Position numbers and translations under genes: made by a program | Assembly: GCF_010548305.1 (NCBI RefSeq) | Contig: NZ_JAAGLV010000016.1 | Coordinates: 1-64,000 of the forward strand | Direction of reading: 5' to 3' | DNA: 64,000 nucleotides | Origin: Streptomyces sp. SID13031 | Lineage (GTDB): Bacteria; Actinomycetota; Actinomycetes; Propionibacteriales; Kribbellaceae | Notes under the pieces: generated by a model | What the model was told of the DNA's origin: nothing | Database searches by the model: none | What the model saw: the letters and a program-made list of their open reading frames with translations, nothing else | Shown: positions 1 to 64,000 of the stretch, one piece after another | How the letters are laid out: each line of letters starts with the position of its first letter | How positions within the stretch are numbered: position 1 is the stretch's first letter

Positions 1-119
1 CCATCGCAATGAACACGTGGAGAGCCGGATGCGGTGGAAGTCGCACGTCCGGTTCGGAGGGCGGGCCAGGGAAACCCACCAGCCGAAAGGCTGACAGGGC
101 GCCCAGGTCCGACCCCTAC
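1..119 (+). mobile_element. 3' end of a group II intron (domains V and VI), cut by the window edge
   Basis: Positions 22-55 match the 34-nt domain V of bacterial group II introns: a GAGCC start, an AGTCGCACG core, a GGTTC end, and a GGAA tetraloop where GAAA is usual. Domain VI-like sequence follows. The expected 3' terminus AY is met by the AC at 118-119, after which a transposase reading frame resumes. The intron-encoded protein and 5' end would lie left of the window. The domain V match is read directly; the exact 3' splice point is inferred from where transposase homology restarts. Confidence 0.82.
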
Positions 120-512
120 ACCGAACACGCCACCGCCGAGGGCAAGCTCTACCTGTGCGCGATCAAGGACATCTACTCCAACCGGATCGTCGGCTACTCC
201 ATCGACTCCCGCATGAAAGCGTCCCTGGCCGTGGCGGCTCTTCGCAACGCTGTCGCGCTGAGAGCACCAGCACCTGGCCTGATCGTTCATTCCGACCGCG
301 GCAGCCAGTTCAGGTCCAACAGCTACCTCCGAACTTTGAAGACCCACCAACTGCGCGGATCGATGGGCAGAGTCGGAGCCTGCGGCGACAACGCCGCGAT
401 GGAATCCTTCTTCGCGCTGCTCCAAAAGAACGTCCCGGACCGGCAACGCCAGCTCGGCAAACTCACACCCATCGAGTTTGAGACAATTCAACCCGCCGCA
501 CACGCGGCCTGA
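120..512 (+). pseudogene. IS3-family transposase (OrfB) 3' exon, interrupted by the intron and internally deleted
   Basis: The frame starts directly after the intron with TEH..AEGKLYLCAIKD, which is the rve/DDE integrase core of IS3-family OrfB. It continues through IVGYSIDSRM, the HSDRGSQF motif that carries the second catalytic Asp, and the conserved MESFFALLQKNV segment. About 30-40 residues normally found between LLQKNV and the C-terminal LTPIEFE motif are missing, so the catalytic domain is probably inactive. The frame ends in a normal-looking C-terminus at TGA. The N-terminal half would be upstream of the intron, outside the window. This is a relic, doubly disrupted by intron insertion and deletion. 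The family is certain; the IS subgroup was not determined. Confidence 0.85.
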
Positions 513-1012
513 ACCACCACACCCCGCGAGTCAACTGAACCCGGGGCAGTCCCCCCGAGGCGCGGCCCCCAACCGGGAACCGCCCTCAGCGATCCTCTGT
601 GGCGCACCCGCGACTAGAGCCTGACCGCCGATCGCCATCGCGATGGAGGGCCTGATTTCCCCATCGCCTTGCATCTGGTCGACCAGGACCGGCCGCCGAT
701 CCCCCAAGCTCGACCCGTCACCCCCGGGCGAGGTACCGAGGGGTCACGTCGGTGCCTCATCTGGCCTGTACCTCTCCTTCTCCCTGCTCGCCCTGGCGAT
801 CCACCGCAGCTGGCTCCGCACCCTGACGGGTCATCGTCTGCCTGACGATGCCCCTACTCGTTACGGTTGGTACCGTCACCGCAACCGAGCCGGGAACCGA
901 AACTGTGTCCGAGCTCGCATCTCAGCACGCTGGACGACTCGCCAAGCGGACCGGTATCAACTCTCTGCTCCGGTGTACCGTGGCATTTCCCGTCGAACAT
1001 GCGGAAGTGATC
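513..1012. other. intergenic stretch with probable IS right end; otherwise nothing recognised
   Basis: About 20-45 bp after the transposase stop there is AACCCGGGGCAGTCCCC, which resembles the terminal inverted repeat of actinobacterial IS3 elements, so the IS probably ends near 555. The rest (about 560-1012) contains only short open frames on both strands without recognisable motifs or convincing codon use. It leads into the decayed regulator at 1013. Confidence 0.4.
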
Positions 1013-1558
1013 GTGGGCCCGTCGTCAGAGGCTGTGAGACCAGCCAGGAGATTTCGCGCCCTGCGAGGAAACCAGGAGCCAGTACGGACACGGTCCGCGT
1101 TCGCGCAAACGTCGACTGACGACTCGCGGGCGGTCGTGACGACGCTGAACGACCCGGAGTTGCCACCAGCGGGCCGTCGGCTCTCCTATGCGTTGTTTGT
1201 CTCCTGTCCCGGCCAATCGGCCACGGACACTCCAATCCTTAGGCGCGAGAACGACGTGTCGTCCGATCAACAAGAGACGCCGCCCGGCAGGAGGTCGGTG
1301 CACCCCGGGGGCGTCGGAAGCGTGCCGATCATGACTCGCGCCAGCTTCGCTTTGATGTACCTCCCTGCCGATTCCTACGCGCCGATCGAAGTGTGTGCAG
1401 GTCATCGGCGATGTCGCCGTCCGAGAAGGCAACAAGACCGTCTCTCCGACGAGTCCCCGAGGGATCCCTGCCGATCATGAACGGCGAGGCGATCGCGCTC
1501 GATCTCAAGATCCCGGCAACCAGCTCGATCAATGGTCTCCAGGTAGGGAGGTAGCTAC
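1013..1558 (+). pseudogene. decayed copy A of the Xre-type HTH/sensor protein
   Basis: A GTG with the same context as copies B and C opens a frame reading PSSEAVRPARRFRALRG. It continues with a degraded HTH and the conserved ELPPAGRRLSYALF segment, which corresponds to KLPPAERLRSYALF in copy C. The central about 200 residues are gone. Near 1470-1558 the frame again matches the C-terminus of the family: PIMNGEAIALDLKIP, against PVVNGEAISPDLEIP in copy C. The gene is therefore about half its original length, with internal deletion and substitutions in the HTH. It ends 3 bp before the intact transferase gene, preserving the two-gene order seen at 15296-17589. Confidence 0.8.
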
Positions 1559-1561
1559 CCG

Positions 1562-2749
1562 TTGAGTCGCCAGTACAGACACCACATGTCCCACGCTTCA
1601 CTGCTGCGAGACGTTTCCGGTGTCTCTCCCTCGTCAACTCGCAACGGAATTGACGCGATAGTGGTTCCGGCGAGTCGGCCGTCGGCGCAACGCGCCATCA
1701 ACCTTTCTGCAGAGCTGTCCATACCGCTGGTCATCCTCTGCAGCCGTCAGGCGAAGGCGGAGAGCATTGCCGAGCGAGTAGAGAAGACTTTCGGCGCACG
1801 AGCACTTGTCATCCACGTCCCCGACAGTTACGCGCTCTTACCGACGCCACTGCTGACCTCGAATCCTTACTTCGCCAAACTGAGCGCCGGTCGCTCCAGC
1901 GATCTCAGCGTCAAGCGCAATCTCGGCCTACGACTGGCGCGGCTCAGAGGTTGGCGAAAGATCCTCTTCCTCGACGACGACATCTCGAGCGTCCGCCCTC
2001 AAGACATCGCCCGGCTCAGCGGCTACCTCGACAATCACTCGGTCGCAGCGATGGCCAGCCGTACGTTCCCGGACAACTCAGTGGTGTTCCATGCCCGACG
2101 CCAAGCCCGCTTCAGGCAAGACGTCTTCGTAGGCGGTGCGGTGCTAGGAGTCAACATCCAAAACCCGGCCACCTCTTTCTTTCCGGACGTCTACAACGAG
2201 GACTGGTTCTTCTTCGCGCGGTTTGCTGCTCAACGCTCGCTGGTCAAAGTCGGCGAGGTGCGGCAGGACGAGTACAAACCATTCGACGACCCTCGGCGCG
2301 CTGCCCGCGAGGAGTTCGGAGATTTTCTCGCCGAGGGGCTCTACGCGTTGTTTGAGAGCACGTCGGACTTGAACTTCAACGATCAACTGACGGCAGCAGG
2401 CGACAATCACTGGCGCTGGTTCAAGGAGATTCGCCTGGAGATGATCGCGGCGACCTCGGCAGAGCTCCAACGGCAACTGACTGACGCCGACCCGGTGGAG
2501 TACCGCACTGGACTGCAAGCACTCGAATCCTTGCGTTTCGCCGGCGAGCACCTGCAGGCCATTTCTTCTGCGGATTGTGTCGAGTTCATCCGCAGATGGA
2601 GATGGGACGAGCGGACATGGAGACTGACGATGGCCAGGAGTGACTTCGGGCTGAGCGAACGCGATGCCCTCGATGAACTCGGCCTGACGACATGGTTCTC
2701 TTGTGGGTACGGGCGGTCCTCCAGGAACGGCTCAGTGGACTGCGCCTGA
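1562..2749 (+). CDS. GT-A-like glycosyltransferase of the HTH/GT cassette, copy A
   Basis: A 395-residue soluble protein with no signal peptide or membrane segment. TTG is the only start matching the N-terminus of copy C. Conserved points with copy C are SHASLLRDVS near the N-terminus, SDLSVKRN (residues 113-120), KILFLDDD (133-140) and DVYNEDWFFFAR (209-220). An Asp-rich DDD after a hydrophobic strand, followed about 70 residues later by NED-W, is typical of GT-A fold glycosyltransferases. There it gives the metal-binding DxD-like site and the acidic catalytic residues. Donor and acceptor are unknown. The upstream partner regulator is a pseudogene here, yet this frame is fully open, so it may be recently orphaned or independently useful. 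The GT-A assignment is by motif only. Confidence 0.72.
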   Translation: MSRQYRHHMSHASLLRDVSGVSPSSTRNGIDAIVVPASRPSAQRAINLSAELSIPLVILCSRQAKAESIAERVEKTFGARALVIHVPDSYALLPTPLLTSNPYFAKLSAGRSSDLSVKRNLGLRLARLRGWRKILFLDDDISSVRPQDIARLSGYLDNHSVAAMASRTFPDNSVVFHARRQARFRQDVFVGGAVLGVNIQNPATSFFPDVYNEDWFFFARFAAQRSLVKVGEVRQDEYKPFDDPRRAAREEFGDFLAEGLYALFESTSDLNFNDQLTAAGDNHWRWFKEIRLEMIAATSAELQRQLTDADPVEYRTGLQALESLRFAGEHLQAISSADCVEFIRRWRWDERTWRLTMARSDFGLSERDALDELGLTTWFSCGYGRSSRNGSVDCA

Positions 2750-2812
2750 CGACCGACTATCCTTCAGGCGATCGCATCACGGCGGCGAAGAGGGTTCGCC
2801 CTCCTGCTCGGC

Positions 2813-3337
2813 CTATCGGAGCCCTTTTTGGAACTCCTTTTCTGTCGTCACCCTGTCCACGCTGATCTTGATGTCCTGGTCCCTGACAAACTCGTAGCCC
2901 ATCTTGACGTAGTACTGCCAGGCATCGGTGTTGCCGACAAACACCCAGAGTGCGATCTTCTCCTCACCCTGCCTTTTGGCCTCACTCTCGAGACGTTCGA
3001 GCAGAGCCCGGCCCACACCCGCCGTCCGATGGTCGGGTTCCACCCACATCGACTCGATGTGCAGGTACTTGTCTGGCCCGTGCCTCTTCGCCAGCATCCC
3101 CAGGCCGACATTTCGGCCGTCGAGCTCCGCGGCGAACCACTCTTCGTTGTTGCATCGACGCTTCCAAGCTGACGGTTTCAATGCGGACTCGGTGGCAAAG
3201 TCACCAAGGAACGCGTCCGGAGACTCTTCCAGCGCGAGTAGCCGCAGTCGTCTCAGCTCGGCCCACTCGACCGCGGAGATCCGAGACGTTGTGGGGCACA
3301 TACGACCTTCTGAAGCGATCGTTTGAAGCTGCGACAT
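2813..3337 (-). CDS. GNAT-family N-acetyltransferase
   Basis: A 174-residue protein with the GCN5-related N-acetyltransferase pattern. The N-terminal strand-helix contains EWAELRRLRLLALEESPDAF. A central strand ends in IESMWVEPDHR, followed by the acetyl-CoA pyrophosphate loop TAGVGRALL (Q/RxxGxG/A motif). The C-terminal half has the YYVKMGYEFVRD segment usual at the end of the fold. It would transfer an acetyl group from acetyl-CoA to an amine; the substrate cannot be read. It is convergent with the transferase at 1562-2749. It sits next to decayed genes but itself looks intact. Confidence 0.85.
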   Translation of the reverse strand: MSQLQTIASEGRMCPTTSRISAVEWAELRRLRLLALEESPDAFLGDFATESALKPSAWKRRCNNEEWFAAELDGRNVGLGMLAKRHGPDKYLHIESMWVEPDHRTAGVGRALLERLESEAKRQGEEKIALWVFVGNTDAWQYYVKMGYEFVRDQDIKISVDRVTTEKEFQKGLR

Positions 3338-3541
3338 GCGTGGTCTAGTCCCCTAAGTCGCCGGAGATACACCGAGCCATTGCGAACCTCGGTGCTAGTC
3401 TCCGACATTTTTGACCAGCATTGTCCGACGGAGTGTCGGACGCAAGCGGCCAACACTGTTCCAGTTTGATCTCGAAATGTTTCACTGGACGGCGAGCTCT
3501 CTTGGCAGGGGTCGGTTGGGCGCCCCAACGATGGGTGCTCT

Positions 3542-4720
3542 GCAGGATGAGGAGGTCGAACTTGAGGCCCCTGGACAGGGTAGGGGTCACGGAGGGGACT
3601 CAAGGGGACCTCGAAGGCAGGGTCGCCGATCACGCACCCGACTCCCTCCGTGTGCTCGGCGAGCCAGATGTCGAGGACGTCCTGCAGTTGGTCGATGGAA
3701 GCGTGAAAGACAGTGATGCGCGCTGGCGCGGATGGGGTCGCGACGTTCGCGCCTGGGAGGATCGAGTGGATGACCGGCTCGGCCTTCGTCATGACCACTC
3801 TGATGTGCGGTAGTTGATGGTCAGCGCGGCCAGGTTGATCCGATCGAGGCCGACTCGCTCAAGCCTCTCCTGCCACGACTCGGTGAGCGGTGCCGGGCTT
3901 GGGTGCGGTCGCCGACGACGACGGTGACGCTTCTCGACGGGCGGCGGAGCAGCACGTCTGCCATTCCGCGTCGGTCAGTTCCTGCGCCTCGTCGACCACG
4001 ACGTGCGCGAACGGCCGGCTAGCAGGTCGGGTCGGTCGTGGGTAGTGGGGTGTGGTCAGTCAACGCCTCCTGATGTCCTTGCCGCGCAGCACCGGCGCCC
4101 AGCCCTCGTTGTCGGCCTCGATGATGTTGTCGATGACGTCGGACATCCGTTCGCGCTCGATCGCCGCGGGCCTCTGCCGACGCTTTCCCCGAGAGGCCCC
4201 GAGTCGTCGAGTCGCTGGCGCGCCGCATCCAGGAACAGCAGGCCGGACACCATCCACGCCAGTTGGTCTTGCGCTGCAGCAACTTCACGTCGTCGGGGCT
4301 GAGCACACATCCGGAGGTAAACCGGTAACGATCACAGATCGCCGACCAGGTCGGTCGGCTCGATCAGCGGCCACATAATGCCGAACGCGTCGACGAGATC
4401 CTCGTTGCTCTCCGGCGATCAGCGTATCAGGGCGAGTGAGACGTCCTCCTCGGCGTACGCTCTCGTACTTATCTAGCAGGATTGTGAGCAGGTCCTCCCA
4501 GACCTGGCCGCGCGCCTCGTTGTGCGGCGTACTGGGGTCGGCCGATCCGAACGCTTCGGCCCAGTCGGCTGGGCTCAACCAGATACCCGATCAATGGGGT
4601 CTCGACGGTCATCCCCTTGGTCGGCCCCCTGCGAGGAAGTCCCTCAGCGTGCAGGACTGCACGCCTTCCTCACCGAGACCGGGAAGGACGTCCGAGACGT
4701 ATGCCACATAGGGCCTGGCG
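3542..4720 (-). pseudogene. helR: HelR-like RNA polymerase-recycling ATPase, fragmented
   Basis: Pieces in several minus-strand frames align in order with actinobacterial HelR (HelD family, UvrD-like superfamily 1 ATPase that removes RNA polymerase from DNA and is linked to rifampicin tolerance). Reading from 4720 downward: PYVAYVSDVLPGLGEEGVQ, then SPADWAEAFGSADPSTPHNEAR, LLSPDDVKLLQRKT, MSDVIDNIIEADNEGWAPVLR, the Walker B type VVVDEAQELTDAEW near 3990, a segment ending INYRT near 3815, and LSRGLKFDLLIL near 3560. Several frameshifts and a stop separate them. The first about 280 residues with the Walker A region and the C-terminal end are missing. No functional protein is expected. The family identification rests on recall of HelR sequence features. 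Confidence 0.75.
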
Positions 4721-4814
4721 AATCGCCGCGAAGTGTTTCTCATCAGGCGATCAGACCGGCTCGGCCTTCGCCGTGAGGTTGGCCGGAAGCGTCGAATGCG
4801 TTGGTGGTCTAAAT

Positions 4815-5990
4815 TAACGTCAGCGGCTCCCATTGAGCAACAGCGTCGCTGCCCTGCGCGGATCGTGCCGGCCACGGCGGTAGCCCATACGGCGGTCTCT
4901 GGGGTCAAGGCGGCTTCGAGTGTGGTCGACAGAGACTCAGTGGTCGGCATCGGCCGTCGTGCGCGACGCCGATGCCGAGGTCGGTGACGCGGCTGGCCCA
5001 GTGGGGCTGGTCGGTCGACTGCGGGATCACCGTTTGCGATGTATCGGCGCGGCGGCAGTCATCGCCTACCGGATCCGCCGTGGTGACGACGGCGGCAACG
5101 CGGCCGAACAGCTTCTGCTGGTTGATCTCATCGACGGCGAGAGACCATCTCCGTCGTCGATCAAGGCGAGCTCGGCCTAGCCACGACGGATGACGGCCCG
5201 GCGGCCCTACGTGCGCACCGCCTCGATAGCCAGCTGAGCGGCGTTGGCCAAGGCGTGCATGGGCGTGCTGCCGAAGTCCACGAATACAGCCGGTCCGCCG
5301 TTGTCGAGGGACTCGAGCTGTCACCGGGAACCGGACGCTCGTCCGGCAGGATCCACGCTCCGGTCCGTACGACGTCGAAGGTGGACGGCTCCTGCCCTGG
5401 ATCCAGGACCGGATCGGTTGGCCAACCAGAGCCTGCCGCCGATGACGTAGTCGCGGACGTTGTCGAGCAGCGTCAGCCCGTGCTCGACCCGGATGAAGTT
5501 GAGCGCCCGCTTAAGAACACATTGTTACTGTCGGCATCCAGATCCCACAGCAGCCGGCTGCCGGTCACCTCCGGCGGGAGCTGGCGGCCCAAAGAGCCTG
5601 CGGCCGATGGGTCGGCGATGGCAAGGTAAGTCGCTGGAACGTCAACGACATGGCGTGGATCCAAGGCTTCTCGCCTACCGACAGCGAACAGCAACGGCCG
5701 GGCAGTAGGCCAGTCGCCACGATCAGGTCGTACCCTGGCCGCCTCGCGAATCACCTCGAACCGTTCCGCGCCCGTCGGCCGCGCGCTCGGGACTGGACGA
5801 GGGCGGAGGCGCCACCTTCGTCAACGCTGGCGCCGACCGCCCGATCCTCACGAACGGCACACCAACCGGCCCACCAGTTCCGCGAAGTCCTGCGGCGTGC
5901 ACAGCAACGCCAACGCACCGCCGCTGCAGTTTCAGCGCTAGCGCCACCATCGGCTAGACGTCGCCCTGACCGTAGGTCGACAGAACACCC
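4815..5990 (-). pseudogene. GT1 (MGT-type) glycosyltransferase, multiply frameshifted
   Basis: Minus-strand fragments in changing frames reconstruct a GT1/GtfA-like NDP-sugar glycosyltransferase. There is an N-terminal STYGQGDV strand-loop, VALALKLQRR, and GVPFVRIGRSAPALTK near 5850. RPLLFAVGRRE and SLGRQLPPE follow near 5600, then LLWDLDADSNNVFLSG near 5500. Further on are a VFVDFGSTPMHALANA-type C-terminal Rossmann start near 5270, VDEINQQKLFGRVAAVV near 5100, and TDQPHWASRVTDLGIGVAHDG near 4990. The last helix ends near 4815. An in-frame stop already occurs in the first 15 residues, and at least four frame changes follow. It lies directly upstream of the HelR relic on the same strand. Confidence 0.72.
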
Positions 5991-6278
5991 GGATCCACAC
6001 TGTCCACTCCTCGAGGTCCTGGCTACGAGGAGCGATTCTCCGCCCAGAACGAGGCCTCGCTGCAAGCCCGGGGGTGCGCTGTAGGTCGGATAGTGGAAAG
6101 AGGTCCTCGGCTTCTCCCACCTTTTGTGCCCACACCGAGTAGGGCGACTGGCAACGTTGTGTCCTGTGCCTTGTGAGGGTTCACCGCGAACTTGATCGGC
6201 TGGACGGCTCGCCGCCGAAAGGCGTTGTGCAGGTACTCCGGGTAGCGTTGTACTCCCGTCGATGCCTCGGGAGGGACC
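5991..6278. other. unassigned stretch upstream of HTH copy B
   Basis: No recognisable coding signal was found on either strand. The last 20 bases contain GGGAGG four bases before the GTG of the next gene, a clear ribosome-binding site. A promoter presumably lies here, but no convincing -35/-10 pair was seen. Confidence 0.3.
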
Positions 6279-7352
6279 GTGGCCCCTTTGCCAGAGGCCG
6301 TTCGACTCGCCAACCGACTCCGAGACCTGCGCGAATCTCACGGCGCCGGACTGTCCCAGCAATCGCTGGCATATGCGCTGAGCGACGACGTGCAGGTGAC
6401 AGCCACGACAATCAACTCCTGGGAATCATCGATCGACGCAGAGCTGCCAACGGCAGGACGCTTGCGCTCTTACGCCCTCTTCTTCTGCACCGATCGAACA
6501 ATCGACGGCACTCCCCGTCTGATCCCTGCGCGCGAACTGATGCCCGCTGAACAGGAACGCTTCGAGGAACTCTACGAGGAACTGATCGAGGCCCGCGAAG
6601 CCGTTCGCGCAGGGGCCGGTTCGCCGGGCAGTGGCTCCGACCGTACCTGGGTTTTCGAGAGCGGCCCAATCACGATCATCTGCCCCGAGGCGCCGCTCGA
6701 AGTGCGGTCACAGCTTTCCGATGAACGCGAGCACAATTACACCCAGATGTACCGGTACGGCGATCTTGACGCGCTGATCGAGTTGTGGGGTCATGTCCGC
6801 GCCTCCAACCCAGAACTTGAGGTCTCGCACCGGCTACCTGAAGAGGTTACGGCTGACGACTTGTCGAGCCATCTGGTTATGCTGGGCGGGATCGCCTGGA
6901 ACCACGCGACCAGGCGACTGCTGAAGTATTTGCACGAACTGCCCATCGCCCAAGTAGAGGTCCCGGACCTGGACGACGGAGAAATCTTCAGGGCCAAGGA
7001 CACTGGGACGGAGTTCTGGGCGCAGTACGAGCAGATCGATGACGTCCGTGGCGAACTGGTTGAGGACGTTGCTCTGTTGGCACGAGTGCGAAACCCGTAC
7101 AACCACGACCGAACGATCACCATCTGCAATGGAATTCACAGCCGCGGAGTCCTGGGAGCGGTGCGGACGCTCACCGCTCGAAGCGTTCGCAAGCGCAACG
7201 AGGCTTATTTGTCGAAGCTGTTCCCCGACGGGTCGTTCGCCCTGCTCCTGAGGGTGCCGGTGATGAACGGCCAAGCTATCGCGCCCGACCTGGAAATTCC
7301 CGAGAACCGGCTCTTCCAGTGGGCGCCTCATGGAAATTCCAATATCGAATGA
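6279..7352 (+). CDS. Xre-type HTH protein with C-terminal sensor-like domain, copy B
   Basis: A 357-residue protein starting at GTG behind GGGAGG. Residues about 7-70 form a cro/C1-type HTH region (AVRLANRLRDLRESHGAGLSQQ, then TINSWE), ended by the signature LRSYALFFCTDRT. An acidic Glu-rich helix follows (about 85-115). The C-terminal about 240 residues are shared with copy C: SGPITIICPE, YGDLDALIELWGH, HLVMLGGIAWNH.TRRLLK, TITICNGIHSRGVLGAVRTLT and ALLLRVPVMNG. The GG..WN and ICNGIHSRG stretches look like loops of a Rossmann-like ligand-binding domain, but I do not recognise a named family. No glycosyltransferase follows; the next gene encodes a membrane/coiled-coil protein. The likely role is a regulator that senses a small molecule (inference). 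Confidence 0.75.
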   Translation: MAPLPEAVRLANRLRDLRESHGAGLSQQSLAYALSDDVQVTATTINSWESSIDAELPTAGRLRSYALFFCTDRTIDGTPRLIPARELMPAEQERFEELYEELIEAREAVRAGAGSPGSGSDRTWVFESGPITIICPEAPLEVRSQLSDEREHNYTQMYRYGDLDALIELWGHVRASNPELEVSHRLPEEVTADDLSSHLVMLGGIAWNHATRRLLKYLHELPIAQVEVPDLDDGEIFRAKDTGTEFWAQYEQIDDVRGELVEDVALLARVRNPYNHDRTITICNGIHSRGVLGAVRTLTARSVRKRNEAYLSKLFPDGSFALLLRVPVMNGQAIAPDLEIPENRLFQWAPHGNSNIE

Positions 7353-7428
7353 TTCACGCAGGCCCGCCGTCGCTCGGCGCCGATCGAGCGCGCTGAGTCT
7401 GTCTGTCTGACTGCACGATTAGGAGAGG

Positions 7429-8208
7429 GTGGCTGTCGTGGACGGTGGCGAGATCTGGGACCACATCAACGACAGCGCGGATGCGGCATGGCCGCTGACC
7501 GTGCTGGTCTGCGGCTTGGTGTTCATGCTGTTGTTTCGCCGCCAGATCGGCGAGCGGATCTCGAAGATCGTCAAGGCCAAGGCGGGCATGGTCTCGCTGG
7601 AACTCGACGCGAATCAGCAGGCCAACGAGGTCTTCGGCGAGGCGGTGCCCGAAGTGCTCGCGCGGCCCGAGCGGAAGGCAATCACCGCTGGACCTGGCGA
7701 TACGGCAGAAGTTGACGGGAGTTCCCAGACTGTCACCGCGAGCGGTCAAGTCATGGGTCGCACGGAGGCAGCCACCAGGGTGGACGCCAAAAGCGGCTCC
7801 GGGGATCCAGCGGATGCCTTTGCTGTAGAAATAGACGACCTCTTCGCCCGGCGGGAACAGATCGAGGAGATCATCCGTGCATCGTGGCGCGCCGGCGTCG
7901 AGGTAGGCCAGACGACCTCGTTCGCTGAGCCACCGGAACCAAAGATCGTCTGGACCGGATCCAAGCCCTCGATTGTCGGCTGGAACGTAGCCGTACGACC
8001 GACCAGCATTCGGGGCGCGGAGGGCGGCGGCACACCGAGCGGCGTAGAAAGCGCTAGCGAGGAGTTCCGCCGACTGGAGGACGAGATCCGTCGGCTCCGG
8101 GCAAGCGGCGCGGACAACCTACGCAAGGGCATGACCCCGGACTACTTGCTCTACCTGGAGTTGCTGGAGAAGCTACGACGCCTCGACCCCAACTCGCCGG
8201 TCACTTGA
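7429..8208 (+). CDS. membrane-anchored coiled-coil protein of unknown function
   Basis: A 259-residue protein not assigned to a family. Residues about 20-37 (AAWPLTVLVCGLVFMLLF) form one membrane segment, followed by a basic stop (RRQIGERISKIVKAKAG). A low-complexity linker spans about 85-125. A helical region (DLFARREQIEEIIRASWRAG) and a C-terminal coiled-coil-like stretch (EEFRRLEDEIRRLRASGADN) come after it. The start may be GTG 7429 or GTG 7438; AGGAGAG at 7421-7427 fits the latter better. It follows HTH copy B by 76 bp in the position where the glycosyltransferase sits in the other two cassettes, so it may be an alternative partner. Confidence 0.65.
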   Translation: MAVVDGGEIWDHINDSADAAWPLTVLVCGLVFMLLFRRQIGERISKIVKAKAGMVSLELDANQQANEVFGEAVPEVLARPERKAITAGPGDTAEVDGSSQTVTASGQVMGRTEAATRVDAKSGSGDPADAFAVEIDDLFARREQIEEIIRASWRAGVEVGQTTSFAEPPEPKIVWTGSKPSIVGWNVAVRPTSIRGAEGGGTPSGVESASEEFRRLEDEIRRLRASGADNLRKGMTPDYLLYLELLEKLRRLDPNSPVT

Positions 8209-8211
8209 GAA

Positions 8212-8236
8212 GGCACGTCCCGGAGTAGGGCGTGCC
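8212..8236 (+). terminator. stem-loop after the membrane protein gene
   Basis: GGCACGTCCC pairs with GGGCGTGCC around a short loop, 4 bp after the stop at 8208. It has no long T-run, as is common in high-GC actinobacteria. Confidence 0.5.
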
Positions 8237-8331
8237 CTCTGGAGTGGCGAAACACGAGGTCCGGCCCGTGAGAGACGACCACATCGTGCGCTGAGCAGCG
8301 GAAACACCGGTCGGATGACCTCTCGTCAGAG

Positions 8332-8381
8332 TGGCGGAGGATACGAGATTCGAACGCGTGAGGGGTTGCCCCCCAACACGC
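8332..8381 (-). other. 3' fragment of a tRNA-Ser gene, probable attachment site
   Basis: Read on the minus strand, 8381 to 8332 gives GCGTGTTGGGGGGCAACCCC (anticodon-stem end plus variable arm), a T-arm with GTTCGAATC, and the acceptor end CCTCCGCCA. This is the 3' half of an actinobacterial tRNA-Ser, most like the GGA isoacceptor. The 5' half is absent, so it is not a functional gene. One T-stem pair is broken (CGCG opposite CTCG). Such 3' tRNA segments are the usual att cores left by site-specific integrating elements. No integrase gene is visible nearby. Confidence 0.75.
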
Positions 8382-8461
8382 CCAGCATCCTCGATGAGAT
8401 CGCATAGCAACTAATCGCAATTCCATAGCTGCGGCCGTACGGTCATTTCTAGGCTTATGCC

Positions 8462-8554
8462 ATGAATGTGGAAGTGGTCGTGTTCTCGGTCGCAACCGGA
8501 GTCCTCGCCGTGCTGTTGGTTGTGGATTGCCTGCGTGACATGGCAGGGCGATAG
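8462..8554 (+). CDS. possible tiny single-pass membrane peptide
   Basis: A 30-codon frame starting MNVEVVVFSVATG and ending CLRDMAGR at TAG. It has one hydrophobic segment of about 20 residues. It lies between the tRNA-Ser fragment and a coding fragment at 8558. No clear ribosome-binding site was seen, so it could be chance. Confidence 0.3.
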   Translation: MNVEVVVFSVATGVLAVLLVVDCLRDMAGR

Positions 8555-8557
8555 TGC

Positions 8558-8850
8558 GTGAACGCTTCCGACACTTTCTATCCCGATGGTTCGGGCGACT
8601 CAATGATCACTTCCGGCGTCGCCGCGACGACGATCGATGACGAGGCCGACGGCCTGGTGGTGCTCGGCTACATGCGGCAGCACTTGTTGATGACGCAGAT
8701 CGAGACCTGGCCCGCAGCGTTCGAGGCGTTCGTTGCCGACGCGATGTGCGACAGTATCAGCGGGGTCCTGCTGCCCAGCATGCTGCACTTCTCCGTCCTC
8801 GAGCCACCGCCGATGATCAAGCGGCACTTTGAGCGCCTCACTAAGACACG
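8558..8850 (+). pseudogene. N-terminal coding fragment of unknown protein
   Basis: From GTG 8558 to about 8850 the frame has normal high-GC codon use and a protein-like composition (DDEADGLVVLGYMRQH, then ETWPAAFEAFVADAMCD). After about residue 97 it runs antisense into the relic of a secreted-protein gene, and the translation becomes noise. It therefore looks like a gene truncated at its 3' end by a rearrangement near 8850. I do not recognise the family. Confidence 0.45.
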
Positions 8851-9641
8851 TGCGTCGCCGGTCGGGATGGGGCCGTGGCTTCCTCCGATGACTACTACCA
8901 GGTCGTCGAACTCGACAGCGTGGGCTCGGAGGTCGGGTTCGCAGACGGCGTGGTTGAGGACGAAGGTGAGGGGTGCTGGCCTCGGCTCGGGTGAGGCTTT
9001 CGACAGACTGCGACGGCGACGATCGCGCTCGACAGGCCCTTCGCGGCGAAGGACCAGGCCGGTACGGTCGCAGGGCCGCTACTGGTGTCCGCTTCGGTGG
9101 TTCCCAAGGAAGCGCCGGTGATCGTGAGGGTGCACGAGGACGCCGGGATGTCTCGGCAGTTGTTGTGAGGGGCTCCGATCGCTTCGGTCAGTGTGAGGCG
9201 GGCGTCGAGCACGCTCACCGGAAGGCTCGATCCGTTGGCGAAATCGACGCGCGAAGGGCCACCTGATCCGAGTTGGACGCCCGGTGCGATGGCAGCCCTC
9301 CCGGACGACCACGCGGACTTCGGCTCGGTCGTGTCGAAGGCCAGGCCGGGAATACGGGATGAGCGTAGGAAGATCCCTGTCGGAGGTTTCGGAATCCCGG
9401 CGGCCCGAACAACCTGCGCCACGACGTGTGCGCGGTCGAGAAGTGCTGCGGTCGGAGGGGCTGGCGGCAGCGTCGGAATTCCATCGCCGGCCGTTGTCGG
9501 ACCGGCGGTGGGCGTTGCGCTGGTTGTCGCTTCAGAGGTTGGCGTTGCCTCGGTGCCGTAGGCGACAGGAGAAGACCGATGAGAGCGAAGACGGGACCCA
9601 AGTATGCACAGCATTTCCCAGCGCGGTTCATGGGCATCATG
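8830..9641 (-). pseudogene. secreted/signal-anchored protein, two frameshifts
   Basis: An N-terminal hydrophobic signal (MPMNRAGKCCAYLGPVFALI, near 9640) runs in one frame. Near 9570 the match moves to a second frame with a Thr/Pro/Ala-rich linker (EATPTSEATTSATPTAGPTT) and an extracellular domain (VDFANGSSLPVSVLDARLTL, then ASSCTLTITGASLGTTE and GPATVPAWSFAAKGLSSAI). The C-terminal end (HAVCEPDLRAHAVEFDDLVV, then IGGSHGPIPTG near 8860) lies in yet another frame. This resembles a lipoprotein-like hypothetical family common in Streptomyces and Kribbella, whose function I do not know. At least two frameshifts separate the conserved pieces, so it is broken. Confidence 0.6.
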
Positions 9642-9771
9642 TTTGGTGACACTCGGGACCGCCGAATCGTTGCATTGGCCGTTGTAGGTCGAGTATCCGC
9701 ACACTCCGGCGAAGAAACCACGACCAGCGGGCACCCGCATCATGCCCGCCGCCGGCCGGCAGGGCACACGG

Positions 9772-9945
9772 TCAGTTCCTTTCTACTGCTTCGTTGACGC
9801 CTTGCCTGGCCGCGTTGGCGCCTTTCGAGATCATCGACGTCGCTCTCGACCCGGTGCCGGCGGCGACACTGCCGGCGTTGATGGTGCCGCCGCCGGCGAC
9901 GTACACGCCGCTGTTCTGGATGATCGTTTGGGCGTTGGGTCAGCT
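9772..9945 (-). pseudogene. remnant of a small glycine-rich protein
   Basis: The minus-strand frame ending at TGA (9774-9772) reads TIIQNSGVYVAGGGTINAGS, continuing with VAAGTGSRATSMISKGANAA. The repeated Gly/Ala/Val pattern resembles short beta-type proteins found next to effector genes in Streptomyces. Upstream an in-frame stop occurs within a few codons and no start codon precedes the conserved part, so the N-terminus is lost. It abuts the opposite-strand phytase-like relic near 9950. Confidence 0.35.
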
Positions 9946-9950
9946 CGGCG

Positions 9951-10753
9951 GTGTCGATCCCTGGCTCGTACTGGGTTTCGGTCGAGAACGGACCGTATGT
10001 CACGCACTTCGACGCGAACGGGTACGAACTGGGTCGGCTGACTCCGTACCGGAACAGCCCGGACAATGCGTTCCACAAGATCATCGGGTACTTGCCGGCT
10101 GAGCTCGCGAATCGCGTGAAGAACAAGGGGATGGAGGGCCTGACGGTGACGCCGGACGGGTCGACGCTGGTGGGATCATGCAGTCCGCGTTACAGCAGCC
10201 GGATCTCGGGAGCACGAAGGCCGGCGGGGTTTCGCCGGCCCGCATCGTGGCGATCGACCTGCGGACGCACGAGTCGAAGCAGTACCTGTATTTGCTGGAC
10301 AACCCGGCGACGACGGGTGACGCCAACAGCGAGATCACCGCGCTGTCGAACACGAGGTTTCTTGTCGACGAGCGCGATGGCACCTTCGGGCCGTTCGCCC
10401 AGAAGACTCTCTACGAGATCGACGTCAACGGTGCCGGGGTCACCGTCGCGCAGAAGCAGCCATACGTGAACGCTGGAATGCTGGTGAGCCGACTCGACCC
10501 GACCGGCAAGTTCTTCTCACACGACAAGGTCGAGGGCGTCGCCACGGCGGATGCGGGCCGGACCTTGTACCTGTCCAACGACAACGATTTCGGTATCGAC
10601 ATTATCGTGGTCGCCCCCGACGGCCAATGGACGGTTCACCAGAAGGCGTTGCCGACGACCGGCCGAACCGACAACGGCGAAATCCTGAAGATCGACACCA
10701 CCAAACTCCCCGCAGTCCTGAAAACCGTCACGGTGACGATCCACGTGCGCTGA
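9951..10753 (+). pseudogene. phytase-like esterase, 5'-truncated and frameshifted
   Basis: The first part (SYWVSVENGPYVTHFDANGY, then IIGYLPAELANRVKNKGMEG and LTVTPDGSTLVG) and the second part (MQSALQQPD, ARIVAIDLRTHESKQYLYLL, EITALSNTRFLVDERDG, LPTTGRTDNGEILKIDTTKL) are consecutive segments of the esterase-like phytase domain (PF13449 type). Between them near 10172 one base, apparently a G in the GGTGGG run, is missing, shifting the frame. The usual N-terminal signal peptide and first propeller blades are absent. The C-terminus is complete at TGA 10753. Confidence 0.7.
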
Positions 10754-11039
10754 CGCACTTCTAGGGCGGCGGGGTGAGCTCATGAAGACAGATCCGACTC
10801 GAGGGGCGAGCCGTTGCCTGGTTGGACCCTGGGAGTCGACCGGGGTGGTCGGTTCGGGTGGTGAAAGACGGTCCGCTGGCGAAGCAGGCCGTGGTCGGCG
10901 ATTAGGAGCGCAGCAGTACCGGCCAATTCCCTCGCGGAATGACAGAGGTGGCAACTTGGGATGGATTGGCACTTGAGGACCCGGGGTCCGGTAGCGTGCG
11001 GCCGTTGAGGTGGGGTTGTTACTAGGGGTGGGGATTGTT
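10754..11039. other. non-coding stretch before a small membrane protein gene
   Basis: Only short frames without codon bias are present. GGACCCGGGGTCC near 10977-10989 is a perfect short palindrome about 50 bp upstream of the next start and might be part of a regulatory site. Nothing else was recognised. Confidence 0.3.
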
Positions 11040-11453
11040 GTGAATCTTGATTTCGGGCTTGATCCGATGTTCTCGTGGTACGTCGTTCTGCTGTGTCTCA
11101 GCGGCATCGTGATGGTCGTTCTGGGGGCGATCAACAAGGCCGAGCAGTCGGCTGGATCGCGCGCGCTGAGCGTGATCGCCGGGCTCGGATTCCTTGGGTA
11201 CGGGGTTTATCTGGGGTTCATCTTCGATGGCGGCAGCTACATGATGTTCTTCCAGGCCTTCATCCTGCCGGTGCTCCTGGTCGTCAACTTCATCCGCTCG
11301 GTGGTCACGAAGCCGACCCCGCCGCAGCCGTACATGGGCGCTCCCGTGCAGGGCCAGTACCCCGGTACTCCCGCTCAGGGGCAGCCGTACGCCGGTGGGC
11401 CCGTGCAATCGTATCTGGGTCAGCCCCAGGCCGGCCCGACGCAGCCGAGCTGA
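11040..11453 (+). CDS. small three-helix membrane protein with Pro/Gln-rich tail
   Basis: About 137 residues from GTG 11040; a GTG 30 bp upstream in the same frame is possible but less like related proteins. There are three hydrophobic stretches: WYVVLLCLSGIVMVVLG, LSVIAGLGFLGYGVYLGF and FFQAFILPVLLVVNF. A cytoplasmic or extracellular tail of repeated short units (GAPVQGQYPGTPAQGQPY) follows. This architecture is common among actinobacterial hypothetical membrane proteins, and no catalytic motif is present. It stands alone, with the nitrilase-like gene more than 200 bp downstream. Confidence 0.7.
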   Translation: MNLDFGLDPMFSWYVVLLCLSGIVMVVLGAINKAEQSAGSRALSVIAGLGFLGYGVYLGFIFDGGSYMMFFQAFILPVLLVVNFIRSVVTKPTPPQPYMGAPVQGQYPGTPAQGQPYAGGPVQSYLGQPQAGPTQPS

Positions 11454-11670
11454 ACCGGCCTGCCGCGCTGTCGGCGGGTCGCTGATTGACGGGCTTGGTG
11501 GGGTCGGGCAAGATGTCGAGTCCGGCGTGGCTCGCGCCTCACCTTCGTTGACCGGTCCCAGCCTGGTCCGCTGAGAAGGCAAAGGGATTTCTGGTCTCGG
11601 GCCGCTCGTCCTGGTCAACTGCCCCGGGCGGGATCGCTGGGGGATCGCGTCCGGGTGCGTGGAAGGCCAG

Positions 11671-12624
11671 ATGACAGCGCACAGGAACTTCAAGCGACGG
11701 GTTCGCGCCCGCGCCGCCAAAACGGGCGAGTCCTACACGGCTGCCCTCCGGCACTTCCGTCCGACTCCATCAGGAGAAGACATGCCGGAGAACACCCAGA
11801 CCACCCTGCGGATCGCCGTCGCCCAGTCGACGGTTCGCGAGGATCCCACCGATGCCGACGGGCTGCGTGCGAGCGCGGCGGAGGTTCGTCGGCTCATGCA
11901 GGAAGCGGCGGGCGAAGGCGCCCGCCTGGTGCACTTCACCGAGGGGGCGCTCTGCTTCCCCAGCAAGGTCGTGATGTCCGAGCTCGGCCCGGACGAGATC
12001 GGCCCGTCCGACTGGAGCAAGGCCGAGTGGACCGTGCTCCAGGGTGAGCTCGACCGGATCGCAGTACTGTCCGGTGAGCTCGGCATCTGGACGGTGATCC
12101 CGTCGGTGCACCAACTGCAGCCCCGGCCCCACAACAGCATGTACGTCATCAACGACCAAGGCCGGATCGTCGACCGGTACGACGAACGCACGCTGTCGAC
12201 CACGAAGGTCACCTGGATGTACTCCCCGGGCGAGAAGCCGGTCACCTTCGAGGTCGACGGGTACCGGTTCGGGCTCGCGCTCGGGCTGGACGTGCTCTTC
12301 GCCGAGCTGTTCACGGAGTACGACCGGCTCGATGTCGACGCCGTACTGGTGTCGTACGCGACCACCGGCATGCCGCATCACGAGCACATCGAGGTACAGA
12401 CCCGCGGGCACGCCGTGACGAACACCTACTGGATCAGCCTCGCGGCACCCGCCGACCCCGGAGCCGGCCTCGAGTCGGGCATCACCAATCCGTACGGCCA
12501 GTGGACGGTCCAAGGCCCGGCGGATAGTACGCCGGGGATTGCGGTGACCGACCTGCATCATGCTGAGGTCACCCAGATCGGGCGCTCCTTCCGCAGCAAG
12601 ACCCGAGTCCGCATCAACTCCTGA
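11671..12624 (+). CDS. nitrilase-fold (carbon-nitrogen hydrolase) protein apparently lacking two catalytic residues
   Basis: A 317-residue protein. Residues 1-30 (HRNFKRRVRARAAKTGESYT) are a basic motif seen as an N-terminal extension on several actinobacterial enzymes. The nitrilase domain follows from about 46 (LRIAVAQSTV). The first catalytic residue, Glu91, is present in HFTEGALCFP. At the usual Lys position the sequence reads RYDERTL (Glu172). At the usual Cys position it reads YRFGLALGLDVLF, with no cysteine; the only Cys in the whole protein is Cys95. By eye two of the three Glu-Lys-Cys residues are thus replaced, which suggests a non-hydrolytic role or loss of function. ATG 11671 was chosen because of GGAAGG six bases upstream and the conserved N-terminus. 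Confidence 0.78.
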   Translation: MTAHRNFKRRVRARAAKTGESYTAALRHFRPTPSGEDMPENTQTTLRIAVAQSTVREDPTDADGLRASAAEVRRLMQEAAGEGARLVHFTEGALCFPSKVVMSELGPDEIGPSDWSKAEWTVLQGELDRIAVLSGELGIWTVIPSVHQLQPRPHNSMYVINDQGRIVDRYDERTLSTTKVTWMYSPGEKPVTFEVDGYRFGLALGLDVLFAELFTEYDRLDVDAVLVSYATTGMPHHEHIEVQTRGHAVTNTYWISLAAPADPGAGLESGITNPYGQWTVQGPADSTPGIAVTDLHHAEVTQIGRSFRSKTRVRINS

Positions 12625-12636
12625 CCGGCTCGAGCT

Positions 12637-12660
12637 GAGGGGCGCTTCCGGGCGCCCCTC
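12637..12660. terminator. bidirectional hairpin between convergent genes
   Basis: GAGGGGCGC pairs perfectly with GCGCCCCTC around a six-base loop, between the stops at 12624 (plus) and 12669 (minus). Confidence 0.65.
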
Positions 12661-12668
12661 ACCTCGAC

Positions 12669-13787
12669 TCAACCGCAGATGGCCTTGTCCAGGAATGCGT
12701 TGACGCCGGCGTCGGGGTCGCCGCGGAAGTTGGGCGTGAGGGCGATGGTGACCTGGCGACGGCCATCCGCCGTGGAGAACGACCAGGCGTTGTACGCCAG
12801 CGCATCGCCGTCGTTGCCATAGACACGCACCCCGCAGGTGGTGTCCTTCCACGCCAGCCCGAGCCCGTACTTCTTGGTCGACGTACCGGGCGTCTTCATC
12901 TCGTCCAGCAGGTACTGCGGCAGCAGGCGCCCGCCCAGCAAAGCGGCGAAGAACCGGTTGAGATCCCTCGTCGTGGAGATCATCTCGCCACCCGCACCCA
13001 TCAGCGACGGGTTCATCTCCGTGTAGTCGATCAGGGGCGGCGTTGCGCTCCGCTCGGTCGGCAGGTAGCCGTGCGGATGCGGCCCAGGAATCCGAACAGC
13101 CGTTCCCGCCACTACGGTGCCGCGCAACTGCAACGGCTCGATGATCCGGCGCTTGATCTCCTGCCCGTACGACCGTCCCGTCACCTTCGAGATGACCTGT
13201 CCGAGCAGGAGATACCCCGTGTTCGAGTACGCGTAGGTCTTACCCGGCGTATCGGACGTCGGCGGGTGGGCCAGAGCGCGCTGCACCTGCTCGGTCGCGG
13301 TCCAGGTGCGCCAGCGATCGGCGAAGAACTCCGGGCTCGGTGGGAACGGGATCGTGTTCACGTAGTCGTACAACCCGCTGGTGTGGTTGAGCAACTGGCG
13401 CAGGGTGATGTTCTGACCATTGGGTACGACACCAGGCAGCCACCTCTCCACCGTGTCATCCAGCCGCAGCCGCCCCTCGCCGACCAACTGCAGCACAACG
13501 GTGGCAACAAACGTCTTGGTAATGCTCCCTACCCGGAACAGCCCATCAGTCGGCACCGCCCGCGACGTCCCCAGCACAGCGACCCCACTGGTCCCCCGCC
13601 AAACCCCACCCTCGCCCCGCACCTCCACCAGCGCCCCCACCGCACTAGCAGCCGCTACCCCATCCAACTCCCTCTGCAACCCGGCCCTACCCGGCGCTGC
13701 ACCACCCCCCGCACTGGCAACGGCTGGTACCGACCCCACCGCCAGTACCGCCGCCGCAGTCACCAACACCCGAAGCACCCGCTTCAT
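12669..13787 (-). CDS. secreted serine hydrolase of the beta-lactamase/DD-peptidase class C family
   Basis: A 372-residue protein. The N-terminus (MKRVLRVLVTAAAVLAVGSV, then PAVASA) is a signal peptide, so the enzyme is exported. The class C-type catalytic motifs are present: SITK in RVGSITKTF (nucleophile Ser and Lys), YSN in YAYSNTGYLLLG, and a late GNDG in place of the HxG/KTG box. RQLLNHTSGL and MISTTRDLNRF are further family marks. It probably acts as a D-Ala-D-Ala carboxypeptidase or an esterase on extracellular substrate. ATG 13787 lies five bases after GGGAGG; the frame stays open further upstream but lacks a ribosome-binding site. It is divergent from the Nudix gene. Confidence 0.88.
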   Translation of the reverse strand: MKRVLRVLVTAAAVLAVGSVPAVASAGGGAAPGRAGLQRELDGVAAASAVGALVEVRGEGGVWRGTSGVAVLGTSRAVPTDGLFRVGSITKTFVATVVLQLVGEGRLRLDDTVERWLPGVVPNGQNITLRQLLNHTSGLYDYVNTIPFPPSPEFFADRWRTWTATEQVQRALAHPPTSDTPGKTYAYSNTGYLLLGQVISKVTGRSYGQEIKRRIIEPLQLRGTVVAGTAVRIPGPHPHGYLPTERSATPPLIDYTEMNPSLMGAGGEMISTTRDLNRFFAALLGGRLLPQYLLDEMKTPGTSTKKYGLGLAWKDTTCGVRVYGNDGDALAYNAWSFSTADGRRQVTIALTPNFRGDPDAGVNAFLDKAICG

Positions 13788-13920
13788 CCCGGCCTCCCAT
13801 TCGCCATGAGCCACCCTGCGTCGCCGGCCACCGAGACCACATCGGGGAACACCCCCGTTCTTCCCACGGGAGGCGATGGGGGATTCGCTAGGGTCGGCGG
13901 ATGCAGAGGAGTCGGTCGTA

Positions 13921-14376
13921 GTGCGGGCTGGGGTCATGCTGCTGGGGCATCGAGCACTACGGATCTGGTGGCGGCTGCGGCGGCCTACGACGTACGGGGT
14001 GAAGGCTTTGCTGATGCACCCCGACGATCCCGGGAAGTGCTTGGTGGTTCGGCATTCCTACGTTGATCGGGACCGCTGGGGCCTGCCCGGCGGCGGGTAC
14101 AGCCCGCAGAAGGAGAGCGCTGAAGGTGCGGCCGTACGGGAGGTCGCCGAAGAGCTCGCACTGACGATCACCGAGCCGCCGACCGTACTGCACACCCTGA
14201 CGACCACCTACGAGGGAAAGGTCGACAACCTCACCATCGTGGTCGCCACACCGACCTCGGCAGAGTTCCACCTGAACGCGGAGCTGACCGAGGCCCGCTG
14301 GGTATCCGTCGACCTCTCAGACCTACCGACAAACGCCCGCACCTCCCGCTGGCTCCGGCTGGCGCTGGCCGAGTAG
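13921..14376 (+). CDS. Nudix hydrolase
   Basis: A roughly 151-residue protein carrying a complete Nudix box: GGGYSPQKE, seven residues, then REVAEELAL. This matches GX5EX7REUXEEXGU except for the final Gly. Members hydrolyse nucleoside diphosphates linked to another moiety; the substrate is not readable. GTG 13921 is preferred because GAGGAG lies nine bases upstream. An in-frame ATG at 13876 and ATG at 13936 are alternatives. It is divergent from the secreted serine hydrolase. Confidence 0.82.
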   Translation: MRAGVMLLGHRALRIWWRLRRPTTYGVKALLMHPDDPGKCLVVRHSYVDRDRWGLPGGGYSPQKESAEGAAVREVAEELALTITEPPTVLHTLTTTYEGKVDNLTIVVATPTSAEFHLNAELTEARWVSVDLSDLPTNARTSRWLRLALAE

Positions 14377-14486
14377 CCGAATAGGCCGACCGTCACGCCA
14401 CAGATACGGCCTCGTAGAGACCGTCTTGTCCAGGTCTCTGAGCCATCCGCCAGGCGTTCTATGCCCAGGTTCGCACCGGAAGGCGG

Positions 14487-14990
14487 TCAGCCTGTGCTGA
14501 CTCGACCCACGGCGGCTGCGGCCGGCCTGACAATTCGTTTGAGCGCCAATTGCCGCAGTCCGCGGTACTGGTCAGCGCGATCCCAGGCAAATCTGGTCAT
14601 GCCCCAGCCCGTCGGAAGAGCGAGACGCTGCAGGTTGGACGTACTGCACAGGAAAGCGTCGCGGCGACGATCCGCGAGCTCGGCGATCTGAGCCTCCAGT
14701 ACCGCGATCTCCTCGTCTGGCGGACTCTTCGGCGTCCAGGTCTCGAGGTCGAACTCCACCCAGCAGGCTGCCTCGATGACCGCTAGCACCAGGATCCGCC
14801 GGTCGCCCGTCAAGCCGGCAGAGCTCTCGGCCTGTCGCCGGAGTTGCCGCAGCCCACCCTGCTCGCGGCAGACCAACCGGATCGCGTCGCACCGATCCTC
14901 GTCCCGCAGCAGGCGCTGGGCTGAGCGCCACTCGCCGATCTCGAGCGCGAGAATCGGATCGGTCAAGCCGGTCGCGGTACCCATGCGCAC
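14487..14990 (-). CDS. hypothetical protein
   Basis: A 167-codon frame (or 165 from the second Met) with actinobacterial codon use. The product is soluble: an N-terminal half rich in Arg/Leu (LRDEDRCDAIRLVCREQGGL), a central hydrophobic stretch (ILVLAVIEAACWVEFDL) and a Glu-rich helix (DEEIAVLEAQIAELADRRRD). There are no known motifs. A competing frame on the same strand spans nearly the same bases but has a poorer composition. It is convergent with the Nudix gene. Confidence 0.5.
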   Translation of the reverse strand: MRMGTATGLTDPILALEIGEWRSAQRLLRDEDRCDAIRLVCREQGGLRQLRRQAESSAGLTGDRRILVLAVIEAACWVEFDLETWTPKSPPDEEIAVLEAQIAELADRRRDAFLCSTSNLQRLALPTGWGMTRFAWDRADQYRGLRQLALKRIVRPAAAAVGRVSTG

Positions 14991-15003
14991 ATGCTCTACT
15001 CAC

Positions 15004-15295
15004 TTGCGGAGTAACTTCGGTGACTACACGCAGACTTCAGTACATACAGTAGAACCGTGACCATAAGTGGTCAACTCTGAGCGCGTAGCTCACATTCTGT
15101 ATCCAGTCCGCTACTTTCCGTGAATTACTGCTTTTCAAACAGTCGCTTCCCATCCTCGGCGAGCCATGCCGGTCAAGCCGAGGCTCCGCTTTCCGGTAGT
15201 GGCCGGTAGTACAAGTATTTTCGGGTGTAAGTAGGTGTAGCATCGGCTTGAAGTTGGCCCGCGATGCGCGTGGGCGCCGACATCCGGGAGTAATT
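15004..15295. other. leader region of HTH copy C
   Basis: No coding signal was seen. The region is less GC-rich than its neighbours. GACCATAAGTGGTC (15059-15072) is an inverted repeat with a short centre and is a possible operator for the HTH protein. CGGGAG lies just before the GTG at 15296. A similar AAGTATTTTCGGGT/AGGTACTCCGGGT stretch occurs upstream of copies C and B. Confidence 0.35.
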
Positions 15296-16378
15296 GTGGC
15301 CCCTTCACCAGAGGCCGTACGACTTGCCAGGAGGCTCCGCGGCCTGCGCGATTCCCATGACGCCGGGCTGACACAGTCCCAACTGGCCAAGGCGCTGAGC
15401 CGGGACACCCGGGTCGCCATTGCGACGATCAGCTCGTGGGAGTCGCTGACCAATCCCAAACTGCCGCCGGCCGAACGGTTGCGCTCCTACGCGTTGTTCT
15501 TCTGCACGGACCGGACGAACCGGGACGGCACACCCGAGGTGGTGTCCGAGCGCGAACTGACGCTGGACGAGCGAGAGCGCTTCGAGGAGCTGAACGAAGA
15601 ACTGATCGGGCTCCGCGACGCCGCCCGCAGCCAGAGCGGCGGGACCGGTTCGTCGACCAGAGGCGCCTACAGCTGGGAATTCGAGAGCGGTCCGATCACG
15701 ATCATCTGCCCGGAGTCGCCCGAGGGGGAACGTCCGGCCCTGGCCGACGAACGAGACCCCAACTACACCCGGATGTATCGATACGCCGACCTCGACGCGC
15801 TGATCGAGTTGTGGGGCCACCTGCGCGCCTCCAACCCGGAACTGCAGATCTCGCACCGGCTGCCGTCGGAGGTCAAGGCGGACGACATGTCCGGCCACCT
15901 GGTGGTGCTCGGTGGCATCGGCTGGAACCACGTGACCCGGCGGCTGCTGAAGACCCTGCGCGAGATGCCCATCTCCCAGTTCGAGATCTCCGACCTGAAG
16001 ACCGGCGAGATCTTCAAGGCCAGTGGCGCCGGCGGCAAGGAGTTCTGGCCGCAGTTCGAGGACACCGACGGCGTTTCCGAACTGGTCGAGGACGTCGCGT
16101 TGCTGACCCGGCTGCGCAATCCGTTCAACCACAGCCGCACTATCACCATCTGCAACGGCATCCACAGCCGCGGCGTACTGGGGGCGGTCCGGACGCTCAC
16201 CGACGTCGCCGTCCGCGAGCGCAACGAGGCCTACCTGTCCCGCCACTTCCCGGACGGATTGTTCGCTCTACTGCTGCGGGTCCCGGTAGTGAACGGCGAA
16301 GCAATTTCGCCCGATCTGGAGATCCCCGAGAACCGGCTCTACCAATGGGAGCCTGGGGAGACGGTGAGCCGCCCGTGA
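15296..16378 (+). CDS. Xre-type HTH protein with C-terminal sensor-like domain, copy C
   Basis: A 360-residue protein from GTG 15296, the codon aligned with the start of copy B, behind CGGGAG. HTH region: AVRLARRLRGLRDSHDAGLT, then QSQLAKALS, ATISSWES (about residues 7-51) and LRSYALFFCTDRT. The C-terminal domain shares with copy B the segments SGPITIICPE, YADLDALIELWGHLRASNPE, HLVVLGGIGWNH.TRRLLK, ICNGIHSRGVLGAVRTLTD and FPDGLFALLLRVPVVNG. It ends in GTGA, overlapping the start of the glycosyltransferase, so the two are translationally coupled. A ligand-sensing regulator for the partner enzyme is the simplest reading (inference). The family is not one I can name. Confidence 0.78.
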   Translation: MAPSPEAVRLARRLRGLRDSHDAGLTQSQLAKALSRDTRVAIATISSWESLTNPKLPPAERLRSYALFFCTDRTNRDGTPEVVSERELTLDERERFEELNEELIGLRDAARSQSGGTGSSTRGAYSWEFESGPITIICPESPEGERPALADERDPNYTRMYRYADLDALIELWGHLRASNPELQISHRLPSEVKADDMSGHLVVLGGIGWNHVTRRLLKTLREMPISQFEISDLKTGEIFKASGAGGKEFWPQFEDTDGVSELVEDVALLTRLRNPFNHSRTITICNGIHSRGVLGAVRTLTDVAVRERNEAYLSRHFPDGLFALLLRVPVVNGEAISPDLEIPENRLYQWEPGETVSRP

Positions 16379-17589
16379 GCCGCTTCAAGCATCAGCAGTC
16401 GCACGCGTCCCTGCTGCGCGATGTGTCTCGATCTTCTGTCAGACTGACCCGCAGCGGCCTCGATGCGATCGTGGTTCCAGCCGCGCGGACATCCCCGCCA
16501 CAGCACCTCATCGCCCTTTCCGTCGCGATGTCCGTGCCACTCGTCGTACTGTGCAGCCGGCGGGCACGGGTCGAACAAGTCGCCGATCGTGTGTCGGCCA
16601 CCTTCGGCGCTCGCGGACTGATCATCGACGTACCCGACGGCTACCCACAGTCCTGGACCCCACTGACCTCTGGTCAGGCTTTCAACGCAGTGAGCGCGGG
16701 ACGTTCGAGCGACCTCAGCGTCAAGCGCAACATCGGTCTCCGGCTGGCCCGCATGCGAGGCTGGAAGAAGATCCTCTTCGTCGATGACGACATTTCTCAG
16801 CTCAGCCCGCGGCACATCGAGCGGTTGACGGTCCAGCTCGACCGAAACCCGGTCGCATCGATGGCCAGCCGGGAGTTCCCGGACAACTCGGTGGTCTGTC
16901 ACGCCCGGCGCCTAGCAGGCTTCAAACAGGACGTCTTCGTCAGCGGTGCAGTACTGGGCATCAGCACCTACCACCCAGCAGTGTCCTTCTTCCCAGACGT
17001 CTACAACGAGGACTGGTTCTTCTTCGCACGCCCTGCGGCCACCCGGTCGCTGCCCAAGATCGGCGAGGTCCGGCAGGACGAGTACAAACCGTTCGCGGAT
17101 CCGTTGCGCGCCCGGCACGAGGAGTTCGGCGACCTGGTCGCCGAGGGCATGTACGGGCTGTTCGAGAGCAGGCCCGGATGGGACTTCGAGGATCAACTGC
17201 ATGCCGCGGAGAGCCCGCGCTTCTGGCAGCGGGTGATCGACAATCGAAGGTCCTTCATCCACGAGACCGAACGACGTTTGTCCAACGCGATGAACAGAGG
17301 GCCTGCGAACTCCTGGACGATGACCGAGGCGTTGAAATCACTCAGCCACGCCGAGGACCAGTTGAACGCCATCTCCTCGGAGGTGTGCGTCGAGTTCATC
17401 GCCAGCTGGCGAGAGGACGACGCCCGCTGGCGCGCGGTACTGCGAAGTGACTACTCCGGTCTCAACGAACGCGACGCATTCGACGAGCTCGAGCTGAAGA
17501 CCTGGATCTCCTGCGGTTATGGGGCGGAGAAGGCAGTGCGCCGCCGGCGCCACATTTCGATCCGGCCCGAGCTGTCGGCCAGCGGCTGA
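16375..17589 (+). CDS. GT-A-like glycosyltransferase of the HTH/GT cassette, copy C
   Basis: A 404-residue soluble protein, GTG start overlapping the HTH stop by four bases. It is strongly similar to copy A throughout: HASLLRDVSRSS, GLDAIVVPAA, LVVLCSRRARVEQVADRV, then SDLSVKRNIGLRLARMRG, KKILFVDDDIS, FPDNSVVCHARR, VFVSGAVLGIS, DVYNEDWFFFARPAA and RQDEYKPFADP. The DDD and NED motifs fit the metal site and catalytic acids of GT-A transferases. The tail carries a basic RRRRH patch. No membrane segment is present. The substrate is unknown. A cytoplasmic target, perhaps a nucleotide, RNA or protein, would fit the HTH pairing but is speculative. Confidence 0.75.
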   Translation: MSRFKHQQSHASLLRDVSRSSVRLTRSGLDAIVVPAARTSPPQHLIALSVAMSVPLVVLCSRRARVEQVADRVSATFGARGLIIDVPDGYPQSWTPLTSGQAFNAVSAGRSSDLSVKRNIGLRLARMRGWKKILFVDDDISQLSPRHIERLTVQLDRNPVASMASREFPDNSVVCHARRLAGFKQDVFVSGAVLGISTYHPAVSFFPDVYNEDWFFFARPAATRSLPKIGEVRQDEYKPFADPLRARHEEFGDLVAEGMYGLFESRPGWDFEDQLHAAESPRFWQRVIDNRRSFIHETERRLSNAMNRGPANSWTMTEALKSLSHAEDQLNAISSEVCVEFIASWREDDARWRAVLRSDYSGLNERDAFDELELKTWISCGYGAEKAVRRRRHISIRPELSASG

Positions 17590-17638
17590 CCAACTGACGC
17601 ACGACAAACGGTTGCCAGAGGTCGCCTAGGCTGGCAAC

Positions 17639-18484
17639 GTGCTCCGAAAATTGTGTCCAGGTCAGACCGCTGAGCTTTACGTCGTTGACGTCGTGACGAA
17701 CGAGTCCCGATTGGTGTATGCGTCGGCGGTGGTGTTGTTCGAGGCGCCCAACTGGGTTGGGGATCGCCTGGTCGTGAACGGGGATGGCGGGTTGTTCTCG
17801 GTGCCGGTGGCTGGGGGTGAGCTGGTGCCGATCGAGTTGGGTGGGGTGCCGGAGATCAACAATGATCATGTGGTCGGGCCAGACGGGGCCACGGTTTACG
17901 TGTCGGCGGAGGATGGGCATCTGTACGCCGTACCGATGGCTGGTGGGGTGGGGCGGCGGGTGAGCAACGAGCATGGCGTTCACCATTACCTGCATGGGGT
18001 TTCGCCTGATGGGGAGCGGTTGGCCTATATCGGGTTGGCGAACAGGGGCGGTCGACGGATCACCAATGTGTATACGGTTCCGGCGGCCGGCGGGGTCGAT
18101 GTGCAGGTCACGGATGACGAGTTCGCGGACGACGGTTCGGAGTACGGGCCTGATGGGGAGTGGATCTACTTCAACTCCGAGCGGGCGGGGCAAGCGCAGT
18201 TGTTCAGGATCAAGGGTGCGGTGGTCGAGCAGTTGACGTTCGACGAGCGGGTGAACTGGTTCCCGCATCCGTCGCCGGATGGTTCGCTGATCGCGTATGT
18301 AAGTTTTCCGCCGGGGACGGAGGGGCATCCCGCTGATGTCGAGGATGTGCGGGTGCGGTTGCTCTCGGCGGATGGACAGGTCCGGGAGGTGGCGACGGTT
18401 TTCGGTGGGCAGGGCACGATGAATGTGCCGAGCTGGTCGCCGGACGGGAGTTCTTTCGCGTACGTCGCCTATCCGATCAAGTAG
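17639..18484 (+). CDS. TolB-like beta-propeller protein
   Basis: A 281-residue protein from GTG 17639, made of repeated WD40/TolB-type PD40 units. Examples are VPVAGGELVPI, GPDGATVYVSAEDGHLYAVP, SPDGERLAYIG, GPDGEWIYFNSERAGQAQLF, SPDGSLIAYVSFP and SPDGSSFAYVAYP. No signal peptide is evident, so it probably stays in the cytoplasm as a small-molecule or protein-binding propeller. Such proteins are often annotated as TolR-like, but the resemblance is only to the propeller part. It lies 49 bp after the cassette C transferase and could be co-transcribed. Its C-terminus overlaps an AraC relic on the other strand. Confidence 0.8.
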   Translation: MLRKLCPGQTAELYVVDVVTNESRLVYASAVVLFEAPNWVGDRLVVNGDGGLFSVPVAGGELVPIELGGVPEINNDHVVGPDGATVYVSAEDGHLYAVPMAGGVGRRVSNEHGVHHYLHGVSPDGERLAYIGLANRGGRRITNVYTVPAAGGVDVQVTDDEFADDGSEYGPDGEWIYFNSERAGQAQLFRIKGAVVEQLTFDERVNWFPHPSPDGSLIAYVSFPPGTEGHPADVEDVRVRLLSADGQVREVATVFGGQGTMNVPSWSPDGSSFAYVAYPIK

Positions 18485-18605
18485 TCGAGCGCTGCCTGTA
18501 CTCCGTAGGTGTCAGGCCGGACAGCGTGCGGAAGCGGCGGGCGAAGTACGTGGGATCCGGCCAGCCGACCTCGGCGCCTATACGGCAATCGGCAGGAGTG
18601 AGTTG
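18477..18605 (-). pseudogene. C-terminal fragment of an AraC-family regulator
   Basis: The minus strand reads IGAEVGWPDPTYFARRFRTL, then SGLTPTEYRQRSTT and a stop. This is the second recognition helix and end of an AraC/XylS DNA-binding domain. Nothing of the remaining domain is found upstream, so only about 40 residues survive. Confidence 0.7.
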
Positions 18606-18648
18606 GCCAGGAGAGCATCGGACGCACCTGACCGAGTAGTCTCGGGTT

Positions 18649-18939
18649 GTGACCGCACAGCCGCATCAGGAGTCGCCGGACGACCCGGCCGAGATCTTGC
18701 TCGTGCTCCCGGCGAAGTGGCACGAGCAGTTTCTGCAGGAGTACCACGGCGCTCTGGACGCCGCGCACGAGGTTTGGCGGTTCCAGCAACTCCGCGACGT
18801 GTTGCACGTCTGGCGGCTCCGCGCCCTCGCGTACTCACGACCCGGGTTCGAGGAGGCCGCACAGGCCGCCCGCGAAGGCAGAGCCGACGAGTTCATCCCA
18901 GCTGACCAAGTCATCCCCGGCTGGGCCGAAAGGCAGTGA
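18649..18939 (+). CDS. antitoxin-like protein of a type II toxin-antitoxin pair
   Basis: A 96-residue acidic protein from GTG 18649. It contains PDDPAEILLVLPAKWHEQFL, then QEYHGALDAAHEVWRFQQLR, a helical body and an acidic tail. It resembles the DUF6247-type proteins that precede RelE/ParE-like toxins in actinobacteria. The stop overlaps the next start (GTGA). The small size, helical character and coupling to a toxin-like gene support the antitoxin role. No DNA-binding motif is obvious, so repression of its own promoter is uncertain. Confidence 0.68.
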   Translation: MTAQPHQESPDDPAEILLVLPAKWHEQFLQEYHGALDAAHEVWRFQQLRDVLHVWRLRALAYSRPGFEEAAQAAREGRADEFIPADQVIPGWAERQ

Positions 18940-19181
18940 GCTATCGCGTGGAGTTCCACGCGGCCGCCCTCGCTCAGCTCGACGGACTACCCCCAGAGGC
19001 TTTTGACGCCCTGGTCGACCAAGTCGTCAAGCTCGTGGACGCTCCGTGGGACGCTCAGCCCCTCTCACCCGACGAGCCACAGTTTCGCCAATGCCAGTTC
19101 GGCGGGCTCGGACTGCTCTCCTTCTACGTCGACGATGACGGCCGGGTGTTGCGGATCTTCGACGTGACCTGGGCCGGTTGA
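18936..19181 (+). CDS. RelE/ParE-like toxin
   Basis: An 81-residue protein. MSYRVEFHAAALAQLDGLPP matches the first strand and helix of the RelE/ParE fold, in which a Phe-His/Pro-x-A-x-x-x-L segment leads into the helix pair. The C-terminal strands GGLGLLSFYVDDDGRVLRIF followed by DVTWAG complete the small alpha/beta fold. Members are ribosome-dependent mRNA nucleases or gyrase inhibitors; the class cannot be decided by eye. It is translationally coupled to the antitoxin-like gene through a GTGA overlap. Confidence 0.7.
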   Translation: MSYRVEFHAAALAQLDGLPPEAFDALVDQVVKLVDAPWDAQPLSPDEPQFRQCQFGGLGLLSFYVDDDGRVLRIFDVTWAG

Positions 19182-19220
19182 TTGCCGGGGAGGCAGGCTG
19201 GTTGCGTGGTGAGATGGGGT

Positions 19221-19805
19221 ATGGGCGCTTTGGTGAGCAAGGTGGTTTTGAAGGGGTTTGGGCTGCCTGAGGGGGTGTTCGGGCGGTTCGGCGGGTGGGT
19301 TATGGCTCGGGGGAACGGAGCGATCGAGAAGCATGTGGTGAAGATGGCGCGGTTGCAGGGTAAGGAGCATGTGATGGTGCTGGGGCCGGGGCCCGGGGTC
19401 GGGCTGGTGGCCGCGGCCGAGCGCGCGGCGATCGTGGTGGGGGTGGATCCGTCCGACACGATGTTACTGGCGGCCCGGCATCACTGTGGTGAGCTGGTCG
19501 AGGCCGGCAAGGTGCAGTTGATTCGTGGGGATGCGGCCGACACGCACCAGCCGGATCACTCGGCGAGTGTGGTCATCTCGGTCAACAACGTGCAGCTGTG
19601 GGCGGACCGGCCGGCGGCGTACGCGGAGATCCGGCGGGTGATGAAGCCGGCTGCGCGGCTGCTCGTCTCGGTGTCCGAGAAACGGGCCCCAGGCAACCTT
19701 CTCGCCGAGCTCGAGAGTGCGGGGTTCAGCAACGTCAAGGTCAGCACGTGGGATCCGCCCGGCCGTCGCACCACCGCGGCCGCCATCTATACAGCGGACC
19801 GTTAG
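19221..19805 (+). CDS. class I SAM-dependent methyltransferase
   Basis: About 194 residues from ATG 19221; an in-frame upstream start at 19182 is possible. Motif I is VMVLGPGPGVGLVAAAE (glycine-rich SAM loop). The acidic residue of motif II is in VVGVDPSDTML. Later come the adenine-pocket-like LIRGDAAD and motif IV-like VVISVNNVQLW, then EIRRVMKPAARLLVSVSE. This is the UbiE/Methyltransf_11 pattern. The acceptor is unknown. Codon use at the 5' end is slightly less GC-rich. It is followed by a strong bidirectional terminator. Confidence 0.82.
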   Translation: MGALVSKVVLKGFGLPEGVFGRFGGWVMARGNGAIEKHVVKMARLQGKEHVMVLGPGPGVGLVAAAERAAIVVGVDPSDTMLLAARHHCGELVEAGKVQLIRGDAADTHQPDHSASVVISVNNVQLWADRPAAYAEIRRVMKPAARLLVSVSEKRAPGNLLAELESAGFSNVKVSTWDPPGRRTTAAAIYTADR

Positions 19806-19809
19806 AAAT

Positions 19810-19844
19810 GCCTTCACCCCCGCCGGAGATGCGGGGGTGAAGGC
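19810..19844. terminator. perfect 14-bp hairpin between convergent genes
   Basis: GCCTTCACCCCCGC pairs without mismatch with GCGGGGGTGAAGGC around a seven-base loop. It sits between the methyltransferase (plus) and MFS transporter (minus) stops. Confidence 0.8.
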
Positions 19845-19851
19845 AAGAAGA

Positions 19852-21279
19852 TCAGGCAGCGGCTGTTGCCTCGGTGAGTTGCTCCGCGGTGGGCTGCAGT
19901 TGCGGGGATGCCAACGTCAGCAGGACATTGGCTACCGCGAAGCCGGCTGCCACCAGTAGGCCACGCTGGAAGCCGTCGACCAAGGCCTGCTGCTGCGCGA
20001 CTCCGTGAGCCAGTGCGTCCGTAGTACGGGTGATGGACAGCGTGGTCACGATCGCCAGGCCCAGTGCGCCACCGACCTGGTACATCGCGTTCACCACGCC
20101 CGACGCGGCACCGGCCTCGTGGTTCTCGACCTCGGAGACCGCGGTGATCTGCCCCGGTACGCCGACTCCGAGGATGCCGAAGCCGAAGATGATCAGACCC
20201 GGCAGGATCTGGCTGACATAGCTACCGGTTGCGTCAGCCTGCGAGAGGAGCAGGAGCCCGATCAGGCTGAGCACCGCTCCGCCCAACTGGACCGTGCGCG
20301 TGCCGAGCGTCTGGACAAGCTGCGAGGCGAGTACTGCGGCCACAATCGCGGCGCCACCCATCGGCAGGAAGTGCACGCCCGCCTCAAGCGCGGAGTCGCC
20401 GCGGACCTGCTGCAGGAAGATGGCGGTCAGGAAGAACATCGACAGGAAGCCCGCGCCGTTGAGCGCCAGCGCACCGCCCGACACGCTCAGCGCCCGCGAC
20501 CGGAACAACCGCAGCGGAACCAGCGGTGCCTTCGACCGCGCCTCCACCATCACGAAGGCGGCGAGCAGCGCGACTCCGCCGATCAGGAAGAAGAGCACCT
20601 CACCCGAGCCCCACCCCTTCGGCTCCGACCGGACGACGCCGTAGACGACGGCCAGCAGACCACCGGTACCGAGCACTGCGCCCGCCGTGTCGAAGGCCCG
20701 GTTGGCGTTCTCGTTGTGCCGGGTGTCGCGGATGAAGGCCGGGATCAGCGCGACCAGGACGGCGACGATCGGTACGTTGACGAAGAACACCCATTGCCAG
20801 CTCAGCGAGTCGACCAGCAGACCGCCGGCCACCACCCCGAGCGTGCCGCCGAGGCCGGCCAGGCCGCCCCAGACGCCCATCGCGATGTTGCGCTCCCGGC
20901 CGTGCGCGAAGGTGACGGTCAGGATCGCGAGCGCCGCGGGTGACAGCAACGCACCACCCAGACCCTGGACCGCGCGGGCGCCGATCAGGAACTCCGGCGA
21001 GTTGGACAGCCCCGCGATCAGCGAGGTGACGCCGAAGATCACCAGTCCGCCGATGAAGACCCGGCGCGGGCCGAGCAGGTCGGCCATCCGGCCGCCGAGC
21101 AGCAGGAAGCCGCCGAACAGCAGCGTGTAGGCGTTGATCACCCATTGCAGGGAGTCGGCGGAGAAGTTCAGATCCGCCTGGATGTCGGGCAGCGCGACGT
21201 TCACGATCGTCACGTCGAGCACCACGATGAACTGCGCTAGAGCCAATACCGCGAGTGTCGCCCAGGGACTGCGTCGCAT
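19852..21279 (-). CDS. DHA2-type MFS multidrug exporter
   Basis: A 475-residue protein of the 14-helix drug:H+ antiporter class (EmrB/QacA family). Helix 1 contains LDVTIVNVALPDIQADL, motif A is GGRMADLLGPRRVFI, and the R of motif B is in GARAVQGLGGALLSPA. Antiporter motif C is GLGGTLGVVAGGLLVD. The hydrophobic segments run to the end. It is located in the cytoplasmic membrane and expels drugs or metabolites using the proton gradient. It is divergent from a TetR gene, with repeated operator-like words between the two starts, so it is probably repressed by that regulator. Confidence 0.92.
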   Translation of the reverse strand: MRRSPWATLAVLALAQFIVVLDVTIVNVALPDIQADLNFSADSLQWVINAYTLLFGGFLLLGGRMADLLGPRRVFIGGLVIFGVTSLIAGLSNSPEFLIGARAVQGLGGALLSPAALAILTVTFAHGRERNIAMGVWGGLAGLGGTLGVVAGGLLVDSLSWQWVFFVNVPIVAVLVALIPAFIRDTRHNENANRAFDTAGAVLGTGGLLAVVYGVVRSEPKGWGSGEVLFFLIGGVALLAAFVMVEARSKAPLVPLRLFRSRALSVSGGALALNGAGFLSMFFLTAIFLQQVRGDSALEAGVHFLPMGGAAIVAAVLASQLVQTLGTRTVQLGGAVLSLIGLLLLSQADATGSYVSQILPGLIIFGFGILGVGVPGQITAVSEVENHEAGAASGVVNAMYQVGGALGLAIVTTLSITRTTDALAHGVAQQQALVDGFQRGLLVAAGFAVANVLLTLASPQLQPTAEQLTEATAAA

Positions 21280-21305
21280 GCCTACCTCACAGGAGAGATG
21301 TTGTC

Positions 21306-21360
21306 TACGTTGTATGTATACGTTGTATGCGTACTTAGTAAACCGTAGGTCTACGTTGTA
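21306..21360. promoter_or_regulatory. three direct copies of TACGTTGTA between exporter and TetR gene
   Basis: TACGTTGTA occurs at 21306-21314, 21319-21327 and 21352-21360. The first two are spaced 13 bp apart and embedded in GTATGTATAC-like dyads. The low-GC 90-bp intergenic region between divergent MFS and TetR genes is the expected place for both promoters and the TetR operator. Confidence 0.65.
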
Positions 21361-21371
21361 AACTTGTCAAC

Positions 21372-22052
21372 ATGCCCCCGACCAGCAGCCAAGCCGCCAA
21401 GCGGCTCGATCCGCAGACCCTCGCGACGAGCGCGCTGGAGATCGCTGACGCCGAGGGGCTGGACGCGCTGACCATCCGCCGGCTCGCCCAGCTGCACGAC
21501 GTGACGCCGATGGCGCTCTACCGGCACTTCAGCGACAAGGACGACCTGCTCGCCGCGGTCGCCGACCGGATCCTGGCCGACATAGCCCTGCCCGAGCCGA
21601 GCGACGAGGCCTGGGACGTCCAGCTGCGCGCCGTACTGACGTCGTTCGTCAAAGCCCTTCGGCCGCATCCCAAGGTGGCGGGGCTGACGATGTTCCGCAT
21701 CCTGATCTCGCCGGCCGGGCTCGCGTTGGCCGAGCGGACGATGGAGCTACTGACCCAGGGCGGCTTCTCCACCGACGACGCGGCAGAGGTCGGACGGCAG
21801 TCGGTCTGCTCGCTCATCATCCTGGTCACCGCGGAGCCCGGCGCCACCGAGGACACCGATCCGGTCGCTCGCGAAGACGGCCTGCGCGCCAAGCGCGCCT
21901 CCCTCGCGGCCCTTTCACCCCACCGCTACCCACTGATCACGTCAGCGGCAGACACCCTGGTCTGCCCGGCTTCGACCGACCGGTACTACGCGCTGGGCAT
22001 CAACCTCGTCGTCGCGGGCATCCGTGGCGTGCTGGCCGACCCCGACGCCTGA
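21372..22052 (+). CDS. TetR-family repressor, TetR/TetR_C-like class
   Basis: A 226-residue protein. The N-terminal HTH is ALTIRRLAQLHDVTPMALYR, then HFSDKDDLLAAVAD (about residues 30-65). The remaining helical domain (DVQLRAVLTSFVKALRPHPK, then LTMFRILISPAGLALAERTM) matches the ligand-binding region of tetracycline-repressor-like members. It is divergent from the DHA2 exporter and most likely a ligand-relieved repressor of that gene and itself. ATG 21372 lies 11 bp after the last operator-like word. Confidence 0.9.
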   Translation: MPPTSSQAAKRLDPQTLATSALEIADAEGLDALTIRRLAQLHDVTPMALYRHFSDKDDLLAAVADRILADIALPEPSDEAWDVQLRAVLTSFVKALRPHPKVAGLTMFRILISPAGLALAERTMELLTQGGFSTDDAAEVGRQSVCSLIILVTAEPGATEDTDPVAREDGLRAKRASLAALSPHRYPLITSAADTLVCPASTDRYYALGINLVVAGIRGVLADPDA

Positions 22053-22165
22053 CCCCGACGCATGACGCCTGACGGTCGGCGACACTCGCGCCGGGTCCCG
22101 CCACTGGTCAACTACGGGGTCTACGCTCCGAAGCGGAGTCAGACCACCACACGGAGGGTTTTGCC

Positions 22166-22351
22166 ATGGCGGGCAAGTTCGAGCTGTACGAAGACAAGTC
22201 GGGCGAGTACCGGTTCCGCTTGAAGGCCGGCAACGGCGAGGTGATCGCGACCGGCAGCGAGAGCTACAAGACCAAGGCTGCCGCGCTGAACGGCATCGAG
22301 TCGATCAAGAAGAACGCCGGCGACGCGAAAGTCGACGACCAGACTTCCTAG
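22166..22351 (+). CDS. yegP: YegP-type DUF1508 protein
   Basis: A 61-residue protein behind GGAGGG. It has a single DUF1508 unit, KFELYEDKSGEYRFRLKAGN, GEVIATGSESYKTKAAALNG and IESIKKNAGDA, the pattern of YegP-like small proteins. Many relatives have two such units; this is a one-unit form. Function is unknown beyond a small beta-rich fold. A strong terminator follows. Confidence 0.88.
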   Translation: MAGKFELYEDKSGEYRFRLKAGNGEVIATGSESYKTKAAALNGIESIKKNAGDAKVDDQTS

Positions 22352-22372
22352 TACTTCCCAGTAGTACAGAAC

Positions 22373-22413
22373 AGAACGGCAGGAACTCCCCGAAGCGGAG
22401 CTCCTGCCGTTCT
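22373..22413. terminator. bidirectional 17-bp hairpin
   Basis: AGAACGGCAGGAACTCC and GGAGCTCCTGCCGTTCT pair with one mismatch around CCGAAGC, between convergent yegP and the YCII gene. Confidence 0.8.
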
Positions 22414-22430
22414 GTCGTTCCAGCGGTGGA

Positions 22431-22793
22431 TCAGAGGCCCAGCTCGTGGATCACCGCGCGAACCTCGACCCCGAGACCCTCGATCGACGCGTCCGGGATC
22501 ATCGCGGCCAGCTCCTGCGCCCGCTCCGGAGTCGCACAGTCCAGGAGGTAGTACCCGGCCAGGAACTCCTTGGCCTCCAGGAACGGCCCGTCCGTCACCG
22601 CGGGCACGCCGTCGCGCACCTTGACCACCGACGTCTTGGCCGGCTCGGCCAGCGCCACCGTGCTGTGGAACTCGCCTGACTCCTGCACGACCTGCAGAAA
22701 CTTCTCGTGCCCACTGAAGATCGCCTGCTGCTCGTCCTCGGTCAGCGCGTTCAGGACGTCGGGATTGATGTTCAGCACAACGAGGTATTTCAC
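22431..22793 (-). CDS. YCII-related (DGPF domain) protein
   Basis: A 120-residue protein from GTG 22793 behind GGAGA. It has YCII-type features: the first strand KYLVVLNINPD, a central FLQVVQESGEFHSTVALAEP, the diagnostic VTDGPFLEAKEFLAGYYLLD and a terminal EVRAVIHELGL. Domains of this kind form ferredoxin-like dimers. The DGPF variants are commonly found near ECF sigma factors, but none is present here. It is divergent from the dehydratase gene. Confidence 0.85.
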   Translation of the reverse strand: MKYLVVLNINPDVLNALTEDEQQAIFSGHEKFLQVVQESGEFHSTVALAEPAKTSVVKVRDGVPAVTDGPFLEAKEFLAGYYLLDCATPERAQELAAMIPDASIEGLGVEVRAVIHELGL

Positions 22794-22880
22794 GATCTCT
22801 CCTTCGCCGTCGGCTCCCGGCCGGGAGCCTCTCGTCATCAGTACGGAGCGGGCTCCGCCACTTTGACATAACGTCGCGTC

Positions 22881-23843
22881 ATGACTGAGCTGACTCTCGC
22901 GGACGTGCAAGCGGCGGCCGGACGGATCAAAGGCTTCGCGCACCGTACGCCGGTGCTGACCTCGCGCACGCTGAACGAGCGGGTGGGCGCCGAGGTGTAT
23001 CTGAAGGCGGAGAACTTCCAGCGGATCGGTGCGTTCAAGTTCCGCGGCGCCTTCAACGCGATCAGCCGGCTCTCCCCCGCCCAGCTCGCCAGTGGCGTGG
23101 CGGCGTACTCGTCGGGCAACCACGCCCAGGCGGTCGCACTGGCCGCCAAGCTCGCCGGTACGTCCGCGGTGATCCTGATGCCGACGGACGCGCCGCCGAC
23201 CAAGATGGCGGCCACCCGCGGGTACGGCGCCGAGGTGGTCACCTACGACCGGTACGGGCAGGACCGGGCAGCCCTGGCCAAGCAACTGTCCGAGGAACGG
23301 GGGCTGACCCTCATTCCGCCGTACGACCACTACGACGTGATGGCCGGGCAGGGCACGGTCGCCCTCGAGCTGGTCGAGGAGGTCGGCCCGCTCGATGCAC
23401 TGCTGGTACCGATCGGAGGCGGCGGCCTGATCGCGGGGTGCGCGACCGCGGCGACCGCCTTGTCACCAGGTATCCGGGTAATAGGTGTGGAGCCGGCCGC
23501 GGGCGACGACACAGCCCGGTCGCTGGCCGCCGGCAAGCGGGTCGAGATCGAAGTACCGCGGACGATCGCCGACGGCCAGGCGATCTCCAGCCCGGGCGAG
23601 CTGACCTTCCCGATCGTTCAGCGGCTGGTGGACGGCGTCGAGCTGGTCAGCGACGACGAGATCCGGGCTGCGATGACGTTCCTCTTCGAGCGAGTGAAGG
23701 TCGTCGCGGAGCCGAGTGGCGCCTGCGCGCTGGCCGCGCTGCTGGCCGGACGGATCCAGAACCTGCCCGACCGCGTCGGAGTACTGATTTCAGGCGGGAA
23801 TGTGGGCCTGGAGCGGTGGCTGGAGCTGCTCGGAAAGCGATGA
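22881..23843 (+). CDS. PLP-dependent threonine/serine dehydratase
   Basis: A 320-residue fold-type II PLP enzyme. Lys53 in AFKFRGAFNA is the Schiff-base lysine. SSGNHAQAVALAA binds the substrate carboxylate, and PIGGGGLIAGCATAA is the phosphate-binding glycine loop. The end carries LISGGNVGLERW. It lacks the C-terminal ACT domain of biosynthetic IlvA. It is therefore the short catabolic type, threonine ammonia-lyase, serine racemase or hydroxyaspartate dehydratase, which cannot be separated by eye. It is monocistronic, with a terminator about 160 bp downstream. Confidence 0.88.
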   Translation: MTELTLADVQAAAGRIKGFAHRTPVLTSRTLNERVGAEVYLKAENFQRIGAFKFRGAFNAISRLSPAQLASGVAAYSSGNHAQAVALAAKLAGTSAVILMPTDAPPTKMAATRGYGAEVVTYDRYGQDRAALAKQLSEERGLTLIPPYDHYDVMAGQGTVALELVEEVGPLDALLVPIGGGGLIAGCATAATALSPGIRVIGVEPAAGDDTARSLAAGKRVEIEVPRTIADGQAISSPGELTFPIVQRLVDGVELVSDDEIRAAMTFLFERVKVVAEPSGACALAALLAGRIQNLPDRVGVLISGGNVGLERWLELLGKR

Positions 23844-24001
23844 TCCCAGGCCTACCTGAGGGGAGCCTGAGTACGGACTGTGCTCGTTGTCACAGAAAGC
23901 CACCACGCGATGTGACTGGGGTCACACGAATTCGCTGTGCGGCCACCTGAGAGACGCTCAGACACGCTCAGGACACCTGGTGTTCAAGGTGGGTCCCTGA
24001 T

Positions 24002-24028
24002 CCGTCAGAGAGCCGTCTGACGGCTTTT
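24002..24028 (+). terminator. rho-independent-like hairpin
   Basis: CCGTCAGA pairs with TCTGACGG around GAGCCG and is followed by CTTTTC. It separates the dehydratase gene from the riboswitch promoter. The 23844-24001 stretch before it holds nothing recognised. Confidence 0.7.
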
Positions 24029-24074
24029 CGGAGGGTCTCTGTGGATCTGAGGGTTTGCGTCGTGATCATTCTGT

Positions 24075-24080
24075 TATACA
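24075..24080 (+). promoter_or_regulatory. -10 element upstream of the c-di-AMP riboswitch
   Basis: TATACA lies in a short low-GC island about 35 bp before the aptamer, with a TTTGCG hexamer 15 bp upstream as a weak -35. The position is right for a housekeeping promoter, but no start site can be proven. Confidence 0.45.
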
Positions 24081-24109
24081 GTCGTCGGCGGTTCGACAAA
24101 TGCGCCGAA

Positions 24110-24303
24110 CTGCGAGTGTGTCAACGCCGAGTCCTGCCAGGCACACCCGCTCCCCTCGAACAACCATGGCAGGAGTGGGGGACCCAGGAAGTTGGGTTTC
24201 GACCGTGAGTGGTCGGGACCCTGGGGTGAAGTCCGCGGGAGCGGACCGGGCTATTGTTTCTCAGCCCGAACCCGACAGCTAACTTCACAGGCGTCGGGAG
24301 ACA
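24110..24303 (+). ncRNA. c-di-AMP riboswitch (ydaO/yuaA class)
   Basis: The leader contains the ydaO pieces in order: CAACGCCGAGTCCTGCC (24121-24137), GGCAGGAGTGGGGGACCCAG (about 24168-24187), CCTGGGGTGAAGTC, CCGACAGCTAAC and GGCGTCGGGAG just before the start codon. CAACGCC and GGCGTCG can close the aptamer. In actinobacteria this class is typically found upstream of cell-wall hydrolases of the NlpC/P60 and Rpf types. Here the next gene is an NlpC/P60 hydrolase, as expected. Binding of c-di-AMP is known to reduce expression in this class. Confidence 0.88.
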
Positions 24304-24306
24304 ACC

Positions 24307-25161
24307 ATGCCCGTCACTGCCCGACGGACAGCGCTTCAGAGCGCCGTCAGTCACACCGGCGATGCCAGTACCCGGCCCACCGGCCGCGGATTGGCAAAGC
24401 ACCGTAGGTCCAGCAAGTCCGCCACGGCCCCCCGGGCCGCAGCCGCCGTTCTTTCGGTCGGCCTAGCCGTCAGTGGTGGAGCCGCGCTCAGCGTGGTCGC
24501 CGCCCCGACGACCGCTTCAGCTGCAAGCACCACTGCCGGCCAGGTCCGCGGCAGCAGCACCATCGCCAGTCGCCCCCTGATTCGCTTCCGCGACTCGGGC
24601 TCTACCGTCAAATACATTCAGAAGACCCTGCACCTCAAGCAGGACCGGTACTTCGGCAACAGCACGGTCGCCGCGGTGAAGAAGTTCCAGGCTTCCTGGG
24701 GCATCCGCGTCACCGGCTACATGAGCGCGCCGACCTGGAACCGCTTGACCTGGGCCGCCCGCCACGGCGTGCTCTACGGCAAGGGTGGCGCTGCCAGCAG
24801 CACCACGACGACCTTCCGGGCCAAGGTTCTGCGCGAGGCCGCGAAGCTCAAGGGCACCCCGTACCGCTACGGCGGCACGACGACCAAGGGCTTCGACTGC
24901 TCCGGCTACACCGGCTACGTGTACAAGAAGGCCGGCAAGACGCTGCCCCGTACGTCGCGTCAGCAGTACAGCGCGACGAAGCACATCAGCCGCTCCGCCG
25001 CCAAGCCGGGCGACCTGGTGTTCTTCCTCAGCGGTGGCAGCGGCGTGTACCACGTCGGCATCTACGCCGGCGCGAACACGTTGTGGCACTCGTCGAAGCC
25101 TGGCAAGCCGATCGCCAAGGCGAAGATCTGGACCAGCAGCGTGGCCTTCGGCCGCGTCTGA
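24307..25161 (+). CDS. secreted NlpC/P60 peptidoglycan endopeptidase with PG-binding domain
   Basis: A 284-residue protein. A long N-terminal region with a basic stretch (KHRRSSKS) and hydrophobic core (AAAAVLSVGLAVSGGAALSV) ends in TASAAS, an exported signal. Residues about 90-150 form a PG_binding_1 domain (RDSGSTVKYIQKTLHL, then FGNSTVAAVKKFQASWGI). Residues about 170-284 are NlpC/P60, with catalytic Cys198 in FDCSGY, His249 in YHVGIY and His261 in LWHSSK. The enzyme cleaves peptide stems of peptidoglycan outside the membrane. It is controlled by the c-di-AMP riboswitch in its leader, linking wall hydrolysis to turgor or wall stress. Confidence 0.93.
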   Translation: MPVTARRTALQSAVSHTGDASTRPTGRGLAKHRRSSKSATAPRAAAAVLSVGLAVSGGAALSVVAAPTTASAASTTAGQVRGSSTIASRPLIRFRDSGSTVKYIQKTLHLKQDRYFGNSTVAAVKKFQASWGIRVTGYMSAPTWNRLTWAARHGVLYGKGGAASSTTTTFRAKVLREAAKLKGTPYRYGGTTTKGFDCSGYTGYVYKKAGKTLPRTSRQQYSATKHISRSAAKPGDLVFFLSGGSGVYHVGIYAGANTLWHSSKPGKPIAKAKIWTSSVAFGRV

Positions 25162-25209
25162 GGTTCAACCCCGTCAGCGCCCCCGACTCCCCCCTCGGGC
25201 CGCTGACCT

Positions 25210-25267
25210 GACAACCGGTCGTGGCGTCGTCGCCCCCCACCCCTCAGACGACGCCCGGCCGGTTGTC
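25210..25267. terminator. two-part hairpin after the NlpC/P60 gene
   Basis: Outer arms GACAACCGG/CCGGTTGTC and inner arms GGCGTCGTC/GACGACGCC are both perfect. It sits between the convergent hydrolase and response-regulator genes. Confidence 0.7.
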
Positions 25268-25278
25268 CATGTCCGGGC

Positions 25279-25935
25279 TCAGGTGTCGAGCACTCCCGCG
25301 TCGTGGGCGAGGATCGCCACCTGGACCCGGTTGGTGGCGTTCAGCTTCACCAGCACCCGGGAGACGTGCGCCTTCACGGTCGCCTCGCTCATGAACAGCT
25401 CCCGGCCGATGTCGGCGTTCGACAATCCGCGCGCGACCGCCGCCAGTACTTCGCGCTCCCGGTCGGTGAGCGCGAGCAGCCGCTCCTTGGCGATCCGCTG
25501 CCGGTCCGTCCGCGGGTCCGCCGCGAAGTGCCCGATCAACCGCCGCGTCACGGCCGGCGACAGCATCGCGTCGCCGCCCGCCACCACCCGGACCGCCTGG
25601 ACCAGCTCGCGCGGCGGGGTGTCCTTGAGCAGGAACCCGCTCGCCCCGGCCTGCAACGCCCGGAACACGTAGTCGTCCAGGTCGAACGTGGTCAGGACGA
25701 TGACCTTCGGCGGATCGGGCAGCGCCTGGACCTCGCGGGTCGCGGCCAGGCCGTCCAGCCGTGGCATCCGGATGTCCATCAGGACGACATCCGGCTGGTG
25801 CCGGCGAACCATCGCGGCCGCGTCCGCGCCGTCGTCGGCCTCGGCGACCACCTGGAGATCGTCAGCCGACTCCAGGATCATCTTCAGCCCGGCCCGGACC
25901 AGCGCCTCGTCGTCCACGATCAGCAGCCGCGTCAT
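25279..25935 (-). CDS. NarL/LuxR-type response regulator
   Basis: A 218-residue protein. The receiver domain has acidic residues in LLIVDDEALVR, phospho-acceptor Asp54 in VVLMDIRMP, Thr in KVIVLTTFD and Lys in GFLLKDTPP. The C-terminal LuxR HTH (about 150-215) has LTDREREVLAAVARGLSNAD and VKAHVSRVL. Its histidine kinase is the next upstream gene on the same strand, 51 bp away. The pair is divergent from an ABC transporter, the probable target. Confidence 0.92.
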   Translation of the reverse strand: MTRLLIVDDEALVRAGLKMILESADDLQVVAEADDGADAAAMVRRHQPDVVLMDIRMPRLDGLAATREVQALPDPPKVIVLTTFDLDDYVFRALQAGASGFLLKDTPPRELVQAVRVVAGGDAMLSPAVTRRLIGHFAADPRTDRQRIAKERLLALTDREREVLAAVARGLSNADIGRELFMSEATVKAHVSRVLVKLNATNRVQVAILAHDAGVLDT

Positions 25936-25986
25936 CGTTCTCCTTCATTTGCCCGTCGGACTCTGCCATCTCTGCCCCAACCCCGG

Positions 25987-27150
25987 TCACCAGGGCAGCC
26001 AGGCCTCGACCCGCCAGCCGCCGTCCTGAGTCGGTCCGGCGTCGAGCCGGCCACCGGACAGGGTCACCCGCTCCCGCAGCCCGACCAGCCCCGCACCGGA
26101 GCCCGGCAACAGTGAATCAGCCGCCACCGGCCGTACGTTCGTCACCCGGACGTTCACCCCGGTACCGGGCGCGCCCTTCACCAGTACTTCGGTCGTAACG
26201 CCCCGCGCATGCTTGTGCACATTGGTCAGCGCCTCCTGCACCACCCGATAGACCGTTCGCCCGACCAGAGCCGGTACCTCGTCCGGCAGGGTCAACGAGC
26301 TCGTCACCTGTACGCCGGCCGCGCGCGACGCCTCGACCAGGCGGGCCAGGTCAGCTGCACGTGGTACCGGAGCCAGCTCCGCACCGCTCTGGCTCAGGTC
26401 GGTTCGCAGGACGCCGAGAACCTCGCGGAGATCCTCCATCGCCTGCCGGGCGGTCTCGCGGATCAGCCCGGCCGTGCTCTCCACCTTCTCCGGACCGACG
26501 GCCGGGTTCACCTCGAGGCCGCCGGCGTGCAGAGCGATCAGCGACACCTTGTGGGCGAGCACGTCGTGCATCTCCTGCGCGATCCGGGCCCGCTCTCCCA
26601 ACCGGGCCTGCTCGGCCCTCAGCTCCCGCTCCGACTCCGCCCGCTCGGCCCGGTCGCGCAGGGACACCATCAGGTCGCGCCGGGCGCCGATGTAGGCGCC
26701 GATCGCGACCCAGGTGCCGATCACGAAGGGGCCGGTGAAGATCGGCACCGTGGGATCGCCGCTGGCCGGCCGGTTCCCGATCACGTACGCGACGTACGCC
26801 GCGAAGGTCAGGACGGCCAGTACGAGGTCGCGGCGGCGGATCGCGAGTGTCAGCAGCGCGAGCCCGATCGGCATGAAGATCCCGGCGACGCCCATCGCGA
26901 CCACGGCCATGACGGTGACCAGGACCGGATACTTCCGGCGCCACCACAGAGCCAGTGAGGCGATCGCGCCGAGGGCGAACACCATCCAGTCGGGATGCCA
27001 GCCGGGATTGCCCCCTGCCGCCTGCAAGACGATCGTGAGCAGGCTGAACCCGACGTACATCAGGTCGCGGAAGCGCGGCGCGTGCCGGACGAACCAGGCA
27101 TACCAGCGCCGCAACCGTTGCATTGAGTCAGCGTAGTCGCGGCACGTCAC
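25987..27150 (-). CDS. membrane histidine kinase of the HisKA_3 (NarL partner) class
   Basis: A 387-residue protein. The N-terminal sensor has four to six hydrophobic segments within residues 30-155 and no large extracellular domain, as in DesK-like kinases. A coiled linker (about 165-190) leads to the HisKA_3 phospho-acceptor His195 in QEMHDVLAHK. The ATPase domain has VVQEALTNVHKHA (N box) and GSGAGLVGLRERV (G2 box). It pairs with the response regulator downstream. GTG 27150 has a GAGGGA sequence upstream; ATG 27123 is an alternative start. Divergence from the ABC exporter suggests sensing of membrane stress or a peptide, a known theme for this arrangement. Confidence 0.9.
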   Translation of the reverse strand: MTCRDYADSMQRLRRWYAWFVRHAPRFRDLMYVGFSLLTIVLQAAGGNPGWHPDWMVFALGAIASLALWWRRKYPVLVTVMAVVAMGVAGIFMPIGLALLTLAIRRRDLVLAVLTFAAYVAYVIGNRPASGDPTVPIFTGPFVIGTWVAIGAYIGARRDLMVSLRDRAERAESERELRAEQARLGERARIAQEMHDVLAHKVSLIALHAGGLEVNPAVGPEKVESTAGLIRETARQAMEDLREVLGVLRTDLSQSGAELAPVPRAADLARLVEASRAAGVQVTSSLTLPDEVPALVGRTVYRVVQEALTNVHKHARGVTTEVLVKGAPGTGVNVRVTNVRPVAADSLLPGSGAGLVGLRERVTLSGGRLDAGPTQDGGWRVEAWLPW

Positions 27151-27290
27151 GACTTACGTCCCTCTTTCGGTGATGCCTGTCCTCCCCCCTGCGGTGGGGG
27201 GTCAGGGTCATTCCCGACGACTTAAGTAGGGGGTGACTGCAGACGCTCGGTCGATGTGGCGAGGGGGTCCCGACCGGTTGAGTAGGGGAC

Positions 27291-28178
27291 ATGATCACCG
27301 TCGAGAACCTCAGCAAGCGCTACGGCCAGCACACCGCCGTCTCCAACGTCTCCTTCACCGTCGAGCCCGGCAGCATCACCGGCTTCCTCGGCCCGAACGG
27401 CGCCGGCAAATCCACCACGCTGCGCATGCTGACGGGACTCACCCCGCCCAGCTCGGGCCACGCGACGATCGCCGGCAAGAAGTACTCCGACCTGCCGAAC
27501 CCCGGGCGCGTCGTCGGCGTGATGCTCGACGCGGCGGCCCAGCACCCGGGCCGTACCGGTCGCGAGACGCTGCTGCTCAACGCGTCGCTGCTCGGCGTAC
27601 CGAGCAGCCGTGCGGACGAGATGCTGGACGCCGTCGGCCTGACGCCGGCCGCCAAGCGCCGCGTCGGTCAGTACTCGCTGGGGATGCGGCAGCGCCTGGG
27701 GATCGCGGCCGCTCTGCTCGGCGACCCGGCCGCGCTGATCCTCGACGAGCCCGCGAACGGCATGGACCCCGAAGGCATCCGCTGGATGCGCGGCCTGCTG
27801 CAGGACTTCGCCTCGCGCGGCGGCACGGTGATCCTGTCCAGCCACCTGCTGGGCGAGGTCCAGGCGACCGTCGACCGGCTGGTCGTCATCGGCGGCGGCA
27901 AGATCGTCGCGAACGGCTCGCTGGAAGAGCTGCTGGCCGGTAGCGGCACGCTCGTCCGCGGCCTCGACCCGATCGGCCTGAACCAGGCGCTGACCGCCGC
28001 CGGGCTCGACCTCGAGCCCCTGTACGACGGCGCGCTGCGCGTCGACGCCACCGCCGAGCAGGTCGGTCGCGCCGCGGCCGCCGCCGGCCAGGTCCTGCTC
28101 GAACTGCGCGAGAGCGACGGCGCCGGCCTGGAGGAGCTCTTCTTCCAGCTCACCACGCCCGCCGCCGCAGCTGCCTGA
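27291..28178 (+). CDS. ABC exporter ATP-binding protein
   Basis: A 295-residue protein. Walker A is GPNGAGKST, the signature motif is YSLGMRQRLGIAAALL, Walker B is ALILDEPANGMDP, and the switch His is in ILSSHLLGEV. An extra C-terminal domain (about 215-295) ends in Ala. This is the class of drug- or bacteriocin-exporting ATPases (CcmA/NatA-like). It works with the permease encoded 35 bp downstream, energising export across the cytoplasmic membrane. It is divergent from and probably controlled by the neighbouring two-component system. Confidence 0.92.
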   Translation: MITVENLSKRYGQHTAVSNVSFTVEPGSITGFLGPNGAGKSTTLRMLTGLTPPSSGHATIAGKKYSDLPNPGRVVGVMLDAAAQHPGRTGRETLLLNASLLGVPSSRADEMLDAVGLTPAAKRRVGQYSLGMRQRLGIAAALLGDPAALILDEPANGMDPEGIRWMRGLLQDFASRGGTVILSSHLLGEVQATVDRLVVIGGGKIVANGSLEELLAGSGTLVRGLDPIGLNQALTAAGLDLEPLYDGALRVDATAEQVGRAAAAAGQVLLELRESDGAGLEELFFQLTTPAAAAA

Positions 28179-28213
28179 AACACCGACCTTTCTACCTCCT
28201 GGAGTCCAAGATC

Positions 28214-29029
28214 ATGGCTGTTTCCGAAATCACCTCTCCGGTCGTCGCGGCGACTCTGGGCAAGCACCGCGCCGCCGTCGCCACCTCACTGCCGCCCGCG
28301 CGCGCCCAGTCCTTCCTCAAGCTCGTCACGATCGAGCTGCGTAAGTCGGTCAACACCCGCAGCGGCCGGTTCCTGATCCTGGGCATCCTGGCCCTCGCGG
28401 TGGCCGCACTCACCTGGCAGCTGACCCACCTGACCGACGGCAAGCAGGCCTTCGACGGCTATCTGAGCGCCGCGTCGACCGGTGTGCTGTTGCTGCTGCC
28501 GGTGATCGGCGTGATGGCGATGACGAGCGAGTGGACCCAGCGGACCGCGCTGACCACCTTCACGCTCTCGCCGCGCCGGATCCGGGTCCAGCTCGCCAAG
28601 TTCACCTCCGCGATCGCACTGAGCGCCGTCGTCCTGACCGTGACCGCCCTGCTCGCGCTCGCCGCCACCGCGCTCGGCGGGGCCATCAGCGGCGACGGAT
28701 CGACGTACGCCGGACTGGGCGGCGCGCTGGCCGGGGCCTACCTGACGACCGCGCTGAACGTCGTGATGGGTGCCGCCTTCGGTGCGGTGATCGCCCAGAC
28801 CGCGGTCGCGATCCTGGTCTTCTTCGTCGCCCCGACCGCCTGGGCCCTGGCCGGGCCTGCCCTGTTCAAGGACAACGCCAACTGGCTCGACGTGTTCGGC
28901 GCCTTCGGCCGGATCGCCGAGCGCGATCTGCACGGGATGCTGCCCGAGACGCTCACCGCGATCGCCGTCTGGGTGGTCCTGCCGACGATCGTCGGACTGT
29001 GGGCAAGCTCACGTCGCGAGGTGAAGTAA
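28214..29029 (+). CDS. ABC exporter permease (ABC-2 type)
   Basis: A 271-residue protein. A soluble N-terminus with LRKSVNTRSGRFLI leads into six hydrophobic segments, among them LILGILALAVAALTWQL, STGVLLLLPVIGVMAM, IALSAVVLTVTALLALAA, AYLTTALNVVMGAAFGAVI, VAILVFFVAPTAWALAG and LTAIAVWVVLPTIVGLWA. It also carries the EWTQRTALTTFTLSPRR turn typical of NatB-like permeases. It forms the membrane channel for the ATPase encoded just upstream. A stable hairpin ends the operon. Confidence 0.9.
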   Translation: MAVSEITSPVVAATLGKHRAAVATSLPPARAQSFLKLVTIELRKSVNTRSGRFLILGILALAVAALTWQLTHLTDGKQAFDGYLSAASTGVLLLLPVIGVMAMTSEWTQRTALTTFTLSPRRIRVQLAKFTSAIALSAVVLTVTALLALAATALGGAISGDGSTYAGLGGALAGAYLTTALNVVMGAAFGAVIAQTAVAILVFFVAPTAWALAGPALFKDNANWLDVFGAFGRIAERDLHGMLPETLTAIAVWVVLPTIVGLWASSRREVK

Positions 29030-29053
29030 CACCCCCGTCAGGGGTCAAAGACG

Positions 29054-29095
29054 CGGGAGGCCTGGCCGGTTTGAGGGGACTGGTCAGGCCTCCCG
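29054..29095 (+). terminator. hairpin after the ABC exporter operon
   Basis: CGGGAGGCCTGGCC pairs with GGTCAGGCCTCCCG with minor mismatch, 24 bp after the permease stop. Confidence 0.75.
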
Positions 29096-29245
29096 GCCTG
29101 TTCTCGGACTTCTTCGGGGGTCCAGTCAGGGGCCGGTGCGTGTGTCGGACACCGGGTCCGGGTAACCTAGAGGCACGATTACTGACGACTGATCCGTGGG
29201 CGCCACGCTGCGTACCCGGTTGACTTGTGCGAGGGGGTCGACGCT

Positions 29246-29434
29246 ATGGGGCGCGGCCGTGCAAAGGCCAAGCAGACGAAGGTCGCACGCGACCTGAAGT
29301 ACCGCACCTGGGACACCGACTTGGACCAGCTCAAAAAAGAGCTGTCCGGCGGCGACGAGGGTGGTACCTCTGCGAACGGCAACAACGACACAGACGTCGG
29401 CGATGACGCCGACGACTACCACCCCCGTCGGTAA
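29246..29434 (+). CDS. DUF3073 family protein
   Basis: A 62-residue protein starting at ATG 29246 with GAGGGGG upstream. The basic N-terminus (MGRGRAKAKQTKVARDLKYR) and acidic Asp-rich C-terminus (GDDADDYHPRR) are typical of DUF3073. This family is conserved in actinobacteria and usually encoded next to purM, exactly as here. The molecular role is unknown. A strong hairpin follows. Confidence 0.93.
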   Translation: MGRGRAKAKQTKVARDLKYRTWDTDLDQLKKELSGGDEGGTSANGNNDTDVGDDADDYHPRR

Positions 29435-29454
29435 AGCCGCAGTAGCACTCTGAT

Positions 29455-29491
29455 CGACCTGCCCAGCGCCTCAGGGCGCCTGGGCAGGTCG
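29455..29491. terminator. 16-bp hairpin after DUF3073
   Basis: CGACCTGCCCAGCGCC pairs with GGCGCCTGGGCAGGTCG around TCAG with a single bulge. Confidence 0.75.
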
Positions 29492-29606
29492 ACTGTGCTT
29501 GGCCGACGAATTTCCACCACACGGCAGGACAGGGCACGCCAGCCTGCCCTTACGAAGCGTTCGCTGTGCTGAGATCCACAGTGCTGCGTTCGTTGCGCGG
29601 ATGACC

Positions 29607-29638
29607 TCCGGCGCCCGAGGAAGCTCCTGGGCGCCTGA
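29607..29638 (-). terminator. probable purFM terminator hairpin
   Basis: GGCGCCCGAGGA and TCCTGGGCGCC can pair with one bulged base, about 80 bp after the purM stop. The rest of 29492-29715 shows no gene. Confidence 0.45.
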
Positions 29639-29715
29639 GGACCGTCGTCATGGGCCTTGCTCGTCATAGGCCTGCGCTGAGGGCCGTCGTTGCCTGGCCT
29701 GCAGCCGCGGCTGGA

Positions 29716-30795
29716 TCAGCCGGCGTAGGTGCCTTGCAGCTCGACGCCTGTCGTGGCGTCGGTGACCGTGCTGACCTCGCCACACACCCAGGCGGCGATG
29801 TCGCGCTCGGCCAGCGCCGCGATCGCGCGGTCCGCCGCGGCCGGATCGAGGATCGCGACCATGCCGACACCCATGTTCAGCGTCTTCTCGAGCTCGAGCT
29901 GCGGGACGCCACCCAGCTGACCGACCAGGCCGAAGATCGGCGCCGGGGTCCAGCTGGACCGATCGATCCGGACCGCGAGGTCGTCGGGGATGACGCGGGC
30001 CAGGTTCGCCGCGAAGCCACCGCCGGTGATGTGGGACATCGCGTGCAGAGGCTTGTCCTCGGCTGCGTTGAGCTCCTGGATCAGCTCGAGGCAGTGCTTG
30101 GCGTAGACCCGGGTCGGGATCAGCAAGGTGTCGCCGAGCGTGCCGCCGAGCTCGGGGACCTCGCGGTCGAGCTGCCAGCCGGCCCGGTCGAAGAACACGT
30201 GCCGGACGAGGCTGTAGCCGTTCGAGTGCAGCCCGGAGGACGCCATCGCGACCACCACGTCACCCGCCCGGACCCGGTCGGCGCCGATCACCTCGTCGGC
30301 CTCCACGACTCCGGTCGCAGCGCCGGCGACGTCGTACTCGTCGGCCTCCAGCAGACCCGGGTGCTCGGCCGTCTCGCCGCCGACGAGCGCAGTACCGGCC
30401 TCTACGCAGGCCTCGGCGATGCCCTTGACGATCTGCGCGATCGTCTCCGGCACCACCTTGCCGGTGCAGATGTAGTCGGTCATGAACAGCGGCTCGGCGC
30501 CGCAGACGACCAGGTCGTCGACGACCATGCCGACCAGGTCGAAGCCGATCGTGTCGTGCCGGTCCATCTTCTGGGCGATCGCGACCTTGGTCCCGACGCC
30601 GTCCGTGGAGGTGGCCAGCAACGGCCGCCGGTACGCCGTCAGCGCACTCGCGTCGAACAGCCCGGCGAAGCCGCCGAGCCCGCCGACCACCTCGGGGCGG
30701 GTCGCCTTGGCCACCCATTCCTTCATCAGCTCGACGGCCCGGTCACCGGCCTCGATGTCGACGCCGGCGGCCGCGTAGCTCGCGCCCTCGCTCAC
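29716..30795 (-). CDS. purM: phosphoribosylformylglycinamidine cyclo-ligase
   Basis: A 359-residue PurM, the usual length. It converts FGAM and ATP to aminoimidazole ribotide in de novo purine synthesis. The sequence starts YAAAGVDIEAGDRAVELMK. It has the ATP-binding STDGVGTKVAIA segment, the conserved DLVVCGAEPLFMTDY, VGGETAEHPG, SSGLHSNGYSLVR, and HITGGGFAANLARV near the middle of the second domain. It follows purF by 52 bp on the same strand. The purF-purM-DUF3073 block is standard actinobacterial synteny. Confidence 0.97.
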   Translation of the reverse strand: MSEGASYAAAGVDIEAGDRAVELMKEWVAKATRPEVVGGLGGFAGLFDASALTAYRRPLLATSTDGVGTKVAIAQKMDRHDTIGFDLVGMVVDDLVVCGAEPLFMTDYICTGKVVPETIAQIVKGIAEACVEAGTALVGGETAEHPGLLEADEYDVAGAATGVVEADEVIGADRVRAGDVVVAMASSGLHSNGYSLVRHVFFDRAGWQLDREVPELGGTLGDTLLIPTRVYAKHCLELIQELNAAEDKPLHAMSHITGGGFAANLARVIPDDLAVRIDRSSWTPAPIFGLVGQLGGVPQLELEKTLNMGVGMVAILDPAAADRAIAALAERDIAAWVCGEVSTVTDATTGVELQGTYAG

Positions 30796-30847
30796 TGTGG
30801 TTCTCCTTCTTGGGGGCCTGATGCACTGCAGACAGAACAGTCGGGCC

Positions 30848-32410
30848 TTACGGCCGGGACAGCGCGTCCGCTGCGCCGGCGCCGCCGGACACTGTGGCGA
30901 GGCCGTCGATATCGGTGTTCACCGGTACTTCGAGCAGGTGCTTGCCGAGGTGCTCCGGCTCCGGCAGCGCGATCGGGTAGATCCCGTCGAAGCAGGCGCG
31001 GCAGAGCTTGTCCTTGGGCACCGAGGTGGCCTCGATCAGCCCGTCCAGGCTGACGTACCCGAGTGAGTCGGCGCCGATCGAGCGGCAGATCTCCTCGGTG
31101 TTCAGGCCGTTCGCGATCAGCTCGGCCCGGCTGGCGAAGTCGATGCCGTAGAAACACGGCCACTTCACCGGCGGCGACGAGATCCGGACGTGGATCTCGG
31201 CCGCGCCCGACTCGCGCAGCATCCTGATCACCGCGCGCTGGGTGTTGCCGCGGACGATCGAGTCGTCGACGACGACCAGGCGCTTGCCCTCGATCACCTC
31301 GCGCAGCGGGTTCAGCTTCAGCCGGATGCCCAGCTGGCGGATCGTCTGGCTCGGCTGGATGAACGTGCGGCCGACGTAAGCGTTCTTGACCAGGCCGGAC
31401 CCGTAGGGGATGCCCGACTCCTCGGCGTACCCGATGGCACCCGGCGTACCGGACTCCGGGGTGGCGATCACCAGGTCGGCCTCGACCGGGTGCTCGCGGG
31501 CCAGTTGGCGGCCGACCTCGACGCGAGTCGTGTGAATCCGCTGACCGGAGATCTGGGTGTCCGGGCGGGCCAGGTAGACGAACTCGAACAGGCAGCCCTT
31601 GGGCTCCGGCTCGGCGAACGTGGTCGAGCGCAGGCCGTCCTCGTCGATGGCGACGATCTCGCCCGGCTCCACTTCACGGATGAAGCTCGCGCCGACGATG
31701 TCGAGCGCGGCGGTCTCGCTGGCCACCACCCAGCCCCGCTCGAGCCGGCCGAGCACCAGCGGGCGGACGCCCTGCGGGTCGCGGGCGGCGTACAGGGTGG
31801 TTTCGTCCATGAAGACCAGGCTGTAGGCACCCTTGACCTTCGGCAGCACCTTGGCGGCAGCCTGCTCGATGGTCAGGTCCGGGTAGCCGGCCAGCATCGA
31901 GGTGAGGATGTCGGTGTCGGAGGAGGCGTTGTGCTTGGCATTCGCCCGCGCGTGCTCGATGTCGACGTCCAGCCCCAGGTCGAGGTCGTCGTTGCCGGCA
32001 AGCGTCGCGGCCAGTTCACCGGTGTTGGTGAGGTTGCCGTTGTGCCCGAGCGCGATCGAGCCGGTCGCGGTCGACCGGAACGTCGGCTGGGCGTTGGCCC
32101 AGACGCTCGACCCGGTCGTCGAGTACCGGCAGTGACCGACGGCTATATACCCCTTCAGGGATGCAAGCGTCGCCTCGTCGAAGGCCTGGCTGACCAGACC
32201 CATGTCCTTGTAGACCAGGATCTGACTGCCGTTGCTGACCGCGATGCCAGCTGACTCCTGCCCCCGGTGCTGCAGAGCGAAGAGTCCGAAATAGGAGAGT
32301 TTGGCAACCTCTTCCCCCGGAGCCCAGACCCCGAAGACGCCACAAGCGTCCTGCGGGCCTAGGTCCTGCGGGTCAAGATCATGAGTGAGCCGACCATCGC
32401 CACGAGCCAC
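30848..32410 (-). CDS. purF: amidophosphoribosyltransferase
   Basis: A 520-residue PurF that makes phosphoribosylamine from PRPP and glutamine, the first step of purine synthesis. The N-terminal nucleophile Cys23 lies in DACGVFGVW after a short leader that is expected to be removed. ALQHRGQESAGIAV and GHNGNLTNT belong to the glutaminase domain. The PRTase domain carries the PRPP loop VVDDSIVRGNTQRA. Cysteines in the C-terminal part (CRACFDGIYP, VKWPCFYGIDF) fit the iron-sulfur type. The start is GTG, since no ATG precedes the conserved DxC region. It is upstream of purM in one operon. Confidence 0.97.
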   Translation of the reverse strand: MARGDGRLTHDLDPQDLGPQDACGVFGVWAPGEEVAKLSYFGLFALQHRGQESAGIAVSNGSQILVYKDMGLVSQAFDEATLASLKGYIAVGHCRYSTTGSSVWANAQPTFRSTATGSIALGHNGNLTNTGELAATLAGNDDLDLGLDVDIEHARANAKHNASSDTDILTSMLAGYPDLTIEQAAAKVLPKVKGAYSLVFMDETTLYAARDPQGVRPLVLGRLERGWVVASETAALDIVGASFIREVEPGEIVAIDEDGLRSTTFAEPEPKGCLFEFVYLARPDTQISGQRIHTTRVEVGRQLAREHPVEADLVIATPESGTPGAIGYAEESGIPYGSGLVKNAYVGRTFIQPSQTIRQLGIRLKLNPLREVIEGKRLVVVDDSIVRGNTQRAVIRMLRESGAAEIHVRISSPPVKWPCFYGIDFASRAELIANGLNTEEICRSIGADSLGYVSLDGLIEATSVPKDKLCRACFDGIYPIALPEPEHLGKHLLEVPVNTDIDGLATVSGGAGAADALSRP

Positions 32411-32431
32411 GCGGCTCAGTGTACGGGAGGG

Positions 32432-32575
32432 CTACATCCCCCAGCAGACCGCGGTGATCCCGCAGCCGGGTTCGGCCGGAGGCGGCGCCGCCTCGGCAGC
32501 GGTCTTGCCGGGCAGGAGCGTAATAGCCGTGAAAACCAGAGCAGCGACGACTACAGTGAGCCACTTCTTGATCAC
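32432..32575 (-). CDS. small secreted two-cysteine peptide
   Basis: A 47-residue protein from GTG 32575, with AAGGA about ten bases upstream. The N-terminus (KKWLTVVVAALVFTAITLLP) is a classical signal peptide. Cleavage near TAAEAA would leave a short Pro-rich peptide ending CGITAVCWGM, in which two cysteines four residues apart could form a small loop. It is divergent from two TrmB-LuxR regulator genes 98 bp away. It is not recognised as a known family. A signalling or antimicrobial peptide is possible but only inferred from size, export and context. Confidence 0.6.
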   Translation of the reverse strand: MIKKWLTVVVAALVFTAITLLPGKTAAEAAPPPAEPGCGITAVCWGM

Positions 32576-32601
32576 GAGACGTCCTTTCGAAATAATCGGG
32601 T

Positions 32602-32623
32602 GACCAATCAAGCGCTCATTGTC
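32602..32623. promoter_or_regulatory. imperfect palindrome in the divergent peptide/regulator promoter region
   Basis: GACCAAT and ATTGTC flank AAGCGCT, giving an imperfect dyad centred on AGCGCT midway between the peptide gene and the regulator gene. It is a candidate operator for the LuxR-type regulators. Confidence 0.35.
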
Positions 32624-32673
32624 GGCGCGCTCTGTATATGGTCGGTTCCAAACAAGTACCGAAGGAGTGCGCC

Positions 32674-33657
32674 GTGCTGGAACCGCTGGGTGTGGATGGG
32701 GCCACCTTTGCGGTCTACCACGCCCTCCTAAGCCATCCCGACAGCACTCCGGCGGAGATTTCGGCATTGGTAAAGCTACCTTTGGCCGAGGTCAGCCAGA
32801 TCCTGGACGATCTGCGGAAACTCGAACTCCTGGTCCCGACCTGGACCAACCCGGACGCCGAGCACGCGGTGCATCCCCGGGTCGGACTGTCCGGGCTGGT
32901 GGAGCGCCGCCGCGGCGAGCTGAACCGGATGGCCGACGAGCTGCGCCAGGCGGAGACCTCGGCCGAGGTGATCTCGGAGCAGTACAACGAACTGCTCACC
33001 TCCCGCAGCAGCGGCGACGTCGAGGTGCTGAAGGGACGCGCCAACGCGTCGCGCCGGATCGAGGAGCTCGGCCTGAACGCCCGCGGCTCCTTCTGGGGAA
33101 TGATCCCCGCGCACATCGACGACACCATCCACCCAGACTCGGTCACCCCCGACCTGCAACTGCTCCAGCGCGGCATCAAGCTGCGGACCCTCTACCTGCA
33201 GAACATGACCGTCTCCAAGCCCGGGCTCGACTACGCGGCCACCCTGCACCGGCACGGCGGTGAAGTCCGGGCGACCCCGACCCTGCCGATGCGGCTGCTG
33301 ATCATCGACCACGAGCTGGCCGTGATGGCGATGGACCCGCAGAACCCGACGGCAGGCGCGCTCATCCACCGCAGCCCCGCCGTCGTCGCCCTCGCGATGT
33401 CGCTGTTCGACTCCTACTGGTCGCGCTCCGCGGAGCTTTTCTCCCCGGAAGACCGCGACGACAACAACCCGCTCACCCCGCACGAGGCCGAGGTACTACG
33501 CCTGCTGGCCGGCGGCGCCAAGGACGAGCAGGTGGCCCGCCTCCTCGGCATCTCGCTGCGCACCGCCCGCCGCATCACCGCCAACCTCTCCGAACGCCTG
33601 GACGCCACCTCGCGCTTCGAACTGGGAGTGGCCGCCGCCAAACGCGGCTGGGTCTGA
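32674..33657 (+). CDS. TrmB-LuxR hybrid transcriptional regulator (first of tandem pair)
   Basis: A 327-residue protein from GTG 32674 behind GAAGGAG. Residues about 1-60 form a TrmB-like winged helix (GATFAVYHALLSHPDSTPAE, then SQILDDLRKLELL). A helical linker (RRRGELNRMADELRQAETSA) follows. The middle domain (about 115-245: RGIKLRTLYLQNM, LPMRLLIIDHELAVMAMDPQ) has the phospholipase-D-like TrmB sensor look. The C-terminal LuxR HTH is LTPHEAEVLRLLAGGAKDEQ, then SLRTARRITANLSERLDATS. There is no receiver domain, so the signal is not phosphorylation. It is divergent from the small secreted peptide gene, and a paralogue starts 3 bp after its stop. Confidence 0.82.
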   Translation: MLEPLGVDGATFAVYHALLSHPDSTPAEISALVKLPLAEVSQILDDLRKLELLVPTWTNPDAEHAVHPRVGLSGLVERRRGELNRMADELRQAETSAEVISEQYNELLTSRSSGDVEVLKGRANASRRIEELGLNARGSFWGMIPAHIDDTIHPDSVTPDLQLLQRGIKLRTLYLQNMTVSKPGLDYAATLHRHGGEVRATPTLPMRLLIIDHELAVMAMDPQNPTAGALIHRSPAVVALAMSLFDSYWSRSAELFSPEDRDDNNPLTPHEAEVLRLLAGGAKDEQVARLLGISLRTARRITANLSERLDATSRFELGVAAAKRGWV

Positions 33658-33660
33658 CGG

Positions 33661-34652
33661 GTGTTCGAGTCACTTGGCGTCACAGAGCAGACGCTGACCA
33701 TCTACCGCGCCCTCCTGCAGCGGCCGCAACTGCTGCAGGGGTCTGGCGGAGAGCTTCAGACCTCCCTCGCCGCTCAGGCAGCGATCACCGAGGCCGAGGC
33801 CGTCCGGGAGCTCGGGCGACTGCGGGAACTCGGACTCATCGTCCCGCGCTGGAACATCGCAGACCAGGAGTACCCGCTCGACCCCGCGGTCGGATTCGAA
33901 CGCCTGGCCGCCCGGCAGCGGGAGCAGATCGACGGTCTGGCCGAGACCTTGAAGAACGACGAGACGAACGCCAAGGGATTCACCGCGGACTACCACGAAT
34001 TCCTGACCCAGAAGACTGCCCGCGAGGTCGAATTACTCGAGGGCAGCGAAGCCGCCTATCAGCGACTGCAGAAGTTTCAGCCGCAAAGATTGGTCGGGGG
34101 AATGTTGCCGGCCAATGGAGTGCGCACCCACGAACTCGAGGATTCGCCGGACCGGCCATTTCTCGAACGCGGTGTAGATGCCCGGTATTTGCTCACCGAA
34201 GCGCATTTGAAGACGCCGGGCGCCCGGGAATACGCGCTCTGGAGCATGGGTTACGGCGCCAAGTCCGCACCGTGCCGTCACTGCCGATGAAACTGGTCAT
34301 CTTCGGCGATGCGGTGGTGTTGGGCATCGACCCCCAGGACAATTCCGTCGGCGCCGTCGTGCACCACAGCATCGCGGTCGTGAACCTGGCGCGGGAGTAC
34401 TACGAGAGCTACTGGCGCCGCGCCGACGACCCGTTCGCCGATGAGCAGCGAGACGAGGACGGGATCAGCTCGCTGGAGGCTGAACTGCTGCAGTTGCTGG
34501 TACAGGGGGCCACCGACGAGCAGGCCGGGCGGAAGCTTGGGGTTTCCTTGCGGACGATCAGGCGGATGGCGGCGAAGCTGAGTGAGCAGGCGGGGGCTTC
34601 GGGGCGGCTTGAGTTGGGAGTGCGGGCGGCTCAGCGGGGGTGGGTTCGGTGA
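33661..34652 (+). pseudogene. TrmB-LuxR hybrid regulator (second of pair), single frameshift
   Basis: It is a paralogue of the preceding gene in the same domain order. Frame 1 runs from GTG 33661 (FESLGVTEQTLTIYRALLQR through to SMGYGAK) and hits a stop at 34290. The continuation (LPMKLVIFGDAVVLGIDPQD, and the LuxR HTH with LLQLLVQGATDEQAGRKLGV, then SLRTIRRMAAKL) is in another frame up to 34652. Restoring one G near 34263 (AAG-GTC) would rejoin them and recover the VRTVPSLPMKL seam expected from the paralogue. It is either a recent mutation or a sequencing error, since no other damage is visible. Confidence 0.75.
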
Positions 34653-34715
34653 ATTTACGGACTAGACCATTTGGCGATGATCGAAGCATTTGATTGATGA
34701 GCGGACTGGACCGGT

Positions 34716-34901
34716 TCAGATACACCAGCCAGGTTTGTGGCCGGAAGCTGCCATCGGGTGGTGATCGCGGCAGAAGGATGCCTGCTGCGGCCAGTGTTCG
34801 ATGGTGGTCGAAAGCCGGGCGGTGAGGCCGAGCAGGATGATGATCAGTACGGTGGTGGCGGCGAGAACGGCCGGTGAATACACCATACGTTCGGCAATCA
34901 T
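34716..34901 (-). CDS. possible small membrane protein
   Basis: A 61-codon frame starting MIAERMVYSPAVLAATTVLI, with one membrane segment. The short tail holds two cysteines (FCRDHHP and a terminal GWCI). It is less convincing than the peptide at 32432 because no good ribosome-binding site is visible. The remaining parts of 34653-35071 contain nothing recognised. Confidence 0.35.
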   Translation of the reverse strand: MIAERMVYSPAVLAATTVLIIILLGLTARLSTTIEHWPQQASFCRDHHPMAASGHKPGWCI

Positions 34902-35071
34902 GGGCGTCGACCACTTTCGGGCATGGCAATGAGACCGCATGAGCGGTGCCATTGACGCGGGGCGGAATTCGGTGCGGGACTATCGCCGCAACTGGGCGAA
35001 GTGGTCCACTTCGCCCACCAGCGAACTTATTTCCCGCCCCGTGCGCGGCGCGGTAGTGCGAGGTCGGGGCG

Positions 35072-36438
<1,367 letters not shown>

Positions 36439-36442
<4 letters not shown>

Positions 36443-36744
36443 TTGTGCAGCTCCTTCTTGCGCGCCGCCGGACCGCGGAACATCTGCAGCATCCGGTCGG
36501 TGACGACGAACCCGCCGACCATGTTCACCGTGGCCAGTACTACCGCCAGCAGCCCGACGATCACCACCGGAGTGGAGTCGGCCGCGCCGGTGACGATGAT
36601 CGCGCCGACCAGGATGACGCCGTGGATCGCGTTCGCGCCGGACATCAGCGGGGTGTGCAGGGTCGAGGAGACCTTGCTGATCACCTCGACCCCGACGAAC
36701 GCCGCGAGCACGAAGATCGTCAGCAAAGCGATGGTCTCGGTCAT
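36439..36744 (-). CDS. pntAB: NAD(P) transhydrogenase alpha subunit part 2
   Basis: A 101-residue membrane protein with three helices (TIALLTIFVLAAFVGVEVIS, AIHGVILVGAIIVTGAAD and PVVIVGLLAVVLATVNMVGG). The conserved STLHTPLMSGANAIHGV belongs to domain II of transhydrogenase. It ends with a FVVTDRMLQMF-KK tail. It is the separate small subunit of the three-polypeptide form. It overlaps pntB and pntAA by ATGA junctions, indicating tight translational coupling. Confidence 0.93.
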
Positions 36745-37865
36745 GCCATCGGTCCTTCCAGCAGCTCGCGGGTCGGCTCGTGCAGCACGGTGCCGTCGTG
36801 GGTGAGGCAGCAGCCGCTGACGATCTCGTCGTCGAAGTCCGGGTTGAACTCCGCGTCCCGGGTCATCAGCGCGATCAGGTTCGCGATGTTCTGCCCGTAC
36901 AGCCGGCTGGCCGGTCCGGCCATCTGGCTGGGCACGTTCGCGCCACCCCAGACCAGCGCGTTGCCGATCATCAGTTCGGTTCCGGCCACCGAGCCCTCGA
37001 CGTTGCCGCCGGACTCCGAGGCCAGGTCGACGACGACCGAGCCGGGCTTCATCTGCTCGACCATCGACCGCGACACGAGCATCGGCGCGGTCCGGCCCGG
37101 AACGGCGGCCGTGGTGATCACCGCGTCGGCGCCCGCGATGTACGGCGTCAGCAGGTCGCGCTGTAGCTGGGAGCGTTCCTCGGTCATCTCGCGGGCATAA
37201 CCGCCCGGGCCGTCCAGCGTGCCGAGCTCGAGCTCGATCGGCTGGGCGCCCATCGAGGCGATCTCCTCGGCCGCGGCGGTACGGACGTCGTACGCCTTCA
37301 CGACCGCGCCGAGGCGCTTCGCGGTGGCGATCGCCTGCAGCCCGGCGACGCCGGCGCCCAGGACGAGGACCTGGGCGGGCGGCACCGTGCCGGCGGCCGT
37401 CATGTTCAGTGGGAAGAACCGGGGCAGGCGTTCCGCGGCGACGATGGCCGCGCGATAGCCGGCCACCAGCGCCTGCGAGGAGAGCGCGTCCATCGACTGG
37501 GCGCGCGAGATCCGCGGGATCATCTCCATCGCGAACGCCGTCAGCTTGGCCCGGGTCGCCGCCCGGATCACGTCCGGCGGGTTCGTCGGCAGGAACGACA
37601 TCAGCGCAGTACCGGCGTGCAGTCGCTGCAGTCGCTCGCGTTCGAGCGGTTGCACCGACACCACCACCGTCGCCGCGTGGTCGGCACCCCAGGCCACCTC
37701 GGCGCCGGCGTCGCGATAGGCATCGTCGGAGTACAGCGCGCGCTCGCCGGCCGCGGGTTCGACCGCGACCTCATAGCCCAGCTGGACGAGCTTGACGACT
37801 TGCTCCGGCACCAGGGCCACCCGGCGCTCGGCCGGTCTGGTCTCGCGCACTACTGCGATCTTCAC
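36741..37865 (-). CDS. pntAA: NAD(P) transhydrogenase alpha subunit part 1 (NAD-binding)
   Basis: A 374-residue soluble NAD(H)-binding domain I related to alanine dehydrogenase. It starts MKIAVVRETRPAERRVALVP and has MEMIPRISRAQSMDALSSQA, the Rossmann loop VLVLGAGVAGLQAIATAKRL, VKAYDVRTAAAEEIASMGA and VDLASESGGNVEGS. It lacks membrane helices, which are supplied by the separate PntAB. It is the first gene of the operon. The dipeptidase gene lies 52 bp upstream on the same strand. Confidence 0.95.
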   Translation of the reverse strand: MKIAVVRETRPAERRVALVPEQVVKLVQLGYEVAVEPAAGERALYSDDAYRDAGAEVAWGADHAATVVVSVQPLERERLQRLHAGTALMSFLPTNPPDVIRAATRAKLTAFAMEMIPRISRAQSMDALSSQALVAGYRAAIVAAERLPRFFPLNMTAAGTVPPAQVLVLGAGVAGLQAIATAKRLGAVVKAYDVRTAAAEEIASMGAQPIELELGTLDGPGGYAREMTEERSQLQRDLLTPYIAGADAVITTAAVPGRTAPMLVSRSMVEQMKPGSVVVDLASESGGNVEGSVAGTELMIGNALVWGGANVPSQMAGPASRLYGQNIANLIALMTRDAEFNPDFDDEIVSGCCLTHDGTVLHEPTRELLEGPMA

Positions 37866-37917
37866 TCGCCGAAACCTATGCCAAACACACCGTGCCCGGA
37901 AAGCCCGGTACCACCGA

Positions 37918-39243
37918 TCATGCCAAGTTCTGAAGAAGCTGCGCCTCGGCCAGACAGACCTTGGCGAACTCCTCCAGGTGCAGACCTTCGTCGATCCCGT
38001 GTGCCCGGGTGTCCGGATCCTCCACCCCGGTGACCAGGACGGCCGCGTTCGGGAAGGCCTGCTGGAACTCCGCGATGAACGGGATCGAGCCGCCCATCCC
38101 GGTGTCGACGGGCTCGACGCCCCACGCCGACGCGAAGGCCGAACGGGCCGCGTCGTACGCCGCTCCGCGCGCGTTGATCGAGCACGGCTGGCCGATATCC
38201 CCGTCTGTCACGGTGACTTGGGCACCCCAGGGGGCGTTCTGCTCGAGGTGGTTGCGCAGGGCCTCCATCGCCTTGACGGCGTCGTCACCGGGGGCGACCC
38301 GCAGGCTCACCTTGGCTCGCGCGACCGGTACCAGCGTGTTGCTCGCGTCGGCGACCCGCGGCGCGTCGATGGCCAGTACTGCGATCGCCGGGCGCGTCCA
38401 CAGCCGGTCGACCAGGGTGCCCGAGCCGATCAGCTTGACCGAGTCCAGCACGCTCGACTCCGACCGGAACCGGTCCTCGGGATATTCGAGCTCGGCCGCG
38501 CGTGTCGCGTGCAGTCCGTCGACCGCGACGTCGCCGTTGTCGGTGTGCAGGGTGGCGAGCAGCCGGCAGAGCGCCGTCAGCGCATCCGGCACAGCGCCGC
38601 CGAAGAGGCCCGAGTGGACCGCGTGCTTGAGCGTCCGGACCTCCACGAAGCAGTCGACCAGGCCGCGCAGCGATACGGTCAGGGCGGGCTGGCCGATCGC
38701 CCAGTTGCCCGAGTCGGCGATCACGATCGCGTCGGCGGTGAGCTCATCGGCGTACTCGTCGAGCAGTTGCAGCAGGGTCGGCGAACCGATCTCCTCCTCG
38801 CCCTCGACGAACACCGTCACGCCCACCGGCAGGTCGTTGCCGAAGGCACGGACGGCGGCGAGGTGGGCGGCGATCCCGGCCTTGTCGTCGGCGGCGCCGC
38901 GGGCGTAGAGCCGGCCGTCGCGCTCGGTCGGCACGAACGGCTCGGAGGTCCACTCCTCGACGGCGCCGGTCGGCTGGACGTCGTGGTGCGCGTAGAGCAG
39001 CACGGTCGGCTTGCCCGCCGGCGCCGGCTTCTTCGCGATCACCGCGGGCGCGCCGTCACCCGCCCGGACGATCTGGATCGCGAAGCCTTCGGCCTCGAAC
39101 AGCGCGGCGGTCGCCTCGGCGGACCGCTGGACATCGGCCGCACGGGCCGGGTCCGCACTGACCGAGGGAATCCGGATGAGGTCCTCGAGGTCGGCACGAA
39201 CGGAGGGCAGAACGCGGTCGATCGCCGCACGCAGGTCGGTCAT
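37918..39243 (-). CDS. M20-family metallopeptidase (dipeptidase)
   Basis: A 441-residue protein from ATG 39243. The metal and catalytic motifs of M20 peptidases are present: LLYAHHDVQPTG (first His and catalytic Asp), GRLYARGAADDKAG (bridging Asp), VEGEEEIGSP (catalytic Glu-Glu), and HGIDEGLHLEEF near the end (last metal His). A dimerisation domain lies between. It probably cleaves dipeptides or related amides in the cytoplasm with two zinc ions. Related actinobacterial proteins are called dipeptidase or CNDP-like. It is upstream of pntAA. Confidence 0.93.
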   Translation of the reverse strand: MTDLRAAIDRVLPSVRADLEDLIRIPSVSADPARAADVQRSAEATAALFEAEGFAIQIVRAGDGAPAVIAKKPAPAGKPTVLLYAHHDVQPTGAVEEWTSEPFVPTERDGRLYARGAADDKAGIAAHLAAVRAFGNDLPVGVTVFVEGEEEIGSPTLLQLLDEYADELTADAIVIADSGNWAIGQPALTVSLRGLVDCFVEVRTLKHAVHSGLFGGAVPDALTALCRLLATLHTDNGDVAVDGLHATRAAELEYPEDRFRSESSVLDSVKLIGSGTLVDRLWTRPAIAVLAIDAPRVADASNTLVPVARAKVSLRVAPGDDAVKAMEALRNHLEQNAPWGAQVTVTDGDIGQPCSINARGAAYDAARSAFASAWGVEPVDTGMGGSIPFIAEFQQAFPNAAVLVTGVEDPDTRAHGIDEGLHLEEFAKVCLAEAQLLQNLA

Positions 39244-39325
39244 GCGCCCTACCGTACTGCGGGGCAATCATTTACCTTCTACCGAGAAGATCCCGAAGGT
39301 TATCGCCCGAACCCCAGAGGACATC

Positions 39326-40267
39326 ATGACCCGTCGCTTCGCCGTCTTGACCGCCTTCCTCACCTCCGCCAGCGCGCTGACCGCTTTCAGCGCACCGGCC
39401 AGTGCCGCGATCACCTGTGACACCGCGACCACTGGTGGCAGTACCTTCTACGACGGACCATCGGCCTCCAAGAAGTACGACGCCCGGTTCAGCAACAGCG
39501 CGAGCCTCCCCAACCTCAGCACGTACACCCCGCAAGGCGCCGGCACTTGGTACAACTGGGACGGCTCCGGCAAGAACCTGCTGCTGGTCGCCTCGTACCG
39601 CGCGGGCGCCGACTCGCAGATCTACGGCATCGACCCGGCCACCGGCTCCACCGTCGGCGTTGTGGCCATCGCCGAGTCGCACGTCGGCGGGATCACCACC
39701 ACCAAGGGCTGGGCCTTCATCGCCGGTGCGGGCAGCTCCATCCGCAAGTACCGGCTCACCGAGCTCCGCGACGCCCTGAAGGCTGCCGGTACGCCGTACC
39801 TGGCCCAGGTCGGTACCGCACGCGATGTCGCGGGCTCCTCGTTCCTGACCAGCTACGGCGACTCCATCTTCTCCGGCACCTTCAACGAGACCGGCCGCGG
39901 CGCCATGTACGAGTACAAGGTCGCCGCCGACGGCACACTGACCACCCTGCCCGGCGCGTGGGAGGTACCGACCAAGACGCAAGGCCTGATGGTCACCGCC
40001 AACCACTTCGTCTACAGCACCTCGTACGGGCGGGGCAACCGCAGCAACCTGTACGTCGTACGCCGCGGCCAGAAGGACCTGGACGCCGCCTCGCTGAGCT
40101 GCTTCCGGGCGCCGAGCATGACCGAGGGCATCACGGAGTACAACGGCACGGCCTACCTGGTCTACGAGTCGGGCTCACACCTCTACAGCGGCGACTCGGC
40201 CACGCTGAACGTCATCCCGCGGATGCACAAGGCCACGGCGTCGTCCCTGACCTCACTGGTGCCGTAA
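39326..40267 (+). CDS. secreted protein of unknown function, probable beta-propeller
   Basis: A 313-residue protein from ATG 39326 behind AGAGGA. The signal peptide RRFAVLTAFLTSASALTAFS ends in PASAAI. The mature part has repeated strand patterns (YTPQGAGTWYNWDGSGKNLL, IYGIDPATGSTVGVVAI, GWAFIAGAGSSIRKY, GDSIFSGTFNETGRGAMYEY, KTQGLMVTANHFVYSTSYGR), consistent with a propeller. Two cysteines (ITCDTA and LSCFRAP) could form a disulfide. No catalytic motif is recognised. It is convergent with the Ser/Thr kinase, 4 bp apart. Confidence 0.75.
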   Translation: MTRRFAVLTAFLTSASALTAFSAPASAAITCDTATTGGSTFYDGPSASKKYDARFSNSASLPNLSTYTPQGAGTWYNWDGSGKNLLLVASYRAGADSQIYGIDPATGSTVGVVAIAESHVGGITTTKGWAFIAGAGSSIRKYRLTELRDALKAAGTPYLAQVGTARDVAGSSFLTSYGDSIFSGTFNETGRGAMYEYKVAADGTLTTLPGAWEVPTKTQGLMVTANHFVYSTSYGRGNRSNLYVVRRGQKDLDAASLSCFRAPSMTEGITEYNGTAYLVYESGSHLYSGDSATLNVIPRMHKATASSLTSLVP

Positions 40268-40271
40268 CGCC

Positions 40272-41768
40272 TTACTTGATGAAGGTCGCCGAGTCGAGGA
40301 CGTCCGCGACCTCTTGCCGGTCGCTACTGCGGGCTTGTGCCCGCAGTAGCGTCGTGCCGGGCAGAGCCACCTTGTAGCGCTCGCCTACCGTGCTCTTCGT
40401 CTGCGTTGCGAGGTCGGTGCACTCGTAATAGAAGGTGATCTGGTTGTCGGCGGAATCCTGCCCCGTCGACTTGCAGTCGGCCGGTGTCTTGCCCGCCTTC
40501 GGCAGAGTGACAGCACTGGCCCCGGTGAGCGTCTCCACGTAGACCCCTGGCACCTTGCTGTCGCTCTGCCAGTGCGAGGTGTCTGTCGTGACCAGTAGCG
40601 CTGTCGCGTCATTGGTCGACTTCTGGTCCCAACTGCGCGGGACCTCCACCGACACAGTCCCGGTCCCCACGGTCACCGGCTGGCTCATCACCAAGCGGTA
40701 GCCGCCGTAGCCGCCGCCGGCGGCCAGGATCAGGGCGAGCACCGCGGTGATCACCCAAGCGCGGGCAGAGCGCTTCGGAGCGGGAGTCGCGAGCAGGGCA
40801 GCCGGGGCGGTCGTGGCATCTACCGAGCCAGCACTGCCACCGGGCGTGACGGTTGGCGCGTTAGCCGCCGAGAGGGCTGTCTCCTGGTCGACTCCGCCGG
40901 GCCCGGCTGGTACCGGCAGGACCTCCGCCGGGACGAGACCGGCGGGGATCTTGCCGGTCTTGTGGGCCTCTTGCAGAGCGTCGAGGAAGCTGTCGAGATC
41001 GGGCCAGCGCTTGTCGCGATCCGGCTCGAGGGCACGCCGTACGACGGCGTCGATCGCGTCCGGGACGTCTTCCCGCAACGTGCTCATCGACGGCGGCGGG
41101 GACTCGATCCGCATCACCGCGCCGAGGCTGATCAACCCATGGGGCGCCTGCCCGGTGAAGGAGGCGTAGGCGACCGCGCCGAGTGAGTACAGGTCGGCGC
41201 GGTGGTCGAGCCGGTCGCCCATCACCTGCTCGGGCGCGACGTAGGCCGGCGTACCACCCGGCATCGTCAACTGGGACACGGTTTCCAGCGACTTGCCCAG
41301 GCCGAGGTCACCGAGCATCGCGCGCTGGCCGGACTCGTCGGTGCGGAACAACACGTTGGCCGGTTTCACGTCGCGGTGCAGTACGCCGCGGGCGTGCAGT
41401 TGCTTGAGCCCGGCGCCGACCTGGGTGACGATGTCGACGACGTCGGCGATCTCCAGCGGGCCGGCCTTGATCCGGTCCGCGAGCGAGCCGCCGTCGGCAT
41501 ACGTCAGGACGAGATACGGCCGGCCGTCCTCGGTCTCGCCGACGTCGTGCACCCCGACCACGTGCGGTGAGTCGACCCGGCGGAGGAACCGGCCCTCGGC
41601 CAGGAAGCGGCGCCGGACGTCGTCCTCGTCGATCCAGTTGTCGGACAGGATCTTGACCGCGACATCCGCATCGAGCTCCTCGTCCCGGGCCAGCCAGACG
41701 GTCGCGAAACCCCCGGCACCCACCCGGCGGACCAGGGAGTACCGGCCGATCCGCTGGGGCTGGTCCAT
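40272..41768 (-). CDS. membrane Ser/Thr protein kinase (Hanks type)
   Basis: A 498-residue protein from ATG 41768. The kinase domain (about 10-265) has the glycine loop GAGGFATVW, Lys39 in VAVKIL, HRDVKPAN (131-138), DLG at 154-156 in place of DFG, APEQV and LGAVAYASFTG. A Pro/Ala linker follows. One membrane helix spans about 337-358 (WVITAVLALILAAGGGYGGY). The about 135-residue extracellular domain has two cysteines (DCKST, YECTD) and no PASTA repeats. It would phosphorylate cytoplasmic proteins in response to an outside cue. It is divergent from four tandem membrane-anchored proteins, 188 bp away. Confidence 0.92.
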   Translation of the reverse strand: MDQPQRIGRYSLVRRVGAGGFATVWLARDEELDADVAVKILSDNWIDEDDVRRRFLAEGRFLRRVDSPHVVGVHDVGETEDGRPYLVLTYADGGSLADRIKAGPLEIADVVDIVTQVGAGLKQLHARGVLHRDVKPANVLFRTDESGQRAMLGDLGLGKSLETVSQLTMPGGTPAYVAPEQVMGDRLDHRADLYSLGAVAYASFTGQAPHGLISLGAVMRIESPPPSMSTLREDVPDAIDAVVRRALEPDRDKRWPDLDSFLDALQEAHKTGKIPAGLVPAEVLPVPAGPGGVDQETALSAANAPTVTPGGSAGSVDATTAPAALLATPAPKRSARAWVITAVLALILAAGGGYGGYRLVMSQPVTVGTGTVSVEVPRSWDQKSTNDATALLVTTDTSHWQSDSKVPGVYVETLTGASAVTLPKAGKTPADCKSTGQDSADNQITFYYECTDLATQTKSTVGERYKVALPGTTLLRAQARSSDRQEVADVLDSATFIK

Positions 41769-41956
41769 CCCCGCATTATGCTCGATCCCACCTGCGACCG
41801 GGTCGCCGGAGCGTGTGTTCGAGACCGAAACGGGGCCTAAAGGGGTGCGAAACCTGCGCGTCGCGCTACTCGTGCTCGTCATCGGATCGTGACGAACAAA
41901 ACGGTCCCGCCCGGCGTCCCACCTCGAACGGGGACGAACCGATGGGATGACCGAAG

Positions 41957-42283
41957 GTGAGAACGGGCAACGGCCCGCTGGCCGTAGGGGTGGCAGCGGT
42001 CGCGGTACTGGCTGTGGTCGGTGGTGGAGCTCTGGCAGCCCGCCACGGCACGGCCACGTCCCCCGCCGCCGAGGCGCGAGCGCTCCCTGCGACACCCACT
42101 CTGCAGTTCCTGGGTACGACCGCCGAGGACGACGACCACCTGCTGATGGTCGTCGACACCGGTGAGAACACCGCGAGTGCGATCATCAGGTGCAGCATCG
42201 CCTCCGGCGCCTGCGAGCTGGCCACCACCCCTGCGCGGACGTCGCGGCGGGACGCGCTGCGGCTGACGGGAGGCTGGTCATGA
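41957..42283 (+). CDS. miniature member of the tandem membrane-anchored protein family
   Basis: A 108-residue protein from GTG 41957. The N-terminal anchor (GPLAVGVAAVAVLAVVGGGA) matches that of its three larger neighbours. The C-terminus (EDDDHLLMVVDTGEN, IIRCSIASGACELAT) matches their last about 50 residues. Everything between, the roughly 290-residue extracellular body, is absent. It is either an internal-deletion derivative still in frame or a real short member. The stop overlaps the next start by ATGA, so it is coupled to the gene that follows. Confidence 0.65.
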   Translation: MRTGNGPLAVGVAAVAVLAVVGGGALAARHGTATSPAAEARALPATPTLQFLGTTAEDDDHLLMVVDTGENTASAIIRCSIASGACELATTPARTSRRDALRLTGGWS

Positions 42284-43482
42284 AGCACCGGACCGGCTCG
42301 CTGGTCGCTGCGGTGGCGGCCTCTGCAGTGGCCGCTGTGTTGGTGGGTGGCGCAGTCGCGTACCGGCAGGTCCCGAGCGCCAGTACTTCGGCAGCGGTGC
42401 CACTGCCCCACCTCGACACAGCGATCCCGCAGCTCTCGAAGACCCCGTCCGGAACTCCCTCCACTCCGCTGCCGGTTCTGCCGGCAACCCCGAAACTGGT
42501 ACCGCCCACGATCGCCCTCAGCCCGCCGACCCCGGCCTGGACCGGCCCGGTCAAGGTTCCGGTCGTACTGGCGAAACTCAGCAAAGGCCGGGCGCCACAG
42601 CTGCCCTACCTGGTCGACCGCGAGGTTCGCGGAGGTGACGGGTGGGCCAGGAAGATTCCGGGCACCGACACCATCTTCGACATCGTCCGGATGGGCGACG
42701 AGGTCCTGGCCACCCTCTCCGGCACCGGCGACCGGCTTGTCAGGGTCGGCCCGAACGGCCGGACGAAGTACACCGAAGGCATCACTTCCCTGGTCGGCGG
42801 GGAATTCGACAACGTCGCCTACGCTGCGATGCCACCCGACTCGCGCGGCGGCGTCGTCTACTTCGAGCGGGCCGGGTCGGTCTGGAAGGTCCAGGCGCCG
42901 GCCACGGCCCAAGGGCTGCAGGTCCTCGGTGTGCAGAACGAGAACAAGGTCTTCTACCGCTGGCAGGACTCCCCTGGCAGTCACTGGAAGCTGTTCGAGT
43001 GGGTTCCTGGCTCCACGAGCGAGTCGGCGCCCGTGCAGGTCAAGTCCGTCCTCTCGGCCGACTACGTCTCGGCCGATGGCACTGTGGCCGGCTCGATCTC
43101 CGACTCCGCTCCCGCCGAGGGCGCGCGGACCTGCTCGACCGTGACCCAGCTGGCCACCGGCAAAAGGCTGTGGCGGACCTGCGACAGCTGGGTCCAGGGC
43201 TTCACCCCCGACCACTCCGTCACCATCGGCACCGGCGGGCGCGGCGACGACGGGACCGCGACCTCGATCGTCGCGCAGGAGACCGCCACCGGCAAGGTGA
43301 TCCGGGAGTGGACGGGTGAGTTCGAGACCGTGGTGGCCGAGGACGACCAGCATCTGCTGATCGTCGCCGGGCACACGGTCAAGAACACCCTGAGGTCGAT
43401 CATCCGGTGCGACATCGGAACCGGCAGCTGTGAGCTCGCCCTCGACCTGGCCCACAACTACCTGAAACTCAGCGGGGACTGA
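42280..43482 (+). CDS. membrane-anchored extracellular protein, tandem paralogue 2
   Basis: A 400-residue protein. A short basic N-terminus is followed by one hydrophobic segment (LVAAVAASAVAAVLVGGAVA), which acts as a signal anchor. Then comes a Pro/Thr/Ser linker (IPQLSKTPSGTPSTPLPVLP) and an about 300-residue extracellular domain. The domain has family marks: KLSKGRAPQLPYLVDREVRG near its start, TQLATGKRLWRTCDSWVQGF, and EDDQHLLIVAG with IIRCDIGTGSCELAL at the end. The alternating strand pattern suggests a beta-propeller stabilised by cysteine pairs. Function is unknown. It is part of a four-gene tandem operon beside a Ser/Thr kinase. Confidence 0.75.
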   Translation: MKHRTGSLVAAVAASAVAAVLVGGAVAYRQVPSASTSAAVPLPHLDTAIPQLSKTPSGTPSTPLPVLPATPKLVPPTIALSPPTPAWTGPVKVPVVLAKLSKGRAPQLPYLVDREVRGGDGWARKIPGTDTIFDIVRMGDEVLATLSGTGDRLVRVGPNGRTKYTEGITSLVGGEFDNVAYAAMPPDSRGGVVYFERAGSVWKVQAPATAQGLQVLGVQNENKVFYRWQDSPGSHWKLFEWVPGSTSESAPVQVKSVLSADYVSADGTVAGSISDSAPAEGARTCSTVTQLATGKRLWRTCDSWVQGFTPDHSVTIGTGGRGDDGTATSIVAQETATGKVIREWTGEFETVVAEDDQHLLIVAGHTVKNTLRSIIRCDIGTGSCELALDLAHNYLKLSGD

Positions 43483-43484
43483 CG

Positions 43485-44690
43485 ATGCCGCAGCACAGGA
43501 ACGGCCGACTGGTCGCAGTCGTCGCGTCGGTAGCCGTTGCCGCCGTTGTGGTTGGTGGTGTGGTCGCGTATCGGCAGGCGCCGCAGACGGGTGGCCCGGC
43601 GGCGGCGCCGCTGCCGGGGCAGTCGACGCCGACTCCGAGTACTACGCCGTCGAAGACGGCGGTCGTCACGCCACCGCTCACTCCGTCACTCACTCCGCCG
43701 AGCGTGCCGAGCAAGACGCCGAGCAGCGCGCCGCCTGGCTTCACCGGGCCGACCAAGATCGCGCTGAACCTCACCAAGCTGGCCAAGGGCCGCGATCCCC
43801 AGGTCCCGTATCTCGTCGGCCGGGTGATTCGCGGCGGGCCGGGCGGGCCAATCACGATCCCCGGCAAGCAGGAGATCTACGAGTTCGCCCGCACCGCCAG
43901 CTGGGTGTACGCCGTCGTCGCCAAAGGCGTGGGGACGGAACTGATCAAGGACGGACCGGGAGACGACCAGGTCGAGCGGGTGCCCGACGTCTCGGCGGTG
44001 GTGAGCAGCGCCGACGGGACGACAGCGGCGTTCTCGACGACCCGGACCGGCGAGCTGGGCCAGGCGCTCAAGGGCGGCGTCCTGTACTTCGACGAAGGCT
44101 TGACGCAGCAGAAGCTCAACCTTCCGGCTGCCACCAAGCTGCGCGTCCTTGCCGTGGTGAGCGGCAAGGTCTATTTCAAGGCCAACGACGACGAAACCGG
44201 TCCGTCGGCGCTCTACTCCTGGACGCCGGGCGCGGCGAAGGCCACCCGGATCAAGGCCGACTCGCCCACCGGCATCTCCCGCGACGGCCGGCTGGTCGCC
44301 TCGAGGGGCCTGGTCAGCGATGGCGGCTCCTGTACCGACATCGCCGAGATCGCGACCGGCAAGCGACTCTGGAAGACCTGCGAGAACACCATCGGCGGCT
44401 TCACCCCGGACGGCCTGACCGTCTTCGGAGGACCCGCGTACCTTGACGGCTACTGCTCCAGGACCGCCTCCGCGCTCGACGGCGTGACGGGCGTGCTCCG
44501 GCGCGAGTGGAGCAGTTGCTTCTTGCAGACCGTCCCCGAGGACGACCAGCACCTGCTCTACCTCGCGGACGCCGAGAACGGCCAGGGCGAGGGCAACGGT
44601 CAGCGCGCGATCATCCGATGCACCATCCCCACCGGCGCCTGCGAGCTGGCGACCCCGTTGACCAAAGCTAGCGTGAAGATCGGCCAGTGA
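43485..44690 (+). CDS. membrane-anchored extracellular protein, tandem paralogue 3
   Basis: A 401-residue protein with the same plan as its neighbours: anchor RLVAVVASVAVAAVVVGGVV, then a Thr/Pro/Ser linker (PSTTPSKTAVVTPPLTPSLT). The domain opens with GFTGPTKIALNLTKLAKGRD and PQVPYLVGRVIRGG. It holds SCTDIAEIATGKRLWKTCEN with GGFTPDGLTVFGG, and finishes EDDQHLLYLAD with IIRCTIPTGACELAT. It starts 3 bp after the previous stop and ends in a GTGA junction with the next frame. The near-identical starts of paralogues 3 and 4 point to recent duplication. Confidence 0.75.
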   Translation: MPQHRNGRLVAVVASVAVAAVVVGGVVAYRQAPQTGGPAAAPLPGQSTPTPSTTPSKTAVVTPPLTPSLTPPSVPSKTPSSAPPGFTGPTKIALNLTKLAKGRDPQVPYLVGRVIRGGPGGPITIPGKQEIYEFARTASWVYAVVAKGVGTELIKDGPGDDQVERVPDVSAVVSSADGTTAAFSTTRTGELGQALKGGVLYFDEGLTQQKLNLPAATKLRVLAVVSGKVYFKANDDETGPSALYSWTPGAAKATRIKADSPTGISRDGRLVASRGLVSDGGSCTDIAEIATGKRLWKTCENTIGGFTPDGLTVFGGPAYLDGYCSRTASALDGVTGVLRREWSSCFLQTVPEDDQHLLYLADAENGQGEGNGQRAIIRCTIPTGACELATPLTKASVKIGQ

Positions 44691-44707
44691 GCCATCAGGA
44701 GCAAGCC

Positions 44708-45925
44708 ATGAAACAGAAGAACGGCCGTCTGGTCGTGCTGGTCGCGTCGGTGGCAGTTGCCGCGGTCGTGGTCGGCGGGGTGCTCGCGTACCGGCAGTCG
44801 CCGAAGCAGGCCACGGCGGCCGAGGCGGTGCCGTTGCCTGGTCAGGCCAGTACGCCGACACCGGCTCTTACGCCGTCGAAGACACCGGTGGTGCCCCCGT
44901 CGATCAGTCCGTCGGGCAAGCCGCCGAGTGTCCCGAGCACGACGCCGAGTAGCACGCCGCCGGGCTTCACCGGGCCGACCACGGTCGAGCTGACCGTGAG
45001 CAAGCTCCCCAAGGGCCGCGAGCCGCAGGTGCCGTACCTGGTCGGTCGCGAGGTGCGTGGCGGGGCGGGGGAGGTGGCGAAGGTCCCCGGCAACGGGAGC
45101 ATCTACGCGGTGGGCAGGCTCGATCCTTACGTGCTGGCGATCGTCGACAAGGGTGAAGACACAGGGACCGAGCTGGTGCGTTTCGACGGCTACAGCAACG
45201 ACGTCCGGCGTACGGCGGGTGTGTCGTCGCTGGTGACCACCGAGGACCAGTCCTCGGCGGCGTACGCGGCCGCCCGGATCAGCTCGCAGGGCTCCGCCAC
45301 CAAGGGCGCCACCGTGTACGCCGAGCACGGCGGCACGGTCCAGAGCCTCAAGGTGCCGAACGGCTGGAACGTCGAGGTGCTCGCCTACGCGAACGGTAAG
45401 GTCTTCTACCGCTCCGGCGAAACAGAGCAAAGCGCCTGGAATCTCTACGCCTGGACCCCCGGCGCGGCAAAGGCCGTCCTCCAGAAGGTCCCCGCCCCGA
45501 CCGCCGTCTCTTCCGACGGCCGGATCGCCGCGTCCGCCGGCCTGATCAACAACACCGGCAGCTGCAGCACGATCAGCGAGATCGCCACCGGCAAACAACT
45601 CTGGCGAACCTGCGACAACCTGATCAGCGGCTTCACGCCCGACGGCGCCACCGCGATCGGCGGTCCGGCGTACGCCGATGGCTACTGCTCGCTCGAGCAG
45701 GCGGCACTCGACACCAAGGGCGGAACCCTCCTCCGCGAATGGAAGGGCTGCTTCCATCAGATGAAGGCCGAGGACGACCAGCACATGCTGATGGTCGCCG
45801 TAGCCTCCGGCGGCGGGGGCGACCCGGGCACCAAGAGCGCCATCATCCGCTGCAACATCACCAACGGCACCTGCGAACTCGCCACCCCGATCAGCACCGA
45901 CGTCCCCCTGAGCATCGGCGACTGA
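44708..45925 (+). CDS. membrane-anchored extracellular protein, tandem paralogue 4
   Basis: A 405-residue protein from ATG 44708 behind AGGAGC; a GTG at 44687 overlapping the previous stop is also open. Anchor: RLVVLVASVAVAAVVVGGVL. The linker is rich in TPS. The domain has GFTGPTTVELTVSKLPKGRE, PQVPYLVGREVRGG, SCSTISEIATGKQLWRTCDN, ISGFTPDGATAIGG and EDDQHMLMVAV with IIRCNITNGTCELAT. It is closest to paralogue 3. The set may bind a surface ligand or interact with the divergent kinase (inference from position only). Confidence 0.75.
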   Translation: MKQKNGRLVVLVASVAVAAVVVGGVLAYRQSPKQATAAEAVPLPGQASTPTPALTPSKTPVVPPSISPSGKPPSVPSTTPSSTPPGFTGPTTVELTVSKLPKGREPQVPYLVGREVRGGAGEVAKVPGNGSIYAVGRLDPYVLAIVDKGEDTGTELVRFDGYSNDVRRTAGVSSLVTTEDQSSAAYAAARISSQGSATKGATVYAEHGGTVQSLKVPNGWNVEVLAYANGKVFYRSGETEQSAWNLYAWTPGAAKAVLQKVPAPTAVSSDGRIAASAGLINNTGSCSTISEIATGKQLWRTCDNLISGFTPDGATAIGGPAYADGYCSLEQAALDTKGGTLLREWKGCFHQMKAEDDQHMLMVAVASGGGGDPGTKSAIIRCNITNGTCELATPISTDVPLSIGD

Positions 45926-45960
45926 TGTCTGCCGGCAGCTAACCAACGGACGTAGGGAGG

Positions 45961-46466
45961 CTGTCCGGCGGCGTCGAGACACTGGATCTGTTGGTGGGGT
46001 TGGGCGAGCGGGCCGTGTGGGTGCGGGGTAATGCGGACCGGGAGCTGGTGGAGATGGCTCGGGGGTCGTTCGAGGGCGATCCGCCGGATCCGGTGAGCCC
46101 TTGGGCGGCCGAGCAACTCCGGGAGGATCAGGTCGAGTTGCTGTCCAAGCTGCCGACCACTGTGACTCTTGGCGACACCTTGTTCTGCCATGCGACTCCC
46201 CGGGACGACGAGGAGATGGTGCTGGTCGACAGCCCGATCTCCCGGTGGGCGACGGTCCTCGGCGGCGTACCGGAGGAGATCAGGACGATCGTCTGCGGCC
46301 GACTGGCGTCCAGCTCCGCCGTACTGCGCTGGCCCCCACCGCTGCCGACCAGCTCGCGAGGAACTCGTCGTACCCCGGGATCGAGGAGTGGCTGGACGCG
46401 TACCTGCGCTCCAACTACTCCGACACCGAGGCCCTCGAGGCGTTCAGGCCGCGCTCGGAGGTCTGA
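45961..46466 (+). pseudogene. calcineurin-like metallophosphoesterase, truncated and internally deleted
   Basis: The reading GLGERAVWVRGNADRELVEM contains the GNAD motif of YfcE/MJ0936-like phosphoesterases. LGDTLFCHATPRDDEEMVLV contains the HAT-type metal His, and SRWATVLGGVPEEIRTIVCG follows. The expected GHTHMP motif and about 60 residues are deleted. The C-terminal end (NSSYPGIEEWLDAYLRSNYS, then DTEALEAFRPRSEV) is in another frame, ending at 46466. The N-terminal DxH motif is also missing upstream. The gene is clearly inactive. Confidence 0.78.
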
Positions 46467-46483
46467 GCGGCTACCGTCAGGGC

Positions 46484-47614
46484 ATGTTTGCGCGGCGACG
46501 GAAGCACTTCGGCACCTCGGCCGACAAGGCGACGTACGCGACGCTGCACACTGCCTCGCTGGCGACGCCGAGTCTGCGCGAGGGGCTGACCCCTGCGGCC
46601 GCCGGCAAGGCCAGCAAGCACCTGCGCGACCTGCTCGGTACTGCGGCCATCGCCATCTGCGACTCCTCGGGCGTGCTCGCCTGGGACGGTGTCGGCGGCG
46701 CCTACGAGAGCAACCATCGGGGGGACGCCAAGGCCCTCGCAGCAACCACCCTGCGCACCGGGCGGACCGCAGTACTGGGTATTCATGATGTGGCCTGCGG
46801 CGACCCGCAGTGCCCGGTCCGTACTGCGGTAGTCGCGCCGATCGTCACCGAAGATCGCGTAGTTGCCGTCCTGGTCGCCTACAGCCCTCGCTCGTCGGCA
46901 GCACTCGTCAGGGCGACCGAGGAGGTCGCCAGGTGGGTGTCCGGCCAGGTGGAGCTCGCTGAGCTCAACAAGGAGCGCACCCGGGCCATGGAGGCCGAGT
47001 TGCGGGCGCTCCGGGCCCAGATCAGCCCGCACTTCATCTACAACGCCCTCGCCGCGATCGCCTCCTTCGTCCGGACCGACCCCGAGCGCGCCCGCGAACT
47101 GCTGCTCGAGTTCGCCGACTTCTCCCGCTACGCGCTGCGCCGCGGCGGGGAGTTCACCACGCTGTCCGACGAGCTGCGCAACGTCGAGCGGTACCTCGTA
47201 CTGGAGCAGGCGCGGTTCGGCGAACGGCTCAAGGTCTCGCTGCTGATCGCGCCCGAGGTGCTGTCCGTGGCGATCCCGTTCCTGGTCGTCCAGCCGCTCG
47301 TGGAGAACGCGGTGCGGCACGGTCTGGACGGCACGACGGGCGTCGGCCGGATCACCATCCGCGCCGAGGACCGCGGGCAGGAGGCCGAGATCAGCGTCGA
47401 GGACGACGGCGCCGGCAGCGACCCGGAGGTGATCCGCGCAGCGCTGGCATGCGAGTCGAGCGGCGACTCGGTCGGGCTCGGCAACGTCGACGCCCGGCTG
47501 CGCCAGGTCTACGGCGACGCCTACGGCCTGGTGGTCGAGACGGCACCCGACGCCGGTACAAAGGTCAGCTTCCGGGTGCCCAAATACTCCTCAGGGGTGC
47601 ATGCCTCGGCTTAG
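46484..47614 (+). CDS. soluble LytS-type sensor histidine kinase
   Basis: A 376-residue protein from ATG 46484. The N-terminal half (about 30-160) is GAF-like with two or three cysteines (CDSSGVLAWDG, HDVACGDPQCPVRT) and no membrane helix, so it senses a cytoplasmic signal. The His_kinase (PF06580) domain has phospho-acceptor His183 in QISPHFIYNALAAIASF, and the ATPase domain has VVQPLVENAVRHGL and SVGLGNVDARLRQVYG. It pairs with the LytTR regulator starting 10 bp downstream. The linked symporter genes suggest that it controls carboxylate uptake. Confidence 0.92.
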   Translation: MFARRRKHFGTSADKATYATLHTASLATPSLREGLTPAAAGKASKHLRDLLGTAAIAICDSSGVLAWDGVGGAYESNHRGDAKALAATTLRTGRTAVLGIHDVACGDPQCPVRTAVVAPIVTEDRVVAVLVAYSPRSSAALVRATEEVARWVSGQVELAELNKERTRAMEAELRALRAQISPHFIYNALAAIASFVRTDPERARELLLEFADFSRYALRRGGEFTTLSDELRNVERYLVLEQARFGERLKVSLLIAPEVLSVAIPFLVVQPLVENAVRHGLDGTTGVGRITIRAEDRGQEAEISVEDDGAGSDPEVIRAALACESSGDSVGLGNVDARLRQVYGDAYGLVVETAPDAGTKVSFRVPKYSSGVHASA

Positions 47615-47624
47615 TGTGTGGGCC

Positions 47625-48371
47625 ATGACCGACTCTCCCCTGCGTGCGCTCGTTGCTGACGACGAGGAGCCGGCGCGGAACGAGCTGGTCTACCTGCTCG
47701 GCCAGGACCCCCGGATCGGCCCGATCCAGACCGCTGCGAACGGGCCCGAGGCGCTGAAGATCCTGGAGAAGTCCGACTTGGACGTCGTCTTCTGCGACAT
47801 CAAGATGCCCGGGCTGGACGGGATCGATCTGGCCAAGGTGCTGGCCAAGTTCAAGAGCCCGCCGCAGATCGTCTTCGTCACGGCGTACGACGAACACGCG
47901 GTCGCCGCCTTCGAGCTGCACGCCACCGACTACGTGATGAAGCCGGTCCGGGCCGAGCGCCTCGCCGAGGCGGTCCGCCGGGTCATCATCGCCAGTACGC
48001 CGACCGCCGTACCGCCGCAGGAGGACTCCGACGACGAGACGATCCCGGTGGAGCTGGCCGGCGTCACCCGGTTCGTGCAGCGTTCGACGGTCCGGTACGT
48101 CGAAGCGCAGGGTGACTACGCCCGACTGCATACCGGGCAGAACTCGCACCTGGTCCGGATCCCGCTCAGCACGCTGGAGGAGCGCTGGCGCGACGCCGGC
48201 TTCACCCGGATCCACCGCAGCACGCTGGTCGCGCTCGCCCACGTCGACGAGATGCGCGTCGACGGCGGCCGCTGTGCCGTCCGAGTCGGTGACGACTGGC
48301 TCCCCGTCAGCCGCCGCCACACCCGCGAACTCCGCGACCTCCTGGTCCGCTCGACCTCGCTGCGCGGATGA
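47625..48371 (+). CDS. LytTR-family response regulator
   Basis: A 248-residue protein. The receiver domain has ALVADDEEPARNELVY, phospho-acceptor Asp58 in VVFCDIKMPGLDG, VTAYDEHAV and YVMKPVR. The C-terminal LytTR DNA-binding domain (about 140-245) has VRYVEAQGDYARLHTG, RIPLSTLEERW, FTRIHRSTLVALAHV and WLPVSRRHTRELRDLL. It is cotranscribed with the LytS-like kinase; its stop overlaps the next gene by four bases. It likely activates the symporter genes downstream, as described for similar actinobacterial acetate-uptake loci. Confidence 0.93.
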   Translation: MTDSPLRALVADDEEPARNELVYLLGQDPRIGPIQTAANGPEALKILEKSDLDVVFCDIKMPGLDGIDLAKVLAKFKSPPQIVFVTAYDEHAVAAFELHATDYVMKPVRAERLAEAVRRVIIASTPTAVPPQEDSDDETIPVELAGVTRFVQRSTVRYVEAQGDYARLHTGQNSHLVRIPLSTLEERWRDAGFTRIHRSTLVALAHVDEMRVDGGRCAVRVGDDWLPVSRRHTRELRDLLVRSTSLRG

Positions 48372-48748
48372 GCACTTCAGAACCACCCCGGCGGGTTCGC
48401 GTGACCAGTCCTCGGACGGCAGCCGCCCGCCGGATGACCGCGCACACCGGGACCCGGGAGATCGACGAGCAGACCCGGGTCGGCGAGGTCTACATGCACT
48501 CGCTGATCCAGTCGCAGCTCCGGCTCGCGCTCGTCGTCATCGCCGGCGCTGCCGTAGCACTGGGCGGCCTGCCGTTGCTCTTCCTGCTCGTCCCGGCGAC
48601 CCGCACCCTGCCGGTCTTCGGGATCCCGCTGCCCTGGCTGCTGCTCGGCGTCGTCGTCTACCCCGTCGTCTATGTCGCCGCCCGCATCTACGTCCGGCAC
48701 GCCGAACGGATCGAAGCCGAGTTCACCGAGTTCGTCGGGCGGAAGTAG
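48368..48748 (+). CDS. small membrane protein accompanying the symporter
   Basis: A 126-residue protein with a charged N-terminal 45 residues. Two membrane segments follow (LRLALVVIAGAAVALGGLPL with LFLLV, and LPWLLLGVVVYPVVYVAARI). It ends in AERIEAEFTEFVGRK. The position immediately before an acetate-permease-like gene and the topology match DUF485/DUF4212-type helper proteins. The sequence is only distantly like the DUF485 protein at 50483. It is coupled to the regulator by an ATGA overlap. Confidence 0.7.
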   Translation: MSTSEPPRRVRVTSPRTAAARRMTAHTGTREIDEQTRVGEVYMHSLIQSQLRLALVVIAGAAVALGGLPLLFLLVPATRTLPVFGIPLPWLLLGVVVYPVVYVAARIYVRHAERIEAEFTEFVGRK

Positions 48749-50296
48749 ATGTCCTCGGCAATGAGTCTGACCGCGATCGGATTGGTGATCGCGGCAACCA
48801 TCGGGATCGGCCTGTTCGGGTTGCGGATCTCCCGGACGACGAGCGACTTCTACGTCGCCAGCCGGGCCGTCAGCCCGTCCTGGAACGCCTCCGCGATCAG
48901 CGGCGAGTACTTGTCGGCGGCATCTTTCCTCGGCGTCGCCGGCCTGGTGCTGGTCAACGGCGCCGACATGCTCTGGTTCTCGGTCGGCTACACCGTCGGC
49001 TACCTGATGCTCCTCGTCCTGATCGCCGCGCCGCTGCGGAGATCCGGCGCCTACACGCTGCCTGACTTCGCCGAGACGCGCTTCGAGTCCGCCGTCGTCC
49101 GCCGAATCTGCTCCTGCCTCGTCGTCGGCATCGGCACCCTCTACCTGCTGCCCCAACTGCGCGGCGCCGGTCTGACCGTCCACACGGTGACCGGCGCACC
49201 GCCCGCGGTCGGAGCGGCCCTGGTCGCGCTGATCGTGGTGATCAACGTCGCCGCCGGCGGGATGCGCTCGATCACCTTCGTACAGGCCTTCCAGTACTGG
49301 CTCAAGCTCACCGCCCTGGCCGCACCCATCTTCGTTGTCCTGATCGCCTGGCGGTCGGGCGATCACCCGGTCGGCGTCCTGGATTCCCTGCAGGGCGCCG
49401 GCGCCGAGTGGGCCGAGCCGCTCTCCCGGGCCGGCGGTCGCGATCACCCGCTCTACGCGACGTACTCGTTGCTGCTGGCCCTTTGTTTCGGCACGATGGG
49501 CCTGCCGCACGTCCTCGTCCGCTTCTACACCAACCCGGACGGCCGCGCGGCCCGCCGTACGACGGTCGTCGTGCTCTCCCTGCTCGGCGCGTTCTACCTC
49601 TTCCCACCCCTGTACGCCGTACTGGGCCGAACCTTCGCGCCAGACCTGATCGGTGGCGGCGCAGACACCGTCGTGCTCGAGCTTCCGAGCCGAATTTTCC
49701 CTGGCACAACAGGCGATCTGCTCGGTGCGCTCGTCGCGGCCGGAGCCTTCGCCGCGTTCCTGTCGACCTCCTCGGGGCTGACCGTCGCCATCGCCGGCGT
49801 GATCGACCAGGACCTCCTGCGCAACCGCCTCAACCGCCTGACCGGCGGCGACTACCTGGCCGTCAACAGCTTCCGGATCGCTGCTGTGCTGGCGATCGCG
49901 GTCCCCTACCTGGCCTTCAACCTCACCGGCGCGTTGAGCCTCGCCGACACCGTCGGCCTCGCCTTCGCCGTGGCGGCGTCGACCTTCTGCCCCCTGCTGG
50001 TGCTGGGGATCTGGTGGCGCAGGATGTCCATCATCGGCGCCGCGGCCGGCCTGATCGTCGGCGGAGTCGCCGCGATCGCCGCAGTAGTGGTCAACGTCGT
50101 CGGCCCACCCCTGGCCGGCTGGCCGAAGGCCCTGATCGGCCAGCCCGCCGCCTGGACGATGCCGCTGGCCTTCATCACCGTGATCGTCGTCTCCAAGCTC
50201 ACCCCGCACAAGATCCCCCGCGGCACCGCCCGCAGCATGGTCCGCCTGCACACCCCCGAAGCCGTCGACGTCGACCGAGGCCTCCCTCCAGCCTGA
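48749..50296 (+). CDS. sodium:solute symporter family protein (acetate-permease-like)
   Basis: A 515-residue protein of the SSS family with about 13 hydrophobic helices. It starts right after the previous stop. Family marks are DFYVASRAVSPSWNASAISG, EYLSAASFLGVAGLVLV, the GGMRSITFVQAFQYWLK loop, CFGTMGLPHVLVRFYTNPDG and GAFAAFLSTSSGLTVAIAG. It imports a small carboxylate with sodium or protons across the cytoplasmic membrane. It is more divergent from ActP than the second copy at 50824, so the substrate may differ. Confidence 0.88.
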   Translation: MSSAMSLTAIGLVIAATIGIGLFGLRISRTTSDFYVASRAVSPSWNASAISGEYLSAASFLGVAGLVLVNGADMLWFSVGYTVGYLMLLVLIAAPLRRSGAYTLPDFAETRFESAVVRRICSCLVVGIGTLYLLPQLRGAGLTVHTVTGAPPAVGAALVALIVVINVAAGGMRSITFVQAFQYWLKLTALAAPIFVVLIAWRSGDHPVGVLDSLQGAGAEWAEPLSRAGGRDHPLYATYSLLLALCFGTMGLPHVLVRFYTNPDGRAARRTTVVVLSLLGAFYLFPPLYAVLGRTFAPDLIGGGADTVVLELPSRIFPGTTGDLLGALVAAGAFAAFLSTSSGLTVAIAGVIDQDLLRNRLNRLTGGDYLAVNSFRIAAVLAIAVPYLAFNLTGALSLADTVGLAFAVAASTFCPLLVLGIWWRRMSIIGAAAGLIVGGVAAIAAVVVNVVGPPLAGWPKALIGQPAAWTMPLAFITVIVVSKLTPHKIPRGTARSMVRLHTPEAVDVDRGLPPA

Positions 50297-50482
50297 CCGC
50301 CGCTCGTCGTGGGATTGGGACCGTTCGTCGCAGGGACGGGGGCCGTCGGACGAGGCGTGGGCGCCGCTGGGCGCTCGATGCTGTTCGGTGCTGTCGGGAG
50401 CGGAGTGAGCTGGACCACAGTACGGACCAGCAACCCTGCACGCCGGTTTCCGCCCGGCCTGATCCCGTCTGGAGGTCCCGCG

Positions 50483-50827
50483 ATGAGCGATACGCGCCGC
50501 GCGGCCGGCGATCCGGAACTGACGACGTACCGAGATGTCCAGCTGTCACCGGACTTCTCCGAACTACGTCGCCGGTTCCGGCGCTTCGTGTTCCCGATGA
50601 CCGGCCTGTTCCTGGTCTGGTACTTCGTCTACGTCCTGCTCGCCGACTATGCGCACGGGTTCATGTCGCACAAGGTCGGCGGCAACATCACCGTCGCGCT
50701 CTTGTTCGGGCTCGGCCAGTTCGTCTCCACCTTCGCGATCACGCTGCTCTATGTCCGCTGGGCCGACAAGTCGTTCGACCCGGAGGCCGAGAAACTGCGT
50801 GACCTGATCGAGGGAGACCACAGATGA
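50483..50827 (+). CDS. DUF485 membrane protein
   Basis: A 114-residue protein from ATG 50483 behind GGAGG. FSELRRRFRRFVFPMTGLFL, then VWYFVYVLLADYAHGFM and GLGQFVSTFAITLLYVRWAD are the classic DUF485 pattern of two helices with a conserved polar turn. These proteins are encoded directly upstream of ActP-type symporters, as here, and overlap them (ATGA). The role is presumably to assist the permease. Confidence 0.92.
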   Translation: MSDTRRAAGDPELTTYRDVQLSPDFSELRRRFRRFVFPMTGLFLVWYFVYVLLADYAHGFMSHKVGGNITVALLFGLGQFVSTFAITLLYVRWADKSFDPEAEKLRDLIEGDHR

Positions 50828-52467
50828 GCGCGCCACTACTGTTGCCATTGGCAACCGTCGGGGACCCCAAGGTCAACATCGCGATCTTCGCGCTGTTCGT
50901 GGTGGCCACCCTGGCGATCGTCATCCGGGCCTCGCGCAACAACAAGAGCGCGGCCGACTTCTACGCCGGCGGACGGTCGTTCACCGGCCCGCAGAACGGC
51001 ATCGCGATCGCCGGTGACTACCTGTCCGCCGCGTCGTTCCTCGGCATCGCCGGCGCCATCGCGCTGAACGGGTACGACGGCTTCCTGTACTCGATCGGCT
51101 TCCTGGTGGCCTGGCTGGTGGCCCTGCTACTGGTGGCCGAGCTGCTCCGGAACACCGGCAAGTTCACGATGGCCGACGTGCTGTCGTTCCGGCTCAAGCA
51201 GCGTCCGGTCCGGATGGCCGCAGCCATCTCGACGCTCGGTGTCTGCTTCTTCTACCTGCTGGCCCAGATGGCCGGCGCTGGTGGCCTGGTCGCGCTGCTG
51301 CTCGGCATCGATGGCCGAGCCGGGCAGAACCTCGTCATCGCGGTCGTCGGCGGCATCATGATCACCTACGTGCTCGTCGGTGGCATGAAGGGCACCACCT
51401 GGGTGCAGATCGTCAAGGCCGTGCTGCTGGTGATCGGCGCCGGCATCATGACGATCTGGGTGCTGGCGAAGTACAGCTTCAACCTGTCCGGCCTGCTGGG
51501 CGCTGCAGTCGACAAGAGTCCCGCCGCCGGGGAGAAACTCCTCAGCCCGGGTCTGCAGTACGGCGCAACGGGGATCAGCAAGCTCGACTTCATCTCGCTC
51601 GGCCTGGCGCTCGTGCTCGGTACGGCGGGCCTGCCGCACGTGTTGATGCGCTTCTACACGGTCCCGAACTCCCGCGAGGCGCGCCGCAGCGTCACCTGGG
51701 CGATCTGGATCATCGGCATCTTCTACCTGTTCACCCTGGTGCTCGGGTACGGCGCCGCGGCGCTGGTCGGACCGGACGCGATCCGGGCGGCCCCCGGCAA
51801 GGCGAACTCGGCGGCTCCACTGCTGGCCTACGAGTTGGGCGGGGAGATACTCCTGGGCGTGATCTCAGCGGTCGCCTTCGCCACCATCCTGGCGGTCGTG
51901 GCGGGCCTGACCATCACGGCGAGCGCGTCCTTCGCGCACGACATCTACGGTCAGGTGATCAAGAAGGGCCAGATCAGCGGTGACGGCGAGGTCCGGGTCG
52001 CCCGGATCACCGTCGTCGTGATCGGCGCGGTCGCGATCGTCGGCGGTATCTTCGCCAACGGCCAGAACATCGCGTTCCTGGTGGCGCTCGCCTTTGCGGT
52101 CGCGGCTTCGGCGAACCTGCCGACGATCCTCTACTCGCTGTTCTGGCGGCGCTTCAACACCCGTGGCGCGCTCTGGAGCATCTACGGCGGCCTCGGCTCG
52201 GCGATCTTCCTGATCATCTTCAGCCCGGTCGTCTCGGGCAAGGTCGACGCGAAGACGCACGCGAGCCTGTCGATGATCACCGACACCGGGATCGACTTCC
52301 ACTGGTTCCCGCTCGACAACCCCGGCATCGTCTCGATCCCGCTCGCCTTCGTGCTCGGCATCGTCGGCACGCTGACCAGCAAGGAAGGCACGAACGTCGA
52401 CAAGTTCGCCGAGATGGAGGTCCGCTCCCTCACCGGCGCGGGCGCCGAGAAGGCGACGCAGCACTAG
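50824..52467 (+). CDS. actP: cation/acetate symporter
   Basis: A 547-residue SSS-family protein very like ActP/MctC. It has SAADFYAGGRSFTGPQNGIA, IAGDYLSAASFLGIAGAIAL, NGYDGFLYSIGFLVAWLVAL, LAEL-type FTMADVLSFRLKQRPVRMAA, GGMKGTTWVQIVKAVLL, GTAGLPHVLMRFYTVPNSRE, SASFAHDIYGQVIKKG and NLPTILYSLFWRRF. It imports acetate and similar monocarboxylates with sodium or protons. It is translationally coupled to the DUF485 gene. Two strong terminators follow, ending the kinase-regulator-symporter locus. Confidence 0.93.
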   Translation: MSAPLLLPLATVGDPKVNIAIFALFVVATLAIVIRASRNNKSAADFYAGGRSFTGPQNGIAIAGDYLSAASFLGIAGAIALNGYDGFLYSIGFLVAWLVALLLVAELLRNTGKFTMADVLSFRLKQRPVRMAAAISTLGVCFFYLLAQMAGAGGLVALLLGIDGRAGQNLVIAVVGGIMITYVLVGGMKGTTWVQIVKAVLLVIGAGIMTIWVLAKYSFNLSGLLGAAVDKSPAAGEKLLSPGLQYGATGISKLDFISLGLALVLGTAGLPHVLMRFYTVPNSREARRSVTWAIWIIGIFYLFTLVLGYGAAALVGPDAIRAAPGKANSAAPLLAYELGGEILLGVISAVAFATILAVVAGLTITASASFAHDIYGQVIKKGQISGDGEVRVARITVVVIGAVAIVGGIFANGQNIAFLVALAFAVAASANLPTILYSLFWRRFNTRGALWSIYGGLGSAIFLIIFSPVVSGKVDAKTHASLSMITDTGIDFHWFPLDNPGIVSIPLAFVLGIVGTLTSKEGTNVDKFAEMEVRSLTGAGAEKATQH

Positions 52468-52481
52468 ACGCCCACCCAGAC

Positions 52482-52525
52482 CTGTCAGGCAGGCCCTGCT
52501 GATTCCTCGCGAACCTGCCTGACAG
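52482..52525. terminator. 12-bp hairpin after actP
   Basis: CTGTCAGGCAGG and CCTGCCTGACAG are perfect arms with a 20-base loop, 15 bp after the actP stop. Confidence 0.65.
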
Positions 52526-52538
52526 CTTCAACCCCGAG

Positions 52539-52571
52539 ACGGGGGACCCGGCATCCAGCCAGGTCCCCCGT
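52539..52571 (+). terminator. canonical terminator after actP
   Basis: ACGGGGGACC pairs with GGTCCCCCGT and is followed by TTCTT. This is the second hairpin of a tandem pair. Confidence 0.8.
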
Positions 52572-52597
52572 TTCTTGTGTGGAGACCGGACGCCCAG

Positions 52598-52677
52598 CAC
52601 ACACCAACGACCGATTCCGGCGCCCCGCGGGGCGCCGCTGAGCGTGGGCCGGAAGGCGTGCCCGCGGTTGGTGTGTG
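52598..52677. repeat. large imperfect inverted repeat with nested palindrome
   Basis: Outer arms CACACACCAAC (52598-52608) and GTTGGTGTGTG (52667-52677) are perfect. Inside is the perfect palindrome GGCGCCCCGCGGGGCGCC (52619-52636). It lies just after the actP terminators and 15 bp beyond the stop of the convergent CYTH-CHAD gene, so it may end that transcript or be a structured element. Confidence 0.6.
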
Positions 52678-52692
52678 GTGGCGGTCCGGGCG

Positions 52693-54174
52693 CTAGTGGA
52701 GCGACGGCCACAACTCGAGGAACGCGATCCGGGAGGCCTCGCCCCGCTGCTCCTCGGCGGCATGCAGCCGGCCGAAGGTGAACGCGTTCCCGCCGTCCAG
52801 ATAGACCTGTACCGCCAACTGACGCAGCAAGTCGCGAGCGACCACGCTGTCCTGGTGGTCGCCGAGCACCTCCTGAACCTCCTTGGCCCGCGAGACCAGC
52901 CCGGTCGCGTCGTCCCCGAGGACCGGGATCGCGGACTCCGCGGCGTACCGGAGTCGCTTGCTGGCCTTGCGGACCTCGTGCAGCTCGTGGTCCTGCTCGG
53001 CCGCGTCCTCGGCGTCTTCCATCCGGCTGACGGCCTTGCTCATCCGCTTCCAGTCGTGATCGAGCAGCTCGGGCAACTGCTTCGCCGCCTTGCGCGCCTC
53101 GCCGGTCAGTGGCGGGTCGGTGATCAACTCGTCCAGCGCGTCCAGCAGGCGGAAGTACCGCTCGCTCTCCAGCGCGGCCAGCGCCTCCACCCGGGCGGCC
53201 TTGTAAACGCTTCGCAGATGGGTGTCGATGTAGCCGCCGACCCTGCCCATCACCAGTTCGTCGGGCTGCTTGTCGACCGCAGTACTGAAGTGCTCGCGCA
53301 GTACTTCGGCGTCACGCGCGCCGCCCAGCTCGCCCGCGAACCACTTCAGCTCGTCGCGCAGCGGGTCGCCCACCTCACGATCGATGACCGGCCGGTACGT
53401 CGCCAGGGCCGAGCGCAGCCGTCGAGTCGCCACCCGCATCTTGTGCACGGAGTCGGGCTGATCGCGCCGCACTCCGGGGTCGCGCCGGTGAATCGCTTGC
53501 ACCTGCTCGATGGCGTAGGCGCGGAAGAGATCAGCCGTGGTCGGCTTCTTGGGCAGCTCCCAGGTGTCACGCTTCGGCACCCGATCGCCGAGCGCCCGCG
53601 CGAGCTTGCTCGGCCCGGACGCCGGCTTGGCGCCCGCGGCCCGCAGTACGGGCTCGGCGGCTTCGAGGAGGTCCGTCTCGCCGTTGACGAGCTCGACCTC
53701 CCACTCGCGCCAGGTCTGCGACTCGCCGTCCACCGTCGACGTCACCTTGTCGTCGGCGATCTCGGCGAGCACCTCGCCGTCGGCGTCCAGCAGCCGGTGC
53801 ACGATCCGCCGCGTCGACAGGGTCACCACCGGGACGAGCTCGTGGTCGCGGGCGTGCACGCGGACGATCCGGGCCACCTGGATCGGCACCTTGCGCACCG
53901 CACGGCCGAGCGGGTGCTGGATCTCCAGCCGCTCCCCCGACGCCACCGGCAGCTTCACGTGCCAGCCGTCGTCCTCGCCACCGGTCCGGCGCCTGAGCGT
54001 CACCTTGGCAGCGGCCAGGTCGAGCCCGGCCGTGTCGAAGTACACGGCCTCCAGATTCAGCTCGACGGGCTGAGCCACACTCGCGACCCCCGGCAACTCG
54101 TGCAGCGCGGGCAGGATCGCGTGCTCGTCGACGTCGTACTTGGTCTCGATCTCAAGCTGCTCAGTCGGCGACAT
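52693..54174 (-). CDS. CYTH and CHAD domain protein
   Basis: A 493-residue protein. The N-terminal CYTH domain (about 5-205) carries the EIETKYDV motif (the ExExK signature), LEAVYFDT, KVTLRRRTGG and WREWEVELVNG, a triphosphate-tunnel fold. The C-terminal CHAD domain (about 220-490) is helical with conserved histidines in VHKMRVATRRLRSALATYRP and VRKASKRLRYAAES. Such fusions bind or process polyphosphate and are often near phosphate genes, though none are evident here. The plus-strand frame through this gene is antisense and not a gene. Confidence 0.93.
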   Translation of the reverse strand: MSPTEQLEIETKYDVDEHAILPALHELPGVASVAQPVELNLEAVYFDTAGLDLAAAKVTLRRRTGGEDDGWHVKLPVASGERLEIQHPLGRAVRKVPIQVARIVRVHARDHELVPVVTLSTRRIVHRLLDADGEVLAEIADDKVTSTVDGESQTWREWEVELVNGETDLLEAAEPVLRAAGAKPASGPSKLARALGDRVPKRDTWELPKKPTTADLFRAYAIEQVQAIHRRDPGVRRDQPDSVHKMRVATRRLRSALATYRPVIDREVGDPLRDELKWFAGELGGARDAEVLREHFSTAVDKQPDELVMGRVGGYIDTHLRSVYKAARVEALAALESERYFRLLDALDELITDPPLTGEARKAAKQLPELLDHDWKRMSKAVSRMEDAEDAAEQDHELHEVRKASKRLRYAAESAIPVLGDDATGLVSRAKEVQEVLGDHQDSVVARDLLRQLAVQVYLDGGNAFTFGRLHAAEEQRGEASRIAFLELWPSLH

Positions 54175-54300
54175 GCCCCTTGTTTACCAGCCCGGGTCAA
54201 TCGCCCGCACCCGGTTGCACGTCAAGATTCCCGGTCGGCCACACCACCTCCGGGCAGGTTGCCGGTTCCCAGATCTCCAAGATGTGCCCACAATGGTCCG

Positions 54301-55794
54301 GTGGACAGGTCCAATCGTGGCGAGACCGGCAGGACCAAAACGGCGGGTGCGGACTTCCTCCAGTTGCGGGCCGAGGAGGCGCCGGCCGGCGGGCTGGCCG
54401 AGTGGCTGGCCGGCGAGTTGCGCGCGGCGATCGCCGACGGGCGACTCGCGATCGGGAGCCGGCTCCCGCCGACCCGACAGCTCGCGACCGAACTGCAGGT
54501 CTCCCGCGGAGTGGTGACGGAGTCCTACCAACGCCTCACCGAAGACGGCCACGTGACCGGCCGCGGCCGGGCCGGCACCGTCGTGGTCGCCGCGCCGATC
54601 AGCCAACCTGCGAGTGGACCATCAGGGCGAGCGCGGGCCGAGCGGCCTGTGCTGGCTGATCCTGGGCAGGAGATCTTCGATGAGATGCGGGCTGCCGAGG
54701 CGCGGATCGACCTGACCCCCGGCGTACCGGATCTCGCCGCCTTTCCCCGCGCCGCCTGGTTGAAGGCTGAGCGCGCGGTGCTGACCGACCTGTCGGCATC
54801 GGCCTTCGGCTACGGAGACCCAGCCGGTACTCCGGCGCTGCGGCTCGCCGTGGCCAACTGGCTCGCCCGCAACCGTGGCATCAAGGCCGACCCGGCCGAC
54901 CTGATCATCGTCGCGGGCGTATCCCAGGCGCTCGCCCTGATCGCGCAGGTGCTCACCCACACCGGCATCACCGAACTCGCGGTGGAGGACCCGGGCTCGC
55001 TCGGCTCCCGCCAGCACCTGCAGGTCTGGGGCATGCAGACCACCCCCATCCAGGTCGACGACGGCGGCCTGCGCGTCGACGTACTGCGAGACAGCGGCGC
55101 CCCAGCCGTCCTGGCCACGCCGGCTCACCAGTTCCCGACGGGCGTAGTACTCGACGGAGAGCGCCGGCGAGAGCTGATGCAGTGGGCCATCGAGGGCGGG
55201 CTGATCATCGAGGACGACTACGACGCCGAGCACCGGTACGACCGGCCGCCGGTCCCCGCCTTGCGGGGAATGCTCAGCGAGCAGGTGATCTACACCGGCA
55301 GCATCTCGAAACTGCTCGCCCCGGCGCTGCGCATCGGCTGGATGCTGCCGCCACCGCGCTACCGGCGCGCCCTGATCGCCGCGAAACGCCACGCCGACCT
55401 CGGAAACGCGGGCCTACCGCAACTAACTCTCGCCCACCTGATGGAATCGGGCGAGCTCGAACGCCAGCTCCGCTTCGTCCGCCGCCGCCACCGCGCCCGC
55501 CGCGACGCGATGATCGATGCCATCAGCAACCACTTGCCGACGGCAACCGTGCACGGCGCCGCAGCCGGTCTGCACCTCACCATCACCTTCAACGAAGCCG
55601 GCGACGGTGACGGCCCCGACGACATCGCCCTGGCATCAGCGGCGCTGGAGCTGGGTGTGAAGACGCAGCCGCTCTCCTGGCACTGTCAGCAGCCGCTGAC
55701 GCCGGGCCTCGTCCTCGGCTACGCCGCCCGCACGCCGTCCGACATCACCGAGGGGATCGAGACAATCGCCGAAGCCCTGGCAACCCTGACCTGA
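54301..55794 (+). CDS. MocR-type GntR/aminotransferase regulator
   Basis: About 497 residues from GTG 54301. The N-terminal GntR winged helix (about 20-95) has AEWLAGELRAAIADGRLAIG, then RLPPTRQLATELQVSRGVVT and GRGRAGTVV. The C-terminal domain is fold-type I aminotransferase-like, with FGYGDPAGTPALRLAVANWL, EDPGSLGSRQHLQVWGM, EDDYDAEHRYDRPPVPALRG and the PLP lysine in YTGSISKLLAPALRIGWML. It resembles PdxR, which controls vitamin B6 synthesis, but no pdx genes lie nearby. Its last 50 bp overlap the MMPL gene on the opposite strand. Confidence 0.92.
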   Translation: MDRSNRGETGRTKTAGADFLQLRAEEAPAGGLAEWLAGELRAAIADGRLAIGSRLPPTRQLATELQVSRGVVTESYQRLTEDGHVTGRGRAGTVVVAAPISQPASGPSGRARAERPVLADPGQEIFDEMRAAEARIDLTPGVPDLAAFPRAAWLKAERAVLTDLSASAFGYGDPAGTPALRLAVANWLARNRGIKADPADLIIVAGVSQALALIAQVLTHTGITELAVEDPGSLGSRQHLQVWGMQTTPIQVDDGGLRVDVLRDSGAPAVLATPAHQFPTGVVLDGERRRELMQWAIEGGLIIEDDYDAEHRYDRPPVPALRGMLSEQVIYTGSISKLLAPALRIGWMLPPPRYRRALIAAKRHADLGNAGLPQLTLAHLMESGELERQLRFVRRRHRARRDAMIDAISNHLPTATVHGAAAGLHLTITFNEAGDGDGPDDIALASAALELGVKTQPLSWHCQQPLTPGLVLGYAARTPSDITEGIETIAEALATLT

Positions 55795-57931
55795 CCGTCG
55801 CGGGCGACCACCAGTTGGCGCGTCCGGCGAGCTTCATGAACGCGGGGAGCAGGACGCCACGGATCAGCGTCGCGTCCACCAGCACCGCCACCGCCATCCC
55901 CACGCCGATCATCTTCAGGTACACCACTCCACCGGTCGCATAGACCGCGAACGACAACGCGAGCACCGCCGCGGCGGTGCTGACCAGTGGCGCCGTCCGT
56001 TGCAACCCGGTGGCCACCGCGAGCGCGCTGTCCCCCGTCAGCAGGTACTCCTCCCGGATCCGCGACACGATGAACACCTCGTAGTCCATCGACAACCCGT
56101 AGACGATGCAGAACATCAGCAACGGCATGCTCGCCTCCAGCACCCCGGTCGCAGTGAACCCGAGCAGCCCGGACAGATGGCCCTGCTGGAACACCCACAC
56201 CATCACCCCGAACATCACCCCGAGACTGAGCAGGTTCAGCACGGTCGCCTTCAACGGGAGCAGCAGGCTTCCGGTCGCCAGGTACAGCACGCCGAAGCTG
56301 AGCAACAAGATCAGCCCCAGCACCAGCGGGATCCGCTCGGTCAGACTCGCGCGCCAGTCCAGCATCTCGGCCGGACTCCCACCGATCAGTACGTCGTACG
56401 GCGCCGGCACCGAGCGAAGGCGATCCACCAGCCCACCGATGTCCCCCTCGAGCGACTCCTGCGTCGGCGTCGCCGTGAGGAAGGTGCCATCGTCCCGGCT
56501 GAAGCGGTCGGCACCCGGCGGAATCACCCGCCGGCCGTCGACGAACACTCCGGCAGCCGAGTCCACCTGCGCGACTCCGTCGACGCGGGACAGCTGCTCG
56601 GCGTACGACGTGAGTCGGCCGAGGTCGCCCGCCTCGCCGGCCACCAGATACAAAGCATCGGACTCCTCCTGACCGAAGTCGACGCGGATCTCGTCGGCCG
56701 TGATCCGGCTGGACGCCTCGGCCGGCAGGATCCGCGCGTCGGGCAACCCGAACCGCAGCCCGAGTACCGGCGCCGACAGCAGCAACACGAGCGCGAGCAC
56801 CGCGCCACCCGTGACCAGCGGGCGCCGCATCACCACCCGCGAGATCCGGAACCACCAGCCCTGCTCGACAGCCTGACCTGGAGCCCGGCCCGCCGCCCGT
56901 TCGCCCAGCAGCGCAAGTACCGCGGGAAGGAACACCAGCGATCCGGCCAGCGCCGCGAACACCACCAGCGCTCCGGCATACCCGAAGGAACGCAGGAACG
57001 ACAGCGGGAACAACAGCAAGGCCAGCAACGAGGTCGCGACTGTGAGGCCGCTGAAGAAGACCGTGCGCCCGGCCGTCCGGACCGCGATCACCACCGCTTC
57101 CTCGACGTCGGCGCCGGCCGCGAGTGCCTCGCGGAAGCGAGCGACGACAAAGAGGCAGTAGTCGACCCCCAGCGCCAGGCCCATCACCAGGGCGAGATTC
57201 GCGGCGAAGGTGGAGACCTCCGTAGAGGCCGCGATCAGCCGCAGACCGGTCAGCGCCCCGCCGATCGCGAACAGGCCGACCCCGAGGGTGGCCAGGGCCA
57301 GGCTCACCCGGCGGTAGATCAGGATCAGCAACAGCAACACCATCGGGACGACGATCACCTCGGCGCGCAGGAAGTCCGCCCGGGCCTGCGCGCCGATCTC
57401 CCGGAACACCTCGTCCTGACCACCCGATCGAACGGTGACACCGGCACGCTCCCCGGAGAACTCGGCGGCCAGCGCGCCGACCCGCACCCTGGTGTCGTTC
57501 ACGTTCCCCGGCACCCGGACCAGAACCAGCGCCTTGCGCCCATCTGTACTCCGAAGGGCAGGACTGGCTCCGCGTGACCAGTAGGAGCCGACCTCCGCCA
57601 CCCCGGTGGCGGCGGTGAGTTCGCCGGTCAACCGGTCACCTACGGCACGGACCGCGGGATCGTCGACGCCGCGAGCTCCGGCGTCGACCAGGAAGACCAA
57701 GTTGGGAGGTCCGGTCCTGAACTGCTCGGCCAGGACCTGTCTGGCCTGGTCGGACTCCGAGCCCGGTGCGGCGATCCGCGACAGGGAGAGGGCGCCAAGG
57801 GCTCCTGAGCCGATGGCCAGCACGACGACGGTCAGCAGTAGCCCCGTACCGGCCACCCACCTGCGGCGCCGGACCAGGGAGCGGGCGAAACGGTCGGCGG
57901 ACCAGCGGGTTCGGACAGCGCTTTCGGGCAT
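55745..57931 (-). CDS. MMPL-family RND transporter
   Basis: A 728-residue protein with two repeats, each one membrane helix, an extracytoplasmic domain and five more helices. There is GLLLTVVVLAIGSGALGALS at the N-terminus. The first core has MVLLLLILIYRRVSLALATL, ALGVDYCLFVVARFREAL and ATSLLALLLFPLSFLRSFGY. The second has PLVLGLILLLSFGVLYLATG, YGLSMDYEVFIVSRIREEYL and DATLIRGVLLPAFMKLAGRA. The GxDY/SMDYE motifs carry the proton-relay Asp typical of MmpL proteins, which export lipids or drugs. It is divergent from a TetR gene with palindromic sites between. Its C-terminus overlaps the MocR gene. Confidence 0.93.
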   Translation of the reverse strand: MPESAVRTRWSADRFARSLVRRRRWVAGTGLLLTVVVLAIGSGALGALSLSRIAAPGSESDQARQVLAEQFRTGPPNLVFLVDAGARGVDDPAVRAVGDRLTGELTAATGVAEVGSYWSRGASPALRSTDGRKALVLVRVPGNVNDTRVRVGALAAEFSGERAGVTVRSGGQDEVFREIGAQARADFLRAEVIVVPMVLLLLILIYRRVSLALATLGVGLFAIGGALTGLRLIAASTEVSTFAANLALVMGLALGVDYCLFVVARFREALAAGADVEEAVVIAVRTAGRTVFFSGLTVATSLLALLLFPLSFLRSFGYAGALVVFAALAGSLVFLPAVLALLGERAAGRAPGQAVEQGWWFRISRVVMRRPLVTGGAVLALVLLLSAPVLGLRFGLPDARILPAEASSRITADEIRVDFGQEESDALYLVAGEAGDLGRLTSYAEQLSRVDGVAQVDSAAGVFVDGRRVIPPGADRFSRDDGTFLTATPTQESLEGDIGGLVDRLRSVPAPYDVLIGGSPAEMLDWRASLTERIPLVLGLILLLSFGVLYLATGSLLLPLKATVLNLLSLGVMFGVMVWVFQQGHLSGLLGFTATGVLEASMPLLMFCIVYGLSMDYEVFIVSRIREEYLLTGDSALAVATGLQRTAPLVSTAAAVLALSFAVYATGGVVYLKMIGVGMAVAVLVDATLIRGVLLPAFMKLAGRANWWSPATVRSGLPGLRRLSRSPR

Positions 57932-57960
57932 GACGGAGTCCTCCGGGATACGCTGTGAAA

Positions 57961-58003
57961 TGCGAGCGATTGCTCACATAAGGAAAATACGAGCAAATGC
58001 TCG
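57961..58003. promoter_or_regulatory. two palindromic operator-like sites between MMPL and TetR genes
   Basis: TGCGAGCGATTGCTCACA (57961-57978) and CGAGCAAATGCTCG (57990-58003) are variants of one dyad, CGAGC-N4-GCTCG-like, spaced about 27 bp centre to centre. Their place between divergent starts makes them likely binding sites for the TetR regulator. Confidence 0.7.
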
Positions 58004-58039
58004 CGTTTGTCAACGGATCTGCCCGGAGAGGCGGTCGGG

Positions 58040-58681
58040 GTGCCCGACGAACCACGGCGGCAGGCGCGCGGTCAGCGCCGGATGGCCGAGCTCACGGACG
58101 CCGCCGCGGTGGTGTTCGCGCAGGTCGGGTACGCCAAGGCGACGACGAACGCGATCGCCAAGCAGGCCGGGGTCTCACCCGGCACGCTGTACCAGTTCTT
58201 CGCGAACAAGGAGGCCCTGGCCGACGCGCTGGGTGAGCGCTACCGGACCGAGCTGGCCGCCGCGCACCAGAAGGCGTTCGATCCGGCCGCGGCCCACCTG
58301 CCGCTGCCGGAACTGGTCGATCGGATGATCCGGCCGATGGTCGAGGTGAACCTGGCGAACCCCGGATTCAAGGCCCTCTTCGGCGGCGCCGGACTGCCCG
58401 AATACCTGACCGCACCGACCCGCGCACTCCAGCAGGCGGTCACCGGCAAGGTCGCCGAGGTCCTCGCCGCCCGCGCCCCGAAACTCCCCAGCGACCAACT
58501 GCAGACGTCCTCCGCCGTCGCCACCCAGATCTTCGCCGCCTTGCTGGGCACCATCGTCTCGTCGCCCGCCGATACTCGCGAAACCTGGATCACAGAGCTG
58601 AACCGGGCCCTCACCGGGTACCTCGCCCCGATCCTGGCCGAGGCCGGCGAGGGCGAGGCAGAACCAGCGGAGTACCGGTGA
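58040..58681 (+). CDS. TetR-family repressor
   Basis: About 213 residues from GTG 58040 with GGAGAGG eight bases upstream; TTG 58007 is open but lies within the operator region. The HTH (about 20-60) is MAELTDAAAVVFAQVGYAKA, then TTNAIAKQAGVSPGTLYQFF. The helical effector domain has LVDRMIRPMVEVNLANPGFK. It is divergent from the MMPL exporter and likely represses it. The last 71 bp overlap the opposite-strand ABC ATPase gene. Confidence 0.9.
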   Translation: MPDEPRRQARGQRRMAELTDAAAVVFAQVGYAKATTNAIAKQAGVSPGTLYQFFANKEALADALGERYRTELAAAHQKAFDPAAAHLPLPELVDRMIRPMVEVNLANPGFKALFGGAGLPEYLTAPTRALQQAVTGKVAEVLAARAPKLPSDQLQTSSAVATQIFAALLGTIVSSPADTRETWITELNRALTGYLAPILAEAGEGEAEPAEYR

Positions 58682-59423
58682 GCGGGTCGGGAATCACGGC
58701 ACAGGGCAGGCCGAAGACCTGCTCGACCACGGCTGCGGTGACCACCTCGACTGGGTTGCCTGAGGCAACTACTTTGCCGGCCTTCAGGGCGATCAGGTGG
58801 TCGGCGTAGCGGGCGGCGAGGTTGAGGTCGTGCAGGACGAGTACGACGGTCTTGCCGCGGTCGCGGTTGAGGTCGTGGACCAGGTCGAGGATCTCCAACT
58901 GGTGGGCGAGGTCGAGGAAGGTCGTCGGTTCGTCCAGCAACATGGTCTCGGCATCCTGGGCCAGCGCCAGCGCGATCCAGACCCGCTGACGTTGGCCGCC
59001 GGACAGCTCGTCCAGGGAGCGGTTCGCCAGTTCTGCGGTGCCGGTGGCTTCCAGCGCGGCCGTTACGACGCGCTCATCCTCGGCCGACCATTGCCGGAAC
59101 CAGCGCTGATGCGGGTGCCGACCGCGCCCGACCAGATCGGAGACGGTGATGCCGTCCGGCGCCACGGGCTGCTGCGGCAGCATTCCGAGCTTCGTCGCCA
59201 GCGCGCTCCCCGACAGCCGGGTGAGATCGACGTCGTCCAGATAGACCGTGCCACCCTTGGGCGCCAGCAACCTGGCCAGCCCGCGAAGCAGGGTGGACTT
59301 GCCGCAGGCGTTGGCCCCGACGATCACGGTGATCTGCCCGGCGGGGATCTCGACCGACAAGTCGGTCACCACGGGCGTCGCGTCGTACGACAAGCTCAGC
59401 TTCTCGGTACGTAGTACGGGCAT
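58611..59423 (-). CDS. ABC importer ATP-binding protein, probably for a corrinoid
   Basis: A 270-residue FecE/BtuD-type ATPase. Walker A is GANACGKSTLLRGLA (Ala and Cys in place of the usual Gly and Ala), the Q-loop is LPQQP, the signature is LDELSGGQRQRVWIALALAQ, Walker B is TMLLDEPTTFLDL, and the switch His is in LVLHDLNLAARYAD. It is the last gene of the four-gene importer operon on this strand (binding protein, two permeases, ATPase). By sequence alone it would be called a siderophore ATPase. The cobalamin riboswitch at the operon head points to B12 or a cobamide instead. Confidence 0.9.
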   Translation of the reverse strand: MPVLRTEKLSLSYDATPVVTDLSVEIPAGQITVIVGANACGKSTLLRGLARLLAPKGGTVYLDDVDLTRLSGSALATKLGMLPQQPVAPDGITVSDLVGRGRHPHQRWFRQWSAEDERVVTAALEATGTAELANRSLDELSGGQRQRVWIALALAQDAETMLLDEPTTFLDLAHQLEILDLVHDLNRDRGKTVVLVLHDLNLAARYADHLIALKAGKVVASGNPVEVVTAAVVEQVFGLPCAVIPDPLTGTPLVLPRPRRPRPGSGRGTR

Positions 59424-59424
59424 C

Positions 59425-60453
59425 TCAGCCTCCTCGGCCGACGCGGTTGGCGCGGGCCATCAAGATCAGCAGGTACGGCGCGCCGACGAAGGCGGTGACG
59501 ACACCGACGGGCAACGCGGTCGGCGCGAAGATCTCCCGGGCGACCAGATCGGCCGCGACCACCAGCAGCCCGCCGACGGCGCCGGCCGCGAGCAGTCCCG
59601 CCACGCGTTCGGCCACCAGCCGCCGGGCGATCTGCGGTGCCACCAGCGCGACGAAGGCGATCGGGCCGGCCGCAGCGGTCGCCAGCGCGGCCAGGCCGAC
59701 CCCGATGGCGATCAGCAGGCCGCGGGACAGCTCGACCCGGCCGGCCAGGGTCCGGGCGAGGTCGTCGCCCAGTTCCAGCAATCGCAGCTGCCGCGACGAG
59801 GCCAGCGCGGCCGGGACGAGCACCAGCAGGCTGATCCCGATCAAGGTCGCGTGCGGCCAGCTCCGGCCGGCCAGGCTGCCAGCCAGCCACATCGTGGCGC
59901 TCTTGGCCGTGTAGATGTCAGCCAGCGTCAGCAGGTAGACGGTGATCGAGCTGACCATCGCGGTGATCCCGATCCCGACGAGCACCAGCCGGTAGCCCGC
60001 CACGCCCTTCTTGTACGCGAGCAGGTAGATGGTGGTCGCCGTCAGCACCGCTCCGATCAGCGCGCCGGCCGGCAGCCAACCGGTCCCGGCACCGATCACG
60101 GTGATCACCAGTACCGCGGCCAGCGCGGCACCGGAGTTGATCCCGATCAGGTCCGGGCTGACCAGCGGGTTGCGGGCCAGGCGCTGGAAGATGGCGCCGG
60201 AGATCCCGAACGCGACGCCGACCCCGATCGCCACCAGCACTCGCGGCAGCCGGTGGTTCACCACGACGTCCGTCAGGATCAACGAGCCGTTACCGGCCAG
60301 CGTGTCCAGTACTTGCGCCAGCGGGATCTCGTAGTCGCCGATCATCAGCGACACGGCTCCGATCACCATCGCCAGTACCAGCGCGATCACCGTCACCACG
60401 ATGCTGGTCACATCGATCCGGGTGGAGACCGGCCCGATCCGGAGCGCCTTCAC
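59425..60453 (-). CDS. ABC importer permease 2 (FecCD/BtuC family)
   Basis: A 342-residue permease from GTG 60453, whose GTGA overlaps the upstream permease stop. It has ten or so hydrophobic segments. Family marks are NHRLPRVLVAIGVGVAFGIS, GAIFQRLARNPLVSPDLIGI and NSGAALAAVLVI (the RLPR and NPLASP-type motifs), and the C-terminal VGVVTAFVGAPYLLILMARA with GPIAFVALVAPQIARRLV. A longer upstream open frame is an artefact within the neighbouring gene. With permease 1 it would form a heterodimeric channel. Confidence 0.9.
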   Translation of the reverse strand: MKALRIGPVSTRIDVTSIVVTVIALVLAMVIGAVSLMIGDYEIPLAQVLDTLAGNGSLILTDVVVNHRLPRVLVAIGVGVAFGISGAIFQRLARNPLVSPDLIGINSGAALAAVLVITVIGAGTGWLPAGALIGAVLTATTIYLLAYKKGVAGYRLVLVGIGITAMVSSITVYLLTLADIYTAKSATMWLAGSLAGRSWPHATLIGISLLVLVPAALASSRQLRLLELGDDLARTLAGRVELSRGLLIAIGVGLAALATAAAGPIAFVALVAPQIARRLVAERVAGLLAAGAVGGLLVVAADLVAREIFAPTALPVGVVTAFVGAPYLLILMARANRVGRGG

Positions 60454-61472
60454 AGCTCGGCCAGCTTCCGGCGTCGTACGAGGGCGATGAAGAGCGGGGC
60501 ACCGACCAGTGCGGTGATGATGCCGACCTGGAGTTCGTCCGGGCGGGCGGCGAACCGGCCGGCCACGTCGGCGAGCAGCAGCATCGTCGGGGCGAGAACC
60601 AGCGACCAGGGCAGGATCCACCGGTAGTCCGCGCCCACCAGGGCTCGCGCGACATGGGGGACGGCGAGCCCGACGAAGGCGATCGGCCCGGCCATCGCTG
60701 TCGCCGTACCGGCGAGCAGCATGATCGCGAGAGCGGCCAGCACGCGCACCAGGCCGACCCGGGTGCCGAGGGTCGCCGCGAGCTCCTCACCGAGCGCGAT
60801 CTGGTTCAGCGACCGGCCCAGCAGCAACGCGAGAACGATGCCGATGGCAAGGAACGGCAGGCTCTGGGCGACGATCGCACCCGTTGCCAAGGTCAACGAT
60901 CCGACCACCCAGAAGCGGAACTCGTTCAGGGTGGACAGATCCAGCAGGGTGATCGCCGAGGTCACCGAACCGAGCAGGGCCGAGAACGCGGCACCGGCCA
61001 GCGCGAGTTTGACCGGCGTGGCACCGCCGCGGCCGGCCGAGCCGACCAGGTAGACCACGATCGTGGCAACCAGCGCGCCGCCCATCGCGAACCAGACATA
61101 GCCGGTCAGCGACTGCACGCCGAGCAGACCGATCGCCGCCACGATCGCCAGCGCCGCGCCCGCGTTCACGCCCAGGATGCCCGGATCGGCCAGCGGATTG
61201 CGGGTGATGCCCTGCATCACGGCACCCGACAGGCCCAACGCCATCCCGGCCAGCAACCCGACGGCCGTCCGCGGGAAGCGGAGATAGCGAATCACCCGGT
61301 CCGTATCGGACCCGGTGAAGTCCGCTGCGGCGACGTACACGTCATGCGGCCCGAACCATTGGTTGCCGGCCAGCATCGACAACAGCGCGGCGGCCAGCAG
61401 CACGGCGACAGCCACGAGCAGACCGGCCGCCCGGGAGCCGCCACCCCGCAGCAGGGCCGGCTCGGGCCTCAC
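60450..61472 (-). CDS. ABC importer permease 1 (FecCD/BtuC family)
   Basis: A 340-residue permease. It has LRFPRTAVGLLAGMALGLSG, AVMQGITRNPLADPGILGVN and AGAALAIVAAIGLLG near the N-terminus, and GPIAFVGLAVPHVARALVGA with the terminal VGIITALVGAPLFIALVRRR. It is a paralogue of permease 2. The start overlaps the binding-protein stop by four bases. The complete operon, binding lipoprotein-permease-permease-ATPase, lies downstream of a cobalamin riboswitch. Confidence 0.9.
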   Translation of the reverse strand: MRPEPALLRGGGSRAAGLLVAVAVLLAAALLSMLAGNQWFGPHDVYVAAADFTGSDTDRVIRYLRFPRTAVGLLAGMALGLSGAVMQGITRNPLADPGILGVNAGAALAIVAAIGLLGVQSLTGYVWFAMGGALVATIVVYLVGSAGRGGATPVKLALAGAAFSALLGSVTSAITLLDLSTLNEFRFWVVGSLTLATGAIVAQSLPFLAIGIVLALLLGRSLNQIALGEELAATLGTRVGLVRVLAALAIMLLAGTATAMAGPIAFVGLAVPHVARALVGADYRWILPWSLVLAPTMLLLADVAGRFAARPDELQVGIITALVGAPLFIALVRRRKLAEL

Positions 61473-62485
61473 TTGACCAGGTCGGGGTGGATGATCTTGG
61501 CGATCAACTCGGTCGAGTTGGCGCCGCGGACGCCGGCCGAGTGGTGGGCGAAGAGCCAGGGGTAGACGTGCTTGTTCTTGACCGACTTGAGGTTGGCGTA
61601 AGCGGGGTTGGCCAGGATCTTCTGGACATCCGGCTGGACCTGCGCTTCGGTCAGCGAGGCGTCGCAGCAGCCGCTGATCAGCACGTAGTCGGGGTCGCGT
61701 TTGATGAACTCCTCGACGCTGATCTTCACGTTCCGCTTCGAGGTCAGGTCGGCGAAGGCGTTCACCCCGCCGGCCTGCCGGATCAGCACGGTGCCGAAGT
61801 CCGGGCCGCCCGACACGGTCAGGCCGCCACCCTCCAGGCCGGGGCGCAAGATCGCCACCGTCGGCTTGTCCGCACCCTTGACCTTCGCCTCGACGGCCGC
61901 GATCCGCTGCTGCTGCTCGGCGATCACCTGCTCGGCCCGGTCGGAGGCGCCGAACAGCTTGCCGAGGTCGCGCAGATCGGCGTACACGTTGTTCATCGAG
62001 ACCGTCGACGGGTCGATCGCCTCGTCACCCTTGCCATCCGCGGTCGGGCAGAGCGGGCTGAAGATCCAGGTCTGCACGCCGAGGTCGGACAGGCTCTTCC
62101 GGCTGCCGAAACTCCCGTCGCTGCCAGCGCTGCTGAAGACGTCGTTGAAGCCGGAGAGCACGAAGTCCGGGTTCTGGCTGAGGAGTTCCTCGCGACTCGG
62201 CAGGTTCTTGTAGTACTTGCGATCCTTCTGCGCCGCCGCGTACTGCGGCAGCACCTCCGCGTCCAGGTACGCCGTACCGACCAGCCGGTCCGAGATCCCC
62301 AGCGCGTGGGCCATCTCGATCGCGGGCTGATAGGCCGCGAACACCCGCTTCGGCGGCCCGTCGACACTCACGTCGATCCCACAGTTCTTGCCCGTGATCG
62401 CAGCGGCCCCGGGTCCCGCCTTGGCAGTACCCCCGCAACCGGTCAGCAGGGACAGTACGACGACAGCAGCAACCAGCGTTTTCAC
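61469..62485 (-). CDS. substrate-binding lipoprotein of the cobalamin-controlled ABC importer
   Basis: A 338-residue protein from GTG 62485 behind GGAGG. Signal and lipobox: VAAVVVLSLLTGCGG, so it is anchored to the outer face of the membrane. The class III periplasmic-binding fold shows KRVFAAYQPAIEMAHALGIS, NPDFVLSGFNDVFSSAG, PTVAILRPGLEGGGLTVSGG, the DPDYVLISGCCD segment and VKNKHVYPWLFAHHSAGVRG. It is first in the operon. The riboswitch about 35 bp upstream argues that the ligand is cobalamin or a related corrinoid rather than an iron siderophore. Confidence 0.9.
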   Translation of the reverse strand: MKTLVAAVVVLSLLTGCGGTAKAGPGAAAITGKNCGIDVSVDGPPKRVFAAYQPAIEMAHALGISDRLVGTAYLDAEVLPQYAAAQKDRKYYKNLPSREELLSQNPDFVLSGFNDVFSSAGSDGSFGSRKSLSDLGVQTWIFSPLCPTADGKGDEAIDPSTVSMNNVYADLRDLGKLFGASDRAEQVIAEQQQRIAAVEAKVKGADKPTVAILRPGLEGGGLTVSGGPDFGTVLIRQAGGVNAFADLTSKRNVKISVEEFIKRDPDYVLISGCCDASLTEAQVQPDVQKILANPAYANLKSVKNKHVYPWLFAHHSAGVRGANSTELIAKIIHPDLVK

Positions 62486-62519
62486 GCGCGCCTCCAGCAC
62501 CTCGTGGACGGTGTGACAC

Positions 62520-62712
62520 GCCGTGGCCGGTCTCCTGGCTGACGGGAACAGCACCCCGGGGTCTGACCTTCCCAGCCACCCTCAGCCAGTGGTCTCCACA
62601 ACAGAACAACCCCAGAACATCCCGATCACAGTGGCGAGGGCCGCACCGGTATCCCACCGGCTTCCCGAACACCACGGCGCCGCAAAGGTAACCCACCTGC
62701 AACCAGGTCGCA
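62520..62712 (-). ncRNA. cobalamin riboswitch
   Basis: On the minus strand the leader contains GGTTACCTTTGCGGCGCC, GGAAGCCGGTGGGATACCGG, GGCCCTCGCCACTGTGA and the B12-box-like GCCAGGAGACCGGCC, in the right order for the AdoCbl aptamer. It lies between a hairpin at 62751 and the start of the binding-protein gene at 62485. Binding of cobalamin normally lowers expression of uptake genes. Confidence 0.92.
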
Positions 62713-62750
62713 GAAGCACCCCAGCTGCCCAGCTCCCCCGCCCCACCAGG

Positions 62751-62841
62751 AACTCTCGGGGGTTAACCCCTGAAAGGGTGGGTTGCCTAGCCAGAATCTC
62801 AGGGGGCAACCCCACCTCTGAGGGGTTAACCCCCGAGAGGG
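62751..62841. repeat. long hairpin upstream of the cobalamin riboswitch
   Basis: CTCTCGGGGGTTAACCCCT (62753-62771) and its exact complement AGGGGTTAACCCCCGAGAG (62821-62839) flank a second pair (GGTTGCC/GGCAACC). Each outer arm itself contains the palindrome GGGGTTAACCCC. It is located just after the stop of the minus-strand lipoprotein gene, so it may serve as its terminator. Confidence 0.75.
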
Positions 62842-62851
62842 TTCTGGGTGG

Positions 62852-63826
62852 TCAGCGGGTGTAGAGGCCGGAGATTTTCAGGGCGAAGGCGATCATGTTG
62901 TCTTTGTCGGTGGTGCCGGCTGGGAGGGGGACCAGGTCTATGAGTTTGCCGGGGCCTACGCGGATGATCGAGCGGCCGGTGGCGGTGTCGACGTAGCCCT
63001 CGTCGCCCAGGGGGACCGGGAAGGACGTGGGGGCTTTGCGGGTGGGGGCGATGACTGCTTCGGCGTCGGCGACGTGGCGGACGGTGGAGTAGAGGACGCG
63101 CGTTTTGGTGATCCAGCCGCAGACGACGTCGCCGGCGTCGGTCTGGCTGTCGCGGCGGATGCGTGCTTCGCCGCCCATCACGTTCGCGGCAGCGCCGGTA
63201 CCGCGCTCGCACTCCGGGCGGGTGATGAAGGGCAGCGGCTCCGGCAGGCCATCTGCCTGCTGTGCTGCGTCCTGAGCCAGTACTACGTACTTCGCCAGCG
63301 TCGCGGGCGGCCCGGAGATCTTCACCAGCTTGCCACTGAGCAGGAACACCACGAAGCGACTCGTCCCGAACCCGGGCCGCCCGCCGACCGTCGTCGCCTT
63401 GGCCGGCTCGCGCTTGGTGGCGTCATAGGCCTTGCGGGCTGCAGCAAGGTCCGCGGGAGTCGCCGCGAAGACAGCGGTGCCAACCCGAAGTACCGGACCG
63501 GTGGGGCTCGTACTGAGCCCCAGCTGGCACACGTCGTACGTCGGGAAGCCGAACTCCGCCGGCACCTGCTTCGGCTGGATCTCCACTACCGGGACACCCA
63601 GAGTCGTCTGCACGAGCGTCTGGCTCATCCGGACACACAGGGTGTCCGCCACCTTCGATCCAGTCGGAGTACTGCTCGGCGTCTCAGTCGGTGTAGGCGT
63701 CTCCGTCGGCGTGGTGCTGACCGAGACGAGCGGCGGCACATTCGGAGCCGTCTCGCCCCCAGGACCGCTGCAGCCGGCCAGCAACGCAGTACAGCCGAGC
63801 AGAACCACTACAGACCGGGTACGCAT
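62852..63826 (-). CDS. lipoprotein of unknown function
   Basis: A 324-residue protein from ATG 63826. It has a signal with lipobox (VVLLGCTALLAGCSGPGGET). A Thr/Pro/Ser-rich spacer (TTPTETPTPTETPSSTPTG) leads to a domain with several cysteines (ADTLCVRMSQ, TYDVCQLGLS, RPECERGTG, DVVCGWITKT) and strands such as RFVVFLLSGKLVKISGP and RSIIRVGPGKLIDLVPLP. This is the DUF3558-like style of actinobacterial surface lipoproteins. The role is unknown. It starts 11 bp after the upstream oxidase stop and may share its transcript. Confidence 0.75.
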   Translation of the reverse strand: MRTRSVVVLLGCTALLAGCSGPGGETAPNVPPLVSVSTTPTETPTPTETPSSTPTGSKVADTLCVRMSQTLVQTTLGVPVVEIQPKQVPAEFGFPTYDVCQLGLSTSPTGPVLRVGTAVFAATPADLAAARKAYDATKREPAKATTVGGRPGFGTSRFVVFLLSGKLVKISGPPATLAKYVVLAQDAAQQADGLPEPLPFITRPECERGTGAAANVMGGEARIRRDSQTDAGDVVCGWITKTRVLYSTVRHVADAEAVIAPTRKAPTSFPVPLGDEGYVDTATGRSIIRVGPGKLIDLVPLPAGTTDKDNMIAFALKISGLYTR

Positions 63827-63837
63827 GCTGACAGAGC

Positions 63838-64000
63838 CTACTCGTGGCTCTCGATGAACTCCTTCGTCTTGGCGATCGCGAATCCCCACCCCTGCTGCAC
63901 GGTCGGCGAAGGCGGCAGAGCGATCTCGTCCGGGTTCGTCAGTACGTCGATCAGCACCGGCCCAGGAGTCTCGAGCGCCCGCGAGACGGCACTATCCACG
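63838..64000 (-). CDS. pyruvate oxidase/dehydrogenase PoxB-like, C-terminal end only
   Basis: A partial frame running off the right edge. The last 54 residues (SAVSRALETPGPVLIDVLTN, PDEIALPPSP, VQQGWGFAIAKTKEFIESHE) match the end of the third thiamine-diphosphate-binding domain of PoxB-type pyruvate oxidases, which decarboxylate pyruvate to acetate and pass electrons to quinone. PGPVLIDV is typical of the whole TPP family, and the QGWGFAIAKTKE tail is specific enough for PoxB-like annotation. An acetate-producing enzyme would fit the acetate symporters in the window, but this is speculative. Confidence 0.78.
   Translation of the reverse strand, partial: VDSAVSRALETPGPVLIDVLTNPDEIALPPSPTVQQGWGFAIAKTKEFIESHE

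Follow-up and report, generated by a model that had tools for sequence, protein, structure and literature searches.

What is gained by coupling a DNA-binding protein that carries a large additional C-terminal domain to a soluble glycosyltransferase? This question is raised by two overlapping genes in the window, by which we mean the whole analyzed stretch of 64,000 nucleotides, that is, the first 64 kb of a contig in an 8.5 Mb draft genome that is most closely related to Kribbella. In the following sections, the first gene product is called the HTH-sensor protein and the second the GT.

The gene pair and its copies in the window

The pair is present in three different states (Table 1). In copy c, the HTH-sensor gene and the GT gene are both intact. 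Copy a retains an intact GT, with a TTGA overlap, behind an HTH gene in which most of the sensor domain is deleted and the frame is broken. Copy b is an intact orphan HTH-sensor gene with no GT downstream. All three copies, as located by tblastn, lie within 16.6 kb, and no others are present in the whole 8.5 Mb genome. The original prediction, which was made from the sequence alone, had described a unit that occurs three times within 17 kb in different states; this description holds, and its coordinates, the GTGA overlap, the N-terminal HTH and the GG..WN, ICNGIHSRG, DDD and NED motifs are all present.

Third-position GC content is 0.73 in the GT of copy a, 0.72 in the HTH gene of copy b and 0.69 in the HTH remnant of copy a, as against 0.81 to 0.87 in copy c. 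The lower values suggest that copies a and b were acquired from outside. Next to copy a, the contig opens with a fragment of an IS3-type transposase/integrase-like reading frame (9-512), and an insertion sequence is probably what interrupts the assembly here. Integration linked to a tRNA was rejected, since no tRNA lies within the window.

Table 1. Positions of the module components and candidate sites (window coordinates, except for the last two rows, which refer to locus L013)
Feature	Position	Strand	Remarks
Copy a, decayed HTH gene	1013-1556	+	N-terminal 94 residues and extreme C-terminus recognizable
Copy a, GT gene, intact	1562-2749	+	395 aa; 60% identity to copy c GT
GNAT N-acetyltransferase gene (Acetyltransf_1)	2813-3337	-	third component; beside copy a; Pfam E 1e-19
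Copy b, orphan HTH-sensor gene, intact	6279-7352	+	357 aa; 68% identity to copy c
F3 pseudogene	14414-14990	-	upstream of copy c HTH gene; internal deletion of ~70 codons, frameshift, stop
Candidate operator/promoter, copy c	15214-15243	+	hexamers AGTATT, GGTGTA, GGTGTA, 10 bp apart
Exact core pattern	15224-15243
Copy c, HTH-sensor gene	15296-16378	+	360 aa; GTG start
N-terminal HTH of copy c	~15308-15505
C-terminal alpha/beta domain of copy c	~15665-16360
GTGA stop/start overlap	16375-16378	+	translational coupling
Copy c, GT gene	16375-17589	+	404 aa; predicted soluble GT-A-fold glycosyltransferase
DDD motif of copy c GT	16783-16791		residues 137-139
NED motif of copy c GT	17005-17013		residues 211-213
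Hypervariable C-terminal helices of GT	~17167-17454	+
F8 in L013	2163-3536	-
F3 in L013	3659-4543	-

Conservation of the pair and additional components

A scan of GTDB species genomes with the GT yielded 21 loci (14 in Kribbella, 5 in Pseudonocardia, 1 in Kineosporia and 1 in a Propionibacteriaceae MAG). An HTH-sensor gene lies immediately upstream of the GT in every one of these independently fetched loci, and the 4-nt overlap is kept in 19 of them. Both genes are present in 29 of 38 Kribbella genomes and absent from the other 9. In addition, the protein distances of the two genes are strongly correlated (Mantel r 0.88; 0 of 2000 permutations as high), a value to which species relatedness contributes. 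The pairing is far beyond chance, and the linkage that had been expected outside this strain is found both in all 21 loci and in the 29 Kribbella genomes.

The pair is, however, part of something larger than the two-gene module originally described; the GNAT gene, the operator-like repeats, the F3 and F8 genes and the fast divergence treated below had all been missed. Clustering of the neighboring genes shows that a GNAT acetyltransferase gene adjoins the pair in 21 of 21 loci, usually in convergent orientation to the GT. The whole genome contains only 130 GNAT matches, so this adjacency does not simply reflect the base rate, even if the loci are not entirely independent of one another. In the window, the GNAT gene beside copy a is the only one of the module that is left; copy c has lost its own, so that this component is not strictly needed. 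Two divergent genes, F3 (~280 aa) and F8 (~460 aa), are added in 10 of the 21 loci, with F3 upstream of the HTH gene. These loci belong to Kribbella, Pseudonocardia and Kineosporia, and Pfam, NCBIfam and PADLOC gave no convincing match for either gene.

Copy c occupies a place between conserved neighbors that is the same in many Kribbella species. Between these same neighbors, the closest relative (genome G425, locus L116) has the complete order F8-F3-HTH-GT-GNAT intact. Since F3 is a pseudogene in the window, F8 is gone and a GNAT gene remains only beside copy a, copy c represents the module in reduced form, at an ancestral chromosomal site. The MFS and TetR genes that flank the site were rejected as module components for Kribbella, since the nine genomes that lack the pair still have them, with other genes in between. 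In three Pseudonocardia loci (L018, L020 and L026), a drug-type MFS transporter gene, related to the Kribbella MFS gene near the module, is located directly downstream of the GNAT gene.

The module is conserved in soil actinobacteria and, as far as we found, undescribed. A system with this HTH-sensor/GT pair was not found in the literature, in agreement with the original prediction, and no system-specific PADLOC component matches the GT, GNAT, F3, F8 or the HTH protein of the window; the only PADLOC matches are generic HTH models (capH and RmrA), for one relative.

Fold and family of the glycosyltransferase

The AF2 model of the GT (pLDDT 87, pTM 0.87) has a GT-A fold, as had been proposed. 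Structure comparison yields 687 chains with Z of at least 8, and the top matches are all GT-A enzymes. The best solved relative is MtdL (Z 18.4 over 265 residues, 3.8 A), followed by rice UAM2 (Z 16.2) and mannosyl-3-phosphoglycerate synthase (Z 15.6), and AvpGT is among the top Foldseek matches. MtdL is an antibiotic-sugar mutase (PMC9937993), and AvpGT is a nucleoside 3'-O-glucosyltransferase (PMC11959488); all four of these enzymes are soluble and have substrates that are small or nucleotide-linked. The DDD motif is invariant in 23 GT sequences. Since the model contains no membrane segment, the enzyme is probably cytosolic.

Membership in GT75, the family of the best fold match, was rejected because neither sequence nor profile supports it: hmmscan finds no match of PF03214 (RGP, GT75) to the GT, or to anything in the whole genome, and hhalign gives a probability of 0.7% for the GT against the GT75 profile. 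The GT shares the GT-A fold, the DDD motif and the C-terminal helices with the GT75 enzymes (MtdL, Hyg20 and plant UAM/RGP), which combine DDD with Arg159, Arg257 and His287 (PMC9937993). However, when autoglycosylated Arg159, Arg257 and His287 of MtdL are compared with the GT by eye, from the motifs alone, the Mn-binding His287 and the phosphate-binding Arg257 have no obvious counterpart. The mannosyl-3- and glucosyl-3-phosphoglycerate synthases are also soluble GT-A enzymes (Z 13 to 15.6 over 230 to 280 residues), but they are only 9 to 14% identical to the GT and have another genomic setting. The GT is, in summary, a GT-A enzyme of a family outside Pfam and not a GT75 enzyme.

A role in DNA glycosylation was rejected as well. 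The similarity to TAGT (PF20691), a family of phage DNA-base glycosyltransferases, is weak and local, being confined to the surroundings of the DDD strand (E 0.19), and its 12.1 bits are far below the curated gathering cut-off of 27.5; no relatives were found in phage collections. The GT profile gives only chance matches against the sequences of solved structures.

The sensor protein

The N-terminal domain is an HTH of the XRE/Cro type, as had been stated originally. HTH_31 scores 21 bits for the copy c protein, below the cut-off of 27, and matches 21 of 24 relatives (best 1.7e-8). In the structure model (pLDDT 87), the N-terminal 73 residues superpose on EspR of M. tuberculosis (Z 6.4). EspR itself is short, with 131 residues in the solved chain, and lacks a comparable sensor domain.

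The C-terminal domain matches the flavodoxin-like domain of BcsB at Z 10.1, the N-terminal domain of GH67 at Z 9.3 and an S-layer anchoring domain at Z 7.8. A resemblance to the BcsB flavodoxin-like and S-layer anchoring domains is suggestive in this model comparison, where Z values of 7.8 to 10.1 over 125 to 165 residues are only slightly above those of unrelated models. Matches to S_layer_C (PF05124) are all below threshold, for two members (best E 0.28) and for the distant relative L028 (E 0.022). BcsB, the co-polymerase of the cellulose synthase BcsA, is periplasmic and membrane-anchored (PMC11470070). Its flavodoxin-like domain may have a fold like that of the sensor domain, and BcsB, too, is the partner of a GT-A (GT2) enzyme; in contrast, the sensor domain here is predicted to be cytosolic, is fused to an HTH and is 7 to 12% identical.

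A broad sensor family in the phylum was rejected, since the first sensor profile matches only 2 of 396 genomes, one of which is the window's own. With a mixed profile, two distant relatives are found at E values of 3.4e-9 or below, and four further matches are marginal. The sensor-domain relative in L028 (645-2386) has a predicted N-terminal transmembrane helix in place of the HTH and overlaps a GT2 gene, which is followed by a hydrolase gene and a hexapeptide-type acetyltransferase-like gene. Another membrane-type relative, in L126 (1170-2312), likewise probably with a transmembrane helix in place of the HTH, lies between an NDP-sugar epimerase-like gene and a DegT-type aminotransferase-like gene. 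We recognized these transmembrane helices by eye, and likewise the epimerase, aminotransferase and hexapeptide genes. These sugar-gene settings point in the same direction as the fold matches. In L122 (922-1782), which comes from another actinobacterial family, an HTH-like protein has a marginal sensor-domain match (E 0.011), perhaps reflecting a wider regulator family.

The GT-linked sensor of Kribbella sp. VKM Ac-2527 (L010) has undergone an in-frame loss of its DNA-binding part, but its C-terminal domain is still there and its gene still overlaps the GT gene by 4 nt; immediately upstream are a full-length paralogue and a GNAT gene. Genome G405 has a double module without this deletion. Because the C-terminal domain is kept where the DNA-binding part is gone, it may act beside the GT in a way that is independent of DNA binding. 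Tandem double modules of the order HTH-GNAT-HTH-GT are seen in L010 (3316-5998) and in L128.

Phased repeats in the promoter

Kribbella promoters of the HTH-sensor gene contain three GGTGTA-like hexamers spaced exactly 10 bp apart, in most of them at ~40 to 58 bp upstream of the HTH start, and the last hexamer runs into a TAGNAT-like -10 box. The array of copy c ends in a -10-like box, TAGCAT, 56 bp upstream of the start codon. For 17 non-redundant Kribbella promoters, the array score is 13.3, versus 10.05 +- 0.26 in shuffles, and a periodicity score that does not use the consensus is 11.5, versus 9.8 +- 0.34. Both scores peak only at period 10. The exact core pattern has three matches in 38 genomes (~325 Mb), all of them at the promoter of an HTH-sensor gene. 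The repeats are seen in Kribbella only, and copy b has no phased-repeat array.

A spacing of 10 bp corresponds to one helical turn, so that the half-sites would lie on one face of the DNA, an arrangement that suits cooperative binding. We infer that the HTH protein is the binder of these repeats. Note that the candidate site could equally serve activation.

Divergence between close relatives

Ten close genome pairs were compared, all at the same locus; they come from a few clades and are not independent. The median dS is 0.45 for the HTH-sensor gene and 0.60 for the GT gene, versus 0.24 for GNAT, 0.23 for F4, 0.25 for F5 and 0.20 for F6; that is, the silent-site divergence of the pair is two to three times that of its neighbors. 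The dN of the GT is nine times the value for F5. Codon bias was rejected as the cause of the high dS, since GC3 is similar.

Among L016, L022 and L024, the drop in identity begins and ends near the two ends of the GT gene, and this pattern looks like allele replacement by recombination. Variation is greatest at residues 281-320 of the GT, in the C-terminal helices, where 81% of the sites differ in one quartet. The catalytic core of the GT and the sensor domain are conserved.

Proposed function and alternatives

The reading that we prefer, with a probability of roughly 40%, is that of an autoregulated, one-component sensor-glycosyltransferase-acetyltransferase unit for carbohydrate modification, which acts on a cytosolic, strain-variable target. 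The HTH protein would bind the three phased half-sites over its own promoter and repress the operon. Its C-terminal alpha/beta domain would either read a ligand from a sugar pathway, such as a nucleotide sugar or a glycan fragment, or dock on the GT, thereby releasing expression or activity. With an NDP-sugar and a metal, bound at the DDD motif, the GT would glycosylate an acceptor in the cytosol, and its fast-varying C-terminal helices would select this acceptor; the GNAT would acetylate the same or a related molecule. The purpose would most likely be to inactivate or mark a strain-variable target, for example a toxic natural product or a molecule of an invader, rather than housekeeping metabolism; in other words, the module may chemically mark or disarm a changing target.

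Alternatively, the enzyme could glycosylate a cell-surface component or a secondary metabolite made by the strain itself, under a pathway-specific regulator, with the variation reflecting product diversity rather than conflict. This explanation is possible, though on the unlikely side. It would fit the fold neighbors MtdL and AvpGT, the distant sensor-domain relatives among sugar-biosynthesis genes and the drug-type MFS transporters nearby. However, no conserved genes for sugar-nucleotide, polyketide or peptide synthesis lie beside the pair, and the MFS-TetR neighbors, which in Kribbella occur without the pair too, are not part of the module.

We consider it unlikely that the system resembles a toxin-antitoxin pair, in which the GT, as the toxin, would glycosylate a host molecule that is essential, the HTH protein would be antitoxin and autorepressor and would hold the GT through its C-terminal domain, and the GNAT could serve as a second effector or an antidote. 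The GT of copy a is intact after the decay of its own HTH gene, although copies b and c might protect the cell, and the intact orphan sensor of copy b persists. Moreover, the two proteins are larger than is usual in such systems, the GNAT is left unexplained and no system-specific model of a known defence matches. What speaks for it is that the genes overlap, that the promoter array is of the autoregulator type and that the genes co-occur tightly and are distributed patchily, together with the L010 sensor, which keeps the C-terminal domain and the coupling when the DNA-binding part is lost, as if this domain were needed beside the GT.

A more far-reaching claim is that the module represents a new class of bacterial conflict or immunity system. 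In such a class, a cytosolic sensor of the BcsB fold, joined to a DNA-binding domain, would control a GT that, with an acetyltransferase, inactivates a variable foreign molecule by glycosylation and acetylation, and the acceptor-recognition helices of the GT would be swapped and diversified between strains. We regard this claim as doubtful, about as improbable as the toxin-antitoxin explanation. The horizontally moving conflict or regulatory system of the original prediction stands in part. Atypical composition and decay near the IS3-type fragment apply to copies a and b, and the hypervariability of the pair fits an antagonistic role without proving one; copy c, however, is at a fixed site and is not a mobile element, and the plasmid, phage and viral collections yielded no relative. 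A mobile anti-phage cassette is the least probable explanation. In its favor are the hypervariable GT with its allele-like replacement, the presence or absence of the genes as a block and the foreign-looking second copies near a transposase fragment; against it are the fixed site of the main copy, the lack of matches in these collections and in PADLOC, and the lack of a nuclease, NADase or membrane-killing partner.

The module offers a compact and conserved combination of enzyme and sensor, in which a clear candidate site for regulation goes together with a naturally occurring series of enzyme variants. If the variation of the GT tracks its target, a comparison of alleles would directly reveal what the enzyme recognizes. 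The fold matches also suggest a cytosolic role, as a sensor or as the partner of an enzyme, for a domain that is familiar from cellulose synthesis and S-layers.

Directly after copy b, a reading frame of 259 aa without a Pfam match (7429-8208) encodes a likely transmembrane segment.

Follow-up and report, generated by a model that had tools for sequence, protein, structure and literature searches.

The closest described counterparts of the locus examined here are the RRNPP systems of Firmicutes (Rap-Phr, PlcR-PapR, Rgg-SHP and ComR-ComS), in which, as here, a small secreted precursor is encoded adjacent to a cytoplasmic one-component receptor-regulator. A 2023 survey takes tetratricopeptide repeats as the defining feature of RRNPP receptors and describes actinomycete signals as typically small molecules made by enzymes (PMC10075063), and the presence of LuxR proteins in Actinobacteria has been called intriguing in a 2016 review (PMC4748050). 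In the window, that is, the whole 64,000-nucleotide stretch of Kribbella DNA that was analysed, a short, putatively exported peptide is encoded divergently from a regulator combining a TrmB-type winged helix with a LuxR-type DNA-binding domain, and the locus likely represents a self-contained peptide-signalling circuit made up of a peptide pheromone and its intracellular receptor.

The peptide gene (32432-32575, minus strand) is placed between purF and the divergent regulator 1 and encodes VIKKWLTVVVAALVFTAITLLPGKTAAEAAPPPAEPGCGITAVCWGM, a product of 47 residues with a GTG start. About six bases upstream of the start codon lies the ribosome-binding site AAAGGA (32582-32587, minus strand), and an A/G-rich stretch is kept at the same spacing across the Kribbella set. 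The initial annotation had claimed a 47-residue exported peptide ending in CGITAVCWGM; the open reading frame and its ribosome-binding site are indeed present, and the sequence predicts a Sec-type signal, likely cleaved near AEA↓A, ahead of the tail C-GITAV-C-W-GM. The computed monoisotopic neutral masses are 1037.41 for oxidised CGITAVCWGM and 1753.76 for APPPAEPGCGITAVCWGM. No Pfam or NCBIfam model matched the peptides, apart from a few weak matches far below the cut-offs. No convincing sigma-70 site was found for the peptide promoter, although GGAACC ... CGTCGA might be read as an ECF-like one.

By eye, the neighbours of the locus include purM, purF and NADP transhydrogenase subunits. Neither a permease, a protease nor a target gene was linked to the locus, no immunity, export or modification gene was recognised at it, and no RiPP modification enzyme could be seen by eye among the open reading frames flanking the locus in the window. 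A histidine kinase, an AgrB-like processing enzyme and a LuxI-type synthase were likewise not recognised at the locus or among its neighbours. In Kribbella, purF keeps a constant position on the same strand, its start lying 10-95 bp beyond the stop codon of the peptide gene, and carries a conserved TAGACT-like box of its own, suggesting from its sequence that the purF transcript is leaderless. The corresponding -10-like box of the window (32411-32431) reads TACACT and stands 6-7 bases before the purF GTG start. Neither an Rfam family match nor a terminator was found in the peptide-purF region.

Regulator 1 (32674-33657, plus strand, with its GTG start codon at 32674) is composed of a TrmB-type winged helix (residues 1-70), a long helix, a PLD-fold sensor (approximately 112-257) and a LuxR/GerE helix-turn-helix (HTH, 262-327). 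Pfam GerE scored above its curated cut-off (E 1e-7, 31.8 vs 23.5 bits) and Pfam TrmB just below it (E 3e-5, 24.4 vs 25.6 bits), and we therefore term the protein TrmB-like, not a TrmB. Residues 5-255 matched TrmBL2 in a PDB profile search (E 1e-8), and the AlphaFold2 model (mean pLDDT 84), whose pTM of 0.50 makes the domain arrangement uncertain, matched TrmBL2 in Foldseek (E 1.7e-14). The middle domain resembled both PLD-family NucT (Z 17.6) and the TrmB sugar-binding domain (Z 15.7). On a sequence reading, LPMRLLIID occupies the position of the HxK motif of PLD enzymes, so that the catalytic histidine position has apparently been replaced and PLD catalysis looks lost. The Pfam scan of regulator 1 detected no receiver domain and no autoinducer-binding domain. 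In Kribbella rubisoli, regulator 1 is split over two frames near residue 254-260 (L058 4759-4977 / L074), possibly owing to a frameshift or a sequencing error. The initial annotation had described two regulators with a winged helix, a PLD-like sensor and a LuxR HTH and without a receiver domain; Pfam, profile and model evidence bear this out for regulator 1, but its tandem paralogue, regulator 2, turned out to be frameshifted.

Regulator 2 (33661-34652, plus strand) is read in two frames, 33661-34290 and 34272-34652, with a frameshift near 34263 in a region that is read through in homologues. It is probably a pseudogene in the window, and an assembly error could also account for the frameshift. 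About one third of the Kribbella genomes have an intact gene, whereas several carry a broken copy and many have none, a pattern suggesting repeated loss (noted with L057, L059, G029 and G032), and the gene is dispensable in the genus. The second short membrane frame to which the initial annotation had drawn attention (34716-34901, minus strand, ending in GHKPGWCI) does exist, but it is recognisable in only six of the 38 Kribbella genomes, where two of its relatives are interrupted by a stop, a third is out of frame, and they occur with or without regulator 2; it was rejected on these grounds as a second signal or circuit part. The tail is similar among the six genomes with this frame (FCRDH.P.AASG..GWC). 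A tail like FCRDHNPLAASG..GWC is common to them (seen with L252, L253 and L254), and the N-terminal part is disrupted in some.

The peptide and regulator 1, by comparison, form a conserved pair. All 38 Kribbella genomes of the genus sample were searched for a regulator orthologue and a neighbouring peptide, and every one contained a regulator 1 orthologue and, beside it, a divergently oriented peptide gene about 100 bp away. By pattern, 37 of the 38 peptides have a GTG start, I[KR] at positions 2-3 and a distance of 98-104 bp from the regulator start; the remaining one, from the divergent genome G031 (locus L068), has an ATG start and was read by eye. No two of the 38 sequences are identical. 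A Cys-Trp in the terminal region and an upstream Cys are invariant in all of them, with two (eight species), four (14 species) or five (16 species) ring residues between the Cys, never three. The Trp is the exact C-terminus in 30 peptides and is followed by 1-5 extra residues in the other eight, and A-x-A motifs, which suggest signal cleavage, occur in 31/38. Retention of the Cys-Trp as a part of the purF promoter was ruled out by the variation of the gap (10-95 bp) and of the Cys codons.

In close pairs, dN/dS (Nei-Gojobori) was lowest in the LuxR HTH (0.08), which is nearly frozen across Kribbella, and rose through the winged helix (0.21) and the sensor (0.24) to about 0.55 in the peptide, the value of 0.54 for the mature peptide alone being rough because this part is hard to align. 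The peptide is thus under coding constraint and yet evolves fastest. Its conservation, together with variation that keeps the reading frame, ruled out a chance open reading frame; the peptide is thus real, and its recurrence in 38/38 genomes is far above chance.

The intergenic region contains a divergent promoter/operator block, CTGTATATGGTCGGTTCC (32632-32649), that is near-invariant in 37 of the 38 species. When all 38 genomes were searched with two mismatches allowed, it was present at the peptide-regulator locus in 37 (G031 has no such match at its locus), and elsewhere only three two-mismatch matches were found, in three genomes. Together with the following bases it makes up the dyad GTCGG-TT-CCGAC, which is perfect in 22/38 species and imperfect in the window, where the right half deviates. 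Because the block is unique to the locus and symmetric and the HTH is frozen, CTGTATATGGTCGGTTCC is the putative operator of regulator 1.

Close regulators were also collected from the class Actinomycetia and from Streptomyces (the genus of G680), and their flanks were fetched. The 1.1 kb divergent region was scored for a small Sec-type open reading frame with a Trp in its last six residues, signal peptides being called by a simple hydrophobicity rule and not by a trained predictor. Comparable pairs were found there, with such a frame beside 47 of the 95 distinct related regulators, a figure that is no survey estimate because the scan criteria were fixed while part of the data was in view and the loci were picked by similarity to two query regulators. 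The controls are independent of this bias: the three control positions, one upstream on the same strand and two downstream, gave 0, 2 and 0, and 20 dinucleotide shuffles gave a mean of 0.5 loci with a maximum of 3. The frame at L201, which probably arose by chance, was later removed from the 47; in all 46 peptides kept, no more than 0-2 residues separate the Trp from the C-terminus. The Trp motif is present in two or more copies in 19 of the 47 peptides, vs 1.2 expected from residue shuffling, with VIGWD repeated five times (L172), SINWD and TTVWE four times each (L175 and L210) and DAGWQ and DLPWT three times each (L185 and L212). Computed monoisotopic neutral masses are 588.29 for VIGWD and 633.28 for SINWD. 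Named Streptomyces plasmids, including pSCL4 of S. clavuligerus and one of S. europaeiscabiei, carry a Trp-tailed divergent peptide at seven of ten loci and an internal GYGW at an eighth, and these peptides, where annotated, are listed as hypothetical proteins. About half of the sampled related regulators are without such a peptide.

Two further observations concern the Streptomyces loci and their relatives. A third divergent gene of approximately 90-140 residues (MHMIH... VEHV... VGLFV... CRRAL) lies between or beside the peptide and the regulator at many Streptomyces loci (L241 1645-1914, L242 1749-2033, L245 1899-2324, L247 2029-2373 and L249 1618-1950) and was not seen at the Kribbella locus. 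At L144 (possibly also at its close relatives L143 and L145, and at L146), the regulators adjoin acyl-carrier-protein-like genes, and no Trp-tailed peptide was present within the fetched flank.

A phylogenetic tree built from 126 regulators united regulators 1 and 2 of Kribbella with a support of 99 and set them next to the group formed by the Trp-peptide regulators, away from 14 of the 16 Kribbella paralogues; the other two paralogues fell inside the Trp-peptide group and are without a peptide. Loci with and without a Trp tail were intermixed within this group. At 45 other TrmB-LuxR loci (41 Kribbella paralogue loci, a few of them overlapping, and four from Nocardioidaceae), no divergent Trp-tailed peptide was found. 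Peptide motif similarity correlated with regulator identity most strongly for the sensor (Mantel r 0.53), followed by the LuxR domain (0.48) and the winged helix (0.32), and the partial correlation was 0.27 for the sensor given LuxR and 0.07 for LuxR given the sensor, although part of the sensor's advantage may come from more accurate distances, as it is a longer domain than the HTH. Common descent accounts for part of the correlation. The Kribbella tail is a single copy with two Cys, whereas Streptomyces tails mostly have no Cys and are often repeated, so that joining the two rests on the regulator phylogeny and the Trp tail. On balance, we lean towards the view that they represent an undescribed pheromone class of Actinomycetota, in which Sec-exported precursors with short and often repeated Trp motifs at their ends would be read in the cytoplasm by TrmB-LuxR regulators acting as PLD-fold peptide receptors.

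The repeated motifs, the variable signal, the fixed DNA-binding domain and the dedicated site all fit a pheromone. We infer translation, processing, import and binding, along with whether regulation is positive or negative and what response follows. The 47-residue precursor would be exported by Sec and its signal peptide removed, releasing a short C-terminal product with a Cys ring that could be closed by a disulfide, together with the Trp. By analogy with RRNPP systems, this peptide or a fragment of it may re-enter the cell, probably via an oligopeptide permease, and could then bind to the PLD-fold sensor of the adjacent TrmB-LuxR regulator. The peptide-bound regulator would alter its binding to the dyad-like intergenic site, and transcription of peptide and regulator would feed back on each other. 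The circuit of peptide signal and receptor-regulator envisaged in the initial annotation is thus retained in a narrower form: it withstood the conservation check proposed with it, given the pair in 38/38 Kribbella and the different Trp-tailed peptides, many with repeated motifs, beside the Streptomyces relatives, but regulator 2 and the second membrane frame drop out of it.

Alternatively, the peptide could be the output of the locus, namely a peptide secreted as an antimicrobial or for a role in adhesion or in the envelope, with a regulator that answers some other ligand and a variability that reflects an arms race. This would suit the hypervariable Cys-ring tail and a conserved site found only at the peptide promoter, as for a dedicated switch; we nevertheless regard it as unlikely, as the locus has no recognisable immunity, export or modification gene, the tandem short Trp motifs of the relatives are better suited to multi-copy signal precursors than to toxins, and motif similarity tracks the sensor domain. 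It is quite improbable that the peptide stays in the envelope or monitors it while the regulator senses the intracellular build-up of precursor and so reports the secretion or envelope state. The pairing of a Sec-type signal with a cytoplasmic receptor and the lack of a linked importer would be in line with such a sensor, but the A-x-A motifs of 31/38 peptides suggest cleavage, the invariant residues lie in the tail and not in the membrane part, and the relatives have repeated motifs. Control of purF by this frame, acting as a leader peptide or an upstream open reading frame, is scarcely credible even though its place ahead of purF is constant in Kribbella, since purF's own conserved box, resembling a leaderless promoter, makes the peptide probably no purF leader, the Cys-Trp is retained whatever the gap, neither an Rfam element nor a terminator is present, and the Streptomyces peptides examined are not beside an annotated purF.

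A pheromone-receptor pair of this kind would matter for the many actinomycete LuxR proteins without known ligands. If the proposal is true, dozens of Streptomyces regulators, some of them near biosynthetic clusters, would gain predicted ligands, which could be synthesised straight from the genome sequence and tried, for example, as inducers of silent pathways. In a literature search with thin coverage of subscription papers and preprints, Trp-tailed peptides beside TrmB-LuxR regulators appeared undescribed, and a prior description is possible.

Compared with known systems, the locus shares a small secreted peptide and a possible ring with Agr-type and other two-component autoinducing-peptide systems, but neither a histidine kinase nor a receiver domain nor an AgrB-like enzyme was recognised at it, and a disulfide rather than a thiolactone would be expected. 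With LuxR solos and LuxI/LuxR quorum sensing it has in common the GerE-type C-terminal DNA-binding domain, but regulator 1 is without an acyl-homoserine-lactone binding domain and no LuxI-type synthase was recognised nearby. Archaeal TrmB and TrmBL2 align with it over residues 1-255, comprising the winged helix, the long helix and the PLD-like effector domain, but regulator 1 has an extra C-terminal LuxR HTH. TrmB itself binds sugars, and to our knowledge an adjacent secreted peptide is not part of the TrmB family. With RRNPP systems, the locus further shares a short C-terminal active part, a variable signal and the absence of a receiver domain, and the exported propeptide characteristic of them stands directly beside the receptor at 38/38 Kribbella and 47/95 Actinomycetia loci. 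Neither the Pfam scan nor the structure model of regulator 1 revealed tetratricopeptide repeats, and the system would therefore work like RRNPP without being a member. Unlike those systems, it belongs to Actinomycetota, joins a TrmB winged helix, a PLD fold and a LuxR HTH in one regulator, and pairs this regulator with a peptide that has a Trp tail.
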